64,000 nucleotides of DNA from Segatella copri. Its GTDB lineage: Bacteria > Bacteroidota > Bacteroidia > Bacteroidales > Bacteroidaceae. The notes under the pieces are model-generated. The model saw only the letters and a list, made by a program, of their open reading frames with translations, was not told the origin of the DNA and made no database searches. Where the stretch lies: positions 1,382,001 to 1,446,000 of the forward strand of contig NZ_CP156891.1 in NCBI RefSeq assembly GCF_019249795.2, written 5' to 3'. The translations under genes and the position numbers were made by a program. This document shows, piece after piece, positions 1 through 64,000 of the stretch (positions are counted from its first letter, which is position 1; every line of letters starts with the position of its first letter).

Positions 1-32
1 ACCAGTTCTAACACCCTTCGTTCTTTACTCAT
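1..32 (-). CDS. 5' end of a phage gene running off the window
   Basis: Only the first ten codons are visible, starting MSKERRVLEL. The ATG overlaps the stop of the next upstream gene in an ATGAGTAA arrangement, typical of translational coupling in a phage operon. A purine-rich ribosome-binding site lies just upstream, inside the 3' end of that gene. Function cannot be judged. Confidence 0.5.
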   Translation of the reverse strand, partial: MSKERRVLEL

Positions 33-201
33 TGTCTGCCACCTCCTTTCTCTCACCAAGATACTCACATTTCATGGCATCAAGCGACATATCGTTTAAT
101 CTGCCAGACAAGTCTCGGAACATCTGTTCTTGATCCAGGTAGGTAAAATCCTTTGTCTTGTCCTTGATGATTGCCACCAGGCTTTCAATCACTTCTTCCA
201 T
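25..201 (-). CDS. small early-region protein of Mu-like prophage (58 aa)
   Basis: A 58-codon ORF with start at 201 and stop at 25. It lies between the 89-aa gene and the partial downstream gene, four bases after the former and overlapping the latter. The product is acidic and probably helical (starts MEEVIESLVAII, ends EVADNE). Tight spacing and same strand as the transposase genes support it as a real gene of the prophage early operon. I recognise no family. Confidence 0.6.
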   Translation of the reverse strand: MEEVIESLVAIIKDKTKDFTYLDQEQMFRDLSGRLNDMSLDAMKCEYLGERKEVADNE

Positions 202-204
202 AAG

Positions 205-429
205 CTATATTATTTGATAAGTTACTTTTTCATATCCATGCCACTGGATGATTCTGTTTGCCCACATCAGACTTTTTGTTTTCAGTACAAACTTGCCTTT
301 GTTCTTCTGTGAGCGCATTACATTCAAGTCGCACTCGTAATCACGTTCAAGCCATTCTCTCATAACCGACTTGCATTGCTCTGCCGTCATCAAGATGAAA
401 ATGGTGTCACCATCCTTGTATTTGTCCAT
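205..429 (-). CDS. hypothetical Mu-like prophage protein (75 aa from the internal ATG)
   Basis: The frame is open from 474, but I prefer the ATG at 429 (MDKYKDGDTIF), which lies 5 bases after the stop of the upstream ATPase gene; the 474 start would overlap that gene by 40 bases. The product is basic, with a Trp/Lys-rich C-terminus. It sits in the unbroken minus-strand run of early genes. No family recognised. Confidence 0.6.
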   Translation of the reverse strand: MDKYKDGDTIFILMTAEQCKSVMREWLERDYECDLNVMRSQKNKGKFVLKTKSLMWANRIIQWHGYEKVTYQII

Positions 430-434
430 ACGCC

Positions 435-1058
435 TTATGCTTCGTTGCTTGTTTGTATTACTCCATCCTCCCATACGGTGAATGCCTCACCAGCCTCACC
501 AATGGCACGACCTTGGCAATATGCTTTATATCCTTGCACTCTCACCTTCATACCTGCCATGTACTTCAATCGGGCTGCTGGTTTGCCAAGCGGTTGCCCC
601 TTGTATTCCTGGCTGATGAATATGAAGCACTTTCGAGGGAAGTCATCTGCAAGCGTCTTGGCTTGCTCATAGCTCCAATTTGAATATTGGAAGCTGTCAA
701 TGATGACAAACTTGGCACTCTTGCGTTTTTTAAGCCTTGCCCTCAGATCGTCAAGGGTGTCGTCTGTTGCCACACGGAACTTGCCTTGCACCTCATTCAT
801 CTTGTAGCGGTTGATGCGGTCTTGAAAGCTCTTGCTCACACCTTCCTCATAACTCAGGTAAAGAACGCCACCATACGAGCAAAGTTCTTTGGCAAGCTGC
901 ATCACAAAGCTGCTCTTTCCGCTTGCGCTCGATCCTGACACAAACCATGTCTCTGTTATGCTTGGATAGCCAAACACCTTGCTCCATTTCTCACCCCAGG
1001 GAATGGTGACGTATGTCTTTGCTGCAATATCCCTGGGGCTGTATGCTCGCTTTGCCAT
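435..1058 (-). CDS. RecA/AAA_25-like P-loop ATPase of Mu-like prophage
   Basis: A 207-aa protein with a Walker A motif GSSASGKSS near residues 42-50 and a hydrophobic strand ending in a Walker B-like KFVIIDSF near residues 115-122, the layout of RadA/DnaB-type single-domain ATPases. It follows the MuB-type gene with a 2-base gap, so the two are surely co-transcribed. In Bacteroidota Mu-like phages a second ATPase often sits beside the transposition proteins. Its role, whether in replication, transposition targeting or recombination, is inference. Confidence 0.75.
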   Translation of the reverse strand: MAKRAYSPRDIAAKTYVTIPWGEKWSKVFGYPSITETWFVSGSSASGKSSFVMQLAKELCSYGGVLYLSYEEGVSKSFQDRINRYKMNEVQGKFRVATDDTLDDLRARLKKRKSAKFVIIDSFQYSNWSYEQAKTLADDFPRKCFIFISQEYKGQPLGKPAARLKYMAGMKVRVQGYKAYCQGRAIGEAGEAFTVWEDGVIQTSNEA

Positions 1059-1060
1059 GG

Positions 1061-1936
1061 TTATGCAAGTTTCAGTTTCTCTATCTCTGTATATACACGG
1101 CGCAAGCCACCATTTGTTTTTCTCACGATGGTTGCAATGTCGGCATCCTTTGGAGCGTTAGCCATTGCCACCACTTCTGCCTGATGGCGCAAGAACTTAT
1201 CACGTTCCTTGCCATCATCTGGTGTAACCTTGGAATATCTACCACCGTAACGGCTCAACATTTCGGTGTAACCAACCTTCTTGCACTCGATGGAGCGATT
1301 TATCTTCTCTTTCAGTCCATCCGCTCCCATCATGTACCAGGCGCAACAACGTTCGGTTGCATTCCAGAGAGCTTTGAGTTCCAAGAAAGCCTCATACTGC
1401 AAGTCTCCAGCTTCATCAAGGATGATAAGAGGGTGTTCGATGGAACGAAGGTAATAAACCAAATCCTCATACACATCGGCATAATGTCCCTTGCTGTCCA
1501 CGCCAAACTCTGATGCTATCTTGCGAACCAACTTCAACTTGGTCTTTACTTGTGAACAGTCGATATAAACTGCATTCTTGTGACCTTGCACATAATAGCG
1601 CGCCGTGAAGGTCTTTCCAATGTTGGGTATGTCGCAAAGGATGCTGCTTTGCCCTGAGCCTTGACAGAACTCTATTTGCTTGGTGATATACTTGAAGGTC
1701 TCTGTTGGGGCTGCGTTCCACTCTATTTCGTTGCGCAAGGCCACATTCAGCTTTCTTGCAATGCTCAACCAGTTGGCATCACTCAATGCCTTTTCTGTCT
1801 GGCCATTCTTCAACATACTATAGATGGATGTTGAAAGTCCAAGGGCGGTTGCGTGCTTTGCGTCACTTGGATAATTTGATCTGTTGGCTGCTATCGCTGC
1901 CAAAATCTTTTTCTTTGTTGCTTCTGCTATTGTCAT
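1061..1936 (-). CDS. MuB-like transposition ATPase / target-capture protein
   Basis: A 291-aa AAA ATPase directly downstream of the transposase. The first ~65 residues look like a helix-turn-helix domain, as in Mu B. An ATP-binding core follows, with P-loop DIPNIGKT (the usual first Gly replaced) and Walker B LIILDEAGDL. In Mu-type transposition B binds target DNA, stimulates the A transposase and provides target immunity. A 44-base gap separates it from the transposase gene. The family call rests on this context and the ATPase motifs; the degenerate Walker A is unusual but does not remove the key Lys and Thr. Confidence 0.85.
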   Translation of the reverse strand: MTIAEATKKKILAAIAANRSNYPSDAKHATALGLSTSIYSMLKNGQTEKALSDANWLSIARKLNVALRNEIEWNAAPTETFKYITKQIEFCQGSGQSSILCDIPNIGKTFTARYYVQGHKNAVYIDCSQVKTKLKLVRKIASEFGVDSKGHYADVYEDLVYYLRSIEHPLIILDEAGDLQYEAFLELKALWNATERCCAWYMMGADGLKEKINRSIECKKVGYTEMLSRYGGRYSKVTPDDGKERDKFLRHQAEVVAMANAPKDADIATIVRKTNGGLRRVYTEIEKLKLA

Positions 1937-1980
1937 TTTCTTAATCTTTAATCTTTATTATAATGATGTTTGAACGGTGT

Positions 1981-3978
1981 CTAAATGTCTGCCAAAGCCC
2001 TTTCCTCAATGCTCATGTCTGGCATATATGCTTCATCGGGTTCTTCTATCCTTGGCGGTGGAAGTACAAAGGTTTCCTCTGCCTCTTCCTTTGGAACATC
2101 CGACTTCATCACTCCAACCTTGCCAATGGCATTGTCCTTGACGTATTTCGTGAATGAGGCAACTTTCTTCTGTTGCACTTGATATTTCTCTTTGTCTTCA
2201 TCTGTCTGTTCTGCCATCACACGGTTGTAGGTTTCTACTCGTTCCACTTGGTCAATGAACCTGTCACCTTGAAAGATGAACACCTCTTGTGGCTTGCCAT
2301 CAGCATCTGGAATGTAGTATGCCGTCACCTTGTTGTTGTTTGGTTCCAGTCGTTCCAGCTTTTCGGTCTTGCTCAACCACCAATCTTCGTATGCCACTCT
2401 TACGGTGGAGTTCCTTCTGATGCTTGTTTCCACTCGCTCACCAATGTATCTTGCAAGCGTAAGTTTGTCAAGCGGTTGAAGGGTCGGATTGATGTTGGCA
2501 ACAAGAACGTCCCATCTGCTCATGCCTGGGTACTTCTTTTGATTCGGATGCAAGCTGTGATTCCACTCGTAGCTGTCTTGACGATCATCGGCAATCAGTT
2601 GGTCATAGCTGAAATATTCTTTGTCCTCATACAGCTCGTTTGTCTCGTCACTGATTTTCTTACTTTCCGTGCGCCACTTGCCCTTTCCGTAGAAACGGCC
2701 AATGCCTTCATGGTTCTTGTGGATGATGCTGCGTTTCTTCGCACCGTTCAAGTTCTCTGCATATTTCTCTTGCGAGTTCTGAGGCGCACAGAAATGAACG
2801 AATGGGAATGCGACACCTGCTTGCAGAAATCCGTCCTTGTATTGCGACATCAAGTGATTCTCAACCTCAATACCTGCTGGCATACCCCAACCATTGCGTT
2901 CTATCAGTCGGAACATATCCCTAAAGCAGTCAAGCACCAGGATTTCATCCTTTTTCCTTGCGTAAGATGCGCCAATCACACATTGGCTGACCACATCATA
3001 AGCATAGTAAGCGTGAACCCTTTGTTTGGTGTCTTTCAACTTTCGTGTCAAGTCCACGTCATCCATTGTGATTTGGCTCAAAGAGAACTCACCTGCATGG
3101 CGGTGCATGTGCGGCATCTGTTCGTGCATGAAGGTGGTGTAACTCATAAGCTCATGTTCAATTAGCACCTTGTTTTTCGGTCGGTTCAAGTAGTTGGTGA
3201 TTGTCGATTCACTCAAAACCTTTGGTTCACCGCTCTTGTCTGTGAAATCATCGGGGTTGAATAGTTCTCCAGTTTCAGGATCATAGACCTCTATTTCACC
3301 ACAAACAAACGAATTGTATAGTTCCAAGACACTTGTGTTGAATGGCTTGTTAGGAAGTACTGCCAAGCCCAAAATCAAGCGTTCCGTCTTGTGATCAACC
3401 TTGCGTGCGCTTTGGTTTCCGAACTTGCCACTTATCAGACAGGCATAGCCAAACTTCTTGTATTCGGCTACTTTCTTTCTGAATCGCATGGTTGAAGCTG
3501 GTAGCGTATGGCCAAATTTCTCTTTGAGTGTTTTGATGGTGGTTGCCATCTTTTCCCAGTCGTATTTTTCTCCCATCAGCTTCTTTGATGCGCTTGCACG
3601 GTTGTAGAGCTTGATGCAAGTGTTCAGAACAGAGGCATTAACCACATATTCCTTCACTTTCTCTTGTGTGAGGTCAAGCCCAGTCTTGGCACGGTCGTTA
3701 AAGAACGCAACGGCTGCTTGGTCGGTCTCATAGTTGGACGTTATCCAACCTTCCAGTCTCACAGTGTCACCACCAGGATAAAGTTCATCCACCATTTTGC
3801 GGTAGATGGTAGGAATGCTATCAACGGCAACCAGAGCATAACGTCCTTGCCCCTTACCGCTACGCACCACATTGATGCGCTTCCTGGCAGATAGCTGCTT
3901 GTAGTTCGAGGCAGTCATTATGCCACCGTCAACAAGCTCACGTGCTGAAATGCAAAGTGTGTTACCGTAATACTCCAT
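1981..3978 (-). CDS. Mu-type DDE transposase (MuA-like)
   Basis: 665 aa, the usual size for Mu A. The N-terminal ~60 residues (ARELVDGGIMTASNYKQL) form a Mu-like winged-helix DNA-binding domain. The catalytic rve core carries the first Asp in QITMDDVDL and the Glu in the segment around ENLNGAKKRSI. The C-terminal ~150 residues resemble the Mu-transpos_C beta domain and tail. The start is fixed by an excellent GGAGGTGAG ribosome-binding site 5 bases before ATG 3978. It heads the ATPase genes and lies near the divergent repressor, the standard left-end order of Mu-like phages. Confidence 0.92.
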   Translation of the reverse strand: MEYYGNTLCISARELVDGGIMTASNYKQLSARKRINVVRSGKGQGRYALVAVDSIPTIYRKMVDELYPGGDTVRLEGWITSNYETDQAAVAFFNDRAKTGLDLTQEKVKEYVVNASVLNTCIKLYNRASASKKLMGEKYDWEKMATTIKTLKEKFGHTLPASTMRFRKKVAEYKKFGYACLISGKFGNQSARKVDHKTERLILGLAVLPNKPFNTSVLELYNSFVCGEIEVYDPETGELFNPDDFTDKSGEPKVLSESTITNYLNRPKNKVLIEHELMSYTTFMHEQMPHMHRHAGEFSLSQITMDDVDLTRKLKDTKQRVHAYYAYDVVSQCVIGASYARKKDEILVLDCFRDMFRLIERNGWGMPAGIEVENHLMSQYKDGFLQAGVAFPFVHFCAPQNSQEKYAENLNGAKKRSIIHKNHEGIGRFYGKGKWRTESKKISDETNELYEDKEYFSYDQLIADDRQDSYEWNHSLHPNQKKYPGMSRWDVLVANINPTLQPLDKLTLARYIGERVETSIRRNSTVRVAYEDWWLSKTEKLERLEPNNNKVTAYYIPDADGKPQEVFIFQGDRFIDQVERVETYNRVMAEQTDEDKEKYQVQQKKVASFTKYVKDNAIGKVGVMKSDVPKEEAEETFVLPPPRIEEPDEAYMPDMSIEERALADI

Positions 3979-3993
3979 TTCTCACCTCCTTGA

Positions 3994-4443
3994 TTATTCG
4001 GCACAAACAGGTCTTGCGTACTTTTTGTAAAGCTCTGGGGTAGTCAAGATGTCGGCATCCCTCTGTGTCCATGCAGCAAAGATGCTTTGGATTTCTTCCA
4101 GTTGCTTGATTTTCACATCCTGGTATTGCTTCATCATCTTGCCCTTGTAGAACACATCCACATTGCCATTGGCTTTGTTGCACTCAATCATTGCACCATT
4201 GGGGAAGTATTGGCGCATATAGCCATCTGCATCATGGATGGTCTCAACCTCTGGGGCAACTATCATCACAATGCCACCTTTCTGCTTGGCATATACACGG
4301 ATGCGCTTTGCCTTGTCACTTTCGCCACGCTTTGCGTCAAAGTTCAGGGCATAATAAACCATTTTCCCTGTAACGTTGAACGCTGCCATGATGTCCTGGC
4401 GAACTTCTCTTGTTACGTCAATGTACTTTTTCATTGCTTCCAT
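3994..4443 (-). CDS. early-region hypothetical protein upstream of the transposase
   Basis: 149 aa, first gene of the minus-strand early operon. Its N-terminal part (KKYIDVTREVRQDIMAAFNV) reads as a possible helix-turn-helix and the C-terminus ends in TTPELYKKYARPVCAE. Position matches that of Ner or other early DNA-binding regulators in Mu-like phages, but I cannot assign a family. An alternative start lies three codons in (MKKYIDV, 4434). It is 15 bases upstream of the transposase gene. Confidence 0.7.
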   Translation of the reverse strand: MEAMKKYIDVTREVRQDIMAAFNVTGKMVYYALNFDAKRGESDKAKRIRVYAKQKGGIVMIVAPEVETIHDADGYMRQYFPNGAMIECNKANGNVDVFYKGKMMKQYQDVKIKQLEEIQSIFAAWTQRDADILTTPELYKKYARPVCAE

Positions 4444-4513
4444 TTTTAATCGTTATACAAATCTTGTTTTATCTTTTTAAGATGCAAAATTCGTCTTTCT
4501 CACGCCTTTTTTG

Positions 4514-4556
4514 TATCTTTGGCGCGGTGTTCCTTTAGTAACACGGTGCAAAGATA
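4514..4556. promoter_or_regulatory. face-to-face early/repressor promoters with palindromic operator
   Basis: Two Bacteroidota -7 boxes face each other: TATCTTTG on plus at 4514-4521, reading toward the repressor, and the same box on minus at 4549-4556, reading toward the early operon. Between them is an inverted repeat GTGTT-N8-AACAC (4527-4544) that would overlap both transcription starts. This is the expected place for the prophage repressor to silence the early operon and itself. No transcript data are available; the assignment is from sequence only. Confidence 0.6.
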
Positions 4557-4573
4557 AACAAAATATCTCGATT

Positions 4574-5275
4574 ATGCAAGAAAATAAACAAGAAAAATCG
4601 CTCATAAAGCAAAATATCTTGCTTTACTTATCCAAAAAGGACGTTACACCCTATGAATTTTACAAAAAATCGGGTGTAACACGTGGTATATTGCAACAAA
4701 ACAATGGTATTAGTGAAGATAATATTGCAAGATTTCTCGCTTATGCTCCAGATGTAAATGTAGAGTGGCTGATAACTGGCAATGGTGATATGTTGCGCAC
4801 TATGCAAGAAAATAAACAAGAAAAATCGCCATATAATGATTCTTTAACATATTGCACTCCAAAGCTCGCTGATGATCCAAATGTTGGTAAGCCATACTAT
4901 GATGTTGATTTCATTGGAGGCTTCACTGAGATATTCAACTCGCAGGTAAGTGTTCCTGCTACCAACATTGTCATCCGTGGTTTTGAAAAGGCCGATTTGT
5001 GGTGCAATGTTACAGGTCATTCAATGGAGCCAAAAATCAACCATGGCGACATCATTGCCCTTCGCCAATGTACGCTGGATGATGTCCAGTATGGCGAAAT
5101 ATACGCTGTTGTGCTTGACACGATACGAACCATCAAGATATTGCGCAAGTCTGGTGATCCTGACAAGCTCCGTTTCATCCCAATCAACTTGCAAGATTTC
5201 GATGAACAAGAATACCCCAAATCAAGGATATTGAACATCTTTGAGGTCATTGGTAGCATCAGCAAGTTCTTTTAA
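4574..5275 (+). CDS. prophage repressor, HTH plus S24/LexA-like peptidase domain
   Basis: 234 aa from the ATG at 4574; the longer start at 4511 would lie upstream of the promoter box and is rejected. Residues 1-70 form a helix-turn-helix domain in which MQENKQEKS begins the protein. The C-terminal half holds the S24 signature TGHSMEPKINHGDII (catalytic Ser) and a Lys in TIRTIKILRKS, so it should self-cleave like LexA or CI-type repressors. A 29-bp stretch of the start region is repeated in frame inside the gene. Divergent from the transposase operon, so very likely the lysogeny repressor. Confidence 0.85.
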   Translation: MQENKQEKSLIKQNILLYLSKKDVTPYEFYKKSGVTRGILQQNNGISEDNIARFLAYAPDVNVEWLITGNGDMLRTMQENKQEKSPYNDSLTYCTPKLADDPNVGKPYYDVDFIGGFTEIFNSQVSVPATNIVIRGFEKADLWCNVTGHSMEPKINHGDIIALRQCTLDDVQYGEIYAVVLDTIRTIKILRKSGDPDKLRFIPINLQDFDEQEYPKSRILNIFEVIGSISKFF

Positions 5276-5282
5276 CCTCATA

Positions 5283-5318
5283 GTGACACCCCCTTTGGTA
5301 CTCCAAGTGGGGTGTCAC
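5283..5318 (+). terminator. hairpin after the repressor gene
   Basis: Ten-base arms GTGACACCCC and GGGGTGTCAC around a 16-base loop, 8 bases after the repressor stop. The run of T that follows is weak, so it may be a poor terminator or an RNA-stabilising hairpin. Confidence 0.45.
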
Positions 5319-5397
5319 CCCCTCTTTATCGCCTCAAAAGCCCTATATATTATATATAATAAGGTGTAAACTTCAAAAAACGTTGCTCACAAAGGGG

Positions 5398-5530
5398 TAG
5401 TTTCTTCACAATTAACCGCAAAAAGTGGTTAGTTTCTTCATTCAGCTTTTTGTATGCCAACGACCCCACTTTTGTAACCCTTAATTCTCGAAAGTGTAAC
5501 CCTTAACTGTAACCCTTAGTGTAACCCTTA
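5398..5530. repeat. candidate Mu-type end-binding repeats
   Basis: Four exact copies of TGTAACCCTTA start at 5473, 5495, 5508 and 5520. Just before them two copies of TAGTTTCTTCA lie at 5398-5408 and 5430-5440. They fall outside the repressor, where Mu-like phages carry their left-end transposase sites. They could equally be extra repressor operators. The exact prophage end and the host duplication cannot be fixed from one end alone. Confidence 0.5.
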
Positions 5531-5561
5531 CCCCAAAATCGCCACTTTTCAACACGAAAAA

Positions 5562-5587
5562 AGGGAGCCGTAAAGCCCCCTCATTCA
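5562..5587 (-). terminator. intrinsic terminator of the 80-aa gene
   Basis: On the minus strand a GGGGGC / GCTCCC stem (one G-T pair) with a 6-base loop is followed by six T. It lies 43 bases past the stop of the gene at 5630-5872. Confidence 0.6.
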
Positions 5588-5629
5588 TATTCGGTTTGAA
5601 TACCGTAAATAAGCCGTTCTAACGGCGTT

Positions 5630-5872
5630 TTAACCACTTCCTTTCATAGACCCTTGCCGACCACCAGAAATAAGCGTAGATTGCTTTATAATAGCTCGTT
5701 TCGTGATTATAGACCCATTCCCAGACAGCCCAGCATGAAGCAAGTAACTCTTGGTACATCCGACCTCTTCTGAGGTCAGCACGGTATAAACCGCCGATAT
5801 GCTTGAAAAGTAGAAGTCTTTCAAGCCATTATGTTTGCCCACAATAAGATGGACGTGTATAACCTTTGCCAT
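5630..5872 (-). CDS. small conserved Bacteroidota protein of unknown function (80 aa)
   Basis: 80 aa (MAKVIHVHLIVGK...). The pattern 'VIHVxL..GK...FYFxSISAVYTVLTSEEVG...YLLH' followed by 'TKRAIIKQSTLI' resembles short orphan proteins I recall from Bacteroides and Prevotella accessory regions. No function is known to me. A terminator lies downstream, and the upstream DNA is A/T-rich. It lies between the candidate prophage end and an IS fragment, so it may be host or element cargo. Confidence 0.6.
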   Translation of the reverse strand: MAKVIHVHLIVGKHNGLKDFYFSSISAVYTVLTSEEVGCTKSYLLHAGLSGNGSIITKRAIIKQSTLISGGRQGSMKGSG

Positions 5873-6207
5873 ATCAATTCATTTAAATTTCGGTGCAAAT
5901 ATACCAAATAATTATTATATGGAATAATTTTGCATTTTAAATAATCATAAAAGGGCAAAAATAAAGGGTAGCGATTGCCACCCATGCACACGCCCCATCA
6001 TCCTCATGTAAGCCATTTGTAAACCTCATTCAAGTCCACCGCCCTCAAACGCAAGTCAGGAGACCACAGAATTAAACCAAAATTAAACCCATGTAAACGT
6101 TTCGTTTTGTGTCGCTATTCATGCAAGATTATCGTAACTAACTATATTTCAAAGACTTCACTCGATTTTGGGGCATAAGGCTTTATATACGCTTCGTTCT
6201 GTGCCCT
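5873..6207. other. intergenic DNA between the orphan gene and the IS fragment
   Basis: About 335 bases with no convincing gene on either strand. It includes an A/T-rich promoter-like part near 5880-5950 and a short repeat of ATTAAAC near 6073-6089. The right end abuts the truncated transposase, so a recombination junction lies at or near 6205. Confidence 0.4.
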
Positions 6208-6738
6208 TTACTTGCGATAACGCTTAATGACGCCGATATAGAAATCTACCATAGTCTTGTTTCTAAGACTCAGTTCTTTATTACTTAGCGACTGGTGTGC
6301 TTTTAACATCATGCAGTCTTTGGCATCAATATCAATGAGGCCAATACCCATGATTTCGAGACCATGTTTAACAGACTGTGCACATCCCGACCAAAAACGA
6401 CCGATATGTGGAGTCTTCTTGCCAGCTTTGCTGATGTAGCTGGGATCAATGGCAATAGCCCATCTTCCCTGTTTACCAAAGAAGCGCTTGGCAAGTGAGA
6501 CATTAAGTTTGAGCCAGTCAACGCTTTTCGACTTTTTTAAGCCGAATGCGTTGCGATAGGTTTGCTCAACATGCGAGCCATACCTCCCCATTTGGGTGAA
6601 ATTTATCTTTCTTGGTATTACCATGAACAAAATTATCACCTCGATGAGTATTTTCTCGAAACTTTTTGTTAACTTTGCAGCCGAATCTTCAACTGCATCT
6701 TTAAAGATATCCATATATTGGTCAAGTCCTGTATTCAT
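6208..6738 (-). pseudogene. truncated IS4-like DDE transposase (N-terminal part)
   Basis: 176 codons starting MNTGLDQYMDIFKDA. They contain the first catalytic Asp region of IS4-like transposases (GRWAIAIDPSYISKAGK). The frame ends at KRYRK, before the regions that should carry the second Asp and the Glu of a full-length ~400-aa protein. The remaining 3' half is absent in the next kilobase, so the element is dead. Truncation may reflect insertion of the neighbouring mobile DNA or a deletion. Confidence 0.75.
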
Positions 6739-6906
6739 ATAATTTTGCGTTTGTCGTGATTTGCAAAGTTACTGAAAATCAGCGACTTTACCAACTTTTT
6801 ATAGTTAAGTTTTCATAAGCATTTCTTAATATAAGTTATTGATTTACAGACGATTAAATGTTAATTTAACGCAGTATAGTTTTAACTAACAATATATAAT
6901 AATCCT

Positions 6907-9900
6907 ATGAACAAAAGAGCATATTTGTACATTGCGGCTCTACTTGGTATCACATCACCATTTTATGCCGCCCCTGCATCAGCAGCTCAGACCTATTCAA
7001 AAACTGCTATGCAACAACAGAGTTCCTGCAGTGGTAATGTTAAAGACTCTAATGGAGAACCTATCATCGGTGCTACAATCCGAATCGAAGGGAGCAACGG
7101 TGGTACTGTAACTGACCTTGATGGTAATTTTACCCTAAAAGACGTCAAAATGGGAGTTAAAATTACAATTTCTTCCATCGGCTACAAGACAAAGACTATA
7201 ATATGGAATGGCGGTTCTATCCGTGCTACACTGTTAGAAGACAGCAACATGCTTCAGGAAACTGTAGTTGTAGGTTATGGAGTTCAGAAGAAAGCAAACC
7301 TTACAGGTTCTGTATCGGCAATCACATCTAAAGACATCGAAGGTGTGCCAGTAGCAAACACCGCTACCCTATTACAAGGAAGAATGACAGGTGTCAACAT
7401 TACAATGAATGGTGCCCAAGCTGGTAATGATAATCCGGAAATTAGAGTACGTGGCGTAGGAACATTTGGTAACAGTAATCCTATGGTTCTCATTGATGGC
7501 GTAGAAGGAACATTAAGTCAACTCAGCGATATTTCACCTGCAGATATTGAGAATATTTCTATTCTGAAAGATGCCGCATCTGCCGCTATATATGGTGTAC
7601 GTGCAGCAAATGGCGTAATCCTCATTACAACAAAGAAAGGTTCAGCCGGATCTGTAAAAGTAAACTATGGAGGAAGTTATTCTATCCAGAGCGCAACTGT
7701 TTTACCAAAGTTTCTCAACAGTTACGATTGGGCCATCATGCGTAATGAAACTAATCCTGGTTCTTACGACCAAGCTGCGCTTGAAAAGTTAAAAAACGGC
7801 TCTGATCCAGACCACTATGCTAACACAGATTGGATGGATGAAATCATGCAGACAGGTCACATGCAGCAGCATAGTTTATCGGTATCAGGTGGTTCTGAAA
7901 ATGTACAATTTATGACATCTATTAACTATTCTGACCAAAAGGGTATAATGAAGGAAACTGGAGTACGTAAACTAGGCTTCCGTTCCAACGTCAACTCTAA
8001 ATACAAAAGATTTAGTTTTGGGTTAAATATAGCAGGAAATTTTAATGATGTAACAGCCCCAGGAAAGAATGTTGCTGGTGAAGGAGGTGTAATGCGAATG
8101 ATTTCATGGTTTGCACGCCCAACTGTACCTTCACGCTATACCAATGGCCATTATGGTTATGTAGATGGTTCTAATAAAGATGCAGAAGCGTTTAAAAATC
8201 CATTAGAGGCTATCAATCTTGGATATAACAAGAATAATGCATGGCGCTTTAACGGAAAGGCAACCATTGGTATTGACATCTATGATGGTTTAAAATTCCA
8301 GACTAGTTACGCATATACATTCTATAACAAAGCGACCAAAAGCTACTCACCTAGCGATATAGATGCACGCTATGACGCAGAAGGAAACATTCTGAAAGTA
8401 GGGTCTGTAAACAATCAATTAACTGATTACAGATATCGTGAAACCATGTGGACTAATGAAAACCTTCTTACCTATAACAAGCGTTTTGGTCTTCATACAA
8501 TCAATGCATTGGCAGGTCATTCTATTATTGGCTACGATGAAGAAGGTTTAACTGCATCTAAGCAAGGTTTCCCTACCAACAACATCTATGAGTTAGATGG
8601 TGGAACCAAGAATCCTAATACAGGAGGTAATGCCGGTGCTTATCGCTTACAGTCATTCTTTGGACGTATACAGTACGATTATGACAACAAATATCTCTTC
8701 GAATTCAATGTTCGACATGATGGATCTTCACGCATGCCAAAATCACACCGCTATGCAACATTTCCTTCTGTATCATTAGGTTGGGTCTTCACCAGTGAGA
8801 AATTTATGGAAGAACAGAGCAAGTGGCTCTTCGGTAAGCTCCGTTTTTCTTGGGGAAAGTTAGGTAATCAGGAAATCGAAAATTATCCTTACACTGCAAC
8901 CTATGCAGCAAGCGGCAACTACTATTTTGATCAGAGTGGAACTCCTCAGGCTGGTCTTATACAGAATTCAGTTCCAAACGAAAATATCAAGTGGGAGACT
9001 ACACGCAGCGTGAATATTGGTATTGATCTCGGATTCTTCAACAATAAGGTAACCACCTCATTCGATTGGTTCGATCGCAAGGCTTCAGATATATTGATGC
9101 AGCTTTCTATGCCAGGTATGTTCATCGGATTATTGAGTGCTCCTTATCAGAATGTTGGTAAAGTTCGTAACCGTGGTTGGGAATGGAGTGCTAACTATCA
9201 AGACCACCGCGGTGACTTTGGCTGGTATGCAGGTTTCAATGTAACCCATGTAAAGAATGAAATTCTCTATATGGGCGGTTTAGATGAGCGTATCAGTGGT
9301 GCAACCATCAATAGAGTAGGTGATGCTATTGGTTCTTATTACGCTTATAAGGCTATCGGCATCTATCGTACAGAGGCTGATCTCAACCGAACTAATTCAA
9401 AGGGTGAGAAGATTAAACAAAATGGTATTGAGCCAAAATTGGGTGACATCATGTATCAAGATACTAACGACGATGGAAATATTACACCAGACGACCGTGT
9501 GATTATCGGTAATCCATTCCCTAAGTATTCATTCGGTTTTAATATCGGAGGATCTTGGAAGAACTTTGACCTCTCAACACTTTGGCAGGGAGTTACTGGA
9601 ATTTACCGCTATAACTGGGAATCCACTAGTGACTGGCATGGTAACCGCACAGATCGCTGGTTAGACCGTTGGTCTGAAAGTAATCCAAATGGTTCTATGC
9701 CACGCTTGGGTTATAGCTTCAATGATACACTCTCTTCATTCTGGTTGTCAAAAGCAGATTACTTGCGCTTAAAGAACTTAGAGGTAGGGTATACATTCGA
9801 CCAGCTTGCAAAATGGGGTGTATCCAAGGTTCGTGTCTACTTCGCAGCAACCAATCTGCTCACACTCACTTCTTTAGATAACTACGATCCAGAAAAGACC

Positions 9901-9972
9901 AGTGGAGATTCACGTAACGAAATCCACCCTAACATGAAGAGCGTATCATTCGGTGTTAATATTAATTTCTAA
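6907..9972 (+). CDS. SusC/RagA-family TonB-dependent outer membrane transporter
   Basis: 1021 aa. A signal peptide (about residues 1-28, ending in APASAA) precedes a carboxypeptidase-regulatory-like domain (about 40-110). Next comes a SusC-type segment QETVVVGYGVQKKANLTGS, then the plug (about 120-230, with IRVRGVGTFGNSNPMVLIDG and ANGVILITTKKG), and a long beta-barrel ending in an aromatic-rich NINF. It imports oligosaccharides captured by its SusD partner, using TonB energy. It begins the glycan locus and is 17 bases ahead of susD, so they form one operon. The glycan is not shown by this protein itself; the sulfatases downstream suggest a sulfated one. Confidence 0.95.
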   Translation: MNKRAYLYIAALLGITSPFYAAPASAAQTYSKTAMQQQSSCSGNVKDSNGEPIIGATIRIEGSNGGTVTDLDGNFTLKDVKMGVKITISSIGYKTKTIIWNGGSIRATLLEDSNMLQETVVVGYGVQKKANLTGSVSAITSKDIEGVPVANTATLLQGRMTGVNITMNGAQAGNDNPEIRVRGVGTFGNSNPMVLIDGVEGTLSQLSDISPADIENISILKDAASAAIYGVRAANGVILITTKKGSAGSVKVNYGGSYSIQSATVLPKFLNSYDWAIMRNETNPGSYDQAALEKLKNGSDPDHYANTDWMDEIMQTGHMQQHSLSVSGGSENVQFMTSINYSDQKGIMKETGVRKLGFRSNVNSKYKRFSFGLNIAGNFNDVTAPGKNVAGEGGVMRMISWFARPTVPSRYTNGHYGYVDGSNKDAEAFKNPLEAINLGYNKNNAWRFNGKATIGIDIYDGLKFQTSYAYTFYNKATKSYSPSDIDARYDAEGNILKVGSVNNQLTDYRYRETMWTNENLLTYNKRFGLHTINALAGHSIIGYDEEGLTASKQGFPTNNIYELDGGTKNPNTGGNAGAYRLQSFFGRIQYDYDNKYLFEFNVRHDGSSRMPKSHRYATFPSVSLGWVFTSEKFMEEQSKWLFGKLRFSWGKLGNQEIENYPYTATYAASGNYYFDQSGTPQAGLIQNSVPNENIKWETTRSVNIGIDLGFFNNKVTTSFDWFDRKASDILMQLSMPGMFIGLLSAPYQNVGKVRNRGWEWSANYQDHRGDFGWYAGFNVTHVKNEILYMGGLDERISGATINRVGDAIGSYYAYKAIGIYRTEADLNRTNSKGEKIKQNGIEPKLGDIMYQDTNDDGNITPDDRVIIGNPFPKYSFGFNIGGSWKNFDLSTLWQGVTGIYRYNWESTSDWHGNRTDRWLDRWSESNPNGSMPRLGYSFNDTLSSFWLSKADYLRLKNLEVGYTFDQLAKWGVSKVRVYFAATNLLTLTSLDNYDPEKTSGDSRNEIHPNMKSVSFGVNINF

Positions 9973-9989
9973 AATAGGAGGACTTTACA

Positions 9990-11636
9990 ATGAAACAGAA
10001 TAGAATATTCAACTCTATAAAAGTTGCGTCATTTTGCGGTATGATGGTGCTTACAGCAACATCTTGCTCTGACGACTTCTTTGATGTAAAAAACCCTAAT
10101 GAGATTTCTAGTTCAACCTTCTGGAAAACTGAGTCAGATGCCTTGATGGCGCTTACGGGTTGTTATGACGCTATGCAAAATGGCGATTTGAACAACGATT
10201 ATATTGATGGTTGGAAATTTGGTTTTCTCACCCGTGAAACTTGTACAGATAATGGTGGACACTCTTGGGGTAACGGGATGCTCGGTTCCTCTATTGCACA
10301 GGGAACATCAACAGCTAACGATCAGTGTTTCTCTAAGTATTGGAATGCGAACTATGAGCTTATCAAGCGCTGCAACGCATTGCTCGAGAATGTTGATGAA
10401 ATCAGTATGAGCGACGACAAGAAGGCTGCTTTTAAGGGTGAAGCTATAGCTTTGCGTGCTCTCGGATATTGTAACTTGGTTTCAGTATTCCGCGATGTAC
10501 CTTATCTCGAAAAGCCATTGACATTGGCTGAATGCCAACCTGCCCGAAATACAAAAGAAGAAATTGCCACCAAAGTTTTAGCAGACCTCAAGAAAAATAT
10601 TCCTAATATCCCTGTTAAGGGAAAAGCAGGTAAAGGTCGACTTACACAAGAAGCAGCATACGCTATCATGGGGCGTTTAGCTCTCTTTACCAAGCACTAC
10701 GATGAAGCTATTGAGGCATACAACCATGTAATAGGTAAATACAGCTTGTTCACCTCTGGTGATGGTTCTGATGGATATAAGAATTTCTCTGAGCTCTTCA
10801 CAGAAAAGAATGAGGAATGCGATGAAGTAATCTTGGGTATTCATTATGCAGGACCTGGAAAGAACGAGGGTCAGACCTTCAGTATCAGCTGGGGTGGTCC
10901 GATGAATGCAGTTGAGGCTACTCGAAATCTCTGTGATGATTATTATTGCATTGATGGTCTGCCTATAGATAATTCACCTTTGTTCAAGGGTAAGACTGGC
11001 AAAGCAGCATACGATAAGGAAAATCCTGATTTTGCACGTTATGAGAATCGTGATCCTAGGTTGAAGGGAACTCTCTTTGTTCCTGGTATGAAGTGGCTCA
11101 ACGATGTATATAATTATCCTAAAGAAGGTGGCAAGAAAATTCCTTCTGTTTCTCAAGTTGCCATTATGAAATGGTTCGTACCTGAGAATATGGCAAATGA
11201 GTATGATGGTAGTCTTGATTACTATGTAATCCGCTATGCAGAAGTTCTCCTTTCTCTTTCTGAAGCTATGATTGAGAAAGGTGGATATAGCCAAGAGCAG
11301 ATTACCAAGTATATCAATGAAGTACGTGAACGTGTTCATATGCCAAAGGTTGAGGCTGTTGAGGGTAATGGTTTGTCAACAGAACAACTTCGACAGATTG
11401 TTCGTCACGAACGTCGCGTCGAGCTTGCTTTTGAGGATCTTCGCTTTGCAGATCTCTACCGCTGGGGCGAATGGAAGGATGCTATCGAACGTATGAATAA
11501 AGAATATGAAACATACGGTATGGGAGATTATTCCCGTTCTTACAGAGGGTCTCAAGATGATGTGTGGCCAATCCCACAAAATGAGATTGATACCGATCTC
11601 AACTTAAAGCAACACAAAGAATGGGGAGGAGAATGA
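9990..11636 (+). CDS. SusD/RagB-family glycan-binding lipoprotein
   Basis: 548 aa with a lipoprotein signal peptide ending in ATSC (lipidated Cys26) and an acidic SDD start after it, which in Bacteroidota favours surface export. It has the usual SusD features: an N-terminal helical core with TPR-like repeats (ALRALGYCNLVSVFRDVPYL, AAYAIMGRLALFTKHYDEAI) and a C-terminal RagB/SusD segment with RHERRVELAFEDLRFADLYRW. It should lie over the SusC barrel and bind the substrate. A GGAGG ribosome-binding site precedes ATG 9990. Confidence 0.95.
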   Translation: MKQNRIFNSIKVASFCGMMVLTATSCSDDFFDVKNPNEISSSTFWKTESDALMALTGCYDAMQNGDLNNDYIDGWKFGFLTRETCTDNGGHSWGNGMLGSSIAQGTSTANDQCFSKYWNANYELIKRCNALLENVDEISMSDDKKAAFKGEAIALRALGYCNLVSVFRDVPYLEKPLTLAECQPARNTKEEIATKVLADLKKNIPNIPVKGKAGKGRLTQEAAYAIMGRLALFTKHYDEAIEAYNHVIGKYSLFTSGDGSDGYKNFSELFTEKNEECDEVILGIHYAGPGKNEGQTFSISWGGPMNAVEATRNLCDDYYCIDGLPIDNSPLFKGKTGKAAYDKENPDFARYENRDPRLKGTLFVPGMKWLNDVYNYPKEGGKKIPSVSQVAIMKWFVPENMANEYDGSLDYYVIRYAEVLLSLSEAMIEKGGYSQEQITKYINEVRERVHMPKVEAVEGNGLSTEQLRQIVRHERRVELAFEDLRFADLYRWGEWKDAIERMNKEYETYGMGDYSRSYRGSQDDVWPIPQNEIDTDLNLKQHKEWGGE

Positions 11637-11752
11637 TTTTATAACACGATTCGGTTAATTTCATTTTTGATTTCACATTTTAATAAACGTTATCAAATTC
11701 TAGAAGGGGGTACCAAAACAAGGTACCCCTCTTTTCTGGGTTTTCAAGTTCA

Positions 11753-12096
11753 GAAGAGCCATTTGTATTAGGTTTGCCTACCGGTTCTTCACCTATGGGC
11801 ATGTATGCAGAAATCGTAAAGGCTGTGAAGGCTGGCGAAATCTCTTTCAAGCACGTCCTCACCTTCAACATGGACGAATATGTAGGCTTGCCAGAGAGGT
11901 AATGATTCTCTGCAATGGTCATAACAAGTCACGTGCGCTCCAGGCTGCCATTGAGGGACCTGTTACCCAGGCATGAACCATCAGTGCTCTGCAGCTTCAC
12001 CAGCATGGCATCATCGTCTGCGACGAAATGGCTACTGACGAGTTGAAGGTCAGCACATACAAGTACTTCAAGGAAATAGAAAAAGACAACTTATAG
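11753..12096 (+). pseudogene. nagB: decayed glucosamine-6-phosphate deaminase (nagB) remnant
   Basis: Two recognisable pieces of NagB survive. 11753-11899 reads [14 protein letters not shown] ... [14 protein letters not shown], the N-terminal substrate-binding region. 11905-12096 reads CNGHNKSRALQAAIEGP ... [10 protein letters not shown] ... [16 protein letters not shown], the C-terminus. The middle ~150 residues are deleted, a stop follows the first piece, and a TGA replaces an expected Trp codon in the second. NagB converts GlcN-6-P to Fru-6-P; its ghost beside sulfatases fits a locus once serving GlcNAc-containing glycans. Confidence 0.8.
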
Positions 12097-12247
12097 TTTT
12101 ATCATAAAAAATCAACTATTCTATGTTATATCAACACATCATGTACGAGAATAGACTAGGTTGTGTGCCCTTTCTATTGTGAAACAGGAAGGGCACTGTT
12201 GCTTTATGAAGAATAAGAGAAATATTCTTAAGAAATATCCCGAAATT

Positions 12248-12279
12248 TTTGGTAATTACGAATATTCAGCGTACCTTTG
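12248..12279 (+). promoter_or_regulatory. promoter of the sulfatase operon
   Basis: A Bacteroidota-type promoter: TTTG at 12248-12251, 20 bases, then -7 box TACCTTTG at 12272-12279. It lies 26 bases before ATG 12306 and inside the longer frame that opens at 12249, so it argues for the shorter sulfatase start. Confidence 0.7.
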
Positions 12280-12305
12280 CAAGATATAACTTAATACAAA
12301 ACATT

Positions 12306-13994
12306 ATGGCTAATAATTATCAACCTTTCAACCGATCTTTGCTGGCGATGGCTGCCCTTCAAGCCTTGCCGCTATCTCTCTTCGCCCAGAATACAGGCGA
12401 AAAACCAAACATCCTGTATATCATGTGCGATGACCACGCCATACAGGCTATCAGCGCCTACGGCAGTGCCATCTCCCAACTGGCGCCTACCCCAAATATT
12501 GACCGACTTGCAGAAAGGGGAATGAAATTCAACGAGGCTTTCGTTGAAAACTCGCTTTCTACACCAAGCCGTGCCTGTCTGATGACCGGTCTCTACAGTC
12601 ATCAGAACGGACAGCGCATGCTGGCAGAGGGCATCGATTCCACCAAAACCTTCTTCTCTGAAATGCTGCAGAAGGCAGGCTATGAGACGGCAGTAGTGGG
12701 AAAATGGCACATGTCATGCCGCCCTAAAGGTTTCGATTTCTATCACATCCTCAACGATCAGGGACAATATTACAACCCGACCTTCGCATCAACAGACCAT
12801 TACGGAGAATACAAGCAGGAAATGGGATATGCCACCGACCTCATCACAGACCATGCCATCGAATACCTCGACCAAAGAGACAGAAACAAGCCATTCTGTC
12901 TGCTGGTTCATCATAAGGCACCCCACCGTCTGTGGATGCCTAGCACCAAGTATGTTGGGAAATACGGCAAAGTAAACTTCCCGCTACCTGAAACCTTCTG
13001 GGACGACTATGCGACCCGAGGCTCGGCTGCATCCACCCAGAAGATGACTATCGATGAATATATGGAAATGGTACGCGACCTGAAAGTGCCCGAAATGTAC
13101 GACCCTTCTACACCGGAAGGCAGAGACTCGTATGCTGGACTCATGGGAGAGATGAACCGCATGACACCGCAGCAGCGCGAGGCTATTGATGCCTATTACA
13201 TGCCGAGAAACAGAGAATTCCTGAGCAAGAATCTCACGGGTAAGGAACTGGTAGAATGGAAATACCAGAACTATATCCGCGACTATATGGCAGTGATTGC
13301 TTCGGTGGATGAGAGTGTAGGCCGACTCCTGACTTATCTCGATGAGCATCATCTCACGGATAATACCATCATCGTATACACCTCCGACCAGGGATTCTAC
13401 ATGGGCGAACACGGCTGGTTTGACAAGCGTTTCATGTATGAGGAATCATTCCATACACCGCTCATCATCAGCTATCCTAAGCATATCCAGCCTAAGAGCG
13501 AGTGCAACCAGATGGTACAGAACATCGACTTTGCTCCTACCTTCCTCGACCTGGCGGGCTTGAAGAAGCCTGCCTATATGCCGGGCACTTCGCTCCAACC
13601 ATTGTTTGCCGGACAGCCTGTAAGAAAATGGCGTAAGAGTCTGTATTACCATTATTATGACTACCCTAATTATCATCTGGTACGCAAGCACGATGGTGTG
13701 AGAACCGAGCGCTACAAACTGATTCATTTCTACGGCAAGGGTGGTGAAAGAGCCGTTCCAGAAAACAAGTATCAGTGCCAACCGGGAACTTCAGAAAACT
13801 GGTGTTTCGAATATCTCAAATCCATCAACTACATCACCGATGATGCCGATATTGACTACTACGAGTTGTATGATATCCAGGTTGATCCGAACGAGCTGCA
13901 CAACCTCTACGGCAAGCCTGGCATGCAGAAGGTAGAAAAGGAAATGAAGAAGCTCCTCGCTACCTATCGCAGGAATCTGAAGGTAGATGAGTAA
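12306..13994 (+). CDS. secreted Ser-type sulfatase (S1 family)
   Basis: 562 aa from ATG 12306, chosen because a signal peptide (MANNYQPFNRSLLAMAALQA, ending SLFAQ) follows and the promoter lies just upstream. The metal site is in NILYIMCDDH. The catalytic motif is STPSR (Ser85, to be converted to formylglycine), and PTPNIDRLAERGM is the usual S1 block. Late blocks YTSDQGFYMGEHGWFDKRF and LHNLYG are also family-typical. The DDHAIQAISAYG variant resembles GlcNAc-6-sulfatases of gut Bacteroidota, including a mucin-desulfating enzyme reported from Prevotella; substrate is inferred. The gene overlaps the next sulfatase frame and shares its operon. Confidence 0.9.
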   Translation: MANNYQPFNRSLLAMAALQALPLSLFAQNTGEKPNILYIMCDDHAIQAISAYGSAISQLAPTPNIDRLAERGMKFNEAFVENSLSTPSRACLMTGLYSHQNGQRMLAEGIDSTKTFFSEMLQKAGYETAVVGKWHMSCRPKGFDFYHILNDQGQYYNPTFASTDHYGEYKQEMGYATDLITDHAIEYLDQRDRNKPFCLLVHHKAPHRLWMPSTKYVGKYGKVNFPLPETFWDDYATRGSAASTQKMTIDEYMEMVRDLKVPEMYDPSTPEGRDSYAGLMGEMNRMTPQQREAIDAYYMPRNREFLSKNLTGKELVEWKYQNYIRDYMAVIASVDESVGRLLTYLDEHHLTDNTIIVYTSDQGFYMGEHGWFDKRFMYEESFHTPLIISYPKHIQPKSECNQMVQNIDFAPTFLDLAGLKKPAYMPGTSLQPLFAGQPVRKWRKSLYYHYYDYPNYHLVRKHDGVRTERYKLIHFYGKGGERAVPENKYQCQPGTSENWCFEYLKSINYITDDADIDYYELYDIQVDPNELHNLYGKPGMQKVEKEMKKLLATYRRNLKVDE

Positions 13995-14019
13995 AAGAAC
14001 CGAACAAAATAACATTGAT

Positions 14020-15543
14020 ATGAACAAGACAATATGGTTTACAGGGGTAGGTTTGGCGTGCCTTCCTACCCTGCTCTGTGCAAAACAAAACACCCCACCC
14101 AACATTCTCTTCATACTGTGTGACGACATGGGATATGGCGATCTGGCTTGCTACGGCCAACCTTATATCCACACGCCTAATATAGACCGGATGGCACAGG
14201 AGGGAATGAGATTCACCCAGGCTTATGCCGGTTCTCCCGTCTCGGCTCCGTCGAGAGCTACCCTCATGACTGGTCAGCATACGGGACATACACATGTGCG
14301 TGGAAACAAGGAATACTGGAGAGGTGTGCCAATGGTAAAATATGGCAACAACGAGGAGTATTCTGTCGTAGGACAGGAACCTTACGACCCGCAGCATAAG
14401 ATTCTGCCCGAAATCATGAAGGACGAAGGATATAGAACCGGCGTATTCGGGAAATGGGCTGGCGGATATGAAGGTTCGGCTTCTACTCCCGACAAGCGTG
14501 GCGTGGACGAATTCTATGGCTATATCTGCCAGTTTCAGGCTCATCTCTATTATCCTAACTTCCTGAATCGCTACAGTCGTGTAATGGGAGATACAGCAGT
14601 GGTAAGAGAGGTAATGGAACAGAACATCCAGCATCCGATGTTCGGCAAGGATTATTTCAAGCGCAAACAGTATTCTGCCCGCATCATCCACGACAAGGCA
14701 CTGGAATGGATTGACAGACAGGATAAGGAACATCCTTTCGTAGGATTCCTTACCTATACCCTGCCGCATGCCGAACTGACCCAGCCGGAAGACTCTATTC
14801 TAGAGAATTACCAGAAACAGTTCTTTACCGATAAAACCTGGGGCGGATGGGAAGATTCGAGATACAACGCTGCGGTTCATACCCATGCACAGTTTGCCGG
14901 AATGATTACCCGACTGGACCAGTATGTAGGCGAAATCTTCGCCAAGCTGAAGGAGAAGGGACTCGACAGGAATACCGTTGTCATCTTTACTTCAGATAAC
15001 GGGCCGCATGAAGAAGGTGGTGCTGATCCAGAGTTCTTCGGTCGCGACGGTAAGTTAAAAGGTCTGAAGCGCCAGTGCTACGAAGGCGGCATCCGCATAC
15101 CATTTATCGCCTGGTGGCCTGAGCATATCAAGGCAGGAGCGGTGAACGATACCCAGTTTGCCTTTTACGATCTGCTGCCTACTTTCTGCGATTTGGCTGG
15201 CATCAGAAACTTTGCCAAGCGTTATACCAACAGAAAGTTGGCTGGTGATGGTTTCGACGGAATCTCTATCGCTCCTACCCTTCTGGGCAAGGATGCAGAG
15301 CAGAAACATCACGATTACCTGTACTGGGAATTTCACGAAACCGACCAGATTGGCGTGAGAAAGGGCGACTGGAAACTGGTGGTAGTAAAAGGCGAACCGC
15401 GGCTCTATAATCTGGCTTCCGATATCCACGAAGACCATAATGTGGCGGCAGAACATCCGGAGATTCTTGCCGAACTCCTGGCTGCCATCAGAAAGGAGCA
15501 TCGAGACAGCAAGGATTTCGAAATTACGCTGCCAAAGTTCTGA
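14020..15543 (+). CDS. second secreted Ser-type sulfatase (arylsulfatase-like, S1 family)
   Basis: 507 aa from ATG 14020, which starts a clean signal peptide (MNKTIWFTGVGLACLPTLLC). An upstream ATG at 13987 overlaps the previous stop and would add 11 polar residues. Motifs: NILFILCDDMGYGDLACYG (metal), SAPSR with nucleophile Ser75, GQHTGHTHVRGN, and FTSDNGPHEEGG. The layout fits arylsulfatase A-like S1 subfamilies acting on galactose or GalNAc sulfates, but the subfamily cannot be fixed here. It depends on the maturase encoded next. Confidence 0.9.
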   Translation: MNKTIWFTGVGLACLPTLLCAKQNTPPNILFILCDDMGYGDLACYGQPYIHTPNIDRMAQEGMRFTQAYAGSPVSAPSRATLMTGQHTGHTHVRGNKEYWRGVPMVKYGNNEEYSVVGQEPYDPQHKILPEIMKDEGYRTGVFGKWAGGYEGSASTPDKRGVDEFYGYICQFQAHLYYPNFLNRYSRVMGDTAVVREVMEQNIQHPMFGKDYFKRKQYSARIIHDKALEWIDRQDKEHPFVGFLTYTLPHAELTQPEDSILENYQKQFFTDKTWGGWEDSRYNAAVHTHAQFAGMITRLDQYVGEIFAKLKEKGLDRNTVVIFTSDNGPHEEGGADPEFFGRDGKLKGLKRQCYEGGIRIPFIAWWPEHIKAGAVNDTQFAFYDLLPTFCDLAGIRNFAKRYTNRKLAGDGFDGISIAPTLLGKDAEQKHHDYLYWEFHETDQIGVRKGDWKLVVVKGEPRLYNLASDIHEDHNVAAEHPEILAELLAAIRKEHRDSKDFEITLPKF

Positions 15544-15595
15544 TTTTCTCTCCCGGTTACAGAGAGATAGAGATTACAACTAGATTCAAGAAAAA

Positions 15596-16819
15596 ATGAT
15601 GAACGACAACATAGCAAATCCCTTTGCCAAGCCACTGTATGTAATGCTGAAGCCTGCGGGTGCCCATTGCAACCTGGCATGCAAATACTGTTATTATCTG
15701 GAGAAGAACAAGCTCTATCCCACTGCTCAGCGACATCTGATGAGCGATGAGATGCTGGAACAGTTTACCCGAGAATATATTGAGGCGCAAACCATGAACC
15801 AGGTGCTCTTCACCTGGCATGGTGGCGAGCCTCTGCTGCGCTCCATCGACTTCTACCGCAAGGCTTTATCCCTACAGCAAAAGTATGCTGGAGGCAGGCG
15901 CATCGACAACGTAATTCAGACCAACGGCACGTTGCTGACCGATGAATGGTGCGAGTTTTTCGCCCAGAACCATTGGCTGGTAGGCATCTCTATCGATGGT
16001 CCGCAGCCTGATCATGACCATTACCGGCTGACGGCTGCGGGAAAACCATCGTGGAAGAAGGTGATGCAAGGCATCAAACTGCTGAAGAAACACGGGGTAG
16101 AATGGAATGCGATGGCGGTGGTGAATGCCTATAATGCCAATCATCCGCTGGAGTTCTACCGCTTCTTCAAGGAAAACGGCTGTCAGTTTCTGCAGTTCAC
16201 ACCTATCGTTGAGCGACTGACCCGACATGAGGATGGCCGTACCCTGGCAAGTCTTGCCGACAAGGATGAGATTTCTCTGAGCGAGGCATCGGTTGCGCCG
16301 GAGCAGTGGGGCAACTTTCTCTGTGCGATTTTCGATGAGTGGGTACGGAAGGATGTGGGCAAAATCTTCGTTGAGATTTTCGACTGCACACTGGCAAACT
16401 GGATGGGTGTTTCTCCCGGCATCTGTGCTTATTCCAAGGAATGCGGTCATGCGGGAGTGATGGAGCACAATGGCGATGTTTATTCCTGCGACCACTTTGT
16501 TTTTCCGGAGTATAAGTTGGGCAATATCCGTGACCATTCGCTCATCGACATGCTTTATGGTGAGCAGCAACAGGAGTTCAGCCGTCTGAAACACAGTTCT
16601 CTTCCCCGCCAGTGCAAGGAGTGTGACATGGAGTTTGCCTGTCATGGAGAATGCCCAAAGAACCGCTTCATGAAAGATAAGTATGGCGATTCCGGTCTCA
16701 ACTATCTCTGTCCGGGTTATTACCATTATTATCAGCATGTAGCGCCCTACATGGATTACATGAAGCAGGAACTCATGGCGCAGTGCCCACCTTCGAACAT
16801 CATGAAAGTTGTACAGTAA
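15596..16819 (+). CDS. anaerobic sulfatase-maturating radical SAM enzyme (anSME)
   Basis: 407 aa. The radical SAM motif HCNLACKYCYYLEK gives cluster ligands Cys25, Cys29 and Cys32. The C-terminal SPASM region has the expected Cys set (CAYSKECGHAGVMEHNGDVYSCDHF and CKECDMEFACHGECPKNRF) for two further 4Fe-4S clusters. anSME oxidises the sulfatase Ser to formylglycine in the cytoplasm before export. Both neighbouring sulfatases are Ser-type, so the three genes form a self-sufficient unit; it lies 52 bases after the second sulfatase. Confidence 0.95.
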   Translation: MMNDNIANPFAKPLYVMLKPAGAHCNLACKYCYYLEKNKLYPTAQRHLMSDEMLEQFTREYIEAQTMNQVLFTWHGGEPLLRSIDFYRKALSLQQKYAGGRRIDNVIQTNGTLLTDEWCEFFAQNHWLVGISIDGPQPDHDHYRLTAAGKPSWKKVMQGIKLLKKHGVEWNAMAVVNAYNANHPLEFYRFFKENGCQFLQFTPIVERLTRHEDGRTLASLADKDEISLSEASVAPEQWGNFLCAIFDEWVRKDVGKIFVEIFDCTLANWMGVSPGICAYSKECGHAGVMEHNGDVYSCDHFVFPEYKLGNIRDHSLIDMLYGEQQQEFSRLKHSSLPRQCKECDMEFACHGECPKNRFMKDKYGDSGLNYLCPGYYHYYQHVAPYMDYMKQELMAQCPPSNIMKVVQ

Positions 16820-16850
16820 GCATGACAGATTCTAAAAAAACAGCAAAATA

Positions 16851-16882
16851 CTTGGAAAAAAGTTAGAAATATCGTACCTTTG
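16851..16882 (+). promoter_or_regulatory. promoter of the symporter gene
   Basis: TTGG at about 16852-16855, about 19-20 bases, then -7 box TACCTTTG at 16875-16882. It is 24 bases before the symporter ATG at 16907. Confidence 0.65.
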
Positions 16883-16906
16883 CAGGCAAAAAGCAATTTT
16901 ACGAAT

Positions 16907-18066
16907 ATGAAAAGAATCAAAATGCCACTCTTGGCAAGAATCATCATTGCCATCCTGTTGGTGTAATCTTCGGCAATTTCTTCAATGAAGCTGCCGTCAG
17001 AGCGTTTCTCACCTTCAACGGCATCTTCAGCCAGTTTCTGGGCTTTATGATACCGCTCATCATCATCGGTCTCGTTACGCCAGCCATTGCCGACATCGGT
17101 CACGGAGCCGGAAAACTCCTCCTTGCCACTGTGGGCATCGCCTTTGCCAACACCATCCTGGCGGGTCTTCTTGCCTATGGCACAGGCTCGGCACTCTTTC
17201 CTAACATGATTGCCAATTCTGCCCATGTGGCAGTAGATAAAGTGGAAGAACTCAAACCCTTCTTCGAAATCAAGATACCTGCCATGGTAGATGTGATGAG
17301 TGCCCTCGTTTTCTCGTTCATTGCCGGACTGGGCATTGCCCACAAAGGCAGCCGCACCATGCAGAACGTTTTTCAGGAATTCAAGGAAATCGTATCAGGT
17401 ATCATTGCCAAAGTCATCATTCCCCTACTGCCCCTTTATATCTTCGGCATCTTCCTGGGCATGACTTTCTCCGGCGAAGCCTACCACATTCTGCTGGTCT
17501 TCGCACAGATTATCCTCGTGATTCTCGTACTTCATATCGTCATCTTACTTTACGAATATCTGTTGGCTGGCGGCTTGTCCCACAAGAATCCTTTTAAGCT
17601 GTTATTCAACATGTTGCCAGCCTACTTCACGGCACTTGGCACATCATCATCAGCAGCCACCATTCCGGTAACTCTGAAGCAGACCTTGAAAAACGGCGTC
17701 ACCGATGGCATTGCCGGATTCACCATTCCGCTCTGTGCCACCATCCATCTCTCGGGATCAATGATGAAGATTACCTGTTGTGCGCTCACCATCTGTCTCA
17801 TCAATGGTATGCCGTGCAATCTCCCCCTCTTCCTCAACTTCATCTTCGTGCTTGCCATCTGCATGGTAGCAGCTCCGGGAGTTCCGGGAGGAGCCGTCAT
17901 GGCAGCGCTAGGTCCGCTAGCCTCAGTTTTAGGTTTCAATGCTGATATGCAAGCACTTATGATAGCCCTCTATATTGCGATGGACAGTTTCGGCACCGCC
18001 TGCAATGTAACCGGCGATGGCGCCATTGCTATAGTCGTGGATAAGATATTCAGAAAGGATAAATAA
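16907..18066 (+). pseudogene. SDF-family dicarboxylate/amino acid:cation symporter, single-base frameshift
   Basis: The first 19 codons (MKRIKMPLLARIIIAILLV) end in a stop at 16964-16966. The remaining ~370 codons continue in another frame (IFGNFFNEAAVRAFLTFNG...). Restoring one G in the GTTGGTGTAA stretch at 16957-16966 gives LLGVIFGN and an open frame of 387 codons including the stop, the usual length. The body is very hydrophobic with ~9 membrane segments and SDF features such as ALGTSSSAATIPVTL and the late ALYIAMDSFGTACNVTGDGA. It may be a true recent mutation or a sequencing error in a G run. Confidence 0.8.
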
Positions 18067-18075
18067 AAAATAAAG

Positions 18076-18111
18076 AGGTGTGTCATAAGTCCATGACACA
18101 CCTTTTTTTTT
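18076..18111 (+). terminator. strong intrinsic terminator after the symporter
   Basis: Perfect 10-bp stem AGGTGTGTCA / TGACACACCT with an 8-base loop and nine T, 10 bases past the symporter stop. Confidence 0.85.
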
Positions 18112-18238
18112 CAAAAAGCCACAATAGATACCATCTATCAACTTATAGCCAAAATCTTTCGTTTATCTATAATAAAAGTATTATCTTTGCAGCCGAAATC
18201 AAAATTACAAATAAGAAAATAAAAAAACAAAGAGAAAA

Positions 18239-18646
18239 ATGACAATGGAAACAAGAAAAGAAATAGCAGCAGAAAAGAAACGTTGTGGCTCACATAATTG
18301 CACACAGGCTGTGCTCTGCACCTACCACGACTTCACCGGTATGGACGAGGAAACCATCAAGAACGCCGGCAATGCCTTTGCTGCAGGTATGGGTAACATG
18401 GAGGGAACCTGCGGAGCCCTCGTTGGCGCTGGCATCGTACTTGGACTCGCAACACAAGACAAGGCGAAGTCTATCAAGGGCATGAGAATGATAATGGATA
18501 AGTTTAAGCAACGCAATGGTGTCACACAATGCAAACTGCTGAAAGGTGTGGGCACAGGCAAGGTGCTTCGCGAGTGTCCGCTCTGCGTGGCTGATGCATC
18601 TGAATTTCTGGAAGAGATACTGGAAAAGGAAGGTATTCAGAAGTAA
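18239..18646 (+). CDS. C_GCAxxG_C_C family redox protein
   Basis: 135 aa with the conserved Cys pattern of the family: CGSHNCTQAVLC near the start, GNMEGTCGALVGAG in the middle, then CKLLKG and ECPLCVADA. Such proteins are small putative redox or metal-binding proteins common in anaerobes; biochemical role unknown. A -7 box TATCTTTG at 18182-18189 gives it its own promoter. It is followed 8 bases later by a ferredoxin gene, so it probably works in a small electron-transfer unit. Confidence 0.85.
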   Translation: MTMETRKEIAAEKKRCGSHNCTQAVLCTYHDFTGMDEETIKNAGNAFAAGMGNMEGTCGALVGAGIVLGLATQDKAKSIKGMRMIMDKFKQRNGVTQCKLLKGVGTGKVLRECPLCVADASEFLEEILEKEGIQK

Positions 18647-18654
18647 GTAACAAT

Positions 18655-18855
18655 ATGGCTAAGTATAAAACAATTAACGAGCAAAACCGCTGCGTGGCAT
18701 GTGGTGTTTGCGTGAAAATATGTCCTAAGGATGCCATCAGCATCTACAAGGGATGCTATGCCCAGATAGATGAGGAGAAGTGCATAGGCTGCGGCATCTG
18801 CGAGAAAAACTGTCCGGCAGGAGTAATCCATAAAGTTTTAAGACAACCCGTTTAA
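18655..18855 (+). CDS. 2x[4Fe-4S] ferredoxin-type protein
   Basis: 66 aa with two complete CxxCxxCxxxCP motifs (CVACGVCVKICP and CIGCGICEKNCP), the bacterial 2[4Fe-4S] ferredoxin layout. It is sandwiched between the C_GCAxxG_C_C protein and a membrane Fe-S protein, gaps 8 and 19 bases, so the three are one operon. It probably passes electrons between its neighbours; partners are inferred. Confidence 0.9.
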   Translation: MAKYKTINEQNRCVACGVCVKICPKDAISIYKGCYAQIDEEKCIGCGICEKNCPAGVIHKVLRQPV

Positions 18856-18874
18856 TTTCATCAAATTGATTTGC

Positions 18875-19453
18875 ATGGCAAAACAGAAAAATAAGAAATG
18901 GAGTGATTACCTGTGGCTCATATCTGCCACCTATTTCATCCTCGGATTCTTCAATATCGTGTTCGCATGGCTCGGAGTCATCTGTTTTCTGATTCCGCTG
19001 CTCATGGCCATATTCGGAGGTGGAAAGGGATATTGCAACAACTATTGTGGACGAGGACAACTCTTCCTGCAAATAGGAAACACCCTGGGATGGTCGCGCA
19101 AGAAGGCGGCACCAAGATGGTTCTCGTCTAAATGGTTCCGCCATGGCTTCCTCCTGTTCTTCATGTTCTTCTTCATACAGATGATCATCCTCACCACAAT
19201 GGTGGCAAAGGGCACAGAAGATCTCCATCAGACCATCCACCTGCTATGGACCTTCAACGTGCCATGGCATTGGGCTTACCCGGTAGAGATTGAGCCATGG
19301 AAGGCGCAGTTTGCCTTCGGTCTCTACGGCATCATGCTCACCTCGCTGATTGTGGGCGTTCTGCTCACCATTATCTATCGTCCAAGAACCTGGTGCGTGT
19401 TCTGTCCTATGGGCAACATGACACAGCTGATATGTAAACTCAAAGCAAGATAA
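18875..19453 (+). CDS. membrane 4Fe-4S-binding protein (NapH/NosR-like C-terminal type)
   Basis: 192 aa from ATG 18875 (MAKQKNKKWSDYLW); the frame opens earlier only with a TTG. Four hydrophobic segments lie near residues 14-45, 85-110, and 135-165. Two short Cys motifs, GYCNNYCGRGQ (about 55-65) and TWCVFCPMGN (about 178-187), match the half-motifs of NapH/NosR/YccM polyferredoxin-like membrane proteins. Shorter than those relatives, with the C-terminal ferredoxin domain apparently supplied by the adjacent gene. Likely membrane electron transfer. Confidence 0.75.
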   Translation: MAKQKNKKWSDYLWLISATYFILGFFNIVFAWLGVICFLIPLLMAIFGGGKGYCNNYCGRGQLFLQIGNTLGWSRKKAAPRWFSSKWFRHGFLLFFMFFFIQMIILTTMVAKGTEDLHQTIHLLWTFNVPWHWAYPVEIEPWKAQFAFGLYGIMLTSLIVGVLLTIIYRPRTWCVFCPMGNMTQLICKLKAR

Positions 19454-19479
19454 TTTCAAGCAAGATAACTCAAAGCAAA

Positions 19480-20406
19480 ATGAATCTGCAACAACTCAAA
19501 TATATCGTAGCAATCAACCGCTTTCGCAACTTTGCGAAGGCGGCAGACTCGTGCAATATTTCCCAACCCACACTCAGCGCCATGCTGCTGAAGTTAGAAG
19601 AAGAACTCGATGTGCGCATCTTCGACCGCACCAACAAACAGGTAACACCAACGAGTGCAGGAGAGAAAATCATCCTTCAAGCTAAAAAGACACTTTTGGA
19701 GCTAGAGAAAATCACAGAACTCGTGGCTGAAGAAAAGAACCAGATTGGCAAATCTCTGTCTCTCTCCGTAGGTCCCTCCATTGCTCCTTACATTCTTCCC
19801 AAATTCATCAAGCATTACAGAAAAGATTATCCTGAAGTAAACCTCTCTATTCAAGAGATGAAATCAGAAGAAATGTTTCATGTTTTGCAAGATGGAGAAA
19901 TAGATGCTGGCATTGCTATTTCAGACCTGCCTCGTAAAGGAATACTTGAGATTCCGCTTTACACAGAACGCTTTTATGTATATTTATCGGAAGACTGCTG
20001 GCGCAAGCTGCCCGTGTTCAAGCCAGAGAATCTGGAACATGAGAACATGTGGATTATGAAAGAAGCACAATGCCTTCGCGATAGTGCCTTCTCCTTCTGT
20101 AAAGCAAGGAGCAAAGGGCACCACATCTATGAGTCAGGCAGCATAGAAACTTTAATTCGCATCGTGGATGAGAACGGCGGGTTCACCATCATTCCAGAGA
20201 TGCACCTCGAATTCCTAAATGAGGCACAACGCAAGAATGTAAGAAAGATAGAAGGAGATTATCTTTCCCAGAGACGCATCTCCCTATACATTAGGGAAGA
20301 CTATATCAAAGAACGGATGCTTAACACCATCATCAACAGCATGAAAGAATTTATGCCAGCGCAGATGATGAATGAAGGCAACTGGAAATATGGGATAAGA
20401 CTGTAA
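19480..20406 (+). CDS. OxyR-like LysR-family regulator
   Basis: 308 aa. Residues 1-60 are a classic LysR winged helix (NLQQLKYIVAINRFRNFAKA ... SQPTLSAMLLKLEEELDVRIFDR). The C-terminal effector domain carries CLRDSAFSFC, with Cys198 and Cys207 separated by eight residues. The same spacing and almost the same sequence is the peroxide-sensing disulfide region of OxyR, and it is followed by the family's SIETL...GGFTIIP block. It therefore probably activates genes on oxidation. It lies 26 bases after the Fe-S genes, so it may regulate them or be co-transcribed with them. Confidence 0.8.
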   Translation: MNLQQLKYIVAINRFRNFAKAADSCNISQPTLSAMLLKLEEELDVRIFDRTNKQVTPTSAGEKIILQAKKTLLELEKITELVAEEKNQIGKSLSLSVGPSIAPYILPKFIKHYRKDYPEVNLSIQEMKSEEMFHVLQDGEIDAGIAISDLPRKGILEIPLYTERFYVYLSEDCWRKLPVFKPENLEHENMWIMKEAQCLRDSAFSFCKARSKGHHIYESGSIETLIRIVDENGGFTIIPEMHLEFLNEAQRKNVRKIEGDYLSQRRISLYIREDYIKERMLNTIINSMKEFMPAQMMNEGNWKYGIRL

Positions 20407-20429
20407 AACTGGAGTCTCCAGTTTTACAG
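20401..20429. terminator. bidirectional terminator between convergent genes
   Basis: Perfect 13-bp arms CTGTAAAACTGGA / TCCAGTTTTACAG with a 3-base loop, overlapping the stop of the LysR gene and 14 bases from the end of the convergent DUF418 gene. Confidence 0.7.
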
Positions 20430-20442
20430 TAAACTTGAAAAT

Positions 20443-21582
20443 TTAGAACTTAATCCAGGTCAGCTTCTTCCAAATTCCCTCGAAAGGACCATGGGAGTGA
20501 TACTTGAGCCAGAGGTTGGAGAAGAGGCATTGCACTACCACCATGGCAATACCCACAAAGAAGGCATAGGTGATGCCGAGTTTCGTCTGGAGATTGAAGC
20601 CATAATAAGCAAACAGTCCACAACCGATGATAGACTGGAGAAAGTAGTTGGACAAACTCATCTTGCCAAACTGGCGCAGGAACGACAATCCCTTTCTGAA
20701 CCATTCCTTTCCGTACCACAACAATATGAATCCTGATACTACAAACGAGAGGATGAAGAAGTTGTAGATAGGATAAAGCCAATTGTTCCATGTTTCCATG
20801 TGGCGCACATCAGCTATGCCTCCCACAATCAATACCAGGATGGAAACCGCCAGCACCTTCTTCCACAAAGCCAGGTTGTTGTTCTCATTGTAGAACCAAC
20901 GCTTTCTACCCACCAGCATTCCGAGTATGAAGAGGCAGATAGTCTGCGTATGTCTTCCCTTCATCATACACCAGTAATAAGTAGCCACCTGCCCGTATCG
21001 CAGGTTGCCATAAGCATTCTCCAGGAAACTGCCGTGCTGATGACCATTATACATATTTCCATACACTTCTCTCAATGCCGATGCATCCACCTGCCATCCC
21101 GAAATGAGGGAGTAGATTTCTACCGGTTGGATAAAGAGGAAGGCAACCACCCACCAGAGCCATTTGGTAGGAAGATAACTCAATGGGATGAGAACCAGTC
21201 CATAGATGGCATAGGAGAAGAGGATGTCGCCATCAAAGAAGGCGGTGTTCACGATACCGAGCATTGCCAGGAGGAACATTCGCCAGGCGAATCTACCCGA
21301 AAAGCAATTTCCACGCTGCTGCTGATTATCATTCATGATAAAGAAGCTTAATCCGAAGAGCAGGGCAAAGATGCCATACATCTTTCCCGACAGCAGCAAT
21401 GCCAGCACATCTGCCATCCAATCATCACACCCCAGCGTATAAACATGTGCTATGTTTCCATCGTACATATTGAAATGCTCCACGGAATGATAGAGAATAA
21501 TACCTGCCACTGCTAATCCTCGCAAGGCATCAGCCACATCAATACGGCTGTTTTTCAATCCTAATGTCTTGTAAAAATTCAT
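20443..21582 (-). CDS. DUF418/YeiB-type membrane protein
   Basis: 379 aa with ~9-10 membrane segments. It begins with a short cytoplasmic stretch and RIDVADALRGLAVAGIILYHSVEHF, the acyltransferase-3/DUF418 entry motif. The C-terminal DUF418 block is present (GKMSLSNYFLQSIIGCGLFA ... GPFEGIWKKLTW). Function of the family is unknown; some members are thought to move or modify envelope molecules. A minus-strand -7 box TACCTTTG at 21616-21623 serves it. Confidence 0.85.
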   Translation of the reverse strand: MNFYKTLGLKNSRIDVADALRGLAVAGIILYHSVEHFNMYDGNIAHVYTLGCDDWMADVLALLLSGKMYGIFALLFGLSFFIMNDNQQQRGNCFSGRFAWRMFLLAMLGIVNTAFFDGDILFSYAIYGLVLIPLSYLPTKWLWWVVAFLFIQPVEIYSLISGWQVDASALREVYGNMYNGHQHGSFLENAYGNLRYGQVATYYWCMMKGRHTQTICLFILGMLVGRKRWFYNENNNLALWKKVLAVSILVLIVGGIADVRHMETWNNWLYPIYNFFILSFVVSGFILLWYGKEWFRKGLSFLRQFGKMSLSNYFLQSIIGCGLFAYYGFNLQTKLGITYAFFVGIAMVVVQCLFSNLWLKYHSHGPFEGIWKKLTWIKF

Positions 21583-21668
21583 TTTGATAATGTTATGTTA
21601 GTTATTATGAGTTGGCAAAGGTATAACATTTTATTGGAAAAAGCGAAGAAATTCATATTTTTTTCGAA

Positions 21669-21706
21669 TCACTTCGATTCTGACATATCCGTCAGAATCG
21701 AAGTGA
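21669..21706 (-). terminator. terminator of the HAD hydrolase gene
   Basis: Perfect 16-bp inverted repeat (arms start TCACTTCGATTC) around a 6-base loop, followed on the minus strand within six bases by a T-rich tract. The stem overlaps the last codons of the HAD gene. Confidence 0.75.
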
Positions 21707-22303
21707 AAGCCAATCATCGAACTTCACGTTCTGGAAGGTATGGATGCCCAGCTTCTCGGCAGCCTCACAGTTTTCCTTCAGATCATCAATGAAGAGGGTT
21801 TCATCGGGATTGATGTTCGCCTGCCTGATTACCTCCTCATAGATGTGGACATCAGGCTTAGCCAAATGCATTCGCTGAGAGAGGAAACAGTGCCCGAAAT
21901 AATCCTCTACCCCATGGTTCTGATAAGGGAAGAGATGCTCCACGCAATAATCCCAGTGTATATCAATGGTATTGCTCAAGAGAAAGAGGCGATAACCAGC
22001 CTTCTTCAACTGCAGGAGTCGCTCCTTTTTCTCATCAGGAATCTCCACCAGCATCTTGTTGGCAGCATCGATGATCTCTTCATTCGTCACATCAGCTCCA
22101 GTCAACTCACGGGCTGCATCGCAGAATGCTTCGGTGGTCATCATTCCCACACCCAGTTTGCTCATCAACTTCATCCCCTCACTCTGAGGATTCGGATTCG
22201 CCAGTTCCCCCATTCCTATCGCCTTGAAAGCCCCGATGCATCCTTCCGGATTGAGTTTCACCAGGACATTACCTAAATCGAATATGATATTCTTGTATTG
22301 CAT
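21692..22303 (-). CDS. HAD-superfamily phosphatase (HAD-IA, YihX-like)
   Basis: 203 aa. Motif I DLGNVLV near residues 10-16 (one of the usual two Asp replaced by Asn), motif II LFLLSNT, motif III Lys in HLAKPDVHIYEE, and motif IV DETLFIDDLKENCEAAEKLG. This is the layout of HAD-IA sugar-phosphate phosphatases. Motif I here reads FDLGNVL, with Asp as nucleophile and Asn at the +2 site, as in YihX-type proteins. The specific substrate is unknown. It is monocistronic, with a downstream terminator. Confidence 0.8.
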   Translation of the reverse strand: MQYKNIIFDLGNVLVKLNPEGCIGAFKAIGMGELANPNPQSEGMKLMSKLGVGMMTTEAFCDAARELTGADVTNEEIIDAANKMLVEIPDEKKERLLQLKKAGYRLFLLSNTIDIHWDYCVEHLFPYQNHGVEDYFGHCFLSQRMHLAKPDVHIYEEVIRQANINPDETLFIDDLKENCEAAEKLGIHTFQNVKFDDWLSLRF

Positions 22304-22450
22304 AATCTACACCTTATTTTAAATCGCACTTTTAATCTTTAACCACATACTTACTGCAAAAGTACTGTAAATTCAGGAGAAAACAAATGATTTGGAAAAG
22401 GAATGGCGGGAATATAACATTTATTAGTAAAAGAGGAAAGCCTATGTATG

Positions 22451-24330
22451 AGAAAGATGGTTCTTCTCAAATTTTAGTACAAAGCCCCATATTTTATATG
22501 AAGGAGCAATATTTTTGAGAAAGTTTAATATAAAAAATTAGCGATTGTCTCCAAAAATATGTAAGTTTAAAGTGATCATAAAATATGACTTACAATGGAT
22601 ACAATCGCTAACAGATGCAAAATTATAAAAAAGATAAGAAACAACCAAATAAAATCCGATATAAATGCTTCTACGGTCGGAGAAAAACTTCTTATGGACA
22701 TTTTTCCTGCCATAGATGGCTTTTTTATCGCAAGTTGTGACTTCTCTTCCACGGAACTCAAAATGGTTCTCGTGAGTACGGCTACCCATGCCTTCTGCGA
22801 CCGTTGTGGCAAGAAAACCACTCATACCCGTGGCTGGCAAAAGAGAACGGTCACGATGTGTCCTTTAGGGTGTAAACGGTTTGTTCTCACCCTTTACATG
22901 CGCCGTTTTTACTGCCAGTCTGATAAACATATATTTGTAGAGCAACAGACGAAGTGGCTAAACAAATATGCAAGATTCAGTGTAAGATGCATAGAGTTGA
23001 TGAACCTGCTTCATATACATATGTCATCTGTGTCGACCTCCAAGGTCATGAGAAAGATGGGAATCACTTGCTGTCCAAATACTTGCATAAATCATTTGAA
23101 AAAGATCCAAAGACTTCCAGACAGGACTGCCAGGAATATAGGCATAGATGACTTTGCCAAGAGAAAGAGACATACCTATGGCAGTGTTATCGTAGACCAT
23201 GACACAGGCGAGATTTTGGAACTGATAGACTCTAGAGATTCTTCGATTGTGGCAAATGTCTTGAAACAATACAAGAAAGTCAATACTATCACTCGTGATA
23301 GGGGACGATGCTTCATTAAGGCTATCAAGCAAGGAGCCCCATCAGCACATGCTATCACAGACAAATTCCATGTCATTGAAGACTTGACGAGCGCAGTCTT
23401 TCCAAAGATTCTGCAGGAGTTTTTGCATAAGAGAATGGAGTTGCTGACTCAAGGTCTAGTTGGTCCCATTAAGCCACAAATAAGTAGAGGTTGGCTTTAT
23501 AACAGCATATATGCAGTCTTGGAATCGATGTGCAAGGATGCAAGAAGAATCAAGAAAATGACTGAATGGAACACTTTCATGGATCTTTATGCAAGGCAAG
23601 GACTGACTTTGAGTGAAATCCATGACAAAACAGGGTTTGATGGATTTAAGATGGGAAAGCTAAGGAACACCAAATATGAGGACTTGCTCAACCCAACGCA
23701 ACTAAGGGCTTACAAAGCCATAGAATCTATTACAAATAGGATTCTCTGTAAAAAGTCATTGGATTACTCTGTGGTTACCAAGGGGTTACATTCTACAGAG
23801 AAGAAAGAAATACTGAAAAGACTTCTTTTTCTACTGAGAGGAAAATGGAAGGAAGACTGGAAGGCATACGATGATGCCTACAAGGCATTTCTTGCAAAGG
23901 CAACTATCAGGAACGAAGAGTATGACCTTTGGAATTCAATAGTTCACTTCAACTGGAAAACCAAGACGGAGACTGTCAGATTGTTTCTGCAGGACTTGCA
24001 TGTTACCGATTTAGCCTATTATATAACAACATTTCAAGGCATTTTGAGCGGAGAGGTCAAAATGAACTTGTACAAATGGATTAACATGGTCATAGGATGT
24101 GGTAATGAGAAAATGGAAAAGTTTGCCAAAGGACTGATTAAGGACTATTCCGCCATCAATAATTCTATTGCTAGCAAATTGAACAATGGAATCCTTGAAG
24201 GTTCGGTCAACAAGATAAAGACCGCAAAGCGAATTATGGGTGGAAGAGCATCGATTTCTCTTTTGCAGATAAAGGTCTCCTCAAACTTAGATACATAAAT
24301 GTACCAAAATTTGAGAAGAACCAGAAAGAT
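22451..24330 (+). mobile_element. complete ISL3-family insertion sequence with target duplication
   Basis: Inverted repeats of 23 bp bound the element: left end 22459-22481 (begins GGTTCTTCTCAAATTTT) and right end 24300-24322, matching at 22 of 23 positions in reverse complement. Flanking 8-bp direct repeats AGAAAGAT lie at 22451-22458 and 24323-24330, the size expected for ISL3-family insertion. The element is 1864 bp with one transposase gene. Intact ends and duplication indicate a recent, probably still mobile copy. Confidence 0.95.
22595..24298 (+). CDS. ISL3-family transposase
   Basis: 567 aa. An N-terminal zinc-finger-like domain has CDRCGKKTTH and CPLGCKRF ... RRFYCQSDKH. A helix-turn-helix follows (MSSVSTSKVMRKMGITCCPN). 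The DDE catalytic core begins with IGIDDFAKRKRHTYGSVIVD and continues with DRGRCFIKAIKQGAPSAHAITDKFHV. The C-terminal Glu region lies in SNGxxEG form as LNNGILEGSVNKIKTAKRIM. Length and motif order match ISL3 transposases. No frameshift, so it should be active. Confidence 0.93.
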   Translation: MDTIANRCKIIKKIRNNQIKSDINASTVGEKLLMDIFPAIDGFFIASCDFSSTELKMVLVSTATHAFCDRCGKKTTHTRGWQKRTVTMCPLGCKRFVLTLYMRRFYCQSDKHIFVEQQTKWLNKYARFSVRCIELMNLLHIHMSSVSTSKVMRKMGITCCPNTCINHLKKIQRLPDRTARNIGIDDFAKRKRHTYGSVIVDHDTGEILELIDSRDSSIVANVLKQYKKVNTITRDRGRCFIKAIKQGAPSAHAITDKFHVIEDLTSAVFPKILQEFLHKRMELLTQGLVGPIKPQISRGWLYNSIYAVLESMCKDARRIKKMTEWNTFMDLYARQGLTLSEIHDKTGFDGFKMGKLRNTKYEDLLNPTQLRAYKAIESITNRILCKKSLDYSVVTKGLHSTEKKEILKRLLFLLRGKWKEDWKAYDDAYKAFLAKATIRNEEYDLWNSIVHFNWKTKTETVRLFLQDLHVTDLAYYITTFQGILSGEVKMNLYKWINMVIGCGNEKMEKFAKGLIKDYSAINNSIASKLNNGILEGSVNKIKTAKRIMGGRASISLLQIKVSSNLDT

Positions 24331-24548
24331 TTTCCTCAAACTAATGCCACTATTGCCACGCTCCAAGTTAACCAATTGGTTTTTAGCTATTTAAGCATTG
24401 CAACAAGGGCATTTTCTATTATCACCTATTGCCACACTCGGGCGAAAAACGGGGGATTCTCAGCGAAAAAGCAGAGGAATACTTATTGTTTTCGCAGAAA
24501 AACATTAAAAAAGTGGAGAAAAAGGCTTGCGGTTTCGAACATTTTTTG

Positions 24549-24556
24549 TATTTTTG
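24549..24556 (+). promoter_or_regulatory. -7 box upstream of the VapE-type gene
   Basis: TATTTTTG within TGTATTTTTGCAACC, a TAnnTTTG match, about 90 bases before the small coupled ORF. No clear -33 element. Confidence 0.45.
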
Positions 24557-24646
24557 CAACCAACAGGAAAACTTCCTGCCGATTCCACCTAGAAGCTTAC
24601 GACTCCTGTGAAACCACTTTTTATATAATTTTAATTCCAAAAACCT

Positions 24647-24724
24647 ATGACACAAGCAGATTTAATCAGACTCTACTTCGCTAAAGGAGATGTTTACAAC
24701 TCATGGAACTATTGCTTCAATTGA
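24647..24724 (+). CDS. possible interrupted small leader ORF (25 aa)
   Basis: ATG at 24647 reads MTQADLIRLYFAKGDVYNSW and stops at 24722-24724. After 80 bases of palindromic DNA, another frame reads VIDNPKYHPINKLAEI and stops at a TGA overlapping the ATG of the VapE-type gene. This suggests that a small translationally coupled gene was split by inserted palindromes. I cannot assign a function. Confidence 0.35.
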   Translation: MTQADLIRLYFAKGDVYNSWNYCFN

Positions 24725-24731
24725 GCACGGA

Positions 24732-24796
24732 TGACCGACACGAAGGTCACGAATGACCGGCGTAGCCGGGCACATTTGCCCAACGCTTCGGGCAAA
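24732..24796. repeat. cluster of three short palindromes
   Basis: TGACC-n8-GGTCA (24732-24749), CCGGC-GTA-GCCGG (24757-24769) and TTTGCCC-n8-GGGCAAA (24775-24796). They lie back to back, are GC-richer than their surroundings, and are followed by a further GGGCAAAG. They resemble REP-type palindromic units; whether they are mobile or form an RNA structure in the 5' leader of the VapE-type gene is unknown. Confidence 0.55.
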
Positions 24797-24853
24797 GCTG
24801 GGCAAAGTCATCGACAACCCTAAGTATCACCCTATCAACAAATTAGCAGAAAT

Positions 24854-26935
24854 ATGAAGTTTACTATTACAAGAATCAACAAACAGAACAAGCTGATGGT
24901 CAGTTCGAAAACCATAGAACGGTTTCTGGAGCGCATCGCTAAAGATGATGCCAAGCTGAGTGTCACCAATTTCAGAATGAGTGTGCCGCTCATGGAGGCC
25001 GACTACCAGTACTACAAAGGCATCAAGGAATGGCAGCACGTTTATCCAGCCGCAGAATTCAACAAGGATGAAAGCGGCAATCTCGTCTTCCAGAAATCAA
25101 ACGGACTGGTGATGCTCCACTTCATCAACCTCATGTCGGACCAGGAAAAAGATGCCGTCAAGAAGACGGCCAGTCTGCTGCCGATGACCTTCGCTGCCTT
25201 CGAAGGAGCCGACGGCAGAAGCCTCATCGTGCTCGTAAGCATCTGCAACGAAGAAGGAAAAATCCCGCCAAAAGAAGCCGACGCCGACTTACTCTACCAG
25301 TCTGCCTACGAACAGGTAAAGACGCTCTACCAGTCGCAGGTACAGGCAGCCATCAAACCCGAAAAGCCATCATTGACATCCAACTTCATGCTTACGCTGG
25401 ATGCCTCTCCTTATTATAACAGCAAGGCAGTGGCGATGCGCATCTCCCAAAATATGAAGAAGGTAGCCTCAGCCCCTAAAAATGTAGACGATCTGAAGAC
25501 ATACGATGACTATGAATTCCTCTACCGCAAGGCAGCAGAAGAGACGAAGGAAGAGATGAAAAAAGCCAACATCTCATGGCAGAACGATGAAGACCGGTTC
25601 CTTGCCGGCTTCTCAGCCATCGCCATCAAGCTCTGCAACATGGGCCTCAGCGAAGAAGAAGCTTTCATCCATATCCGCCGCAACAACTGGGGACATGTGA
25701 CAGAAGAGAAACTCCGCCAGATAGTGGGCACCGCTTACGATATCCATTCCAAAGACAGGAAGACGGAGAAATCAGCCTCAGGCAGAAAAGGTCGTGCCGA
25801 AATTCTGCAGATGATCAGATACCTGGAGAGCCGGTACCAGTTCCGTTACAATACCGTGATGAAATATACCGAATACCGCCCGAACAATTCATGGGTTGGC
25901 GATTTCAGACCGGTGGATGCCCGTGTGCAGAAAAGCATGACGCTGGATGTTCAGATAGCCGACATCCACGTAAGCATCAAGGATGTAAGGAATTTTCTAG
26001 AATCAGACCGCATCAGAAACTACAGTCCAATAGAGTCCTATCTCTATGACTGTCTGGGAAAATGGGACGGCAAGGACCGCATCCGTGCCCTGGCACGAAC
26101 CGTACCCACCAACAATCCTCATTGGGAAGACTGGTTTTACACCTGGTTTCTGGGAATGGTTGACCAGTGGCGCGGCATGTATCGCCGTCAATATGGCAAC
26201 AGTACCATGCCGCTGCTCATTTCCAAGCAAGGTTACAACAAGAGCACCTTCTGCCGCCGTCTCATCCCTACCGAATTATCGTGGGGCTTCAGCGACAACA
26301 TGATTCTCTCAGAAAAGCGTCAGGTATTGCAGGCGATGTCACAATTTCTGCTCATCAATCTCGATGAGTTCAATCAGATTTCACCACAGGTGCAGCAGGG
26401 TTTTCTGAAGAATCTGCTGCAGTTGCCTACGGTGAAAATCAAGCCGCCATACGGAAGTCATGTACAGGAATTCCCTCGTCTAGCCTCCTTCATCGCCACG
26501 AGCAACATGACCGATATTCTTTCCGACCCATCCGGCAACCGCCGTTTCCTGGGAGTAGAACTGACGGGACCTATCGATGTGAGTGGCAGACTGAACTATG
26601 AGCAACTTTATGCGCAGGCGATGCAAGCTTTGGAGCGTGGCGAAAAATCCTATTTCGACGCCAAGGAAACCGCCATCATCATGCAACATAACAGACAATT
26701 TGAGCAGATTTCCCCTATCAAGCAATGTTTTCTGCAGGTTTTCGAGCCTGCAAGTACCCCGGAAAATAGCGAATATCTGATGGCAGCCGCCATTTTCGAC
26801 ATTTTGAAGCAGAAATTCGGCTCTTCTCTCCAGGTTTCGAGTATACAGAAATTGGGCAGAGAGCTTCAGAATATAGAAGGTTTGAAGAACCGAAGAACAA
26901 GATTTGGTACTGAGTATCTGGTAGTTAGGAAATAA
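24854..26935 (+). CDS. BT4734-like / VirE-type primase-helicase protein (VapE domain)
   Basis: 693 aa. The N-terminal half resembles the BT4734-like domain found in Bacteroidota accessory DNA (residues about 50-190; SLLPMTFAAFEGADGRSLIV). The C-terminal half is the virulence-associated E ATPase domain, with a P-loop-like LLISKQGYNKSTFCRRLIP near 454-472, QFLLINLDEFNQISP as Walker B and ASFIATSNMTDILSDPSGNRR. Members occur on phages, islands and as chromosomal orphans; a DNA-replication role is inferred from primase-helicase relatives. The P-loop lacks the canonical GxxxxGK pattern. The ATG overlaps the TGA of a small upstream frame. Confidence 0.8.
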   Translation: MKFTITRINKQNKLMVSSKTIERFLERIAKDDAKLSVTNFRMSVPLMEADYQYYKGIKEWQHVYPAAEFNKDESGNLVFQKSNGLVMLHFINLMSDQEKDAVKKTASLLPMTFAAFEGADGRSLIVLVSICNEEGKIPPKEADADLLYQSAYEQVKTLYQSQVQAAIKPEKPSLTSNFMLTLDASPYYNSKAVAMRISQNMKKVASAPKNVDDLKTYDDYEFLYRKAAEETKEEMKKANISWQNDEDRFLAGFSAIAIKLCNMGLSEEEAFIHIRRNNWGHVTEEKLRQIVGTAYDIHSKDRKTEKSASGRKGRAEILQMIRYLESRYQFRYNTVMKYTEYRPNNSWVGDFRPVDARVQKSMTLDVQIADIHVSIKDVRNFLESDRIRNYSPIESYLYDCLGKWDGKDRIRALARTVPTNNPHWEDWFYTWFLGMVDQWRGMYRRQYGNSTMPLLISKQGYNKSTFCRRLIPTELSWGFSDNMILSEKRQVLQAMSQFLLINLDEFNQISPQVQQGFLKNLLQLPTVKIKPPYGSHVQEFPRLASFIATSNMTDILSDPSGNRRFLGVELTGPIDVSGRLNYEQLYAQAMQALERGEKSYFDAKETAIIMQHNRQFEQISPIKQCFLQVFEPASTPENSEYLMAAAIFDILKQKFGSSLQVSSIQKLGRELQNIEGLKNRRTRFGTEYLVVRK

Positions 26936-27254
26936 CCTACTCACTTTCCATCTCATTCCCTCATAAAAAGAGTGTGGCAATGCGTGGCATTAGGTGGCAA
27001 CAGAAATACCGCTTATCGATACGCATTATTCACTTATAATCAGCGAGTTAAGCCAAAGGTGACAGATGTGGCAATAGAAACAGAAAAACATTTTCGTATA
27101 AGAATCATAAAGGTAGGAATAAACTTCTTTTTACTTTACCATTCGCATGTATTGGCAATTGTGCAGAAATCATGAACTTCATTATGCGAACTCATCCACT
27201 TCATTTCACGAGTTCATCTACTTCATTGAGTTGACACATACGGCTGCGGTGGCT

Positions 27255-27424
27255 GAAGGAGACGACTGAGTTAGCTGAATGAGTCGACTGCATTAGGTGA
27301 AGGAGACGGCTGAGTTGGCAGAAGGAGACGGCTGCATTAGCTGAAGGAGTCGAATGCAGTGACCGAAGGAGACGAATGCGATAGCTGAAGGAGTCGAATG
27401 CAATAGCTGAAGGAGACACATTTG
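27255..27424. repeat. 22-bp minisatellite, seven full units plus a partial
   Basis: Seven head-to-tail units of exactly 22 bases start at 27255, 27277, 27299, 27321, 27343, 27365 and 27387, each beginning GAAGGAG or GAATGAG. A partial eighth begins at 27409. Units differ at 2-6 positions, mostly A/T at base 8 and in the middle CTGAGTTAGC part. A decayed unit may precede them at 27233-27254. The period is not a multiple of three, so it is not a coding repeat. No gene lies in 26936-27522. Confidence 0.85.
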
Positions 27425-27443
27425 CACATTATTACATAAAGAT

Positions 27444-27480
27444 AGCACCTTGACCGTACTAAACATACAGTCAAGGTGCT
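27444..27480 (-). terminator. hairpin downstream of the DUF3791-like gene
   Basis: Arms AGCACCTTGAC / GTCAAGGTGCT, 11 bp perfect, with a 15-base loop. It lies 42 bases past the stop of the gene at 27523-27729. A near-copy of the whole 59-bp region lies behind amtB at 37169-37227. Confidence 0.6.
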
Positions 27481-27522
27481 ACAGTACAAATAATCTTCCT
27501 CCTCTAATTATCCATCGTTTTG

Positions 27523-27729
27523 CTATTGCTTATTCCTTAGCTCTTCTATCAAGTCATTTACAATATATGTATCACTCATTAGATGCAAGCCAAGTTCTTT
27601 GTCATGTAACATACGACAAACATCAGAGTCATAGAATATCTGTAATGCTCTGTCGGTTGATATATGTAACGTATCAGCTAGTTGCTTTATGATACGAGCG
27701 ATTTTATTCCATAATAAAAAGTCCAACAT
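27523..27729 (-). CDS. small DUF3791-like protein (68 aa)
   Basis: 68 aa. The pattern of a short helical N-terminus, then STDRALQIFYDSDVCRMLHDKELGLHLMSDTYIV, is like small proteins that flank DUF3990 toxin-like genes in Bacteroidota. Those loci usually run small gene, DUF3990, DUF3791 on one strand. Here the partner toxin gene is missing: only 90 bases separate it from the next DUF3791 gene. Presumably an antitoxin-like remnant. Confidence 0.55.
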   Translation of the reverse strand: MLDFLLWNKIARIIKQLADTLHISTDRALQIFYDSDVCRMLHDKELGLHLMSDTYIVNDLIEELRNKQ

Positions 27730-27819
27730 AATTATACCCTTTCATATGATTTGAATTGTAAATACTTATCAACTATCTCTTGGCTTAATATGAACCATGA
27801 TATAATATTTGCTTTTCCA

Positions 27820-28068
27820 TTATTCTTTTCTTTCCCAATTTTTAAGAGCTTCGACCACATCATTCGCTACAGCTTCCCGGCTCTCGGTATGTAGAGTGTC
27901 ATAGCAATCTTGAATGAGACTCTTGATTAGCCCCACCTTATCCAATCGCTTTCTCATTTCAGACGGCGATATACCCATTTTTTGTGCCGAAGCCTCGATA
28001 GCCAACACCGTAAAGGCGAGGCGGTCAAACTCTGGGTCACTTTTCAGCAACAGTTCTCTATCTTCCAT
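27820..28068 (-). CDS. DUF3791 domain protein (82 aa)
   Basis: 82 aa, ending IKSLIQDCYDTLHTESREAV ... DVVEALKNW, a good match to the DUF3791 ending 'I.dcYe.LHT....v.di'. In related loci it accompanies a DUF3990 ADP-ribosyltransferase-like gene, absent here. It lies on the same strand as the smaller gene, probably in one short operon. Confidence 0.65.
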   Translation of the reverse strand: MEDRELLLKSDPEFDRLAFTVLAIEASAQKMGISPSEMRKRLDKVGLIKSLIQDCYDTLHTESREAVANDVVEALKNWERKE

Positions 28069-28413
28069 TCTTTACAAAATATTGTATTTAAATGCAAATT
28101 TAAAGATTTTCTCTGATATTCCACTCAATTTCGGAGTTAAATAAAGAAAAATAGACTGATTTTGCCAAAATCTTTGCTGGTGATGGAAGAAGAATCATAA
28201 AAGTAGGAGTAAACTTCTCTCTAGAGGCAGAAGAATCTTGGTGAGTTGGAAGGTAGAATAAGCCGTTCCCCTTCTCCTAAGTTTTTACTCTCTAAAACAT
28301 AGCAAAAGTGGTTGTTCGAAATTTCCGAGCAACCACTTTTTTCTTTACCCCATCTTCAACAAGATGTAACTTCTGCCTTCAGGCTATAAACCAAATCGCA
28401 CCTTTATGGAATT
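28069..28413. other. gap between the DUF3791 gene and the CRISPR array
   Basis: No gene seen. It holds a 30-bp near-repeat at 28191-28220 of the sequence at 27101-27130 (27 of 30 identical) and the hairpin at 28304-28340. Confidence 0.5.
28304..28340. terminator. hairpin at the distal end of the CRISPR array
   Basis: Arms AAAAGTGGTTG and CAACCACTTTT, 11 bp, loop 15 bases. It is 74 bases beyond the trailer repeat, in the direction of array transcription (minus). The T tract is better on the plus side, so it may be bidirectional. Confidence 0.55.
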
Positions 28414-29887
28414 ATCTACAATAGTAGAAATTATTGAAGCATACTAGCCTGGCAAGAGACTGGAAGCTGAGCATCAAATCTACAATAGTAGAAATTATTG
28501 AAGCATACTAGCCTTTTTATTTCTTCGGCTGTGGTTATATTTCATCTACAATAGTAGAAATTATTGAAGCATACTAGCCAAAAGGCTACGTGGTACCAGC
28601 TATTCTTTTATCTACAATAGTAGAAATTATTGAAGCATACTAGCCCCTTTGTTTTTGCCTCGTGGTCGTTGCATTATATCTACAATAGTAGAAATTATTG
28701 AAGCATACTAGCCAACTCAACCCGCTAGGCTTCTATACCATATCTACAATAGTAGAAATTATTGAAGCATACTAGCCCTTTGAGTGAAGTCCCTTGTGCT
28801 GCTTGATATCTACAATAGTAGAAATTATTGAAGCATACTAGCCCTGTTTAACCAAAATAGGCACGTTCCCGTCATCTACAATAGTAGAAATTATTGAAGC
28901 ATACTAGCCCGAAAAAGTGCAAAACTTTATTCTAACATAATCTACAATAGTAGAAATTATTGAAGCATACTAGCCCAGCGTTATTCTCCTGCTGGTCAAG
29001 ATTTATCTACAATAGTAGAAATTATTGAAGCATACTAGCCCCCCACCAGCCTACTGTGGCATTCTTCCAATCTACAATAGTAGAAATTATTGAAGCATAC
29101 TAGCCAGGTCTTCGTATCTCGGACATCAGGAAGCTATCTACAATAGTAGAAATTATTGAAGCATACTAGCCCCTTGTTACTACTAGTTTCTTTATTGATG
29201 GATCTACAATAGTAGAAATTATTGAAGCATACTAGCCCCCTTCTCAAAAACACAATATTTCGCCATCTACAATAGTAGAAATTATTGAAGCATACTAGCC
29301 CGCACGATGTGGTAGATCAGCTTCGCTAATCTACAATAGTAGAAATTATTGAAGCATACTAGCCAAAGATGTGCCACCGATGGATCCGCAGATATCTACA
29401 ATAGTAGAAATTATTGAAGCATACTAGCCGTTTATACTTTGTTTCTGTTTTACGTTTGATCTACAATAGTAGAAATTATTGAAGCATACTAGCCAGCAGA
29501 ATAAGCAATACGCAATTGAACCCATCTACAATAGTAGAAATTATTGAAGCATACTAGCCTTCTTAAAATATTTAACACAATACAGACAATCTACAATAGT
29601 AGAAATTATTGAAGCATACTAGCCCCTCACCTTTTAACCTAGAACCATAACCATCTACAATAGTAGAAATTATTGAAGCATACTAGCCATAGTTCATTCT
29701 CGGGTTGCTCAACATTATCTACAATAGTAGAAATTATTGAAGCATACTAGCCTCCTTGCGAAGCTCTGAGAGTACATTTGCTGATCTACAATAGTAGAAA
29801 TTATTGAAGCATACTAGCCCCTCCTGAAGAGAAGAATTATAAACTTGTTGAATCTACAATAGTAGAAATTATTGAAGCATACTAGCC
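28414..29887 (-). CRISPR. type V-A CRISPR array, 23 repeats and 22 spacers
   Basis: Twenty-three 36-bp repeats, all identical as far as I can read, starting at 28414 and ending at 29887. On the minus strand each ends in AATTTCTACTATTGTAGAT, the conserved Cas12a crRNA stem-loop (TCTAC / GTAGA), which fixes the transcription direction as leftward. The 22 spacers are 27-32 nt (most 28-30). The leader-proximal, newest spacer is 29820-29851; the oldest is 28450-28477. No degenerate terminal repeat is seen. I noticed no spacer matching this window by eye, but that check was not exhaustive. Confidence 0.98.
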
Positions 29888-30063
29888 TCTTATCGATTGC
29901 AAAGATACAAAAAATCCTTTAAATAAAGGCATCTTCTGCATATCTTTTTAAAGAGTATTACCACCCCTTCCCATAATATTGGGTACAATATTTCAAAGAA
30001 CGCCTTGTAAATAAGCAAGTTACACGCTTTATTACAAAAGCATAAAGACCAAGGTTTGCAAAG
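29888..30063 (-). promoter_or_regulatory. CRISPR leader with array promoter
   Basis: A/T-rich 176-bp region between cas2 and the first repeat. On the minus strand a -7 box TATCTTTG (29900-29907) would start transcription about 6 bases before the first repeat. The sequence contains no ORF. New spacers should enter at this end. Confidence 0.75.
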
Positions 30064-30333
30064 TCAAAAATAGACTATAGCTTGGTCCCTATGAATCGCA
30101 TTACCATACTTAGTAAGCTTATCAGGATCTACATTAAAGAGGATTACACTATCATCTGCTGTGAAATGTTTGGCATAAGCCTCTATCTTCGCAACAAGAT
30201 TGTCAACAATTCTCTTCGTATTACTAATCTCATAAACAGAATACTGAAGCCGAATGGCACCATTACTTTTCAGCATTTTAGAAAAGTTGGTACGCATCTT
30301 GTCATCCGATATGTCATAACTAACAATTATCAT
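30064..30333 (-). CDS. cas2: Cas2 adaptation endonuclease
   Basis: 89 aa, typical Cas2 length. It begins MIIVSYDISDDKMRTNFSKM, the ferredoxin-like first strand with its conserved Asp, and has RLQYSVYEISNTKRI and the late VILFNVD strand. Its ATG directly follows the cas1 stop, so the two are translated together. With Cas1 it captures and integrates new spacers. It ends 176 bases from the array, consistent with the leader between them. Confidence 0.93.
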   Translation of the reverse strand: MIIVSYDISDDKMRTNFSKMLKSNGAIRLQYSVYEISNTKRIVDNLVAKIEAYAKHFTADDSVILFNVDPDKLTKYGNAIHRDQAIVYF

Positions 30334-31311
30334 TTAAAACTCAAATATTGGATACTCTTTTACAGACTTACAACCCATAAAACAACGATAGTATTGCTGA
30401 ACGAACTTGAATATGTCCATTTTACGAGCAATCAATTCATCATAAAACACTCTATAATAGTCAGCACACTTCTCATATTTCAAATGATATTCCTGCTTTA
30501 TAAGAGTGAAATCTTTCTCTGAAAACTGCTTTCTGTTAAACGCCAACAATGCAGCATGGTCAATGATACACCTGAAAGGTTCCATCAAGTCACACACCAA
30601 TGATTTGCGCTTGAACCATAATCGATGGTACACACCAACATACAGATCAAATCCGAACATACGAATGAAACTTTCCATAAAGTTGAATAGGATAGAGTAA
30701 CCAATATCCAATGTCACATTCAGCACATCGCTCTTCATCCTTGGATGTCTTCCTCTCCAGTTTTGATTCTGATAATATGCAGAAAAATAGGTCTTGGCAA
30801 CCATACCTTCCAATCCCATCAATTGATTGTATTCATCAACGTCTGGCAAAGTAACTAATGCAGCATCACATTGCTTGATGGCATCCTCTGTATAGCTATC
30901 CTTCTTTCGAGTCTTTGCCAATGCAGCTTTCTGATTCAACACCTTATTATATACAATGCATTTAGCGATACTTAAATCTTCTGTACTGTATTCAAATTGC
31001 CTTTTTCGAAGTAAATAGTTTGCCTCGGCAGAATTTGCCCAAAAGAAAACAGGGCGAAGATTAGGCTTCATCACCACTAAAGCCACACCATGCTTTTTGC
31101 ATTTATCAATCAGCGGAGTAGTAACTGTGATGTGACCGATAATGAAAAGAGCCAACAACTTTTGGAAGGGGAACTTAGTCAAGGTCTTTTTCTTATCACC
31201 TTCTATTTCCTCTAGCATCAGTTCTCCGCTATTTACTCGAAGGCTCCGGTCGTGCTCAATACAATTGACCACGAATATGGTTCGCATTTCTATGTCTTTA
31301 TGTGTAAACAT
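30334..31311 (-). CDS. cas1: Cas1 integrase
   Basis: 325 aa. Conserved metal-site residues are visible: Glu in MGLEGMVAKTYF, His in YHRLWFKRKSLVCDLMEPFR, and the Asp/Glu in that same DLMEPFR block. The N-terminal beta domain precedes them. The annotated start (MFTHKDIEM) overlaps cas4 by 14 bases; an internal ATG, MRTIF at 31287, would remove the overlap. It inserts new spacers with Cas2, helped by Cas4. Confidence 0.95.
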   Translation of the reverse strand: MFTHKDIEMRTIFVVNCIEHDRSLRVNSGELMLEEIEGDKKKTLTKFPFQKLLALFIIGHITVTTPLIDKCKKHGVALVVMKPNLRPVFFWANSAEANYLLRKRQFEYSTEDLSIAKCIVYNKVLNQKAALAKTRKKDSYTEDAIKQCDAALVTLPDVDEYNQLMGLEGMVAKTYFSAYYQNQNWRGRHPRMKSDVLNVTLDIGYSILFNFMESFIRMFGFDLYVGVYHRLWFKRKSLVCDLMEPFRCIIDHAALLAFNRKQFSEKDFTLIKQEYHLKYEKCADYYRVFYDELIARKMDIFKFVQQYYRCFMGCKSVKEYPIFEF

Positions 31312-31867
31312 TATCAGTATTGGTTTTATCGCAAAGATTGCAATAGATGCAATGGATGCACTTATTTGGATTTACCTGTATCGTAGTAGAAGCAGGATTA
31401 TAACGTTTAAACTGTTCTATGAATCCTATCAATTCCTGTTTACCAAGCTCTCCCGGCAAGTCAACCGGAATCATTTTATTGGTAGATATTTCATAGAAAG
31501 CAAGTTGTTCAACTTCATATCCCATTTCTTTCAAGCAGAAGTATTGTCCCCAAAGTTGATAAATCTGGCCACGAAAGATGCGTTTGAGATTGTTCTTACG
31601 TTCTATCAACAAACGCTTATCCTGTTTATAGACATCAATCTTGCCAGATATGCCTAACTCATCGCAATAAACCGGGAGCGCCATAATATCACTCTTTCGA
31701 GTACTCCCTTTCTTTTCATCCACGCCTTGGTGCGCTAGAGTACCTTTGGTCTGTGGAGCGGCTTTATATAAATCTCCGTCCGACTCCATATACACACTAT
31801 GCAAGTATATGGAGTACGGACAGAAGATAAAGTCATTCAATGTTGAAAGCTGAATATAATCATCCAT
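31298..31867 (-). CDS. cas4: Cas4 Fe-S exonuclease of the adaptation module
   Basis: 189 aa from ATG 31867 (MDDYIQLSTLNDFIFCPYSI), whose first bases overlap the cas12a stop in an ATGGATGA arrangement; a longer frame from 31921 lies inside cas12a and is rejected. RecB-like nuclease motifs: GKIDVYK (Asp) and LLIERKN (Glu, Lys). Iron-sulfur ligands: the N-terminal FCPYS Cys plus the C-terminal CIHCIYCNLC. Cas4 trims prespacers and helps select the PAM and orientation in type V-A systems. Confidence 0.94.
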   Translation of the reverse strand: MDDYIQLSTLNDFIFCPYSIYLHSVYMESDGDLYKAAPQTKGTLAHQGVDEKKGSTRKSDIMALPVYCDELGISGKIDVYKQDKRLLIERKNNLKRIFRGQIYQLWGQYFCLKEMGYEVEQLAFYEISTNKMIPVDLPGELGKQELIGFIEQFKRYNPASTTIQVNPNKCIHCIYCNLCDKTNTDNVYT

Positions 31868-34800
31868 TCTTATATGGCTTTTGTTGTGCAAAATTGAGCC
31901 AAGCCTTATTGGATATATCAAACTTCACATTATCCAAATCCTCAGCATCTTTTATCTGCTCAACCAACATCAGTCCCTTGCGAGCGATGTTGTAAGCACC
32001 ATTAGCATCCGCATTCTCAGGAAGCTGATCACCACAAGAACGGCTATCGTAGAATATTCCATTCTCATCGGCAACAGGAGACACTAAGTAATCTGTTTCG
32101 GTTCCAGTAATACTATTACGCATCTGCAAGGTCAACTTCAATATGTGCAGCAAGCCAGTAAAGAACGCTTTGTCTGTTTGCGTACTGATAGCATCCTTGA
32201 GATTACCATGAATGTCGATATAATAATGCTCCAATAAAGATTTCATCTCTGTTGTCAAGTCAACTTCCTGATTATCCCACTGCGAGTTCTTTTCTTTATT
32301 TCTGAAAGTATCAATACGCATTCCTCTGGTGCATAAAGTCCACTTAGTCCTTGTATCTTCCGCTTTTTTACCAAACTTGTCATAGTCGAGATTAAACTCA
32401 AACCATTTCTTATCCTTATTATAACGGATAGCATCAAACTTAGAGAAGAATGCTTTGATTTTCTCTTTAGAATTTAAAGAATGAGTATCCAACAAGTTAA
32501 CAAATCCTGTAACTGGGTCTATCTTAGATGTATTCCATGCAGGGATATAGAACAGGAATCCGCTCTGTTTTCCTAACTTTTGAGAACTATCAGACTTACA
32601 GGTAAGTTGGTATGCATTCAGCAAGCCTCCAGGAGTAGAAACATCAGTTTTTTTGTCTACCAAATAGTTAAGCTTATCTATCAACATTTTTTCAAACTTC
32701 TGATATACTTGCTTTTCTACCTTTTGACGACTACGCATAAATCCCTTGCTCAGATCTTCCAAAACAACAATGGCATGATATCTAACCATGAGCTGTGTAA
32801 TCTTGTGGATAACCTGAGACAAATAGCCCTCTTTCAGCTCTTTGATATTTTCGATGGTCTGCCAACTTTGACGAGCTTTGAGTCGTTCGTCTTCACGAAC
32901 ATCCAACAAATCGTGATAATTGGTATGATAGGTATTACCATTATAATCATTCACAATTTCATTAAGCGAGAACTGCTCCTTGATATTACCTTGCAAATCA
33001 ATTACAACCAAATACAGCAAATGACGTTCGCCACGATCAATACCAATAATATGCATATCATCTGCGTGACGCAAATACGCCTTCACATCTTGATTGATGT
33101 TCTCAGAACCAGAACTTTTAAAGTTCATTGTGATTGGCACATGGAACATAAATTTATCAACAGTGTAGCGACGATCTTTTATAAGATCATATTCAAACAA
33201 GCTTTCTTTTTTCTTGTTATCCTTATTCTTATTAAGAATAGGATGATTAGCAGGATGAGTTGGATGAGTATTTTCTATACTTTTCTTACGATAGAACATC
33301 TCTGCCTGTCCGTTAAGCTTGTAAACTACATCTGCCAGATTACGTTCATCAAACAATGCTTTCCAATAAAGAGTATGCATATTTGGAGTGCCCTTGCTAT
33401 ACTCAGAGAAATCCTTATTGTAGATTTGGAACAGATACATCTTTCCCTCCTCAACAAGCTGATCAATAAATGATGCAGATACATCTGTAAACGACAATTT
33501 ATACAACAACAAATTAACATCCTGATAGAAAGAGTCGAGTGACAAATATGACTCCGGTTTCAAAGAAGAGAAATCATATATGCAAGTGCTATCATAGCTG
33601 TCCAAAAAATCCATACAGAATTTTATCCATACGTTTACAGCATGAGTATAACCTACATTATCACCAGTAGCAGTCAAGTATCCCTTTTGGAATTTCTTAT
33701 ACTTACCATACAATACATTGTTCAAATCAAAGACTTCCTTTGTTATCGTCAATGGCCTGTTAAACGCCTTGCTATTTAAGACGTAATCATCTGTATTAAC
33801 CTTAAAATAAGCTTGTACATCTTTTAATTGTGTACTACACTTTGGTATCATCGTTGTCACGTCTTTGAAGAACTTATATACCATTTTCTCATAGCACTCC
33901 CCATCTGACGGCATTGCCTTACCCAATAACTTCCTTGAGTCTTTGTCCATAATAGCAAGATAATACAACCCATTACGACGTAAGATAATGGTAGCATAGT
34001 CTTTCTCCTTATTAGCATCCCAACCACCAAGCAATTGAGGATTCTCAAAGTTAAGTTTGATTTTCTTTTGAGAATATGGTTTACGAGTCATATAATTACG
34101 AATCATATTATACAGCGGTGTCACTGTATCAAGTTCTGCCCACAACGAAGCTAGTTCACCATAGAAACGTTCATCTTTATCACTTTCATCACCCTTGCCC
34201 AACAGAGGCTTCACGAAATGCTGCAAAGACTTTATTGCATCCAACAGTGCTTTGATTTTAGAAACATTAGCCTTGTCTTGTGCCAGATGCTTTACCGTAG
34301 GATAATCAGAATGAAGTAATGCAGCAACTTCTGTATACGCATTTTGAACAAGCGCAAACAGATTCTCACGCTGCATTGTTGGAGTATTTACCGCTCCAAA
34401 TGTCGCAAAATAGTTCTCTACGAAGTAGGCATTATTAGGGTCTGCTTCGTTCAAACAATCATTTATATAACTGATACTAAAGCTATCAGCCTTTTTAAAT
34501 ATACCTACAATTCTTTTTTCGTAATCTTCCTCAGATTCCTTATGCTTTCTGGCAGGAGCAACATGCTTTATATCCTGCATGATGGCATTCTGAATCACGC
34601 CCCAATTTCCAAACATTTTCTGAGAAATATCAGTCAACTGCAAGTCATTACGGATAAATATCCCATCAAGAGAATAATCTGCCAAAGAACCAAGCAAAGA
34701 CTTAAGAACCTTATCACCCAAAACATTTTCAGACAATCGCTCATAGCAATCCTTGATAGCATTCAAGACTTCCTGATCACTATTGAATTCTTCTGGCAAC

Positions 34801-35780
34801 CAAGAAATTGCATTTCTATCACTAAGAATCTGCTTAAACAAAGCCTTAAGTTTTGGTAACTTGTCATCTTTATGCTTCTGATTGTAGAGATTGATATACT
34901 CGTTGATACCTTTAATCTTAACATCGTGTTCATCATCAGTTTTTCCACCAATTATAGCATTATAGACATCAATCTGCTTTTGAGTAAGAAGCATATTGTA
35001 ATAGTCAAGCTGGAACATTTCCTGAATACTTTCTACATTTAAGTATTCAGAAAAATTAGAGTATAACTCATCCATGTTAGCTTGTATCTCAGGTCTGGTT
35101 ATGGCTGTATTAAATGCCTCCATATTATCAATGAACTTTGGGAGATTTTCATTGATTAGACGATAAGCAATACCTGTTGACTTATCTTCTGCCGTATACA
35201 TATTTTTACGATTATCAAAGAAGCCGTAAAAATAAGTAACAAAGCCCCAGAATTCTTTCACAAGTTCTTTGGCCTCATCTTGTGACATAGAATCAAGTTG
35301 AGTTGATTCCGCAGTATTGATGAATTGAATCAAATCTGAATCAATTAGCTTTGTCTTATCAGCTTTGTCCTTATATGACTCTATAAGTTTATTACCAAAC
35401 AAATTAGCATAAGCCTTATAGTCTGTTAGCTTTTTAGCTATAATAGAGCGAAGATTTTGCTGAATTTCCTTAAACTTCTTTATTGCATCCTCATCTTGCG
35501 CTTTAGATACATAGCTCTCATAATATTCTGCCAATGAATTATTATCACCTTTATCATCCAAAGGCAAACATCCATTATCCAACACTCTATCAATAAATAC
35601 CTTGTGGTATTCATCAATCAATTTCTTCACCTTCACATAGCTTGCAGCTCTGTGTTCATCTTCTTCTAACAAACCACTCTTAACTATATTATCCAAAGTG
35701 GCGCCAATAGGCTTCGCTTCAAAGCGCAAAGTCTTTGAAAGAGGATAAAGTCTTTTAAAATCTTCAAAATTCTTAGCCAT
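31860..35780 (-). CDS. cas12a: Cas12a (Cpf1) effector nuclease
   Basis: 1306 aa, the normal Cas12a size. The N-terminus (FKRLYPLSKTLRFEAKPIG) is the WED-I start. RuvC catalytic residues are all present: Asp915 in IIGIDRGERHL, Glu1008 in VVLEDLSKGFMRSR, and Asp1258 in ENADANGAYNIARKG. The Nuc-domain Arg is Arg1221 in LQMRNSITGTETDY. The RNA-processing region before RuvC-I (His/Lys-rich, near residues 840-890) is kept, so the protein should mature its own crRNAs without a tracrRNA. It should cut dsDNA beside a T-rich PAM. First cas gene of the operon, 5 bases after a small ORF. Confidence 0.98.
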   Translation of the reverse strand: MAKNFEDFKRLYPLSKTLRFEAKPIGATLDNIVKSGLLEEDEHRAASYVKVKKLIDEYHKVFIDRVLDNGCLPLDDKGDNNSLAEYYESYVSKAQDEDAIKKFKEIQQNLRSIIAKKLTDYKAYANLFGNKLIESYKDKADKTKLIDSDLIQFINTAESTQLDSMSQDEAKELVKEFWGFVTYFYGFFDNRKNMYTAEDKSTGIAYRLINENLPKFIDNMEAFNTAITRPEIQANMDELYSNFSEYLNVESIQEMFQLDYYNMLLTQKQIDVYNAIIGGKTDDEHDVKIKGINEYINLYNQKHKDDKLPKLKALFKQILSDRNAISWLPEEFNSDQEVLNAIKDCYERLSENVLGDKVLKSLLGSLADYSLDGIFIRNDLQLTDISQKMFGNWGVIQNAIMQDIKHVAPARKHKESEEDYEKRIVGIFKKADSFSISYINDCLNEADPNNAYFVENYFATFGAVNTPTMQRENLFALVQNAYTEVAALLHSDYPTVKHLAQDKANVSKIKALLDAIKSLQHFVKPLLGKGDESDKDERFYGELASLWAELDTVTPLYNMIRNYMTRKPYSQKKIKLNFENPQLLGGWDANKEKDYATIILRRNGLYYLAIMDKDSRKLLGKAMPSDGECYEKMVYKFFKDVTTMIPKCSTQLKDVQAYFKVNTDDYVLNSKAFNRPLTITKEVFDLNNVLYGKYKKFQKGYLTATGDNVGYTHAVNVWIKFCMDFLDSYDSTCIYDFSSLKPESYLSLDSFYQDVNLLLYKLSFTDVSASFIDQLVEEGKMYLFQIYNKDFSEYSKGTPNMHTLYWKALFDERNLADVVYKLNGQAEMFYRKKSIENTHPTHPANHPILNKNKDNKKKESLFEYDLIKDRRYTVDKFMFHVPITMNFKSSGSENINQDVKAYLRHADDMHIIGIDRGERHLLYLVVIDLQGNIKEQFSLNEIVNDYNGNTYHTNYHDLLDVREDERLKARQSWQTIENIKELKEGYLSQVIHKITQLMVRYHAIVVLEDLSKGFMRSRQKVEKQVYQKFEKMLIDKLNYLVDKKTDVSTPGGLLNAYQLTCKSDSSQKLGKQSGFLFYIPAWNTSKIDPVTGFVNLLDTHSLNSKEKIKAFFSKFDAIRYNKDKKWFEFNLDYDKFGKKAEDTRTKWTLCTRGMRIDTFRNKEKNSQWDNQEVDLTTEMKSLLEHYYIDIHGNLKDAISTQTDKAFFTGLLHILKLTLQMRNSITGTETDYLVSPVADENGIFYDSRSCGDQLPENADANGAYNIARKGLMLVEQIKDAEDLDNVKFDISNKAWLNFAQQKPYKNG

Positions 35781-35785
35781 ATTAT

Positions 35786-35983
35786 TTATTTTAAATTGTT
35801 ATTATTCATTTTCTCCAGCAAGTTCATCCTTGCCTTATTAGCAATCTCTTTCGCCTCCTGATAGCACCCATCAATTTCTTCATAGATGTATGCATTCCGA
35901 GCCTCAGCGATGCTTTCGGTTGCAACCTCTTCGAACATTTCGAAGACGATTTGTTCATTATTATTTTGCTTCATATCTAACAC
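35786..35983 (-). CDS. 65-aa small ORF heading the cas12a operon
   Basis: Starts with GTG at 35983, or ATG at 35974 (MKQNNNEQIVFEMFEEV). The product is acidic, rich in Glu and Ala, and predicted helical (TESIAEARNAYIYEEIDGCY ... EIANKARMNLLEKM). Its stop is 5 bases before cas12a, so translation is almost certainly linked. I recognise no family. Possibilities are a regulator or accessory factor of Cas12a, a leader peptide, or the small partner of the upstream XRE/ImmA gene; none is shown. Confidence 0.6.
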   Translation of the reverse strand: MLDMKQNNNEQIVFEMFEEVATESIAEARNAYIYEEIDGCYQEAKEIANKARMNLLEKMNNNNLK

Positions 35984-36050
35984 TATTAAGAATTAGTATT
36001 TCCTATTTTAAATATCATCAAATGCTGACATTTACACCGACATTCAACAT

Positions 36051-37034
36051 TCACGAATCTACTATCGAATTGACTCTCTTCTCCTTTCCCAATGTCTCGG
36101 GAAATACATAGTGGCCATTACCTATTTCACGGGGATTAGGCTCTATATGCTCGGTATACCATGCACGTTTATACTCGGTGGTGATGATGCCGTAATCTCT
36201 GGCGGCGATGATGGAAGCAGCGAGAGATGCGCCATACAGTTCCTTGATGTCAATCATCTCCTCCAGCGTTATCTTCTCACGCTTCTTGGAGCCCAACTCT
36301 TCGATAAGCGCCAATTTAGGAAGAAGGAAATAACTGGCAAAGAGATCACAACGCTTCTCCAGCCTCAGCGGACTATCTTCTGGGAAGAGGAGAAGCAGAT
36401 GAGCCAACTCATGAACTGCCGTGAAACGAAGTTTCTCTACGCTACTCTTTTCCGGATTGAAATCGAGAATCATCAGCGGATGCTTCTTATCAGCCCAGGT
36501 GCTCATTCCGAAGACATACTCAGGAAGATTAGCAGCAAGTATCATGATACCTTTTCTTTCCAAGAGTCTCAGGATGCTGGCGATGGGACCATCACCGCAA
36601 TGCCACTTCTCACGAAGAAGGTCGGCAGCATGGATGGCATCTTCAAGGGTTGATACCTTGGTGCCTTTTATCGGATTCTTGAACCGGGTAGGAAAGCCTG
36701 CTTCTTTCTCCTTCGTAAGATATTGCTCTGCCCAAAACGAGAGTTTCGCTTCCAGGGCTTGCAACTCGTCTTCGGACAACTTGCCATTGGAGGTGGTGCG
36801 GAGCATAGGCATATCTATCTTGAGATTGGTTCCTTCGAAATATTCCTCGCTGATATTGAGGGCTTTGGCTATGGCTTGCAGGGCATCACGCTTAGGGTGC
36901 ATGATGCCTTTCTCATATCGGGAGATACTCTGCTTGGTGATGGCTCCGTTGGTTCGCTCTACGAGTTTATCCATGCTGAGCCCCATCATCTGTCGCGCTT
37001 CCCGCAATCTTATAGAAAATGATTCATTAATCAT
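36051..37034 (-). CDS. XRE-family regulator with ImmA/IrrE metallopeptidase domain
   Basis: 327 aa. Residues 1-66 form a Cro/CI helix-turn-helix (RLREARQMMGLSMDKLVERT ... SRYEKGIMHPKRDALQAI). The C-terminal zinc peptidase domain has HELAH (His208, Glu209, His212) and a following EKRCDLFASYFLLP block. ImmA/IrrE proteins cleave repressors on a signal; fused forms may cleave or release themselves. It lies 67 bases upstream of the small ORF and on the same strand as the cas operon, so co-transcription or control of the CRISPR locus is possible but unproven. Confidence 0.85.
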   Translation of the reverse strand: MINESFSIRLREARQMMGLSMDKLVERTNGAITKQSISRYEKGIMHPKRDALQAIAKALNISEEYFEGTNLKIDMPMLRTTSNGKLSEDELQALEAKLSFWAEQYLTKEKEAGFPTRFKNPIKGTKVSTLEDAIHAADLLREKWHCGDGPIASILRLLERKGIMILAANLPEYVFGMSTWADKKHPLMILDFNPEKSSVEKLRFTAVHELAHLLLLFPEDSPLRLEKRCDLFASYFLLPKLALIEELGSKKREKITLEEMIDIKELYGASLAASIIAARDYGIITTEYKRAWYTEHIEPNPREIGNGHYVFPETLGKEKRVNSIVDS

Positions 37035-37050
37035 AATTGTCTACGCTTTA

Positions 37051-37067
37051 ATTTGTTGACAAATATA
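37051..37067 (-). promoter_or_regulatory. promoter and palindromic operator of the XRE/ImmA gene
   Basis: Minus-strand -7 box TATATTTG (37060-37067) overlaps an inverted repeat ATTTGT-TG-ACAAAT (37051-37064) placed at the expected transcription start. It is the natural binding site for autorepression by the XRE domain. Confidence 0.6.
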
Positions 37068-37186
37068 ATAAAAATAACTGATTTTGTAACTAATTATTTA
37101 TAAGATTTAACATAAAAAAGCAGGCAAATGATAAAATAACAAGAAGAATTTAGGCAAAATCAGGTTTACACATTATTATAATAGAA

Positions 37187-37223
37187 AACACCTTGACCAT
37201 ACAAAACATACAGCCAAGGTGTT
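37187..37223 (-). terminator. hairpin terminator of amtB
   Basis: Arms AACACCTTG / CAAGGTGTT with further partial pairing inside, 23 bases past the amtB stop. Near-identical to the hairpin at 27444-27480. Confidence 0.6.
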
Positions 37224-37245
37224 ATACATATATTCATTCTCTATC

Positions 37246-38514
37246 TTAGTTGCTATAAGCACTCTCACCATGCTCGTAGATGTCGAGACCTTCCTCCTCT
37301 ACTCGCTTGTCAACACGTACACCTACACTCTTATCTACTACCTTGAAGATAATGTAGGTAACTACAACGCTGTAGATGATGCTTACCACGGTGGCTACAA
37401 CCTGAACCCAAAGCTGATGCCAGTCGCCATAGAGGGCACCCTGTACACCTTCGGCTCCTGTTACATACTGAGTGGCGAAGACACCGGTGAGGATAGATCC
37501 CAGAATACCACCCATACCATGAACACCAAAGGCATCGAGGGCATCATCATACTTGAACTTCTCCTTTACTACCGCTACCATGAAGAAGCAGACGATGGTG
37601 GAAATGATACCGATGCAGAAAGCTCCGAAAATATCGGTACTGCCGGCTGCAGGAGTGATGGCTACCAATCCGGCTACAGCACCGGTACAAGCACCTACCG
37701 TAGTTGGCTTCTTGTTCACAATCCAGTCGATGAGCATCCAGGTAGTAGCTGCTGCAGCTGTGGCGATATGAGTTACAAGGAAGGCGTTGGCAGCCAGACC
37801 ATCGGCTGCCAGACCGCTACCGGCATTGAAACCGAACCATCCCAACCAGAGGAATGACATACCCATGAACACGAAGGTGATGTTGTGAGGTGTGATAGGA
37901 TGACCCGCACGGTAATCATCACGCTTGCCTACACAGAGTGCCATGACCAGAGCGGCTACACCGGCATTGATATGAACCACGGTACCACCCGCAAAGTCGA
38001 TGGCTCCCATCTCCTGCAGGAAACCGCCACCCCATACCCAGTGGGCCATTGGAAGATAAGCGATAATAACCCAGAGGATGGTGAAAAGTACATATCCGCT
38101 GAACTTCACGCGCTCGGCAAAAGCACCGAGAATCAAGGCTGGAGTAATGAGGGCGAACATGCACTGGAACATTGCAAAGGTGAGCTCCGGAATGCCTGTT
38201 GGCATGATGGCATCCAAGCCAATGCCGTGGAGGAAACATTTATCGAAACCACCGATGACGCAAGCCAGAGGATTGCCCGAATCGGCATATTCTGTAGAGA
38301 ATGCCCAGGAATAACCGAAGGCTACCCATATCAGACTGACTACTGCCACGATGAAAACCGTCTGCATCAGGACGCTGAGGATATTCTTCTGGCGCACCAA
38401 ACCACCATAAAAAAGTGCTATACCCGGGATTGACATCAAAAGCACCAAGATGGTTGCCATGATCATCCACGCTGTGTTACCCGTATCAAGTGTCGTCAAT
38501 AATAAACTGCTCAT
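37246..38514 (-). CDS. amtB: ammonium transporter AmtB
   Basis: 422 aa with ~11 membrane segments. Family blocks are clear: an N-terminal MSIPGIALFYGGLVRQKN, then FAGGTVVHINAGVAALVMAL around the pore His, and later FGVHGMGGILGSILTGVF with the second pore His. It lets ammonium into the cell for assimilation by the glutamine synthetase encoded nearby. The PII gene is directly upstream on the same strand (101-base gap), the standard glnK-amtB pair in which PII blocks AmtB when nitrogen is plentiful. Confidence 0.95.
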   Translation of the reverse strand: MSSLLLTTLDTGNTAWMIMATILVLLMSIPGIALFYGGLVRQKNILSVLMQTVFIVAVVSLIWVAFGYSWAFSTEYADSGNPLACVIGGFDKCFLHGIGLDAIMPTGIPELTFAMFQCMFALITPALILGAFAERVKFSGYVLFTILWVIIAYLPMAHWVWGGGFLQEMGAIDFAGGTVVHINAGVAALVMALCVGKRDDYRAGHPITPHNITFVFMGMSFLWLGWFGFNAGSGLAADGLAANAFLVTHIATAAAATTWMLIDWIVNKKPTTVGACTGAVAGLVAITPAAGSTDIFGAFCIGIISTIVCFFMVAVVKEKFKYDDALDAFGVHGMGGILGSILTGVFATQYVTGAEGVQGALYGDWHQLWVQVVATVVSIIYSVVVTYIIFKVVDKSVGVRVDKRVEEEGLDIYEHGESAYSN

Positions 38515-38615
38515 AAAAATATCTTATAGTTAAATTAGAATACTAAATAATATTTATTAAAGATAAGTAAGAATGCCTAATTCAACATTCAACACTTAAC
38601 ATTCAACATTTTAAA

Positions 38616-38972
38616 TTATTCCTCTTTCTCAGCGTTATACAATGCGATGTCGCCTCGCTCGCCGGTTCTGATTCTAACGGTATCGAGTACAGGAATCACG
38701 AAGATTCTGCCATCTCCTACTTCACCGGTCTGTGCAGCGCCCTGGATGGCGGCGATGGTAGGCTCCACATTCTTGTCACGAACCACGATGTTCAGAAGCA
38801 CACGCTCGATGCTGCTGGTATCGTACATCACACCACGGTAAATGCGAGCCTGGCGCATTTTACCCTCACCTCTTACATTGTAATAAGAGAACCACTCGAT
38901 GTCTGCTGCTAAAAGCGCCTTCTTGACATCCTCGAATCTAGACTTGCGGATAATTGCCTCAATCTTCTTCAT
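38616..38972 (-). CDS. PII nitrogen regulatory protein (GlnK/GlnB type)
   Basis: 118 aa. Starts MKKIEAIIRKSRFEDVKKAL, the PII first strand and helix. It has the T-loop region GEGKMRQARIYRGVMYD and the signature GEVGDGRIFVIPV near the C-terminus. The T-loop differs in detail from the enterobacterial GlnK loop with its uridylylated Tyr, as in many Bacteroidota. It senses 2-oxoglutarate and ATP/ADP and plugs AmtB. Confidence 0.92.
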   Translation of the reverse strand: MKKIEAIIRKSRFEDVKKALLAADIEWFSYYNVRGEGKMRQARIYRGVMYDTSSIERVLLNIVVRDKNVEPTIAAIQGAAQTGEVGDGRIFVIPVLDTVRIRTGERGDIALYNAEKEE

Positions 38973-39092
38973 AATCCTTTAATAATTAATAATGTGTTAA
39001 TACTTCTATTGATTGTCTCTTTTCGAAAACGAACATTCATTGGTTGCTATTCAAACCAAGCCTTTCTTTTACATTATGTTCGTTTTCGGCTG

Positions 39093-39100
39093 CAAAATTA
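39093..39100 (-). promoter_or_regulatory. -7 box for the PII-amtB operon
   Basis: Minus-strand TAATTTTG within TTAATTTTGCAGCCG, a TAnnTTTG match, about 120 bases before the PII start. The intergenic region 38973-39426 holds no gene. Confidence 0.5.
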
Positions 39101-39276
39101 ATACATTTTGTCATCATTTTAAAGAAAATAAAAACATTTCGTTTCTGCTTTTTATCGAATATTTTAAATTTATCAAGGCTTATCATATTCTCCTTACAAT
39201 TTGTAAGGCAGAAAGCATTTTTATAACACAAATTGTAAGATTGCGAAAAATAATCAAGATTTCTGTATTTATTTTC

Positions 39277-39307
39277 TTGCATATCTCAACAAATCGTCGT
39301 ACCTTTG
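39277..39307 (+). promoter_or_regulatory. promoter of the dapF operon
   Basis: TTG at 39277-39279, 20 bases, then -7 box TACCTTTG at 39300-39307. It is 119 bases before the dapF ATG, leaving a 5' leader of over 100 bases with no structure that I recognise. Confidence 0.65.
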
Positions 39308-39426
39308 CAACCGAAATCAAACAAATAGTCATCGAAATATTCGAAAGACTAGCAAAAAGTCAAATCTCAAAAGAGATAAGACATGAGAGATAAAAGAAGA
39401 GTATTCAAACATAAAGAACAACGCAG

Positions 39427-40266
39427 ATGAAAGAAACAGTTCATTTTACAAAGATGCAGGGAGCGGGTAACGACTACATCTATATAGATACCCAACAATA
39501 CGACATCCCTGACCCAGAGAAGGCGGCCATTGCCTGGAGTGCTTATCACACGGGCATAGGAAGCGACGGACTGGTTCTCATCGGAAAGCCGCACGACGGC
39601 ATAAGAGCAGATTATTCGATGCGCATCTTCAACGCCGATGGTTCTGAAGCGATGATGTGCGGCAATGCAAGCCGATGCATCGGTAAGTATCTTTACGAAA
39701 AGGGATTGACCCGAAAGGACACCATCCGACTGGAAACGCTTTCGGGTATCAAGATATTGAAACTTCATCTTCAGGATAATAAAGAAGTTGTGGAATCGGT
39801 AACAGTAGACATGCTGGAACCCAAGCTTGAAAATCCCGAGCAATTCTTAGGCCCTTCGGTGCTCGAAGCTGACGGCAGAAAATTTGAAGGCACCTATGTT
39901 TGCATGGGTAATCCGCATTTCGTTACCTTCGTGGATGACATCGACACCATCGACATCGCCCACTATGGTAAAATCCTGGAAAGAGACAAGGCATTTCCCC
40001 AAAGATGCAACATAGAATTTGCACAAGTAACTGACACAGACGCCATAAGGACACGAGTTTGGGAAAGGGGAAGCGGAATAACAATGGCTTGCGGAACAGG
40101 AGCCTGTGCCACAGCCGTAGCCGCAGCCCTTACCAAGCGTACTGGTAGGAAAAGCAGTATCGTGATGGATGGCGGAACGCTGGAAATAGAATATAGCGAG
40201 GCTGATGATCATGTTTACATGACGGGACCTGCAGCCTTCTCATTCGAAGGAGAAATTGAATTATAA
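39427..40266 (+). CDS. dapF: diaminopimelate epimerase
   Basis: 279 aa. It has both catalytic Cys blocks: [17 protein letters not shown] for the first and [17 protein letters not shown] for the second, plus the N-terminal [13 protein letters not shown]. It converts LL- to meso-diaminopimelate for peptidoglycan and lysine. The next gene makes its LL substrate, so the two belong to one pathway and probably one operon. Confidence 0.97.
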
Positions 40267-40328
40267 ATAAGAGCAAACTTAAATAACAAATGGTCGATAA
40301 TGACCACAAATAAAAGGAGAAACAAAAT

Positions 40329-41561
40329 ATGGCATTAGTTAATGAACATTTCCTGAAGTTGGCCAACAACTACTTGTTTGCCGACATCGCAAAGAAGGTG
40401 AACGCCTACAAGATTGCACATCCAAAGCAGCGTGTAATCAGTCTGGGCATCGGTGACGTAACCCAGCCTCTCTGCCCTGCCGTCATCAAGGCGATGCACA
40501 AGGCTGTAGACGAGATGGCTGAGCAGGCTTCTTTCAGAGGCTATGGTCCGGAACGAGGCTACGACTTCCTCCGCGAGGCTATCATCAAGAACGACTTTCT
40601 GCCACGTGGCATTCATCTTGACGCCAACGAGGTATTCGTAAACGATGGAGCCAAGAGCGATACGGGAAATATCCAGGAGATTTTGAGATGGGATAACAAC
40701 ATCGGCGTTACCGACCCGATTTATCCGGTTTATATAGACTCTAACGTGATGATAGGTAGAGCCGGAGTCTTCGAGAACGGCAAGTGGAGCAATGTAACCT
40801 ACATGCCTTGCGATGAGAGCGATGACTTCATCCCTCAGATTCCAGATCACCGTGTGGACATGATTTATCTCTGTTATCCAAACAACCCTACGGGTACGGT
40901 CATCTCGAAAGAAGAACTCAGAAAATGGGTAAACTATGCTATCAAGAACGAGAGCATCATCCTCTATGATGCAGCCTACGAGGCATATATCACCGACCCA
41001 TCAATTCCTCATTCTATCTACGAGATTCGTGGTGCCAGAAAGGTAGCGATAGAATTCCACAGTTATTCGAAGACTGCCGGATTCACCGGTGTGCGTTGTG
41101 GTTACACCATCGTTCCTAAAGAGTTGAAGGCAAAGACATTGGCAGGTGAGGAAGTGGCATTGAATCCTATCTGGGACCGCCGCCAGTGCACCAAGTTTAA
41201 TGGTACAAGCTATATCAGCCAGCGTGCTGCCGAAGCCATCTACACCCCTGAGGGTAAGGAACAGGTGAAGGCAACCATCAATTACTATATGGAGAATGCC
41301 CACTTCATGAGAGCCGAACTCCAGAAACTCGGCTTGAGAGTATATGGCGGCGAGAATGCACCTTACCTCTGGGTGAAGACGCCAAACAACACGCCAAGCT
41401 GGAAATTCTTCGAAGAGATGCTTTATGGTGCCAGTGTAGTCTGCACTCCAGGTGTCGGCTTCGGTCCATCGGGCGAAGGCTACATCCGACTCACCGCCTT
41501 CGGCGAGCATGAGGACTGCAAGGAAGCCATGGAGAGAATTGCCAAATGGCTGGGAAAATAA
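40329..41561 (+). CDS. dapL: LL-diaminopimelate aminotransferase
   Basis: 410 aa, fold type I PLP aminotransferase. Motifs: NEHFLKLANNYLFADIAKKV and RVISLGIGDVTQPL at the start, YLCYPNNPTGTV, and the PLP Lys in SYSKTAGFTGVRCGY. DapL makes LL-DAP from tetrahydrodipicolinate in one step, the route common in Bacteroidota, in place of the acyl-intermediate DapDCE route. A GGAGA ribosome-binding site precedes the ATG. Confidence 0.96.
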   Translation: MALVNEHFLKLANNYLFADIAKKVNAYKIAHPKQRVISLGIGDVTQPLCPAVIKAMHKAVDEMAEQASFRGYGPERGYDFLREAIIKNDFLPRGIHLDANEVFVNDGAKSDTGNIQEILRWDNNIGVTDPIYPVYIDSNVMIGRAGVFENGKWSNVTYMPCDESDDFIPQIPDHRVDMIYLCYPNNPTGTVISKEELRKWVNYAIKNESIILYDAAYEAYITDPSIPHSIYEIRGARKVAIEFHSYSKTAGFTGVRCGYTIVPKELKAKTLAGEEVALNPIWDRRQCTKFNGTSYISQRAAEAIYTPEGKEQVKATINYYMENAHFMRAELQKLGLRVYGGENAPYLWVKTPNNTPSWKFFEEMLYGASVVCTPGVGFGPSGEGYIRLTAFGEHEDCKEAMERIAKWLGK

Positions 41562-41617
41562 ACATTCCAACAGAATATAAAAACATTGAAAATCAGAAAT
41601 TTTAAATTATATAAGGT

Positions 41618-43807
41618 ATGAGCAACTTAAGATTTGAAGCTGTTTCAGAGGCTTCCAAGAGAAAGCCTGTTGAGGTAACCGCTCCTAGCGAGCGACCAAG
41701 TGAATTCTTCGGAAAGAAGGTATTCAACCGACAGAAGATGTACAAGTATCTCCCTGCAGATGTCTATGAGAAACTGATAGACGTCATCGACAACGGAGCA
41801 CGTCTCGACCGTAACATCGCCAACGCCGTAGCCAAAGGCATCAAGCAGTGGGCTGACGAGAATGGCGTAACCCACTACACTCACTGGTTCCAGCCATTGA
41901 CAGAAGGTACTGCCGAGAAGCACGATGCCTTCATCGAGCATGATGGCAAGGGTGGTATGATCGAGGAATTTTCAGGCAAGTTGCTCGTTCAGCAGGAGCC
42001 TGATGCATCATCTTTCCCATCTGGCGGTATCCGCTCAACCTTCGAGGCTCGCGGTTATTCTGCATGGGATCCAACATCTCCTGTATTTATCATCGACGAT
42101 ACACTCTGTATCCCTACTGTCTTCATCTCTTATACAGGTGAGGCACTCGACTATAAAGCTCCATTGCTCCGTTCATTGCACGCTGTAAACGTAGCAGCAA
42201 CAGAGGTTTGCCACTACTTCAACCCAGATGTCAAGAAAGTTATTTCCAATCTCGGTTGGGAGCAGGAGTACTTCCTGGTAGATGAAAGCTTGTATGCTGC
42301 ACGTCCTGACCTGATGCTGACAGGCCGCACCCTGATGGGTCACGATTCTGCCAAGAACCAGCAGATGGACGACCACTACTTCGGAGCCATCCCAGAGCGT
42401 GTTCAGGCATTCATGAAGGATTTGGAAATCCAGGCTCTTGAGCTCGGCATTCCTTGCAAGACCCGTCATAACGAGGTAGCACCAAACCAGTTTGAGTTGG
42501 CACCAATCTTCGAGGAGACCAACCTTGCCGTTGACCACAACATGCTCCTGATGAGCTTGATGAAGAAGGTAGCTCGCCATCACGGTTTCCGCGTACTTCT
42601 CCATGAGAAGCCATTCGCAGGCATCAACGGTTCCGGTAAGCACAACAACTGGAGTCTCGCTACAGATACAGGCATTCTGCTTCATGGTCCTGGCAAGACA
42701 CCAGAGGATAACCTCCGTTTCGTAGTCTTCATCACAGAGACTTTGATGGGTGTATACAAGCACAACGGTTTGCTCAAGGCATCTATCATGAGTGCTACCA
42801 ATGCGCATCGTCTGGGCGCCAACGAGGCACCTCCAGCAATCATCTCTTCATTCCTCGGCAAGCAGTTGACCGATCTTCTCGAGCACATTGAGAAAGCCGA
42901 CAAGAAGGATCTCTTCACCGTGGCTGGCAAGCAGGGCATGAAGCTGGATATCCCAGAGATTCCTGAGTTGATGATTGATAACACCGACCGTAACCGTACA
43001 TCACCATTCGCCTTCACCGGCAACCGTTTCGAGTTCCGTGCCGTAGGTTCTGAGGCTAACTGTGCATCAGCAATGATCGTATTGAACACAGCTGTAGCTG
43101 AGGCTTTGACCGACTTCAAGAAGCGTGTGGATGAGTTGATTGCCAAGGGTGAGGACAAGACATCTGCCATCATCGATATCGTTCGTCAGGATTTGAAGAC
43201 CTGCAAGCCAATCCGTTTCGACGGCAATGGTTACTCAGATGAGTGGGTAGAGGAAGCTGCCAAGCGTGGTCTGGACTGCGAGAAGAGCTGTCCAAAGATT
43301 TTCGAGCGTTATCTCGACCCTGCATCTATCAAGATGTTCGAGGATATGGGTGTCATGAAGAAGAACGAGTTGGAAGCCCGTAACGAGGTGAAATGGGAGA
43401 CCTACACCAAGAAGATTCAGATTGAGGCTCGTGTAATGGGCGACTTGAGCATGAACCACATCATCCCAGTGGCTACTCACTATCAGAGCCAGTTGGCTAA
43501 GAATGTGGAGAACATGATTGACATCTTCGGTGACGAGGAAGGCAAGAAGTTGACTGCCCGCAACATCAATATCATCAAGAAGATTGCCGAGCGCACTCAG
43601 ATTATCGAGACAGGTGTTGAGGAGTTGGTTAATGCCCGCAAGGTTGCCAACAAGATTGAGAATGAGCACGATAAGGCGATAGCTTATCATGACACGGTAG
43701 CTCCAAAGATGGAGGAAATCCGTTATCAGATTGATAAGTTGGAGTTGACAGTAGCCGATGAGCTCTGGACCTTGCCTAAGTATCGTGAACTCCTGTTCAT
43801 CCGCTAA
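41618..43807 (+). CDS. glnN: type III glutamine synthetase (GlnN)
   Basis: 729 aa, the GSIII length and far longer than GSI. Blocks: YTHWFQPLTEGTAEKHDAF and FPSGGIRSTFEARGYSAWDP near the start, CKTRHNEVAPNQFELAPIFE and GINGSGKHNNWSL in the active site, NRTSPFAFTGNRFEFRAVG later. It fixes ammonium onto glutamate and so works with AmtB and PII encoded on the other strand. A gap of 56 bases separates it from dapL; a strong terminator follows. Confidence 0.97.
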   Translation: MSNLRFEAVSEASKRKPVEVTAPSERPSEFFGKKVFNRQKMYKYLPADVYEKLIDVIDNGARLDRNIANAVAKGIKQWADENGVTHYTHWFQPLTEGTAEKHDAFIEHDGKGGMIEEFSGKLLVQQEPDASSFPSGGIRSTFEARGYSAWDPTSPVFIIDDTLCIPTVFISYTGEALDYKAPLLRSLHAVNVAATEVCHYFNPDVKKVISNLGWEQEYFLVDESLYAARPDLMLTGRTLMGHDSAKNQQMDDHYFGAIPERVQAFMKDLEIQALELGIPCKTRHNEVAPNQFELAPIFEETNLAVDHNMLLMSLMKKVARHHGFRVLLHEKPFAGINGSGKHNNWSLATDTGILLHGPGKTPEDNLRFVVFITETLMGVYKHNGLLKASIMSATNAHRLGANEAPPAIISSFLGKQLTDLLEHIEKADKKDLFTVAGKQGMKLDIPEIPELMIDNTDRNRTSPFAFTGNRFEFRAVGSEANCASAMIVLNTAVAEALTDFKKRVDELIAKGEDKTSAIIDIVRQDLKTCKPIRFDGNGYSDEWVEEAAKRGLDCEKSCPKIFERYLDPASIKMFEDMGVMKKNELEARNEVKWETYTKKIQIEARVMGDLSMNHIIPVATHYQSQLAKNVENMIDIFGDEEGKKLTARNINIIKKIAERTQIIETGVEELVNARKVANKIENEHDKAIAYHDTVAPKMEEIRYQIDKLELTVADELWTLPKYRELLFIR

Positions 43808-43937
43808 TCAGCAATGTCTTCCAACATAAGACATATTTCTGACAGATAAAAAAACAAAGCTCTAACAAGAGCTACTCTTCATCAGATATAACAATTGAAC
43901 GATCAATCTATTTCTTTTATTGGTTGTTTAAGTTTGC

Positions 43938-43973
43938 GCGGAGTGTGGTTGTGAAATCACGCTCCGCTTTTTT
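43938..43973 (+). terminator. terminator after glutamine synthetase
   Basis: GCGGAGTGTG / CACGCTCCGC stem (one G-T pair) with a 10-base loop, followed by six T. Confidence 0.8.
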
Positions 43974-43996
43974 ATTTCCTGATTTACATAAACAAA

Positions 43997-44085
43997 AAAC
44001 AGACCGACATGAACGTTTGTTCACATCGGTCTGTTTACTCTTTTACTTTTTTACTTTTTTACCTTTTTACCCTTTTACTTTTAAA
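43997..44085 (-). terminator. terminator region of the helicase gene with T/C-rich tandem tract
   Basis: A hairpin at about 43999-44034 (arms ACAGACCGA / TCGGTCTGT with inner pairing) is flanked by a tract of near-8-base units (CTTTTTTA type) at 44037-44085. The tract covers the helicase stop at 44067. The hairpin lies past the stop on the minus strand. Confidence 0.55.
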
Positions 44086-46937
44086 AGATTGATTGTCTGT
44101 GTTTTTCCCGTGATACCTGTTACCACGGCGATTCCATTGTCACGAATCTCCACCTTCTCATATTTGGCATCAACAATCACTTTTCCTTTCAATGTCATAA
44201 CGCCCCAATGTCTGGGAATCTCTTCAAAGGCGCAATAGGCACCAACAGGTTGCGCTATACTGCAGTAGAGGGGTGGCACGACAACTTTACCATCTACCTT
44301 CACGCCCCATTTCTTTCCTGCTTGATACAATTCTACATGTCCTGCTTCTGACTTCTCATGCAAAAGAAGCATCTCGTTTTCTTCCATTTCCTTCTTTTGC
44401 AACATCGCCTCATGATAGTATTTCTTGCCAAGGCGAGGCATCACAAAATTCAAATCTTCATTTTCATTCTTTGGATGATTGCATCCTATATAAGTCTTCT
44501 TCAAATTTGAATCCACCAGGTAGTAGTCCTCTTTGCTGTCCATGACAACGATACGTTCACCATACAGGACTGCACATAACCAATACACATGTTCGTAATC
44601 ATTACGCAGGAAACATACATTCCTGCTTTCTTCATTGCTCATGCGCATCTTCCCTTCATCACCCTCACAATAGTACCATACCTGACAACCGGGAGCAGAA
44701 GGTCTGAATCTGAATATCATATAATAGCCATAATTCAGAAAATCATATTGTGAAGGATGATAGGGCAGAGAAAAATCTTCTTGGGTTCGAGACATGAAGA
44801 TGTCGTTATATTCTATAAACTCCCATCCTTTTATGTTGACAACATGGGGAGTTTCTGCTACGTTAGTGCCATCGTCGATGACAGCTTTTGCCAACAGGTC
44901 ATAATAGCATTTCGCCTTTCTGCGAGGTCGGTAGAACAGGATGTTGCCATCCAACAGCTTCATGTCATAGTAATCGCCTGGCTCCAAGACCTGTTCTCCT
45001 TGTCGGTTCACTACCGTCATCTTTCCATCAGGCAGTTTGATGATGGCAAACTCCCCTTTGCTATCTACGAACTCACGATACTGTAGTGTTTGGAGCAATT
45101 CTTCATGGCTCATCACCATCATCATTTCTGAGTCTGGATGAATCTGAATATCGTCTTGCTTCTCGTTCATCAGGAAAAACTCTCTATCCTTCGGAGTCTC
45201 CTTTCTCTTGCCAACTTTCAGCTTTCCCTCGAACATAGCATTCCAGTTCCATACTTGCGAAGGCAATCCGAACACCCGATATAGTCCCACATTATCTATA
45301 ATTACGCAGTTCTTCTTTCCCTTAGCTACTCGCAATCCTCGTCCCACCATCTGCAGATACTTGGCAAGCGACAATGTAGGTCGAGCCAACTGTACAAACT
45401 CCACATCCGGGCAGTCAAATCCCTCCGAGAATATGTCCACATTCACCAGCACTTGTATAGGAGCAAGTCCATCAGCAGCCCGCAAGCAAGTAGCACCAAG
45501 CCCATCGCCAACTTTATCAGCAGCCCGCAAACAAGTAGCACCCAGGCGGTCCCATCCCGCACAATCTGGCGAGACCTTTGATGGTCCGCCATCCTTAGAG
45601 CGTAGCGGTTCCGAGCACCGAGTAGGGCGGTTTCCTCCCTCTCCCCTGAGGGTGAGAGGGTCGGGGTGAGAGGTGGAGCCCTCTTTAAGGGTAAAGAGGG
45701 ACGGGGTGATTTTAGAAAAATTGACAGGGTGATTCGAAAAAGAAGTATTAGAAGCTTTGAACCTTTCTATAAGTTCTTTTCGTAAAGAACTTGGCGTTTT
45801 ACTATCAATAGCAACAGCCGCTATGCCGTGTTCTCTGTAGAACTCGGCAATAGCATTAGCATGCCTGATATTGATAGCATACACGATGCCCTTTCTATCT
45901 TTACCATATTCCTCCAAGCTCCGATAGAGCCTTTCGATGCTCGGCTTCTTATTCAGCAACATATCCATTTCCTTGTTTTGGTAGTCACCGTCTGCCCCTC
46001 GCTTCTGCAAGGAGTCGATGAGCCGTTGCGTCACACCATCTGATTTGATGCTCACAAAATCGTATGTCGCCAATCTTCCCTTGCTGATAAACTCAGGAAC
46101 ACTCCACGACTGCACCAAGACATCAAACAAATCCGTAAATCCCTTACCATTCAATCGGCAAGGTGTAGCCGTCAGTCCCAGGAACTTAGCATTTGGGAAT
46201 CTCTCCCACATCTCCTTATAGGTCTTGGCAAGCGCATGGTGCGCCTCGTCAATCACAATCATCCCCGGTTCTTCCTCTATCTCGTCATAGTGTTTCGACA
46301 ACCATTGTATCGACACAGCCTTTATCGGCATCATGTCAGAAGTAGGATTATCAGAAGAGGCAGAAGTTGCACCAAGTCCATCTCCACCCCTCTCACCCAG
46401 GCGGTCCCCAAGTTCCTCAGCAGACCGCAAGCAAGTAGCAGCAAGCCCATCAGCAGGCCGCAAGCAAGAAGCAGTAAGGCGGTCCCATCCCGCACAATCT
46501 GGCGAGACCTTTGATGGTCCGCCAACCTTAGAGCGAAGCGGTTCCGAGCACCGAGTAGGGCGGTTTCCTCCCTCTCCCCTGAGGGTGAGAGGGTCGGGGT
46601 GAGAGGTGGAGCCCTCTTTAATGGTAAAGAGGGACGGGGTGATTTTAGAAGAATTGACAGGGTGGTTCGAAAAATCCTTATAAAGAAGGGATGGGGTTTT
46701 AGAAAAGACTCTTTGAATAGTTTCTCGAATCTGAGAAACCAGCTCCCTTCTATGGGCAACAATCCAAACATTGCAATTGGAATGTTCCCTCAAAAACGAT
46801 TCTACGACCGAAGCGAGTAGAACCGTTTTTCCCGTACCCGTTGGCATTTGTGCCATCACGGACCGATGAAGGCGCAACGCCTTCTCAATCCGTTCCTTCA
46901 TATCCTCTTGGTAATCAAAAAGCTTAATATTCTTCAT
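44067..46937 (-). CDS. DEAH-box superfamily 2 helicase with two in-frame repeat-derived insertions
   Basis: 956 aa from ATG 46937 (MKNIKLFDYQEDMKERI); the 46979 start adds 14 residues. Walker A is MPTGTGKT (31-38), DEAH begins at Asp230 (VIDEAHHA), and motif VI is QMVGRGLR (about 529-536). The C-terminal ~400 residues are unassigned, with WG-like short beta repeats (KKWGVKVDGKVVVPPLYCSI). Residues ~88-200 and ~399-494 are low-complexity insertions, each containing SKITPSLFT, then HPDPLTLRGEGGN, then RCSEPLRSK. These correspond to a DNA repeat also found between genes nearby. Removing both gives ~750 aa, closer to relatives. Reading frame is intact, so the gene may still be functional. Confidence 0.85.
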   Translation of the reverse strand: MKNIKLFDYQEDMKERIEKALRLHRSVMAQMPTGTGKTVLLASVVESFLREHSNCNVWIVAHRRELVSQIRETIQRVFSKTPSLLYKDFSNHPVNSSKITPSLFTIKEGSTSHPDPLTLRGEGGNRPTRCSEPLRSKVGGPSKVSPDCAGWDRLTASCLRPADGLAATCLRSAEELGDRLGERGGDGLGATSASSDNPTSDMMPIKAVSIQWLSKHYDEIEEEPGMIVIDEAHHALAKTYKEMWERFPNAKFLGLTATPCRLNGKGFTDLFDVLVQSWSVPEFISKGRLATYDFVSIKSDGVTQRLIDSLQKRGADGDYQNKEMDMLLNKKPSIERLYRSLEEYGKDRKGIVYAINIRHANAIAEFYREHGIAAVAIDSKTPSSLRKELIERFKASNTSFSNHPVNFSKITPSLFTLKEGSTSHPDPLTLRGEGGNRPTRCSEPLRSKDGGPSKVSPDCAGWDRLGATCLRAADKVGDGLGATCLRAADGLAPIQVLVNVDIFSEGFDCPDVEFVQLARPTLSLAKYLQMVGRGLRVAKGKKNCVIIDNVGLYRVFGLPSQVWNWNAMFEGKLKVGKRKETPKDREFFLMNEKQDDIQIHPDSEMMMVMSHEELLQTLQYREFVDSKGEFAIIKLPDGKMTVVNRQGEQVLEPGDYYDMKLLDGNILFYRPRRKAKCYYDLLAKAVIDDGTNVAETPHVVNIKGWEFIEYNDIFMSRTQEDFSLPYHPSQYDFLNYGYYMIFRFRPSAPGCQVWYYCEGDEGKMRMSNEESRNVCFLRNDYEHVYWLCAVLYGERIVVMDSKEDYYLVDSNLKKTYIGCNHPKNENEDLNFVMPRLGKKYYHEAMLQKKEMEENEMLLLHEKSEAGHVELYQAGKKWGVKVDGKVVVPPLYCSIAQPVGAYCAFEEIPRHWGVMTLKGKVIVDAKYEKVEIRDNGIAVVTGITGKTQTINLLKVKG
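45455..45741. repeat. composite repeat copy A, inside the helicase gene
   Basis: Core 45545-45715 (171 bp) begins GGCGGTCCCATCCCGC and ends GATTTTAG. Before it lie about two units of a 33-bp tandem repeat (GCAAGCAAGTAGCA type) read on the minus strand as GLGATCLRAAD. The 171-bp core is exactly 57 codons with no stop in the helicase frame. Confidence 0.8.
46339..46675. repeat. composite repeat copy B, inside the helicase gene
   Basis: Core 46478-46648, again 171 bp and nearly identical to copy A. It is preceded by degenerate 33-bp-type units at about 46360-46477. It falls between the helicase motifs I and II in the coding sequence and keeps the frame. Confidence 0.8.
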
Positions 46938-47057
46938 ATAAAAGCATATAATGAATATAGCGTCCCTGCTATATTCCAAGCAGTGACACCTATCAGTATG
47001 TTAAAAAGTAAGATGGTATCTTTTTTTAAATTCAAAAAAAGAAAAGTCAAAAAGACG

Positions 47058-47083
47058 GGCAGAGCTTCATCAAAAGCCCTGCC
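47058..47083 (-). terminator. terminator of the GNAT gene
   Basis: Minus strand: GGCAGGGCTT / AAGCTCTGCC with one mismatch, then a T-rich tract (TCTTTTT). It lies 58 bases beyond the GNAT stop. Confidence 0.65.
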
Positions 47084-47140
47084 AATCTTAAAGTATATAA
47101 TTAAAAATCTAAATTCTTATCCTTTTGTGTTTTCCAGATA

Positions 47141-47740
47141 TTAGGCAATTGAAGTCAATTTCTTCAAATCATAGTACATCAAACGAGTGTGCAAAGTCTT
47201 TGTTATGTCATAGCCTAGATTTTCCGCTTCTTGCTGTTCCGTAGAAAACAAAAACAGGAACTCATTCTTTTGGTAAAAGCCAAGAGGTGCTTCATTATTG
47301 TAAGCATCAACAATCAAAAAGCGGCAACCTGTTTTGTTTTCCTCATCTATAAACCATGATTTTATAAAATCAAGAAGTTCCGTACCGATACCATGATTGC
47401 GAAACCCTGCATTAATTCCCAAACGTCCAATCAATACACCAGGGTATCTACGCATACGTTTCTCTCTTGGAATGTCTTGCGACAACTTACGTCCCCGATT
47501 ATTGGGAATGACATCCACTCGAATACTATCATTTGATAGTGTAAACATACAAACGATTGTCTTAGGATCCTCATCCAAAATAAAACAATAAGTCTTTCCT
47601 AACAACTCTTTCTTGTAACGCATAGCGTCATTCTGAAAGAAGTCGTCAAGGTCAGCATCTCCACAGGTAAAAGGGTGACAAGATGACAATATCTTATCAT
47701 CCAATTTCACAAGTTTGCATTTTTCCAATAAGAACCCCAT
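47141..47740 (-). CDS. GNAT acetyltransferase, toxin-like (TacT-type)
   Basis: 199 aa from ATG 47740, which overlaps nothing and follows the upstream stop by two bases. The opening pattern KLVKLDDKILSSCHPFTCGD ... LDDFFQNDAMRYKK and the acetyl-CoA loop RLGINAGFRNHGIGTELLDF are those of toxin-type GNATs that acetylate aminoacyl-tRNA. A small gene directly upstream looks like its antitoxin. Toxin activity is inferred from family and context only; an ordinary N-acetyltransferase is the alternative. Confidence 0.7.
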   Translation of the reverse strand: MGFLLEKCKLVKLDDKILSSCHPFTCGDADLDDFFQNDAMRYKKELLGKTYCFILDEDPKTIVCMFTLSNDSIRVDVIPNNRGRKLSQDIPREKRMRRYPGVLIGRLGINAGFRNHGIGTELLDFIKSWFIDEENKTGCRFLIVDAYNNEAPLGFYQKNEFLFLFSTEQQEAENLGYDITKTLHTRLMYYDLKKLTSIA

Positions 47741-47742
47741 AA

Positions 47743-47898
47743 TCAAAAACCCGCTTTTTCCAAAATGGCACGAGCTTCAGCAACTTTTGCAGAGAAGTCC
47801 ACACGATTATTATTATTCATAACTTCTTCCGCTCTCTTCACAAAGCGAGCTGCTTCTTCACCTCGTAGAGTCGGTATCACTTTAATATCTATTGCCAT
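47743..47898 (-). CDS. putative antitoxin of the GNAT pair (51 aa)
   Basis: 51 aa: starts MAIDIKVIPTLRGEEAARFV, contains RAEEVMNNNNRVDFSAKVAE and ends EKAGF. A good ribosome-binding site (GGAGA) lies 5 bases before the ATG, and a promoter -7 box TAACTTTG is at 47932-47939. It ends two bases before the GNAT start, the usual antitoxin-first order. It lacks an evident ribbon-helix-helix domain, so how it would bind DNA is unclear. Confidence 0.65.
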   Translation of the reverse strand: MAIDIKVIPTLRGEEAARFVKRAEEVMNNNNRVDFSAKVAEARAILEKAGF

Positions 47899-47937
47899 AA
47901 TCTTCTCCTTTTAAACATTTAATTCTGCCGCCAAAGT

Positions 47938-48050
47938 TACGCTTTTTTCTCGAAAACACCAAGAAAATCAAAAGAAATCTGCAACTTATCATCAAATTGC
48001 TACAAAATCAACTGTAAACAATAAACTATTAACTGTAAACTATAAACTGC
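47938..48050. repeat. promoter-side repeat of the GNAT cassette
   Basis: This ~113-bp stretch is about 80% identical by eye to 49686-49797, upstream of the DUF3800 gene. It runs from the -7 box into A/T-rich DNA with reiterated ACTGTAAAC / TATAAACT. The composite repeat follows directly in both places. Confidence 0.7.
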
Positions 48051-48078
48051 TATTCCCTACCTCAGCAAGCTATAGTAA

Positions 48079-48438
48079 GGCGGTCCCATCCCGCATAACA
48101 TGGCGAAGACCTTTGATGGTCCGCCAACCTTAGAGCGTAGCGGTTCTGAGCACCGGAGGGCGGTTACATCCTTCCCTTTTCGAGAAGGGAAGGCTTGGTT
48201 AGGATGTGGAGCTCTCCTTGCAGGAGAGACGGAGAGGTAGAAAAGTCAGCACTGAGGGCGGTTACATCCCTAATCCCTATGGTAGGGATTTAGGGCTTGG
48301 GTATAGGGTAAGGACCCTCCCGCAGGGGAGGGACAGGTGGGGCAAATATAGCACTGTAGGGCGATTTCCCTCTTCTTGTATATCACCAATACAGCGTCCC
48401 CACTATATTACAAATAGTTACACCTATCAGTTTTTTGA
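48079..48438. repeat. composite repeat copy C, intergenic
   Basis: Head 48079-48155 matches the heads of copies A, B and D. Then come modules each starting GGGCGGTTACATCC: one with a CTCTCCTTGCAGGAGAG hairpin and one with CCCTCCCGCAGGGGAGGG. The right end (48388-48438) resembles 46952-47002, upstream of the helicase start. No gene lies in 47899-48772. Confidence 0.8.
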
Positions 48439-48735
48439 AAAAAATTATATTTGCTCCCCATCGCAGTATCGCTCTGCGCTTGTCGCCACTCGAATGAGAA
48501 AAAATGCATTAATTAATATGGTGCACAACTATTAATCCTGACTAAATCTAATTTTTACATTCTTACAACACACAAAATGATTCTGCTTCCTTACAAGTTC
48601 TGCGGTAGTATGTAAGTAATCCCTACATGCTTTTAAAATCTTTTTTGAACTCCCTTCAAAAAACTATGCAAATACATTAATAGATAGGGATTTTTGTTAA
48701 TCTTGATTAAACTTACCCCAAAATCAAGTTGAATA

Positions 48736-48767
48736 TTTGCAACATATAAATATTTGTATTATCTTTG
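48736..48767 (+). promoter_or_regulatory. promoter of the candidate small RNA
   Basis: TTTG at 48736-48739, 20 bases, then -7 box TATCTTTG at 48760-48767, an excellent Bacteroidota promoter. No ORF follows; predicted start is near 48773-48775. Confidence 0.75.
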
Positions 48768-48773
48768 CAGTAG

Positions 48774-48849
48774 AAAAATAACTCTTGACGTATTGAAAGG
48801 CTACGTGTGTCGTAGCTCACTCGTGTAGATACGCAGGAGTTATTTTTTT
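48774..48849 (+). ncRNA. candidate structured RNA convergent with DUF3800 gene
   Basis: Three nested helices can be drawn: P1, 11 bp, AAAAATAACTC (48774-48784) with GAGTTATTTTT (48837-48847); P2, CGTAT (48789-48793) with ATACG (48829-48833); P3, hairpin GCTACG-TGTGT-CGTAGC (48800-48816). A run of T closes P1 and would end transcription. The promoter places the 5' end exactly at P1. Its 3' end overlaps the last codons of the DUF3800 gene on the other strand. I recall conserved RNA motifs named after DUF3800 neighbours; whether this is one needs a covariance search. Confidence 0.6.
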
Positions 48850-49664
48850 GCTTTCGAAGTATCACGGACATAATTACATGGTTTGAAGCTCCAATGGCTG
48901 TATGGCAAAGTCCATCTTTCCTCAATTTGGCTGATGCCAGTACTTTCCCCAATATTAAATCCTGGATGCAATTCCCGTATCTTGGAATTAATATATTTAT
49001 AAAGCTTTTCCTTGACAATAGTTCTTTTACCTCTGCGATTGGTAGTACCATCCTTGATTTTATGCTTATTATTGAGACGAAAGCAAATCGATCCCAAGAT
49101 TAAGTCCATAAATTGCAACATAAGATGTTCTGAAGAAACAATTTCACAAATATCAGACTCACGAATATGTATATTAGCCTTTTGAAATCCCTTATCATAG
49201 TTGAGTCCATAGATAAATTTCTTAAACTCCTTCTTATCCTCACCCTTCAAAGGAATATCATCCAACATTATTTTTAAGTACTGAGGTTTGTTCTCAGGAT
49301 TAGAATATTGGAAACCAAAAGCATGCTTGATAAATTGATAGTATAACAAAGGATAAGCCTTATGTCTTTGTTCTCTTGTTAAATAGGGAGCCGTATACTG
49401 GTTATTACGAAAAAAAATTCGTATTTTGATATAACCTTGAGCTAACAATTCAAAGATGAAATCAACCAGAGTCAAATACTTCTCATACCAATATTCATTT
49501 ACTTTTTGCCATTTGATTTCCTCCGTTATACCAAACTCTTCAACAAAAGTTTTAGACATAGCTAACACATTCTCGTAGTTTTTAGAATCTACGAGAATGC
49601 CGCCATAGAAATTGGAGTAATACGCCCCCTCTTTATCACTTTCATCGAACCAAATATAATACAT
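48840..49664 (-). CDS. DUF3800 domain protein
   Basis: 274 aa from ATG 49664 (MYYIWFDESDKEGAYYSNFY). Asp7 and Glu8 of the opening WFDES and later acidic residues (LMLQFMDLILG) fit the DUF3800 pattern, which looks like an RNase H-like fold. Function of the family is not established. A -7 box TATATTTG lies at 49680-49687, leaving a very short leader. Its 3' end overlaps the candidate RNA encoded on the plus strand. Confidence 0.8.
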   Translation of the reverse strand: MYYIWFDESDKEGAYYSNFYGGILVDSKNYENVLAMSKTFVEEFGITEEIKWQKVNEYWYEKYLTLVDFIFELLAQGYIKIRIFFRNNQYTAPYLTREQRHKAYPLLYYQFIKHAFGFQYSNPENKPQYLKIMLDDIPLKGEDKKEFKKFIYGLNYDKGFQKANIHIRESDICEIVSSEHLMLQFMDLILGSICFRLNNKHKIKDGTTNRRGKRTIVKEKLYKYINSKIRELHPGFNIGESTGISQIEERWTLPYSHWSFKPCNYVRDTSKAKK

Positions 49665-49685
49665 AATCTTTTTTTGCAGCAAATA

Positions 49686-49797
49686 TACGCTTTTTCCTCG
49701 AAACCACCAAGAAAATCGAAAGAAATCTGCAACTCATCAACAAATTACCACAAAAATCTGTAAACTATAAACTGTTAACTGTAAATTGCTATTTCCC
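49686..49797. repeat. promoter-side repeat of the DUF3800 cassette
   Basis: Near-copy of 47938-48050. It overlaps the promoter end of the DUF3800 gene on one side and joins composite repeat copy D on the other. Confidence 0.7.
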
Positions 49798-49798
49798 A

Positions 49799-50210
49799 GG
49801 CGGTCCCATCCCGCACAATATGGCGCAGGGCTTTGATGCCCCGCCAACCTTATAGCGAAGCGGTTCCGAGCACCGGAGGGCGGTTACATCCCTAATCCCT
49901 ATGGTAGGGATTTAGGGCTTGGGTATAGGGTAAGGACCCTCCCGCAGGGGAGGGACAGGTGGGGCAAATATAGCACTGTAGGGCGGTTACATCCTTCCTT
50001 CTGAGGTTTCTGTCCCCTACAAGGGGAACCGAAGGGGGCGTAAAGACTATTGAGAAGGCTTGGTTAGAGGTGGAGCTCTCCTTGCAGGAGAGACGGAGAG
50101 GTAGAAAATCCAGCACTGTAGGGCGGTTTTCCTCTTCTTCCCTGAGGGGAGAAGACCGAGATGAGAGGTGGAGCCTTCTTTAATGGTAAAGAAGGACGGG
50201 ATGATTTTAG
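49799..50210. repeat. composite repeat copy D, intergenic
   Basis: The longest copy. The head matches A-C. The next module (49879-49980) is nearly identical to one in copy C, then further GGGCGGTT modules with hairpins (CTCTCCTTGCAGGAGAG; CCCTGAGGGGAG). It ends GATTTTAG as in A and B. It fills the gap between DUF3800 and the rfbC remnant; no gene is visible in it. Confidence 0.8.
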
Positions 50211-50268
50211 AGGGAAAGCACCTCAATATTATTAGAAAAACACCTTTCTTCTAGTATTCAAAAGGACT

Positions 50269-50403
50269 TTAAAAGTCCTTCAATACCTGATGTTTCGTAT
50301 CCTTCTCGGAAAGATTAGCGTGTTCCGTAGGAATACGCCAATCAATCCCGAGTGATTCATCCAGGAAAGAGATTCCACCATCAGCCTCTAGGTGACAGAT
50401 GAA
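50269..50403 (-). pseudogene. rfbC: C-terminal remnant of dTDP-4-dehydrorhamnose 3,5-epimerase (rfbC)
   Basis: 44 codons reading CHLEADGGISFLDESLGIDW ... LSEKDTKHQVLKDF and a stop, the RmlC C-terminus. It begins within three bases of the glmS stop and has no N-terminal part or start. It is therefore a leftover from a deletion or recombination that fused this fragment behind glmS. Confidence 0.8.
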
Positions 50404-50405
50404 CC

Positions 50406-52271
50406 TTATTCCACCGTCACACTCTTCGCCAGATTTCTCGGCATATCCACATCCAGTCCCTTATCCACTGCCACATAGTAAGCAAGCAGCTGCAGCGGAA
50501 CCACGCTCAGCAGCGGAACCAGCGCATTCAGGGTTCTTGGAACCTCCAATACATTATCCGCTATCTCCTTCACCTGCTGGTCACCCTCAGTCACCACGGC
50601 AAGGATGCGGCCGTTTCTCGACTTCACCTCCTGCATGTTCGAGATAATCTTTTCATACAACTGATGATGCGTAGCAAGGAAAACGATTGGCATATCCTGA
50701 TCTACCAGAGCGATAGGACCATGCTTCATCTCGGCAGCAGGATAGCCCTCGGCATGGATATAACTGATTTCCTTCAGCTTCAAGGCACCCTCCATCGCCA
50801 CAGGATAGTTCACACCACGACCCAGATACAGGAAGTTGTGTGCATAAGTAAACATTCGGGAGATATCCTTGATCATCGGAGCCTGCTCCAATACCTTCTT
50901 CATTTTCTGCGGAATCTCAGAAAGTTCCTCTATCATCTGATAGTAGTCAGCATTGTTCAGGGTTCCCAACTCATGCCCCAAAGCCAAAGCAAGAAGCGTA
51001 AGAACCGTCACCTGCCCGGTGAATGCCTTCGTACTTGCCACACCAATCTCCGGACCCACATGGATATAGATACCCGTATCCGTTTCACGGGCGATGGAAG
51101 AACCCACGCCATTCACGATACCGAAAATCAGCGCACCCTTCTCCTTTGCCAGCTTAATCGCAGCCAAGGTATCCGCCGTTTCACCACTCTGACTGATTGC
51201 AATAACCACATCCTCCGGCTCAATCACAGGGTCGCCATAGCGGAACTCACTGGCATACGCCACCTCCACTCTCTTGCGGCACATCTTCTCAATCAGCTGC
51301 TTACCGATCAGTCCGGCATGCCAACTGGTACCACACGCCACGATGATGATATGCTTCGCCTGAACCAGTCGGTCACGATAATCACGAAGCGCAGAAAGAA
51401 CGATGCGGTTGTTCTCAGGATGTTCCTTGTCAGCAAAGAGGCGACCACTCATACAATCCTTCAGACAGTTAGGCTGGTCATAAATCTCCTTCAGCATAAA
51501 GTGATCAAAACCACCCTTGCTCAGTTTGCTGATGTCCAGATCCACGGTCTTGATATCGTAATGACAGGCAGAATGCTCCAGGTTGATGATATTCAACTCC
51601 TCACCTACCCTGACGTCAGCAATCTGACCATCTTCCAGATACACAACCTTATCCGTATGCTCTACGATAGGCGTAGCATCACTGGCGATATAGAAGTTCA
51701 GGTTATCCTTACCCACGCCAACTACCAGCGGACTAGACTGGCGTGCTGCCACCAGATGGTTAGGGTTATTCTTCTCGACAACGGCAATGGCATACGCACC
51801 GATGGCATCGTTCAAAGCCTGGCAGACGGCAGAAACCAAGTCCTTGCCATTCTGCTGGTAGTAGAAATCAATCAGCTGTACCAGCACCTCAGTATCGGTA
51901 GTACTCTTGAATTCATAGCCCTTTTCAACGAGCTGCTCCTTTAGAACCTGATAGTTCTCGATGATGCCATTATGCACCAGAGCCAAGTCACCACTCATGC
52001 TCACATGAGGATGCGCATTGGTAGCAGAAGGCTCACCATGGGTAGCCCAACGGGTATGAGCGATACCTACATGACCACTACAATCCTTCTCGGCAGCCAT
52101 CGCCTCCAGGTTACTCACCTTACCCTTTGTCTTATACACATTCAGCTGATCCTGACCATTAATCAAGGCCACACCAGCACTGTCATATCCACGATACTCC
52201 AGTTTCTTCAACCCCTCAATAAGAACAGGATAAGCATCATTCTGTCCTATATATCCAACTATTCCACACAT
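50406..52271 (-). CDS. glmS: glutamine-fructose-6-phosphate aminotransferase
   Basis: 621 aa. It starts MCGIVGYIGQNDAYPVLIEG with the catalytic Cys2 of the class II glutaminase domain. The glutaminase block RWATHGEPSATNAHPH is followed by two SIS domains (IIIVACGTSWHAGLIG, AISQSGETADTLAAI) and the standard C-terminus PRNLAKSVTVE. It makes glucosamine-6-P for peptidoglycan, LPS and the polysaccharide locus upstream. Preceded by a small gene 19 bases away. Confidence 0.97.
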   Translation of the reverse strand: MCGIVGYIGQNDAYPVLIEGLKKLEYRGYDSAGVALINGQDQLNVYKTKGKVSNLEAMAAEKDCSGHVGIAHTRWATHGEPSATNAHPHVSMSGDLALVHNGIIENYQVLKEQLVEKGYEFKSTTDTEVLVQLIDFYYQQNGKDLVSAVCQALNDAIGAYAIAVVEKNNPNHLVAARQSSPLVVGVGKDNLNFYIASDATPIVEHTDKVVYLEDGQIADVRVGEELNIINLEHSACHYDIKTVDLDISKLSKGGFDHFMLKEIYDQPNCLKDCMSGRLFADKEHPENNRIVLSALRDYRDRLVQAKHIIIVACGTSWHAGLIGKQLIEKMCRKRVEVAYASEFRYGDPVIEPEDVVIAISQSGETADTLAAIKLAKEKGALIFGIVNGVGSSIARETDTGIYIHVGPEIGVASTKAFTGQVTVLTLLALALGHELGTLNNADYYQMIEELSEIPQKMKKVLEQAPMIKDISRMFTYAHNFLYLGRGVNYPVAMEGALKLKEISYIHAEGYPAAEMKHGPIALVDQDMPIVFLATHHQLYEKIISNMQEVKSRNGRILAVVTEGDQQVKEIADNVLEVPRTLNALVPLLSVVPLQLLAYYVAVDKGLDVDMPRNLAKSVTVE

Positions 52272-52290
52272 AGTTTACTTTCTTACTAAA

Positions 52291-52560
52291 TTATTTTTTT
52301 ATTTGTTTCTTCCAATCCAGGAATCTCATGATGAGCAGAATCTGTTCCTCCCACTTATCACTCAATCTCATCGCCTCCTCCTTGCTGTAAGCAGGATGGC
52401 TTTTGGTAAATCCACTGAAAATTTCATCAATACATATATTCCCCTCCATTTCATAGAGGGAATTCACAAAATCAAACATCCGCGCCTCATCACTGGGATG
52501 AAACGACTCTGGATGTTCAGACAGCCAAAGATTGAATTTACTTTTACTCTCGTTATTCAT
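52291..52560 (-). CDS. hypothetical 89-aa protein upstream of glmS
   Basis: 89 aa (MNNESKSKFNLWLSEHPESF ... EEQILLIMRFLDWKKQIKK), acidic-aromatic and helical. It stops 19 bases before glmS, so it may be in the same transcript. A clear ATG start is present. I recognise no family. Confidence 0.55.
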   Translation of the reverse strand: MNNESKSKFNLWLSEHPESFHPSDEARMFDFVNSLYEMEGNICIDEIFSGFTKSHPAYSKEEAMRLSDKWEEQILLIMRFLDWKKQIKK

Positions 52561-52765
52561 ATATTTTTATTAGATATGACATATTTTTCTTTCAACAGGC
52601 AGCTTTATTAAAAATGGGTGAGCAGAAGTTGCAAATATATTTATTTTTATTACTTCTATTTAATGATTATAATTTGCCTGAATTGAATTTTAAAGGGCTA
52701 CTAGGCTCCATCCCCGAAAAGTAGCTTAATTAAAAAGGGGAGAGAGCCGTTCGCCCATATATCTA

Positions 52766-53854
52766 TTATTTCTTATATTTTATCCTCCAGAAGAAGTGCC
52801 AAATGCGAAACAATGGCTCACAGAGGGCTTCTGCAGGAAAATACGTCACGAGTCTCATATCCCTATAAACCCTTTGAAGATTATGACCCAGCTTTGATCT
52901 TCCGAAGCGATTCCTTTCATCATGCTTACCGAAGTTCCCGGCTTCCAGCACTTCATTCAGCACAAACTTACCATATTTCTCATTAGGAGGAACGATAAGG
53001 CGAGAGGTAGGCATACCGAACACCTCGTGCATAATATACATGATAGCCCCAGCAAACTTCCACAATCCCAACTCCTTCAATTCCTTCTGCAAGGAAGTTA
53101 AAATTTCACAGTTAACACTTAACATTAAAACCAAATAGTAGTAATCAAGAAGCTGTCTCAACCCAATCCCCTCGTTCATCAAATGTGTAAAGATATGAGT
53201 CAATTGGAAGATGAGGTTGAATTCCACTGTCGGAATCGCAACCTCCTCTTGCTTTACCAATATTACCCGATGCGAGAACTGATCCTCCTTCACCCTATCA
53301 TAATATTTCTGAAGTTTTCTGTTATGCCAGAAGCACAGCAGGAAGCTAGGCCGATAATGCACTTCCACCTCCACACCCTTATACGATGGGAACTCAATGT
53401 GGTGATAGCACGCCTTTTCATGAGGCGAGATAGAGCGGACAAAGGAGATGACCCGTTTATCTCCCCCTTCCATCCAGATATCAATATCACCAGGCGTCCG
53501 AGAATAAGGATTCGGATACATCAATGTATTTCCCTGTCCTTTCAGGATACAGGTTCTGAATCCCTTCTTCCGGAACCACTCAGAAACCTGGATGACAGCA
53601 TCGTTCAACCGAACATTCGCCTTCTCCAGCATCTGACTTTCTGCCATCCATTGAAGCAGTAACTCCTTCTTCATCCCTACATGTTCCGCAGGCAGCTTCT
53701 TGATACCATCAAAGAGAATACCTACAAGACATTGCTTCTGGGCAATAGCATACAGTTCCTTCCAATCCGCCTCCTTCAAGGAATCAGGTATTTCCTTGTC
53801 AGAACCAATGCAGAATCGCAAGAAATCAAAGAAAAACTTTAGTTGTTTGTCCAT
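52766..53854 (-). CDS. nucleotidyltransferase-family protein (NTP_transf_5 type)
   Basis: 362 aa. The central NTase-like motif is FRTCILKGQGNTLMYPNPYSRTPGDIDIWM, with the DIDIW acidic pair, followed by HHIEFPSYKGVEVEVHYRPSF. This is the pattern of uncharacterised NTP_transf_5 proteins that often sit in surface-polysaccharide clusters. Substrate unknown. It begins the minus-strand sugar locus on its downstream side. Confidence 0.75.
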   Translation of the reverse strand: MDKQLKFFFDFLRFCIGSDKEIPDSLKEADWKELYAIAQKQCLVGILFDGIKKLPAEHVGMKKELLLQWMAESQMLEKANVRLNDAVIQVSEWFRKKGFRTCILKGQGNTLMYPNPYSRTPGDIDIWMEGGDKRVISFVRSISPHEKACYHHIEFPSYKGVEVEVHYRPSFLLCFWHNRKLQKYYDRVKEDQFSHRVILVKQEEVAIPTVEFNLIFQLTHIFTHLMNEGIGLRQLLDYYYLVLMLSVNCEILTSLQKELKELGLWKFAGAIMYIMHEVFGMPTSRLIVPPNEKYGKFVLNEVLEAGNFGKHDERNRFGRSKLGHNLQRVYRDMRLVTYFPAEALCEPLFRIWHFFWRIKYKK

Positions 53855-53954
53855 AAGTTAAACATAACTATTCCTCATGGATATAAGTCCACATATCCTT
53901 ACGTGTTTATATCATTCTGTCAGATATAAAATTCATTATTTTGTAATATTTCCT

Positions 53955-54986
53955 TCAATAGCCTAAAACTATCTTGTCAATCATCTCTAATCCTCTTGCC
54001 GATGTATATTTCAAACTTTCATTATAGGCATTGTCTCCCATTTTGCGAGCACTCTCCTCGTCTGCGTATAAAGTGGATACCGCTTTTTGCAAGGAATCCA
54101 AACTACCAATTTCGTAGGGTATTCCTGAGGTTTCTGTAAAGTAGTAGTTGATGGAAGAAACATCTGTGTAGACGATGGGCTTATGATAGCGCATGGACTG
54201 TATGCAGAGCATCTGCCCCGAGCTTCCAACATCTTCCTTCAATGGTACCACCACAATGGATGCTCCCTCCATGAGTTTGCCAAATTCCTGCGGGCTCACA
54301 TCACGCTTTAACTCAACATTTGATGGCAAGCTATTTAATCCTTTGTTCAATTTGCTTGCTACAAACAAGAACCTCCGTTTGGGCATTCGTTTTGCCAATT
54401 GCAGCATCAAAGAGTAGTCTCTATTCGTATAACCGCCTGTAAAGATATACCCATCATCCAATTTCACATCCGAATGTTGTTCCTTCACATCAGAACAATA
54501 TGGTACAAATAAGATGTTTATTCTCTCCGACAATCGCCTGTAAAAGTCTATTTCTCCGGGAGTCTGCGCCATCAGTGTCAAGTTGTCATTGTTCATCAAA
54601 AATCGCAATACCATCTGTACATACTTGTTCTTACCCAAACTATGAAGGTAGAAATTGTGGAGATAGAGATGATGTTTATTGCCTAACATCTTACCGAAGA
54701 GGCGTGCAAAAAGCATGCACGAAACACCCCCTCCATTCGAGTATATCTTTACATTTCTAAACTTCCAGAAATTCAAAGTCATCTTAATAAATCCATAGAC
54801 TATCCCCCTCACAACATCACTTTTGGATTGGAATTTGGCTTTTGGTTTCCTTTCTAGAAAAAAGCCTTCTGCCGCCACACCCTTCTCGATGGCGTGGTCG
54901 GCATAGGCATGCCCGTAAGTTTGATAGCTACAAACCTGAACTATCTTCGTTTTATCTATACCTATATGATTTCCTTTTGCTTTCAT
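53955..54986 (-). CDS. glycosyltransferase (GT4/GT-B type)
   Basis: 343 aa, GT-B-like. The C-terminal part has KLMEGASIVVVPLKEDVGSSGQMLCIQSMRYHKPIVYTDV, the family's nucleotide-sugar-binding helix region, in looser form. No signal peptide; cytoplasmic face of the membrane. Twenty-five bases separate it from the next upstream GT gene, consistent with one operon. Donor and acceptor unknown. Confidence 0.75.
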   Translation of the reverse strand: MKAKGNHIGIDKTKIVQVCSYQTYGHAYADHAIEKGVAAEGFFLERKPKAKFQSKSDVVRGIVYGFIKMTLNFWKFRNVKIYSNGGGVSCMLFARLFGKMLGNKHHLYLHNFYLHSLGKNKYVQMVLRFLMNNDNLTLMAQTPGEIDFYRRLSERINILFVPYCSDVKEQHSDVKLDDGYIFTGGYTNRDYSLMLQLAKRMPKRRFLFVASKLNKGLNSLPSNVELKRDVSPQEFGKLMEGASIVVVPLKEDVGSSGQMLCIQSMRYHKPIVYTDVSSINYYFTETSGIPYEIGSLDSLQKAVSTLYADEESARKMGDNAYNESLKYTSARGLEMIDKIVLGY

Positions 54987-55011
54987 ATTATTTCAGATAC
55001 AATCTCACTAT

Positions 55012-56208
55012 TTACTTTCCTCTCATCTTAAAGTATCTATCATATCCTTCAAGCAAAGCCTTGCTGGTATGCTCCCAGCTCAATTCGTTGATGACACGAT
55101 TTCTACCATATTCACCCATTTGCTTACGCTTCTTAGGATTATCAAGCAATTCTAGAATCTTCTTTGCCATATCTTCAGCATCATTTCTCTTAGCATAAAG
55201 TGATGCCTCCTGTGCAGAATATCTACCCTCTGTCAAATCAAACTGAACTAAAGGTTTGCCCAATGCCATATACTCCAACACCTTATTCATGGTACTCTTG
55301 TCATTCATAGCATTATATTCATCAGAGTTAACACAAACATCAGCAGTATTCAAATAGTCAAGCAAAGTCTGATCAGGTACACGACCGGTAAATTCTACGA
55401 TGTCGTCCAAGCCCATGTCATGACTCAGTTTCTTCATGTGCTCTACATCAGGGCCACCACCAACGATACCCCAGAACACATCATTTCTTCCAGGTAACTC
55501 CTTGATATATTTAGCTGCCTTCAAAAGATATTCAATACCTTCCTGCTGACCGATTACACCAAGATAGCCAACCATGAACTTCTTGCCACGCTTGATTTCA
55601 TTCTTTGGTTCCTGAATCTTCAGACGCTCCAACTTTGGACCACTTCTCAATACAAAGACATCCTCAGGTTTCATTCCACCACGCTCTATGGCAATCTTCT
55701 TATAACTTTTATTAGTTACAAATGCAAACTTACAGTGCTTATAGGTCTGACGTTCTAACCACAACTGACTCTTATAGAACATTCCCGAAGTCTTACCAAA
55801 CTTAGCCTCATACAACTCAGGACAGATATCATGATGGTCAAAGATATAATCAACGCCCTTATTCTTAAAGAGTTTAGCAACCATCCAAATATCGTCAGGT
55901 GGATTACAACCGTGAATACAGTCGAAACCTACTTCCTTATAACATTTCTTTGCCAAACGATACTCATGCCACAAAGCTGCGCCATACTCACGAGCATATC
56001 CTAAAGCACCATTCCCATCCTTTGGCAATTTATGGCGATAAACATGTACACCCTGCAAGAATTCATACTCCTTGTCATAGCCCTTACCTGTAGGACTAAT
56101 TACAGAAACCGTATAACCGTTTGCTGCCAATGTTGTTGCCTCCTGCCAGACACGAGTGTCAAATGGCACAGGCAAGTTCTCTACGATAATTAATACTTTT
56201 CTATCCAT
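55012..56208 (-). CDS. glycosyltransferase family 4 protein
   Basis: 398 aa. N-terminal Rossmann segment (KVLIIVENLPVPFDTRVWQEATTLA) with the RVWQEA signature of GT4. C-terminal blocks VGYLGVIGQQEGIEYLLKA and EYNAMNDKSTMNKVLEYMALGKPLV with the E-x7-E-type donor site. The start overlaps the heparinase-like gene by 19 bases, so translation is coupled. Confidence 0.88.
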   Translation of the reverse strand: MDRKVLIIVENLPVPFDTRVWQEATTLAANGYTVSVISPTGKGYDKEYEFLQGVHVYRHKLPKDGNGALGYAREYGAALWHEYRLAKKCYKEVGFDCIHGCNPPDDIWMVAKLFKNKGVDYIFDHHDICPELYEAKFGKTSGMFYKSQLWLERQTYKHCKFAFVTNKSYKKIAIERGGMKPEDVFVLRSGPKLERLKIQEPKNEIKRGKKFMVGYLGVIGQQEGIEYLLKAAKYIKELPGRNDVFWGIVGGGPDVEHMKKLSHDMGLDDIVEFTGRVPDQTLLDYLNTADVCVNSDEYNAMNDKSTMNKVLEYMALGKPLVQFDLTEGRYSAQEASLYAKRNDAEDMAKKILELLDNPKKRKQMGEYGRNRVINELSWEHTSKALLEGYDRYFKMRGK

Positions 56209-58061
56209 ATTGTAGTTCTTAATTTATTATCATTTAAAGGATAGCACAATTTGTGCGTTTCCTTCTCCTTTCCATATTCTTCAGAATACCAACATTTCTC
56301 TATTGTTGGCTCTATATTTGTCTCTATACAAACAGTAATGGCTCCTCGTTGGATGACGGCTTTTCCATTTTCAACTTTCACTTGACAAGCAGGATGCAAC
56401 ACCAAAGTAGCATAACTATCACCTGTTGCCGCCATATCATCCTCAATAACCAATTTGTCTGCCTTATTAAAGCAGAAAGAGCGACTATGCTTATTACCAT
56501 TCTGCCAAACGCATTCGACAAGAAGGAAATCCTGATTTTCCGTCAAATCAGACTTCAAAAGTTTAGTATCAGCCTTCTTTCCCCAAAGGAAAGCTCCCAT
56601 CATCTGACTTTGTTCCTGGTCCTTAGTCCAAACGGTATTATGATTACATGAACGTCGGTATTCATCTCTTTTCTGAATATTGCAATGATAGATATATGTT
56701 CCAGGATCTCCCAAGATACAATTGCCATCTACATAAAGTTGAAAACTCAATGCATCTGCATGTCCATGGGCAGCAATACTTCCAAAACCTAAGGGTGCAT
56801 GATCTATACCTATTACAATCTTACCATTCTTGCTTCTCAGGAAAGTATAACCACCTTCCTCAAAAGTCCTGCTTTGTGAAGGCTTCCATAAAGGCAATTG
56901 CTTTAAGGTTTCGATTTCCGTCTCAGAATAGAGCCAAGATATTGTCTCGGACAAATGTTCAAAGCTTTCATATTTTTTCCCCAACACCAAGGAGCAAAGT
57001 TGAAGAAGATAACGATAATGGCAGATTTCTTCACCTTCCAAATCTATAATCTTACCCTCATCATTATCACCAAATTCGCAAGCCTTAGTCTCATTCACCT
57101 TAGAACAAGCAACAAACTCACATTGTTTTTCCATCAATCTCTTCCAAGCCTCAGGAATCTTCATACCATAACATTTCATCAGATGCATCACCAAAGCGTA
57201 TGCCTCCATCCCGAAGGTTTGATAATGCAAAGCCATCTCCATATTCACACCATCCTTATAATTCTGCTTCATCAATTCTTCATCGAGGATGCGGATGGCA
57301 AGCTGTGTCCACGCCTCATTGCCAAAAGCAAAACCGGCATAGGCGATGGCTGTAGCTTCAACCAGCAAATGATTATTGGCAGAAGAGTATCTGGAATAAT
57401 GCAGTGCGATATAAGAAGCCATATTCTTGATGCCATTCTCCATATCCATGAGCAAGGCACCATTAGCCGTATATCCTTTCTTGCGAAGAAAAGCCAAAGC
57501 TACAGTCCATTGGATACAACGTATGGCAACCTCCATCACACTAGTCCAAGAAATACCATGGAGAAAAGGATTTTTTTTGTTCCAATCCAAGAACAACCTT
57601 TCTAGCTCTTTTGCATATTTTTCCTCTCCTGTAGCATAGTAAGCCTTAGCTAACAAGGCAAACTGGAAGTGTCTATTCAATTCCCAATTCGTTCTTGCAT
57701 CACCTATTTCGTCTTTTTGTTTATAGCTTAAGGAATAGCTGAAATCCGTCCCCCATTCTTTATCTGTCTGGAATCCTGCACTCCATCTTTCCTTATATAT
57801 ATGATAATCATACCCACCAAGGATATGTATGACTGTATTCAGATGGAAAGCAATATTCCTGAAATTCAGACCAACATGATCGGAATCAAATTTCAGAGAT
57901 TGTAGCCGACTATCGAAAAGGTAAGTCGTTACGGCTACATCACGCTTACCAAAAAGCTTCTTTTCCTGCCTTTGCAGATGTTTTTGTTGAAGTCTCCAAC
58001 CGACTTCCGGCAAATTCATTGCCCGAAGTCGATTGAAGTACCATTGTAATTTACTCATCAA
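56190..58061 (-). CDS. heparinase II/III-family protein
   Basis: 623 aa. The N-terminal half is an alpha-helical toroid (WTSVMEVAIRCIQWTVALAF, YSSANNHLLVEATAIAYAGF with the catalytic-type Asn-His). The C-terminal half is a beta-sheet domain (GSIAAHGHADALSFQLYVDG with His/Asp) and GDPGTYIYHCNIQKRDEYR. No signal peptide is evident. Such proteins occur in exopolysaccharide operons, where they may trim or epimerise the polymer; activity not proven. It lies between AlgD-like and GT genes. Confidence 0.85.
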   Translation of the reverse strand: MMSKLQWYFNRLRAMNLPEVGWRLQQKHLQRQEKKLFGKRDVAVTTYLFDSRLQSLKFDSDHVGLNFRNIAFHLNTVIHILGGYDYHIYKERWSAGFQTDKEWGTDFSYSLSYKQKDEIGDARTNWELNRHFQFALLAKAYYATGEEKYAKELERLFLDWNKKNPFLHGISWTSVMEVAIRCIQWTVALAFLRKKGYTANGALLMDMENGIKNMASYIALHYSRYSSANNHLLVEATAIAYAGFAFGNEAWTQLAIRILDEELMKQNYKDGVNMEMALHYQTFGMEAYALVMHLMKCYGMKIPEAWKRLMEKQCEFVACSKVNETKACEFGDNDEGKIIDLEGEEICHYRYLLQLCSLVLGKKYESFEHLSETISWLYSETEIETLKQLPLWKPSQSRTFEEGGYTFLRSKNGKIVIGIDHAPLGFGSIAAHGHADALSFQLYVDGNCILGDPGTYIYHCNIQKRDEYRRSCNHNTVWTKDQEQSQMMGAFLWGKKADTKLLKSDLTENQDFLLVECVWQNGNKHSRSFCFNKADKLVIEDDMAATGDSYATLVLHPACQVKVENGKAVIQRGAITVCIETNIEPTIEKCWYSEEYGKEKETHKLCYPLNDNKLRTTIWIEKY

Positions 58062-58099
58062 TGATTATTAATCATTAATTACTAATTCATTTTCACTAA

Positions 58100-59497
58100 T
58101 TAGAACTCTGTCTGTTTGAAGTTCATCTTGTGCTCTTCATTCTGAGCTTCATGATTCTGGTTGATGTCTCCCCAGGAAATACCCTCATACTTGCCATTAT
58201 AGTCAACCTCTTTCCACTGGCGAACCAAGTCAATGACAATCTTGTTAGGATAATTCTTCAAAACATCCACGAATTCCTTTTCCTTATTAGTTACCACAAG
58301 CACGTCGCTGTTCTTGCATACATCATCCAAGTCGGCAGTAACGAAATGCTGCAAGTGTGGAATCTTAGCCATGATAAAGTCCTTGTTGGTACCCGTCAAC
58401 TCAGAAATCTTCACGTTACGGTCGTAAATTTTGATTGCAAAGCCCTTACCCAACAAACTTTCAACAACATCAACGATAGGAGAACAACGCAAGTCATCGG
58501 TACCAGCCTTGAAACTCAAGCCCAAGATACCAACCTTACGCTGACCTTGATTCATGATAAGTTGAACTGCACGTTTCTTCTGATTTTCATTACTTTGGAA
58601 GATACTCTCAATAACAGGAACATCCACATAGTTGTCATGTGCCAAGGTCTTCAAAGCCTTCATATCCTTAGGCAAGCAAGAGCCACCATAAGCGAAACCT
58701 GGCTTGAAATAGTAAGGAGAAATATTCAACTGCTTATCCTTGCAGAAGATTTCCATAACTTTATGAGAATCAACACCTACAGATTTACAGATGTTACCAA
58801 CCTCATTACCGAAGACAATCTTCAACGCATGATAAGTATTGTTGACATACTTCATCATTTCAGCCACCTTGATATCAGTGCAAATAAACTCTGCATTGAT
58901 ATGCTCATACATCTCACGGAATACCTTTTCTGCATACTCAGAATCAGTACCAATCAATGTCAATGGTGGATTGAAGTAATCCTCAACAGATGTACCTTCA
59001 CGAAGGAACTCTGGGTTGCTGACAACATTGAAATCTACGCCACGCTTCAAGCCACTTTCCTGCTCAATAATCTCACCTACCTTCTTGTTGGTACCTGGAA
59101 GAACAGTTGAACGGATTGCAACGAGATGCATGTTTGCAGGCTTTTTATCACCAGCAAATTTCTCTTTCAATGCACGACCGATACGTCCTGCCACAGTGTA
59201 GATATAATTAAGGTTCAAATGACCTTCAGGACTGGAAGGAGTACCTACAACGATGAAAGATACTTCGGTTTCCATAATTGCCTCTGCAGCAACTGTAGTT
59301 GCAGACATCAGCCCCTTTTTGTGAGCTTCCTCACAAAGTTCAGCGATGCCTTCCTCAATGATAGTAGGCTTGCCCTCATTCATCAGGCGCACCTTATTTT
59401 CATTTACATCAACACCGATCACTTTGTGACCCAACTTTGCCAAACATGCCGCACCTACGCAACCTACGTAGCCGAGGCCAAAAATACTAATGTTCAT
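58100..59497 (-). CDS. UDP-glucose/GDP-mannose 6-dehydrogenase (AlgD-like)
   Basis: 465 aa from ATG 59497, where the NAD-binding NISIFGLGYVGCVGAACLAK starts; the longer frame from 59581 adds 28 residues of unlikely leader. The active-site block KPGFAYGGSCLPKDMKAL (catalytic Cys) and ISPYYFKPGFA resemble GDP-mannose dehydrogenase. It makes a uronic acid donor, so the surface polymer probably contains an acidic sugar; GDP- versus UDP-sugar use is an inference. Confidence 0.88.
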   Translation of the reverse strand: MNISIFGLGYVGCVGAACLAKLGHKVIGVDVNENKVRLMNEGKPTIIEEGIAELCEEAHKKGLMSATTVAAEAIMETEVSFIVVGTPSSPEGHLNLNYIYTVAGRIGRALKEKFAGDKKPANMHLVAIRSTVLPGTNKKVGEIIEQESGLKRGVDFNVVSNPEFLREGTSVEDYFNPPLTLIGTDSEYAEKVFREMYEHINAEFICTDIKVAEMMKYVNNTYHALKIVFGNEVGNICKSVGVDSHKVMEIFCKDKQLNISPYYFKPGFAYGGSCLPKDMKALKTLAHDNYVDVPVIESIFQSNENQKKRAVQLIMNQGQRKVGILGLSFKAGTDDLRCSPIVDVVESLLGKGFAIKIYDRNVKISELTGTNKDFIMAKIPHLQHFVTADLDDVCKNSDVLVVTNKEKEFVDVLKNYPNKIVIDLVRQWKEVDYNGKYEGISWGDINQNHEAQNEEHKMNFKQTEF

Positions 59498-59531
59498 AAT
59501 TCTAAAAAATGTATTTATGAATTTATTTTCT

Positions 59532-59959
59532 TTAATTATACTTTTTGATAAAACGGGCTGGTACGCCAGCCCAAATTTCATTTGAAGGAATATCCTTAGT
59601 TACTATACTTCCTGCTCCTACAATAACATTATCTCCTATTGTTACAGACTTTGTTATAATAGTATTTGCACCTAAAAACACATTATTACCTATTTTAATT
59701 TTACCATATTCATAATCATGATATTTTCCTCTAGGCACAACATAATGTGTTAATAAAATACAGCGCATTGTTATAGCACAATAATCACCAATTTCTATAT
59801 TCTCGGGATGCTCACTATCAAAAATTACTTGCTGTCCAACAAAAGACTTACCGCATTTCACCCCCCCAATCTGACCAATTTTAGTCGTACCGAATTAGGA
59901 AGAAAATTAGACATTGACATTCTCAAAGCCAAAGCTCTTATTGTTTTTTTTAATCTCAT
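59532..59959 (-). pseudogene. hexapeptide acetyltransferase, frame broken at a G7 tract
   Basis: From ATG 59959 the frame reads 33 codons (MRLKKTIRALALRMSMSNFL ... KLVRLGG), then stops in TGA just after seven G (59861-59867 as C on plus). One extra G restores LGGVKCGKSFVGQQVIFD and continues as a left-handed beta-helix O-acetyltransferase (IKIGNNVFLGANTIITKSVT, NEIWAGVPARFIKKY) to the stop at 59532. Full protein ~142 aa. Probably a phase-variable gene caught OFF; a sequencing error is the alternative. It is 8 bases after the GT gene and 34 before the dehydrogenase. Confidence 0.75.
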
Positions 59960-59967
59960 TTTAAACA

Positions 59968-61005
59968 TTACAAAAGTGAATCATAAAGTGTTTCTAATTG
60001 TTTTTCAACATATTCAGGTAAATGCTCGCCAACTCTAGACAAGGAGACACTCCCCATACGATTACGTAAGTCTGAATCATTTAATAAAGATATAATAGCC
60101 TTATATATATCTTCCTTATTACCTGGTTCGACCAAATAACCATTTTCTCCATTAGAAACTATCTCAGGAATACCACCTACTGGTGTCGAAATAATTGGCA
60201 TCCCATAACTCATTGCTTCAAGAATGGATATAGGCAATCCTTCTTTATAAGATGGTAAAATATAAGCATCCGACTTATTCAGGAGTTCTATCTTCTTATC
60301 ACCAGAAACCCAACCTTCAAATATTGTAATATCTGCAATACCATATTCCTTTATAAGTTGTTTTACATGTTCAATTTCACCATTACCACCTATATATAAT
60401 TTTAATTTTCCTTGAAATTCGACCTTATGGTCCCTAATACATTCCAATAAATCATAAATACCCTTATTCTTTCCTAACAAGCCTAGAAACAAAAGTGTAA
60501 AATAACCAGTTTGTTGTTTATGAACTCTAGGAGCAGATATTACATTCTTTATAATTTCGACTCTTTTAGTAGGAAACTCATTCTTGAAATATTCCTTCCA
60601 ATACTCGGACAAAGCTATAATAACATCACTTTTATTAACTACTTTCCTTACTGCATATCTATGCTGTTGATAAAAAACAGCAAATCTACCTGCATGCATA
60701 TGCCAAACTACCTTTTTATGAAAGAATTTAGCAATATAAATAAAGATTGCTTTTCTCCAAAAACTTGCCCCAACCGAACCTTGTACATGTACTATTTTTA
60801 TTTCAGGATGGAATAACATCCAATACAGAAATTGCATAATAGCCTTACACAATACAAGTAATTTCTTAACCTGCCCATTAGTAACAGTTGTAGTTACATG
60901 ATTAAAAGGCTGATAAAAAGTGCTATATACATTCTCAACCGCAGCAACACCACCACGTACCACACGATAATCTATACCTATGGTTAATATATTCTTTGTT
61001 TCCAT
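59968..61005 (-). CDS. glycosyltransferase family 4 protein
   Basis: 345 aa GT4: N-terminal GIDYRVVRGGVAAVENVYST, then FLGLLGKNKGIYDLLECI, and the C-terminal SDAYILPSYKEGLPISILEAMSYGMPIISTPVGGIPEIV with the conserved E-x7-E. It is cytoplasmic and membrane-associated. Its start abuts the stop of the polymerase-like gene with no gap. Confidence 0.9.
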   Translation of the reverse strand: METKNILTIGIDYRVVRGGVAAVENVYSTFYQPFNHVTTTVTNGQVKKLLVLCKAIMQFLYWMLFHPEIKIVHVQGSVGASFWRKAIFIYIAKFFHKKVVWHMHAGRFAVFYQQHRYAVRKVVNKSDVIIALSEYWKEYFKNEFPTKRVEIIKNVISAPRVHKQQTGYFTLLFLGLLGKNKGIYDLLECIRDHKVEFQGKLKLYIGGNGEIEHVKQLIKEYGIADITIFEGWVSGDKKIELLNKSDAYILPSYKEGLPISILEAMSYGMPIISTPVGGIPEIVSNGENGYLVEPGNKEDIYKAIISLLNDSDLRNRMGSVSLSRVGEHLPEYVEKQLETLYDSLL

Positions 61006-62331
61006 TTATCGTTGATTATATAGATATATAAAAAATAAACACATTAGCATATACAGAACTTTTGCCACCTGTTTTTTAGGGAAAACTATATCGAAATTTA
61101 AGAATACGGCAAAAACTAATAGAAAAGGTACAAAAAATGGTATATGATAACGGAGGTCCAAACCCGTTCCAGTTAATGCAAGCATAACAACACCTAAGAC
61201 AACACTAGATGCTATTGAGTAAAACTCAATTTTCATATTCTTTATAACCCAAAATATAGTAGCCCAAACAGGTAAATTCAGGAGCATCTTCAATAAAGAA
61301 GAATAACTAAAAAATAAGGTGTCTTTAAAATAAGTGTAATTAGGGAAAGGACCAACTATACTCGCAGCTATATCTCCCATTTTTTTACCATATGAGTTAT
61401 TTCCAGCACTATTATATCTTGACTCTGCTATGTTATAAATTTCATCCATAGATTTTCCCAGTACTTTCTCTGCTATAATATTTATCATTATTGGACCTAA
61501 AAATGCAGCACCAAGCAAAATAAATGTATATAATTTCTTATTTCTTTCTTTGACATAAGTTCCAAGAATAAAGGAAACAACTATAATGAAAGTTACAGCA
61601 GTTCTAAAGAAAATCGTAAAGCCACCGAATAATCCAAACCAAAACAAATCCGTCATTTTTCTTGTTCGTTGATACTTTACCATATAATAGAAAGCACCAG
61701 CTATGAAGAACATGAATAAATCTTCTTTTCTTCCTGTAGCTGAAATATCAACAAAAAACGTAAATGTCGAAAAGAGCGTTGCTATTATTCTTGAATTTGT
61801 ATCATCACTTCTATTTTTATTATAGAGTTCGCAAGTTTTATATAAGAACTTGGCAGAAAAAGCTATCAAGAAAGCGTTGAATATGATTACAAGCCATAAG
61901 GCTATGTCTTGCGACATCACTTTATGAATGAAAAACAGATAGAAAGTATAACCAAAATCATCAATATTTCCCCAATAATTATTCTCTAAGAAATATTTAT
62001 ATTCTCCTATTGTTTTATAATTTTCAAGTAACGCATACCGAAAATAATTTATAGCATCGTTGTTCGGATCATTACCAAAGATAGACACTTTATCATAGCT
62101 AATGAAAACTAATCGAAGGCATACAGACAGAACCAACTGAAATAAAAATGTCAATAACAATATGTTCTTTCCTTTATTTTTCAACATAAAAGAAGCATAT
62201 CCAAATGAACTTAATGCTATCACTATTTGCATCACAATGGCATAAGTATCTATTTCTTCTTTATATCCTATGCACATGAAAAGCAAATAAAATAGCAAAA
62301 ATATAACAAATGCCTTTTTAAAATACATCAT
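61006..62331 (-). CDS. EpsG/Wzy-like polysaccharide polymerase
   Basis: 441 aa, very hydrophobic with about 10-12 membrane segments and a larger loop between about residues 90 and 130 (NDPNNDAINYFRYALLENYK). A charged loop RKEDLFMFFIAGAFYYMVKY and the following hydrophobic helices fit EpsG-family or Wzy-type proteins. It would join repeat units of the exopolysaccharide at the membrane. Sequence families of polymerases vary widely, so this call is from topology and context. Confidence 0.75.
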   Translation of the reverse strand: MMYFKKAFVIFLLFYLLFMCIGYKEEIDTYAIVMQIVIALSSFGYASFMLKNKGKNILLLTFLFQLVLSVCLRLVFISYDKVSIFGNDPNNDAINYFRYALLENYKTIGEYKYFLENNYWGNIDDFGYTFYLFFIHKVMSQDIALWLVIIFNAFLIAFSAKFLYKTCELYNKNRSDDTNSRIIATLFSTFTFFVDISATGRKEDLFMFFIAGAFYYMVKYQRTRKMTDLFWFGLFGGFTIFFRTAVTFIIVVSFILGTYVKERNKKLYTFILLGAAFLGPIMINIIAEKVLGKSMDEIYNIAESRYNSAGNNSYGKKMGDIAASIVGPFPNYTYFKDTLFFSYSSLLKMLLNLPVWATIFWVIKNMKIEFYSIASSVVLGVVMLALTGTGLDLRYHIPFFVPFLLVFAVFLNFDIVFPKKQVAKVLYMLMCLFFIYLYNQR

Positions 62332-62363
62332 ATCATTTTTCTCTAAGAAAAGAATTTCTTGTT

Positions 62364-63362
62364 TTACATATTCTCGAAATATTTTGAAAGTTGTTCTGAA
62401 TATTTGTGAGGATTAAAAAACTTATCCATCACGTTTCTGTATTCTTTTTCTAAATCATCAGGAGCTATGACATCATGCAAAGCCTTGTCGATAACAATAT
62501 CCTTATCTGTATCTCCAAAACAATATAAATGTTCATATTCCTTAGCAATGTCAGCATAAGCCTTTATTGTATCAGTAAAAATTGGAACGACTCCATTTCC
62601 CAAATAATTTGCTAGCTTAGTAGGAGTTGCCACTTGATTAATCATGTTATTATCACGTATCAAAAAACCAAACTTGCATTTAGCCAACACATCATCTACT
62701 TCAGATTGAGGGACAGATTCTACAGAGAAGTTTTTTATGTCATATGTCTTAATGATTTTCTTAGCTTTTTCTAAATCAAAAGTATAGATTTTTAAGAATG
62801 TATTAGGGTACTTTTCCTCTATTTCTTTATAAGTGTCCAATATCAAATTAAAGCCTTGATAAGCCTGAATTCCTCCTGCATAACAAAAGACATTATGCTC
62901 ATACTTATCCGAAATATAAAAATTATCTCTATTAAACTCACTATTAAAGCATGGCATTACAAAAGCGTGCTTCAAATTCAAGTGATATTTCTTTTCATAA
63001 AATTCTACTTGATATTTTGAGACACAGATAGGAAACTTAACTTTCTTAAGAGAAAATTTCTCTGCCAAAGAGAACGCTAATCGACGTAATTTTGATCCTG
63101 TTCTCAAAAAATCCTCTTCTGGTACTATACCTTGATACCAATAAATAATATTTCTAAATCCCTTGAAAAAGAGATATACAAATGTATCAAACGAGGTAAT
63201 CAAGAAATAAGTATCTTTAGGTAATTTATTTACCTCTGGAGAATTGTGAGATTCTATTTCACAAACTTTATTACCATTAAGTTTTAAACCATTAAGTATT
63301 ATATTGTAATAATAGCCCGTTACTATACGGACATCCTTCTTAAAATAATATATTGTCTGCAT
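62364..63362 (-). CDS. glycosyltransferase
   Basis: 332 aa, GT-B-like. The C-terminal part has FCYAGGIQAYQGFNLILDTY, then FGFLIRDNNMINQVATPTKLANYLGNGVVPIFT, the nucleotide-sugar-binding region of GT4-like enzymes. No signal peptide. It lies 32 bases before the polymerase gene and 5 bases after the deacetylase-like gene. Confidence 0.75.
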   Translation of the reverse strand: MQTIYYFKKDVRIVTGYYYNIILNGLKLNGNKVCEIESHNSPEVNKLPKDTYFLITSFDTFVYLFFKGFRNIIYWYQGIVPEEDFLRTGSKLRRLAFSLAEKFSLKKVKFPICVSKYQVEFYEKKYHLNLKHAFVMPCFNSEFNRDNFYISDKYEHNVFCYAGGIQAYQGFNLILDTYKEIEEKYPNTFLKIYTFDLEKAKKIIKTYDIKNFSVESVPQSEVDDVLAKCKFGFLIRDNNMINQVATPTKLANYLGNGVVPIFTDTIKAYADIAKEYEHLYCFGDTDKDIVIDKALHDVIAPDDLEKEYRNVMDKFFNPHKYSEQLSKYFENM

Positions 63363-63367
63363 ATTTA

Positions 63368-64000
63368 TTACACTTTATTGACTAATTCTTTATATGTTAA
63401 AGATGTATATAACTTGGAAAACAAGCGAAAACACTGCTGTACACTAGGAGAATAATCTTTCGGATGGTCTATCAATGTTATTATCTTATGACCACAAAGA
63501 ATTGTGCTCATAAGAGCTGTAAAAGGAGAGATACGCGACATAGAGACCATTGACCAAGGATTTTTTTCCATAGGTGGTAAGTCATCTCTTTGATGAGTTC
63601 CATCCGTAACAGGAGTGGCTTTTTTTGTACAAATTCTATAAGTTTTATCTACCACCTTTAGCCAAAGAGAACGCTTGTAGGTACTAATTGGTACTTCAAG
63701 AAACTCACCATTCTCTTTGCTTATAAGAACATCATCATCAAAACGATAAGTATCTACCTCTTTCAAGAATTCCTTTCTGAAATCATAAAAAGAAGACTTA
63801 CTTTTATAATAAGCTCCATAAGCGACCGAAGAGTCTATCTTTAAGCCTACAGCCTGATAAGCCTTCTTTAATTTATCAAATGGCTGTACAGCCCATCCGC
63901 CTGCTCTAAATGCACAAATATCATAATGAGGATCTACAAATCTTGCAATTTCTGTCAATTTGTCCATCCCTTCTACAAACATTTGCATGATTTCTTCTTG
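63368..64000 (-). CDS. polysaccharide deacetylase-like protein, partial
   Basis: The frame is open to the window edge (at least 211 codons). The visible C-terminal part contains FRAGGWAVQPFDKLKKAYQA ... LKIDSSVAYGAYYKSKSSFYD, which matches the late region of polysaccharide deacetylase-type proteins where RxGGW and DSS occur. The upstream metal-binding part is outside the window. It could remove acetyl groups from the surface glycan; this is inferred from partial sequence. Confidence 0.65.
   Translation of the reverse strand, partial: QEEIMQMFVEGMDKLTEIARFVDPHYDICAFRAGGWAVQPFDKLKKAYQAVGLKIDSSVAYGAYYKSKSSFYDFRKEFLKEVDTYRFDDDVLISKENGEFLEVPISTYKRSLWLKVVDKTYRICTKKATPVTDGTHQRDDLPPMEKNPWSMVSMSRISPFTALMSTILCGHKIITLIDHPKDYSPSVQQCFRLFSKLYTSLTYKELVNKV

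What the first reader, a model, noticed from the sequence alone, without database searches (positions are those of the whole stretch)
44067..46937. Helicase gene carrying two in-frame insertions of an intergenic repeat
Two 171-bp repeat cores (57 codons each) with flanking 33-bp tandem units lie inside the helicase between motifs I and II and between motifs IV and V. The frame and all helicase motifs remain. The same repeat occurs twice in nearby non-coding DNA. This recalls palindromic elements that insert peptides in Rickettsia genes, but in a Bacteroidota with a different sequence.
Basis: partly seen in the sequence, partly recalled or inferred. Interest (0 to 1): 0.75.

Follow-up and report, generated by a model that had tools for sequence, protein, structure and literature searches.

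The report
Repeat DNA translated inside a helicase
A gut bacterium's DNA helicase gene carries two stretches of scattered repeat DNA that stay in the protein's reading frame, vary greatly between strains and appear to recombine, while some related species carry different repeats in the same two loops.

Summary
A RadD-like helicase (44070-46937, minus, 956 aa), probably from Segatella (Prevotella) copri, holds two in-frame inserts of about 124 and 99 codons. Both derive from a mosaic hairpin repeat scattered, mostly outside long ORFs, through three related genomes (15, 19 and 32 DNA matches). Alleles lacking one or both inserts exist. The helicase core is under purifying selection (dN/dS 0.06-0.22). 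An AlphaFold model gives an ordered helicase core with both inserts as disordered loops between a helix and a strand. The same element, in the same frame, interrupts a nucleotidyltransferase gene, whose copy in this window is empty. Inserts are hypervariable: nine proteins identical over their last 430 residues have nine different site-2 inserts. Fifteen of 349 fetched proteins are rearranged between inserts, ten of them fusing the two genes; assembly error is not excluded. In other genomes of the group, 8 of 34 helicase loci carry different inserts at the same two sites; five of seven tested are repeats of their own genome. The kind (in-frame palindromic repeats in Rickettsia, intragenic REPs in repair genes) is known. 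Hypervariability, shared frame, fusions and recurrence make this a new variant.

The parts
44070..46937 (-). RadD-like SF2 helicase gene with a weak C-terminal WG-type repeat, 956 aa, carrying two in-frame repeat inserts
   Evidence: Pfam ResIII, Helicase_C, WG_beta_rep below cut-off; NCBIfam best hit RadD 118.7 bits, below its 720 cut-off; RadD chains are the top 8 in the structure search
46701..46937 (-). helicase core, N part (aa 1-79, with P-loop and motif Ia)
   Evidence: coordinates; dN/dS per segment
46329..46700 (-). insert 1 (aa 80-203), in-frame mosaic repeat
   Evidence: absent in P0165, P0196, P0197, P0137, P0177; pLDDT about 30
46476..46553 (-). 78-nt conserved core of the element in insert 1
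46612..46633 (.). hairpin in insert 1, 9-bp arms
45756..46328 (-). helicase core, middle part (aa 204-394, DEAH box to motif IV)
45459..45755 (-). insert 2 (aa 395-493), in-frame mosaic repeat
   Evidence: absent in P0165; pLDDT about 30
45543..45620 (-). 78-nt conserved core of the element in insert 2
45679..45700 (.). hairpin in insert 2, 9-bp arms
44070..45458 (-). helicase core, C part (aa 494-956)
48061..48441 (-). intergenic mosaic copy; core shifted by one base, stops in all six frames
49791..50220 (-). intergenic mosaic copy; core shifted by one base, stops in all six frames
52766..53854 (-). NTP_transf_5 (PF14907) gene, empty at the site where G047 carries the same element in frame

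Best explanation
A mosaic of small hairpin repeats, scattered mostly outside long ORFs in S. copri-type genomes, has become established in two helix-to-strand loops of a RadD-like helicase in the one frame that stays open. The repeat is translated as two long disordered loops, and the helicase core keeps its fold and is kept by purifying selection. Once inside genes, the coding copies recombine with each other, and sometimes with outside copies, by ordinary homology. This makes inserts of ever-changing length and module content, truncated alleles when the frame is lost, and in-frame rearrangements when two coding copies recombine, because the element is read in the same frame at all three coding sites seen. 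Shown from sequence: presence, frame, empty alleles, core constraint, repeat identity, variability, presence in a second gene, filled sites in other genomes. Inferred: translation in the cell, recombination as the cause of the variation, near-neutrality of the loops, and the original insertion route, which is unknown.
For: Empty sites: P0165 lacks both inserts (747 aa); 5 of 257 proteins have an empty site 1 and 2 of 233 an empty site 2. Repeat nature: 15, 19 and 32 DNA matches in G047, G044, G001. Frame: 11 of 12 cores inside the two host genes undisrupted against 9 of 37 outside them, Fisher p 5e-5; the flagged one lies in the IS-broken G047 copy and is in frame in its ORF. Core constraint: whole-core dN/dS 0.057-0.224 for the window against four other gene copies, inserts 0.49-0.99. 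Cores of 70 nt or more: coding copies resemble each other (98.1%, 21 pairs) more than copies outside (91.2%, 245 pairs), permutation p 0.0002. Variability: 208 distinct site-1 and 182 distinct site-2 sequences among 257 and 233; nine proteins identical over the last 430 aa have nine site-2 inserts. Second host: NTP_transf_5 in G047 filled, the window copy empty. Rearrangements: 15 of 349. Structure: most of the core near pLDDT 90, inserts about 30, between helix 64-78 and strand 205-209 and between helix 383-395 and strand 496-499. Recurrence: 8 of 34 loci of other genomes filled at the same sites; in five of seven tested the insert is a repeat of its own genome.
Against: No RNA or protein data. 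The protein lists are the best 120 of 7969, 7976 and 6966 matches and hold only predicted ORFs, so frame loss is under-counted; 9 of 18 partial helicases end in or just after insert 2 before the C core, from frameshift, stop or contig end. Most sources are unnamed assemblies, where repeats invite chimeras. The frame test uses a coding copy as reference. Insert dN/dS rests on uncertain mosaic alignments. Two of seven inserts tested in other genomes (G033, G130) found no second copy, in partial searches only.
Confidence: 0.8

Rival explanations
1. The loops are adaptive: the cell keeps and diversifies them because variable loops change what the helicase (possibly a defence or repair helicase) binds, like a hypervariable region.
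For: Both sites are filled in nearly all fetched alleles (252 of 257 and 231 of 233 not empty) with high diversity; the same sites are filled in some other genomes; the helicase region matches helicase parts of restriction and defence proteins in PADLOC.
Against: Insert dN/dS is 0.49-0.99, not above 1; the inserts have no predicted structure; the same element also sits in a nucleotidyltransferase, and another hairpin sits in unrelated genes of G198, which fits tolerance better than one adaptive role.
Confidence: 0.15
2. The inserts are removed before or during protein making (intron, intein or translational bypass), so the mature protein is uninterrupted.
For: Each insert contains a 9-bp-arm hairpin and lies inside a conserved enzyme; insert 1 folds somewhat better than shuffles, z -2.1.
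Against: The inserts stay open in the gene's frame while the window's two intergenic copies are closed in all six, which is not needed if they are removed; no intein or other extra domain in Pfam and no Rfam match above gathering score in the window; insert 2 folds no better than shuffles, z -0.4.
Confidence: 0.04
3. The helicase is a decaying pseudogene and the open frame is luck.
For: One G047 copy is broken by an IS with a DDE transposase inside insert 2; truncated proteins exist.
Against: Core dN/dS 0.06-0.22; 229 of 349 fetched proteins have the full helicase order.
Confidence: 0.04
4. About the fusions only: the fusion, deletion and duplication proteins are assembly errors at near-identical repeats, so only insertion and length variation are real. 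This can be true together with the best explanation.
For: All 15 rearranged proteins are listed from source ena only, 9 of 15 with a longest contig under 10 kb; P. copri is reported to be hard to assemble because of repeated sequence (passages of PMC7283042).
Against: Some lie on longer contigs (P0167 61 kb, P0001 33 kb, P0002 30 kb, P0130 21 kb); the junctions of the ten gene fusions differ from each other.
Confidence: 0.4

Closest known systems
Rickettsia palindromic elements (RPE) inside protein-coding genes (Ogata et al., recalled; described in passages of PMC3733652; RPE-bearing proteins listed in passages of PMC2635572)
   Same: Interspersed palindromic repeat read in frame inside genes that likely encode functional proteins.
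   Different: Different phylum; mosaic inserts of 99-124 codons here; same frame in two genes with gene fusions; allele-level hypervariability. RPE sequence homology not tested.
Intragenic REP elements, GTAG/CGTC families (PMC3733652; section 15 and passages read)
   Same: Repeats inside genes, many in replication and repair genes; dual inserts in one gene (uvrA); different REPs at about the same site of recB in two Xanthomonas species; clusters encoding 43-82 aa.
   Different: The word Prevotella does not occur in its main text; no tag or RAYT link shown here; hypervariable modular inserts and gene fusions are not in the parts I read.
BIME / mosaic REP clusters
   Same: The intergenic copies are built of several small hairpin modules in varying order.
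   Different: The units are not shown to be REPs; no neighbouring RAYT found at the sensitivity used.
RadD (YejH) DNA repair helicase
   Same: Best solved-structure match by sequence and by fold.
   Different: Longer C-terminal region with a weak WG-type repeat; below the NCBIfam equivalog cut-off.
Coding palindromes in Nematomorpha mitochondrial genes (PMC6649704, search listing and start of abstract only)
   Same: Inverted repeats embedded in protein-coding genes.
   Different: Mitochondrial; from the abstract start both arms encode protein, and I saw nothing of an interspersed family.

Membership tests
In-frame intragenic interspersed repeat (general kind that includes RPE) | Multi-copy in the genome, including copies outside genes | tested here: met
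   window copies and three related genomes; the window's own genome is not held
In-frame intragenic interspersed repeat (general kind that includes RPE) | Insert lies inside a conserved gene with uninterrupted homologs | tested here: met
In-frame intragenic interspersed repeat (general kind that includes RPE) | Host protein made and functional | not testable with these tools
   only indirect: core dN/dS 0.06-0.22, model
Rickettsia palindromic element | Sequence homology to an RPE family | not tested
   no RPE sequence was fetched or compared
REP / RAYT system | 20-40 bp palindrome tagged by GTAG or CGTC | tested here: inconclusive
   hairpins and GTAG strings occur in all four window copies, but no fixed tag position was established
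REP / RAYT system | Associated Y1 tyrosine transposase flanked by the repeat | tested here: not met
   Y1_Tnp over the cut-off in G047 and G044, not in G001; no listed element match lies near 3.305-3.308 Mb in G047 or on contigs C6, C7, C11 of G044
RadD helicase | NCBIfam equivalog NF053632 above cut-off | tested here: not met
   118.7 bits against 720
RadD helicase | RadD-type two-domain SF2 fold | tested here: inconclusive
   Foldseek top 8 hits are RadD with E 4e-18 to 2e-14, but TM only 0.43-0.50 by target and rmsd 9-18
Intein | Intein or homing endonuclease domain in the insert | tested here: not met
   no such Pfam match in the 956-aa protein

The most novel reading that the evidence does not exclude
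A non-coding mosaic repeat that is open in one frame works as a natural in-frame joint: because it is read in the same frame inside several genes, recombination between copies shuffles domains between unrelated proteins (helicase and nucleotidyltransferase) and resizes loops, a bacterial counterpart of exon shuffling; and the same two loops of RadD-like helicases are repeatedly colonised by whichever repeat each Prevotella lineage carries.
Probability: 0.4. Interest if true: 0.85.

Novelty: new variant of a known kind. Interest (0 to 1): 0.68.

Why it matters
It gives a gut commensal, with thousands of sequenced homologs, in which insertion of non-coding repeats into proteins can be followed allele by allele: filled, empty, resized, truncated and seemingly fused states all occur at one locus. 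The open question raised by RPEs and intragenic REPs, whether such inserts are tolerated noise or a source of new protein parts, becomes testable with natural alleles. It also warns that assemblies and annotations of such loci need long reads.

Tried and rejected
Own genome: none held, so counts come from three related genomes. A first AlphaFold run on 39 near-identical alleles was useless (pLDDT 32); a second, with 38 phage RadD-like relatives among its 44 rows, gave an ordered helicase core. Phage carriage of the element: one exact 17-nt hit among viral contigs, with only an 18-nt match around it, rejected; the G047 nucleotidyltransferase gave no viral hit. RAYT origin: not supported. Target-site duplication: not resolved, because the filled and empty nucleotidyltransferase alleles differ too much around the junction. 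RNA structure as the selected feature: z -0.4 for insert 2 and -2.1 for insert 1, not decisive. All 38 phage relatives aligned are uninterrupted at site 2, but they were taken as unbroken matches, so this is no independent proof. Literature: Prevotella copri with interspersed repeat (none), repetitive extragenic palindrome with Prevotella (nine titles that look unrelated), Segatella copri with repeat, helicase and insertion (none), Bacteroidetes with palindromic repeat and in-frame insertion (none), Prevotella with intragenic, palindromic, repeat element and reading frame (one title that looks unrelated), Prevotella copri with repetitive element (four titles, of which I saw passages of one): no description of this element seen; the library holds open-licence papers only.

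Full report
WHAT IS THERE. The gene at 44070-46937 (minus) is a 956-codon helicase with Pfam ResIII and Helicase_C domains and a WG repeat below its cut-off. Among the close relatives, those that carry a source's name are called DEAD/DEAH box helicase of Segatella copri (P0051, P0118; P0192), and the full-length matches among named genome records are two loci of S. copri strain iA622, so the window is taken to be S. copri; no whole genome is held for it. Two stretches, aa 80-203 and aa 395-493, share a 226-nt repeat at 95% identity.

THEY ARE INSERTS. P0165 (747 aa) runs through both places with short loops, and P0137, P0177, P0196 and P0197 have only insert 2. Of 257 proteins in which site 1 could be measured 5 are empty, and of 233 for site 2, 2 are empty, one of them a protein with a doubled middle. 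I then read 34 helicase loci of other genomes, the best-scoring ones fetched; they come from 30 genomes, one per species in that collection, kinship not told, identity to the query about 36-64% per segment. Dropped before the count: two loci without a suitable ORF (L040, L179), one duplicate (L172) and two re-fetched loci (L177, L183). With thresholds of 50 residues for site 1 and 40 for site 2 (usual 31-48 and 27-29), 26 of 34 are empty at both. The 38 phage relatives aligned, of 80 kept from a longer list, all have an 18-residue site 2, but they were taken as unbroken matches.

THE INSERTS ARE AN INTERSPERSED REPEAT. With insert 2 as query, genomes G047, G044 and G001 give 15, 19 and 32 matches at E 0.01 or better. 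Most lie outside long ORFs. Among 398 genomes drawn from the genus, 21 have any match at E 0.001, but only these three have near-full-length ones. The window's two intergenic copies are mosaics of small hairpin units, and both inserts hold the same 9-bp-arm hairpin; 27 of 300 random 300-nt stretches of the window hold a hairpin with arms of 8 bp or more.

FRAME. The 78-nt core is undisrupted in 11 of 12 copies inside the two host genes and in 9 of 37 outside them, most of which carry one extra base (Fisher p 5e-5; partial matches down to 45 columns included). The one flagged in-gene copy lies downstream of the IS in G047 and reads in frame in its ORF. Insert 1 is open only in the gene's frame, insert 2 in that frame and one other, and the window's two intergenic copies in none of six. 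The reference for the core test was a coding copy, so it shows that coding copies share one frame form, not which form is older.

THE GENE IS UNDER CONSTRAINT. Against four other gene copies (one read in two pieces because an IS with a DDE transposase splits it inside insert 2), dN/dS of the whole core is 0.057 to 0.224; for the inserts it is 0.49 to 0.99. AlphaFold2 with 44 rows gives pLDDT near 90 for most of residues 1-81, 202-396 and 490-575 and about 30 for both inserts, which fall between a helix and a strand in each helicase domain; the last 380 residues are poorly predicted (mean pLDDT 54.6, pTM 0.51). RadD is the best sequence match among solved structures and fills the top eight fold matches, with modest TM-scores.

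HYPERVARIABLE AND APPARENTLY RECOMBINED. Site 1 has 208 distinct sequences among 257 proteins (53 lengths), site 2 has 182 among 233 (60 lengths), and the nucleotidyltransferase site 59 among 85; one group of nine proteins identical over the last 430 residues carries nine different site-2 inserts in eight lengths, while the next largest groups show one or two. For cores of 70 nt or more (42 copies, 7 in host genes), coding copies are 98.1% alike (21 pairs) against 91.2% to outside copies (245 pairs) and 89.4% among outside copies (595 pairs), permutation p 0.0002, not corrected for relatedness. The same element in the same frame interrupts an NTP_transf_5 gene in G047, within the Pfam domain as judged from the uninterrupted window copy, which is empty there (52766-53854). 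Of 349 proteins fetched in three searches (best 120 listed of 7969, 7976 and 6966 matches), 229 have the normal helicase order, 85 the normal nucleotidyltransferase order, 18 and 2 are partial helicases, and 15 are rearranged: 8 + 1 helicase start with nucleotidyltransferase end, 1 the reverse, 3 with the helicase middle lost, 2 with it doubled. Each junction contains the repeat. Nine of the 18 partial helicases stop in or just after insert 2 before the C core. This is what recombination between repeats would give, but assembly error can imitate it: all 15 come from source ena, 9 of 15 on contigs under 10 kb, and P. copri assemblies are reported to break at repeats (passages of PMC7283042). 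All 120 proteins listed for the nucleotidyltransferase insert belong to these two genes, so no third host was seen, within that size range and list.

THE SAME SITES IN OTHER GENOMES. Eight of 34 loci have an insert at one of the two sites (L016, L176 at site 1; L023, L024, L027, L028, L029, L175 at site 2). The peptides look unlike each other; the G082 insert (L175) shows weak similarity to the S. copri element (76% over 79 nt). Seven of the eight were tested against their own genomes; L024 was not. Five are repeats: G067 gives 52 match rows, G198 17, G090 15, G101 7, all counting the site itself and both strands, and G082, whose 211-residue insert contains two 162-nt copies 98% alike, has at least six further places among the 22 of 60 hit rows shown, in 239 kb searched. 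G033 and G130 found no other copy in 107 and 200 kb. G090 carries its palindrome twice in the helicase, at site 2 and at a third loop just before the DEAH box, and G101 carries its repeat at site 2 and again in the C-terminal part, all in frame. In G198 the hairpin also lies in frame in other genes: of nine further loci looked at (L147-L155), six gave ORFs with Pfam domains (MMPL, DUF5107/TPR, DUF2264, Kdo transferase, fucosidase, ABC transporter); in G101 one such gene, a DegT aminotransferase, was seen. So in G198 and G101 the helicase is one host among several.

KNOWN OR NEW. In-frame palindromic repeats are known from Rickettsia, and intragenic REPs were described with many in replication and repair genes, dual inserts in uvrA, and different REPs at about one site in recB of two Xanthomonas species (PMC3733652, section 15 and passages). 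REPs as IS targets (PMC1525189, abstract) match the IS in the G047 copy. So the kind is known. What I saw in none of the titles, abstract starts or passages returned is the allele-level hypervariability, the shared frame in two genes with fusions, and the recurrence in the same loops across Prevotella.

LIKELY WORKING. Insertion first, by an unknown route; survival only where the loop tolerates it and the frame stays open; then ordinary recombination between copies. The translated loops are most likely neutral or nearly so; an adaptive role is possible and testable with natural alleles.

Noticed in passing
window 28413-29887, 30334-31311 (-), 31860-35780 (-): Type V-A CRISPR system: a repeat array with a 36-nt repeat, Cas1 (TIGR04329) and Cas12a (TIGR04330, 1461.6 bits).
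   Followed up: partly
window 27240-27417: 22-bp tandem repeat, about 8 copies, near the CRISPR array.
   Followed up: no
window 46946-47007 and 48380-48441: A separate 62-nt AT-rich repeat lies just upstream of the helicase start and at the end of an intergenic element; relatives occur in stretches of the related genomes.
   Followed up: no
window 48010-48048 and 53101-53129: Heptamer-like AACTATA array before an intergenic element; a similar-looking string sits at the empty nucleotidyltransferase site, perhaps a trace of an earlier insertion.
   Followed up: no
L090 4452-6982 (G047): IS with a 654-aa DDE transposase inserted inside insert 2 of one G047 helicase; part of a second copy lies near 2.186 Mb.
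   Followed up: partly
G001 (L102, L103) and G047 (L090, L091): Two helicase paralogs per genome, each with inserts at both sites.
   Followed up: partly
L147-L155 (G198): The hairpin coding for peptides like SLTPSPSPTGEG lies in frame in several unrelated genes of one Prevotella-group genome.
   Followed up: partly
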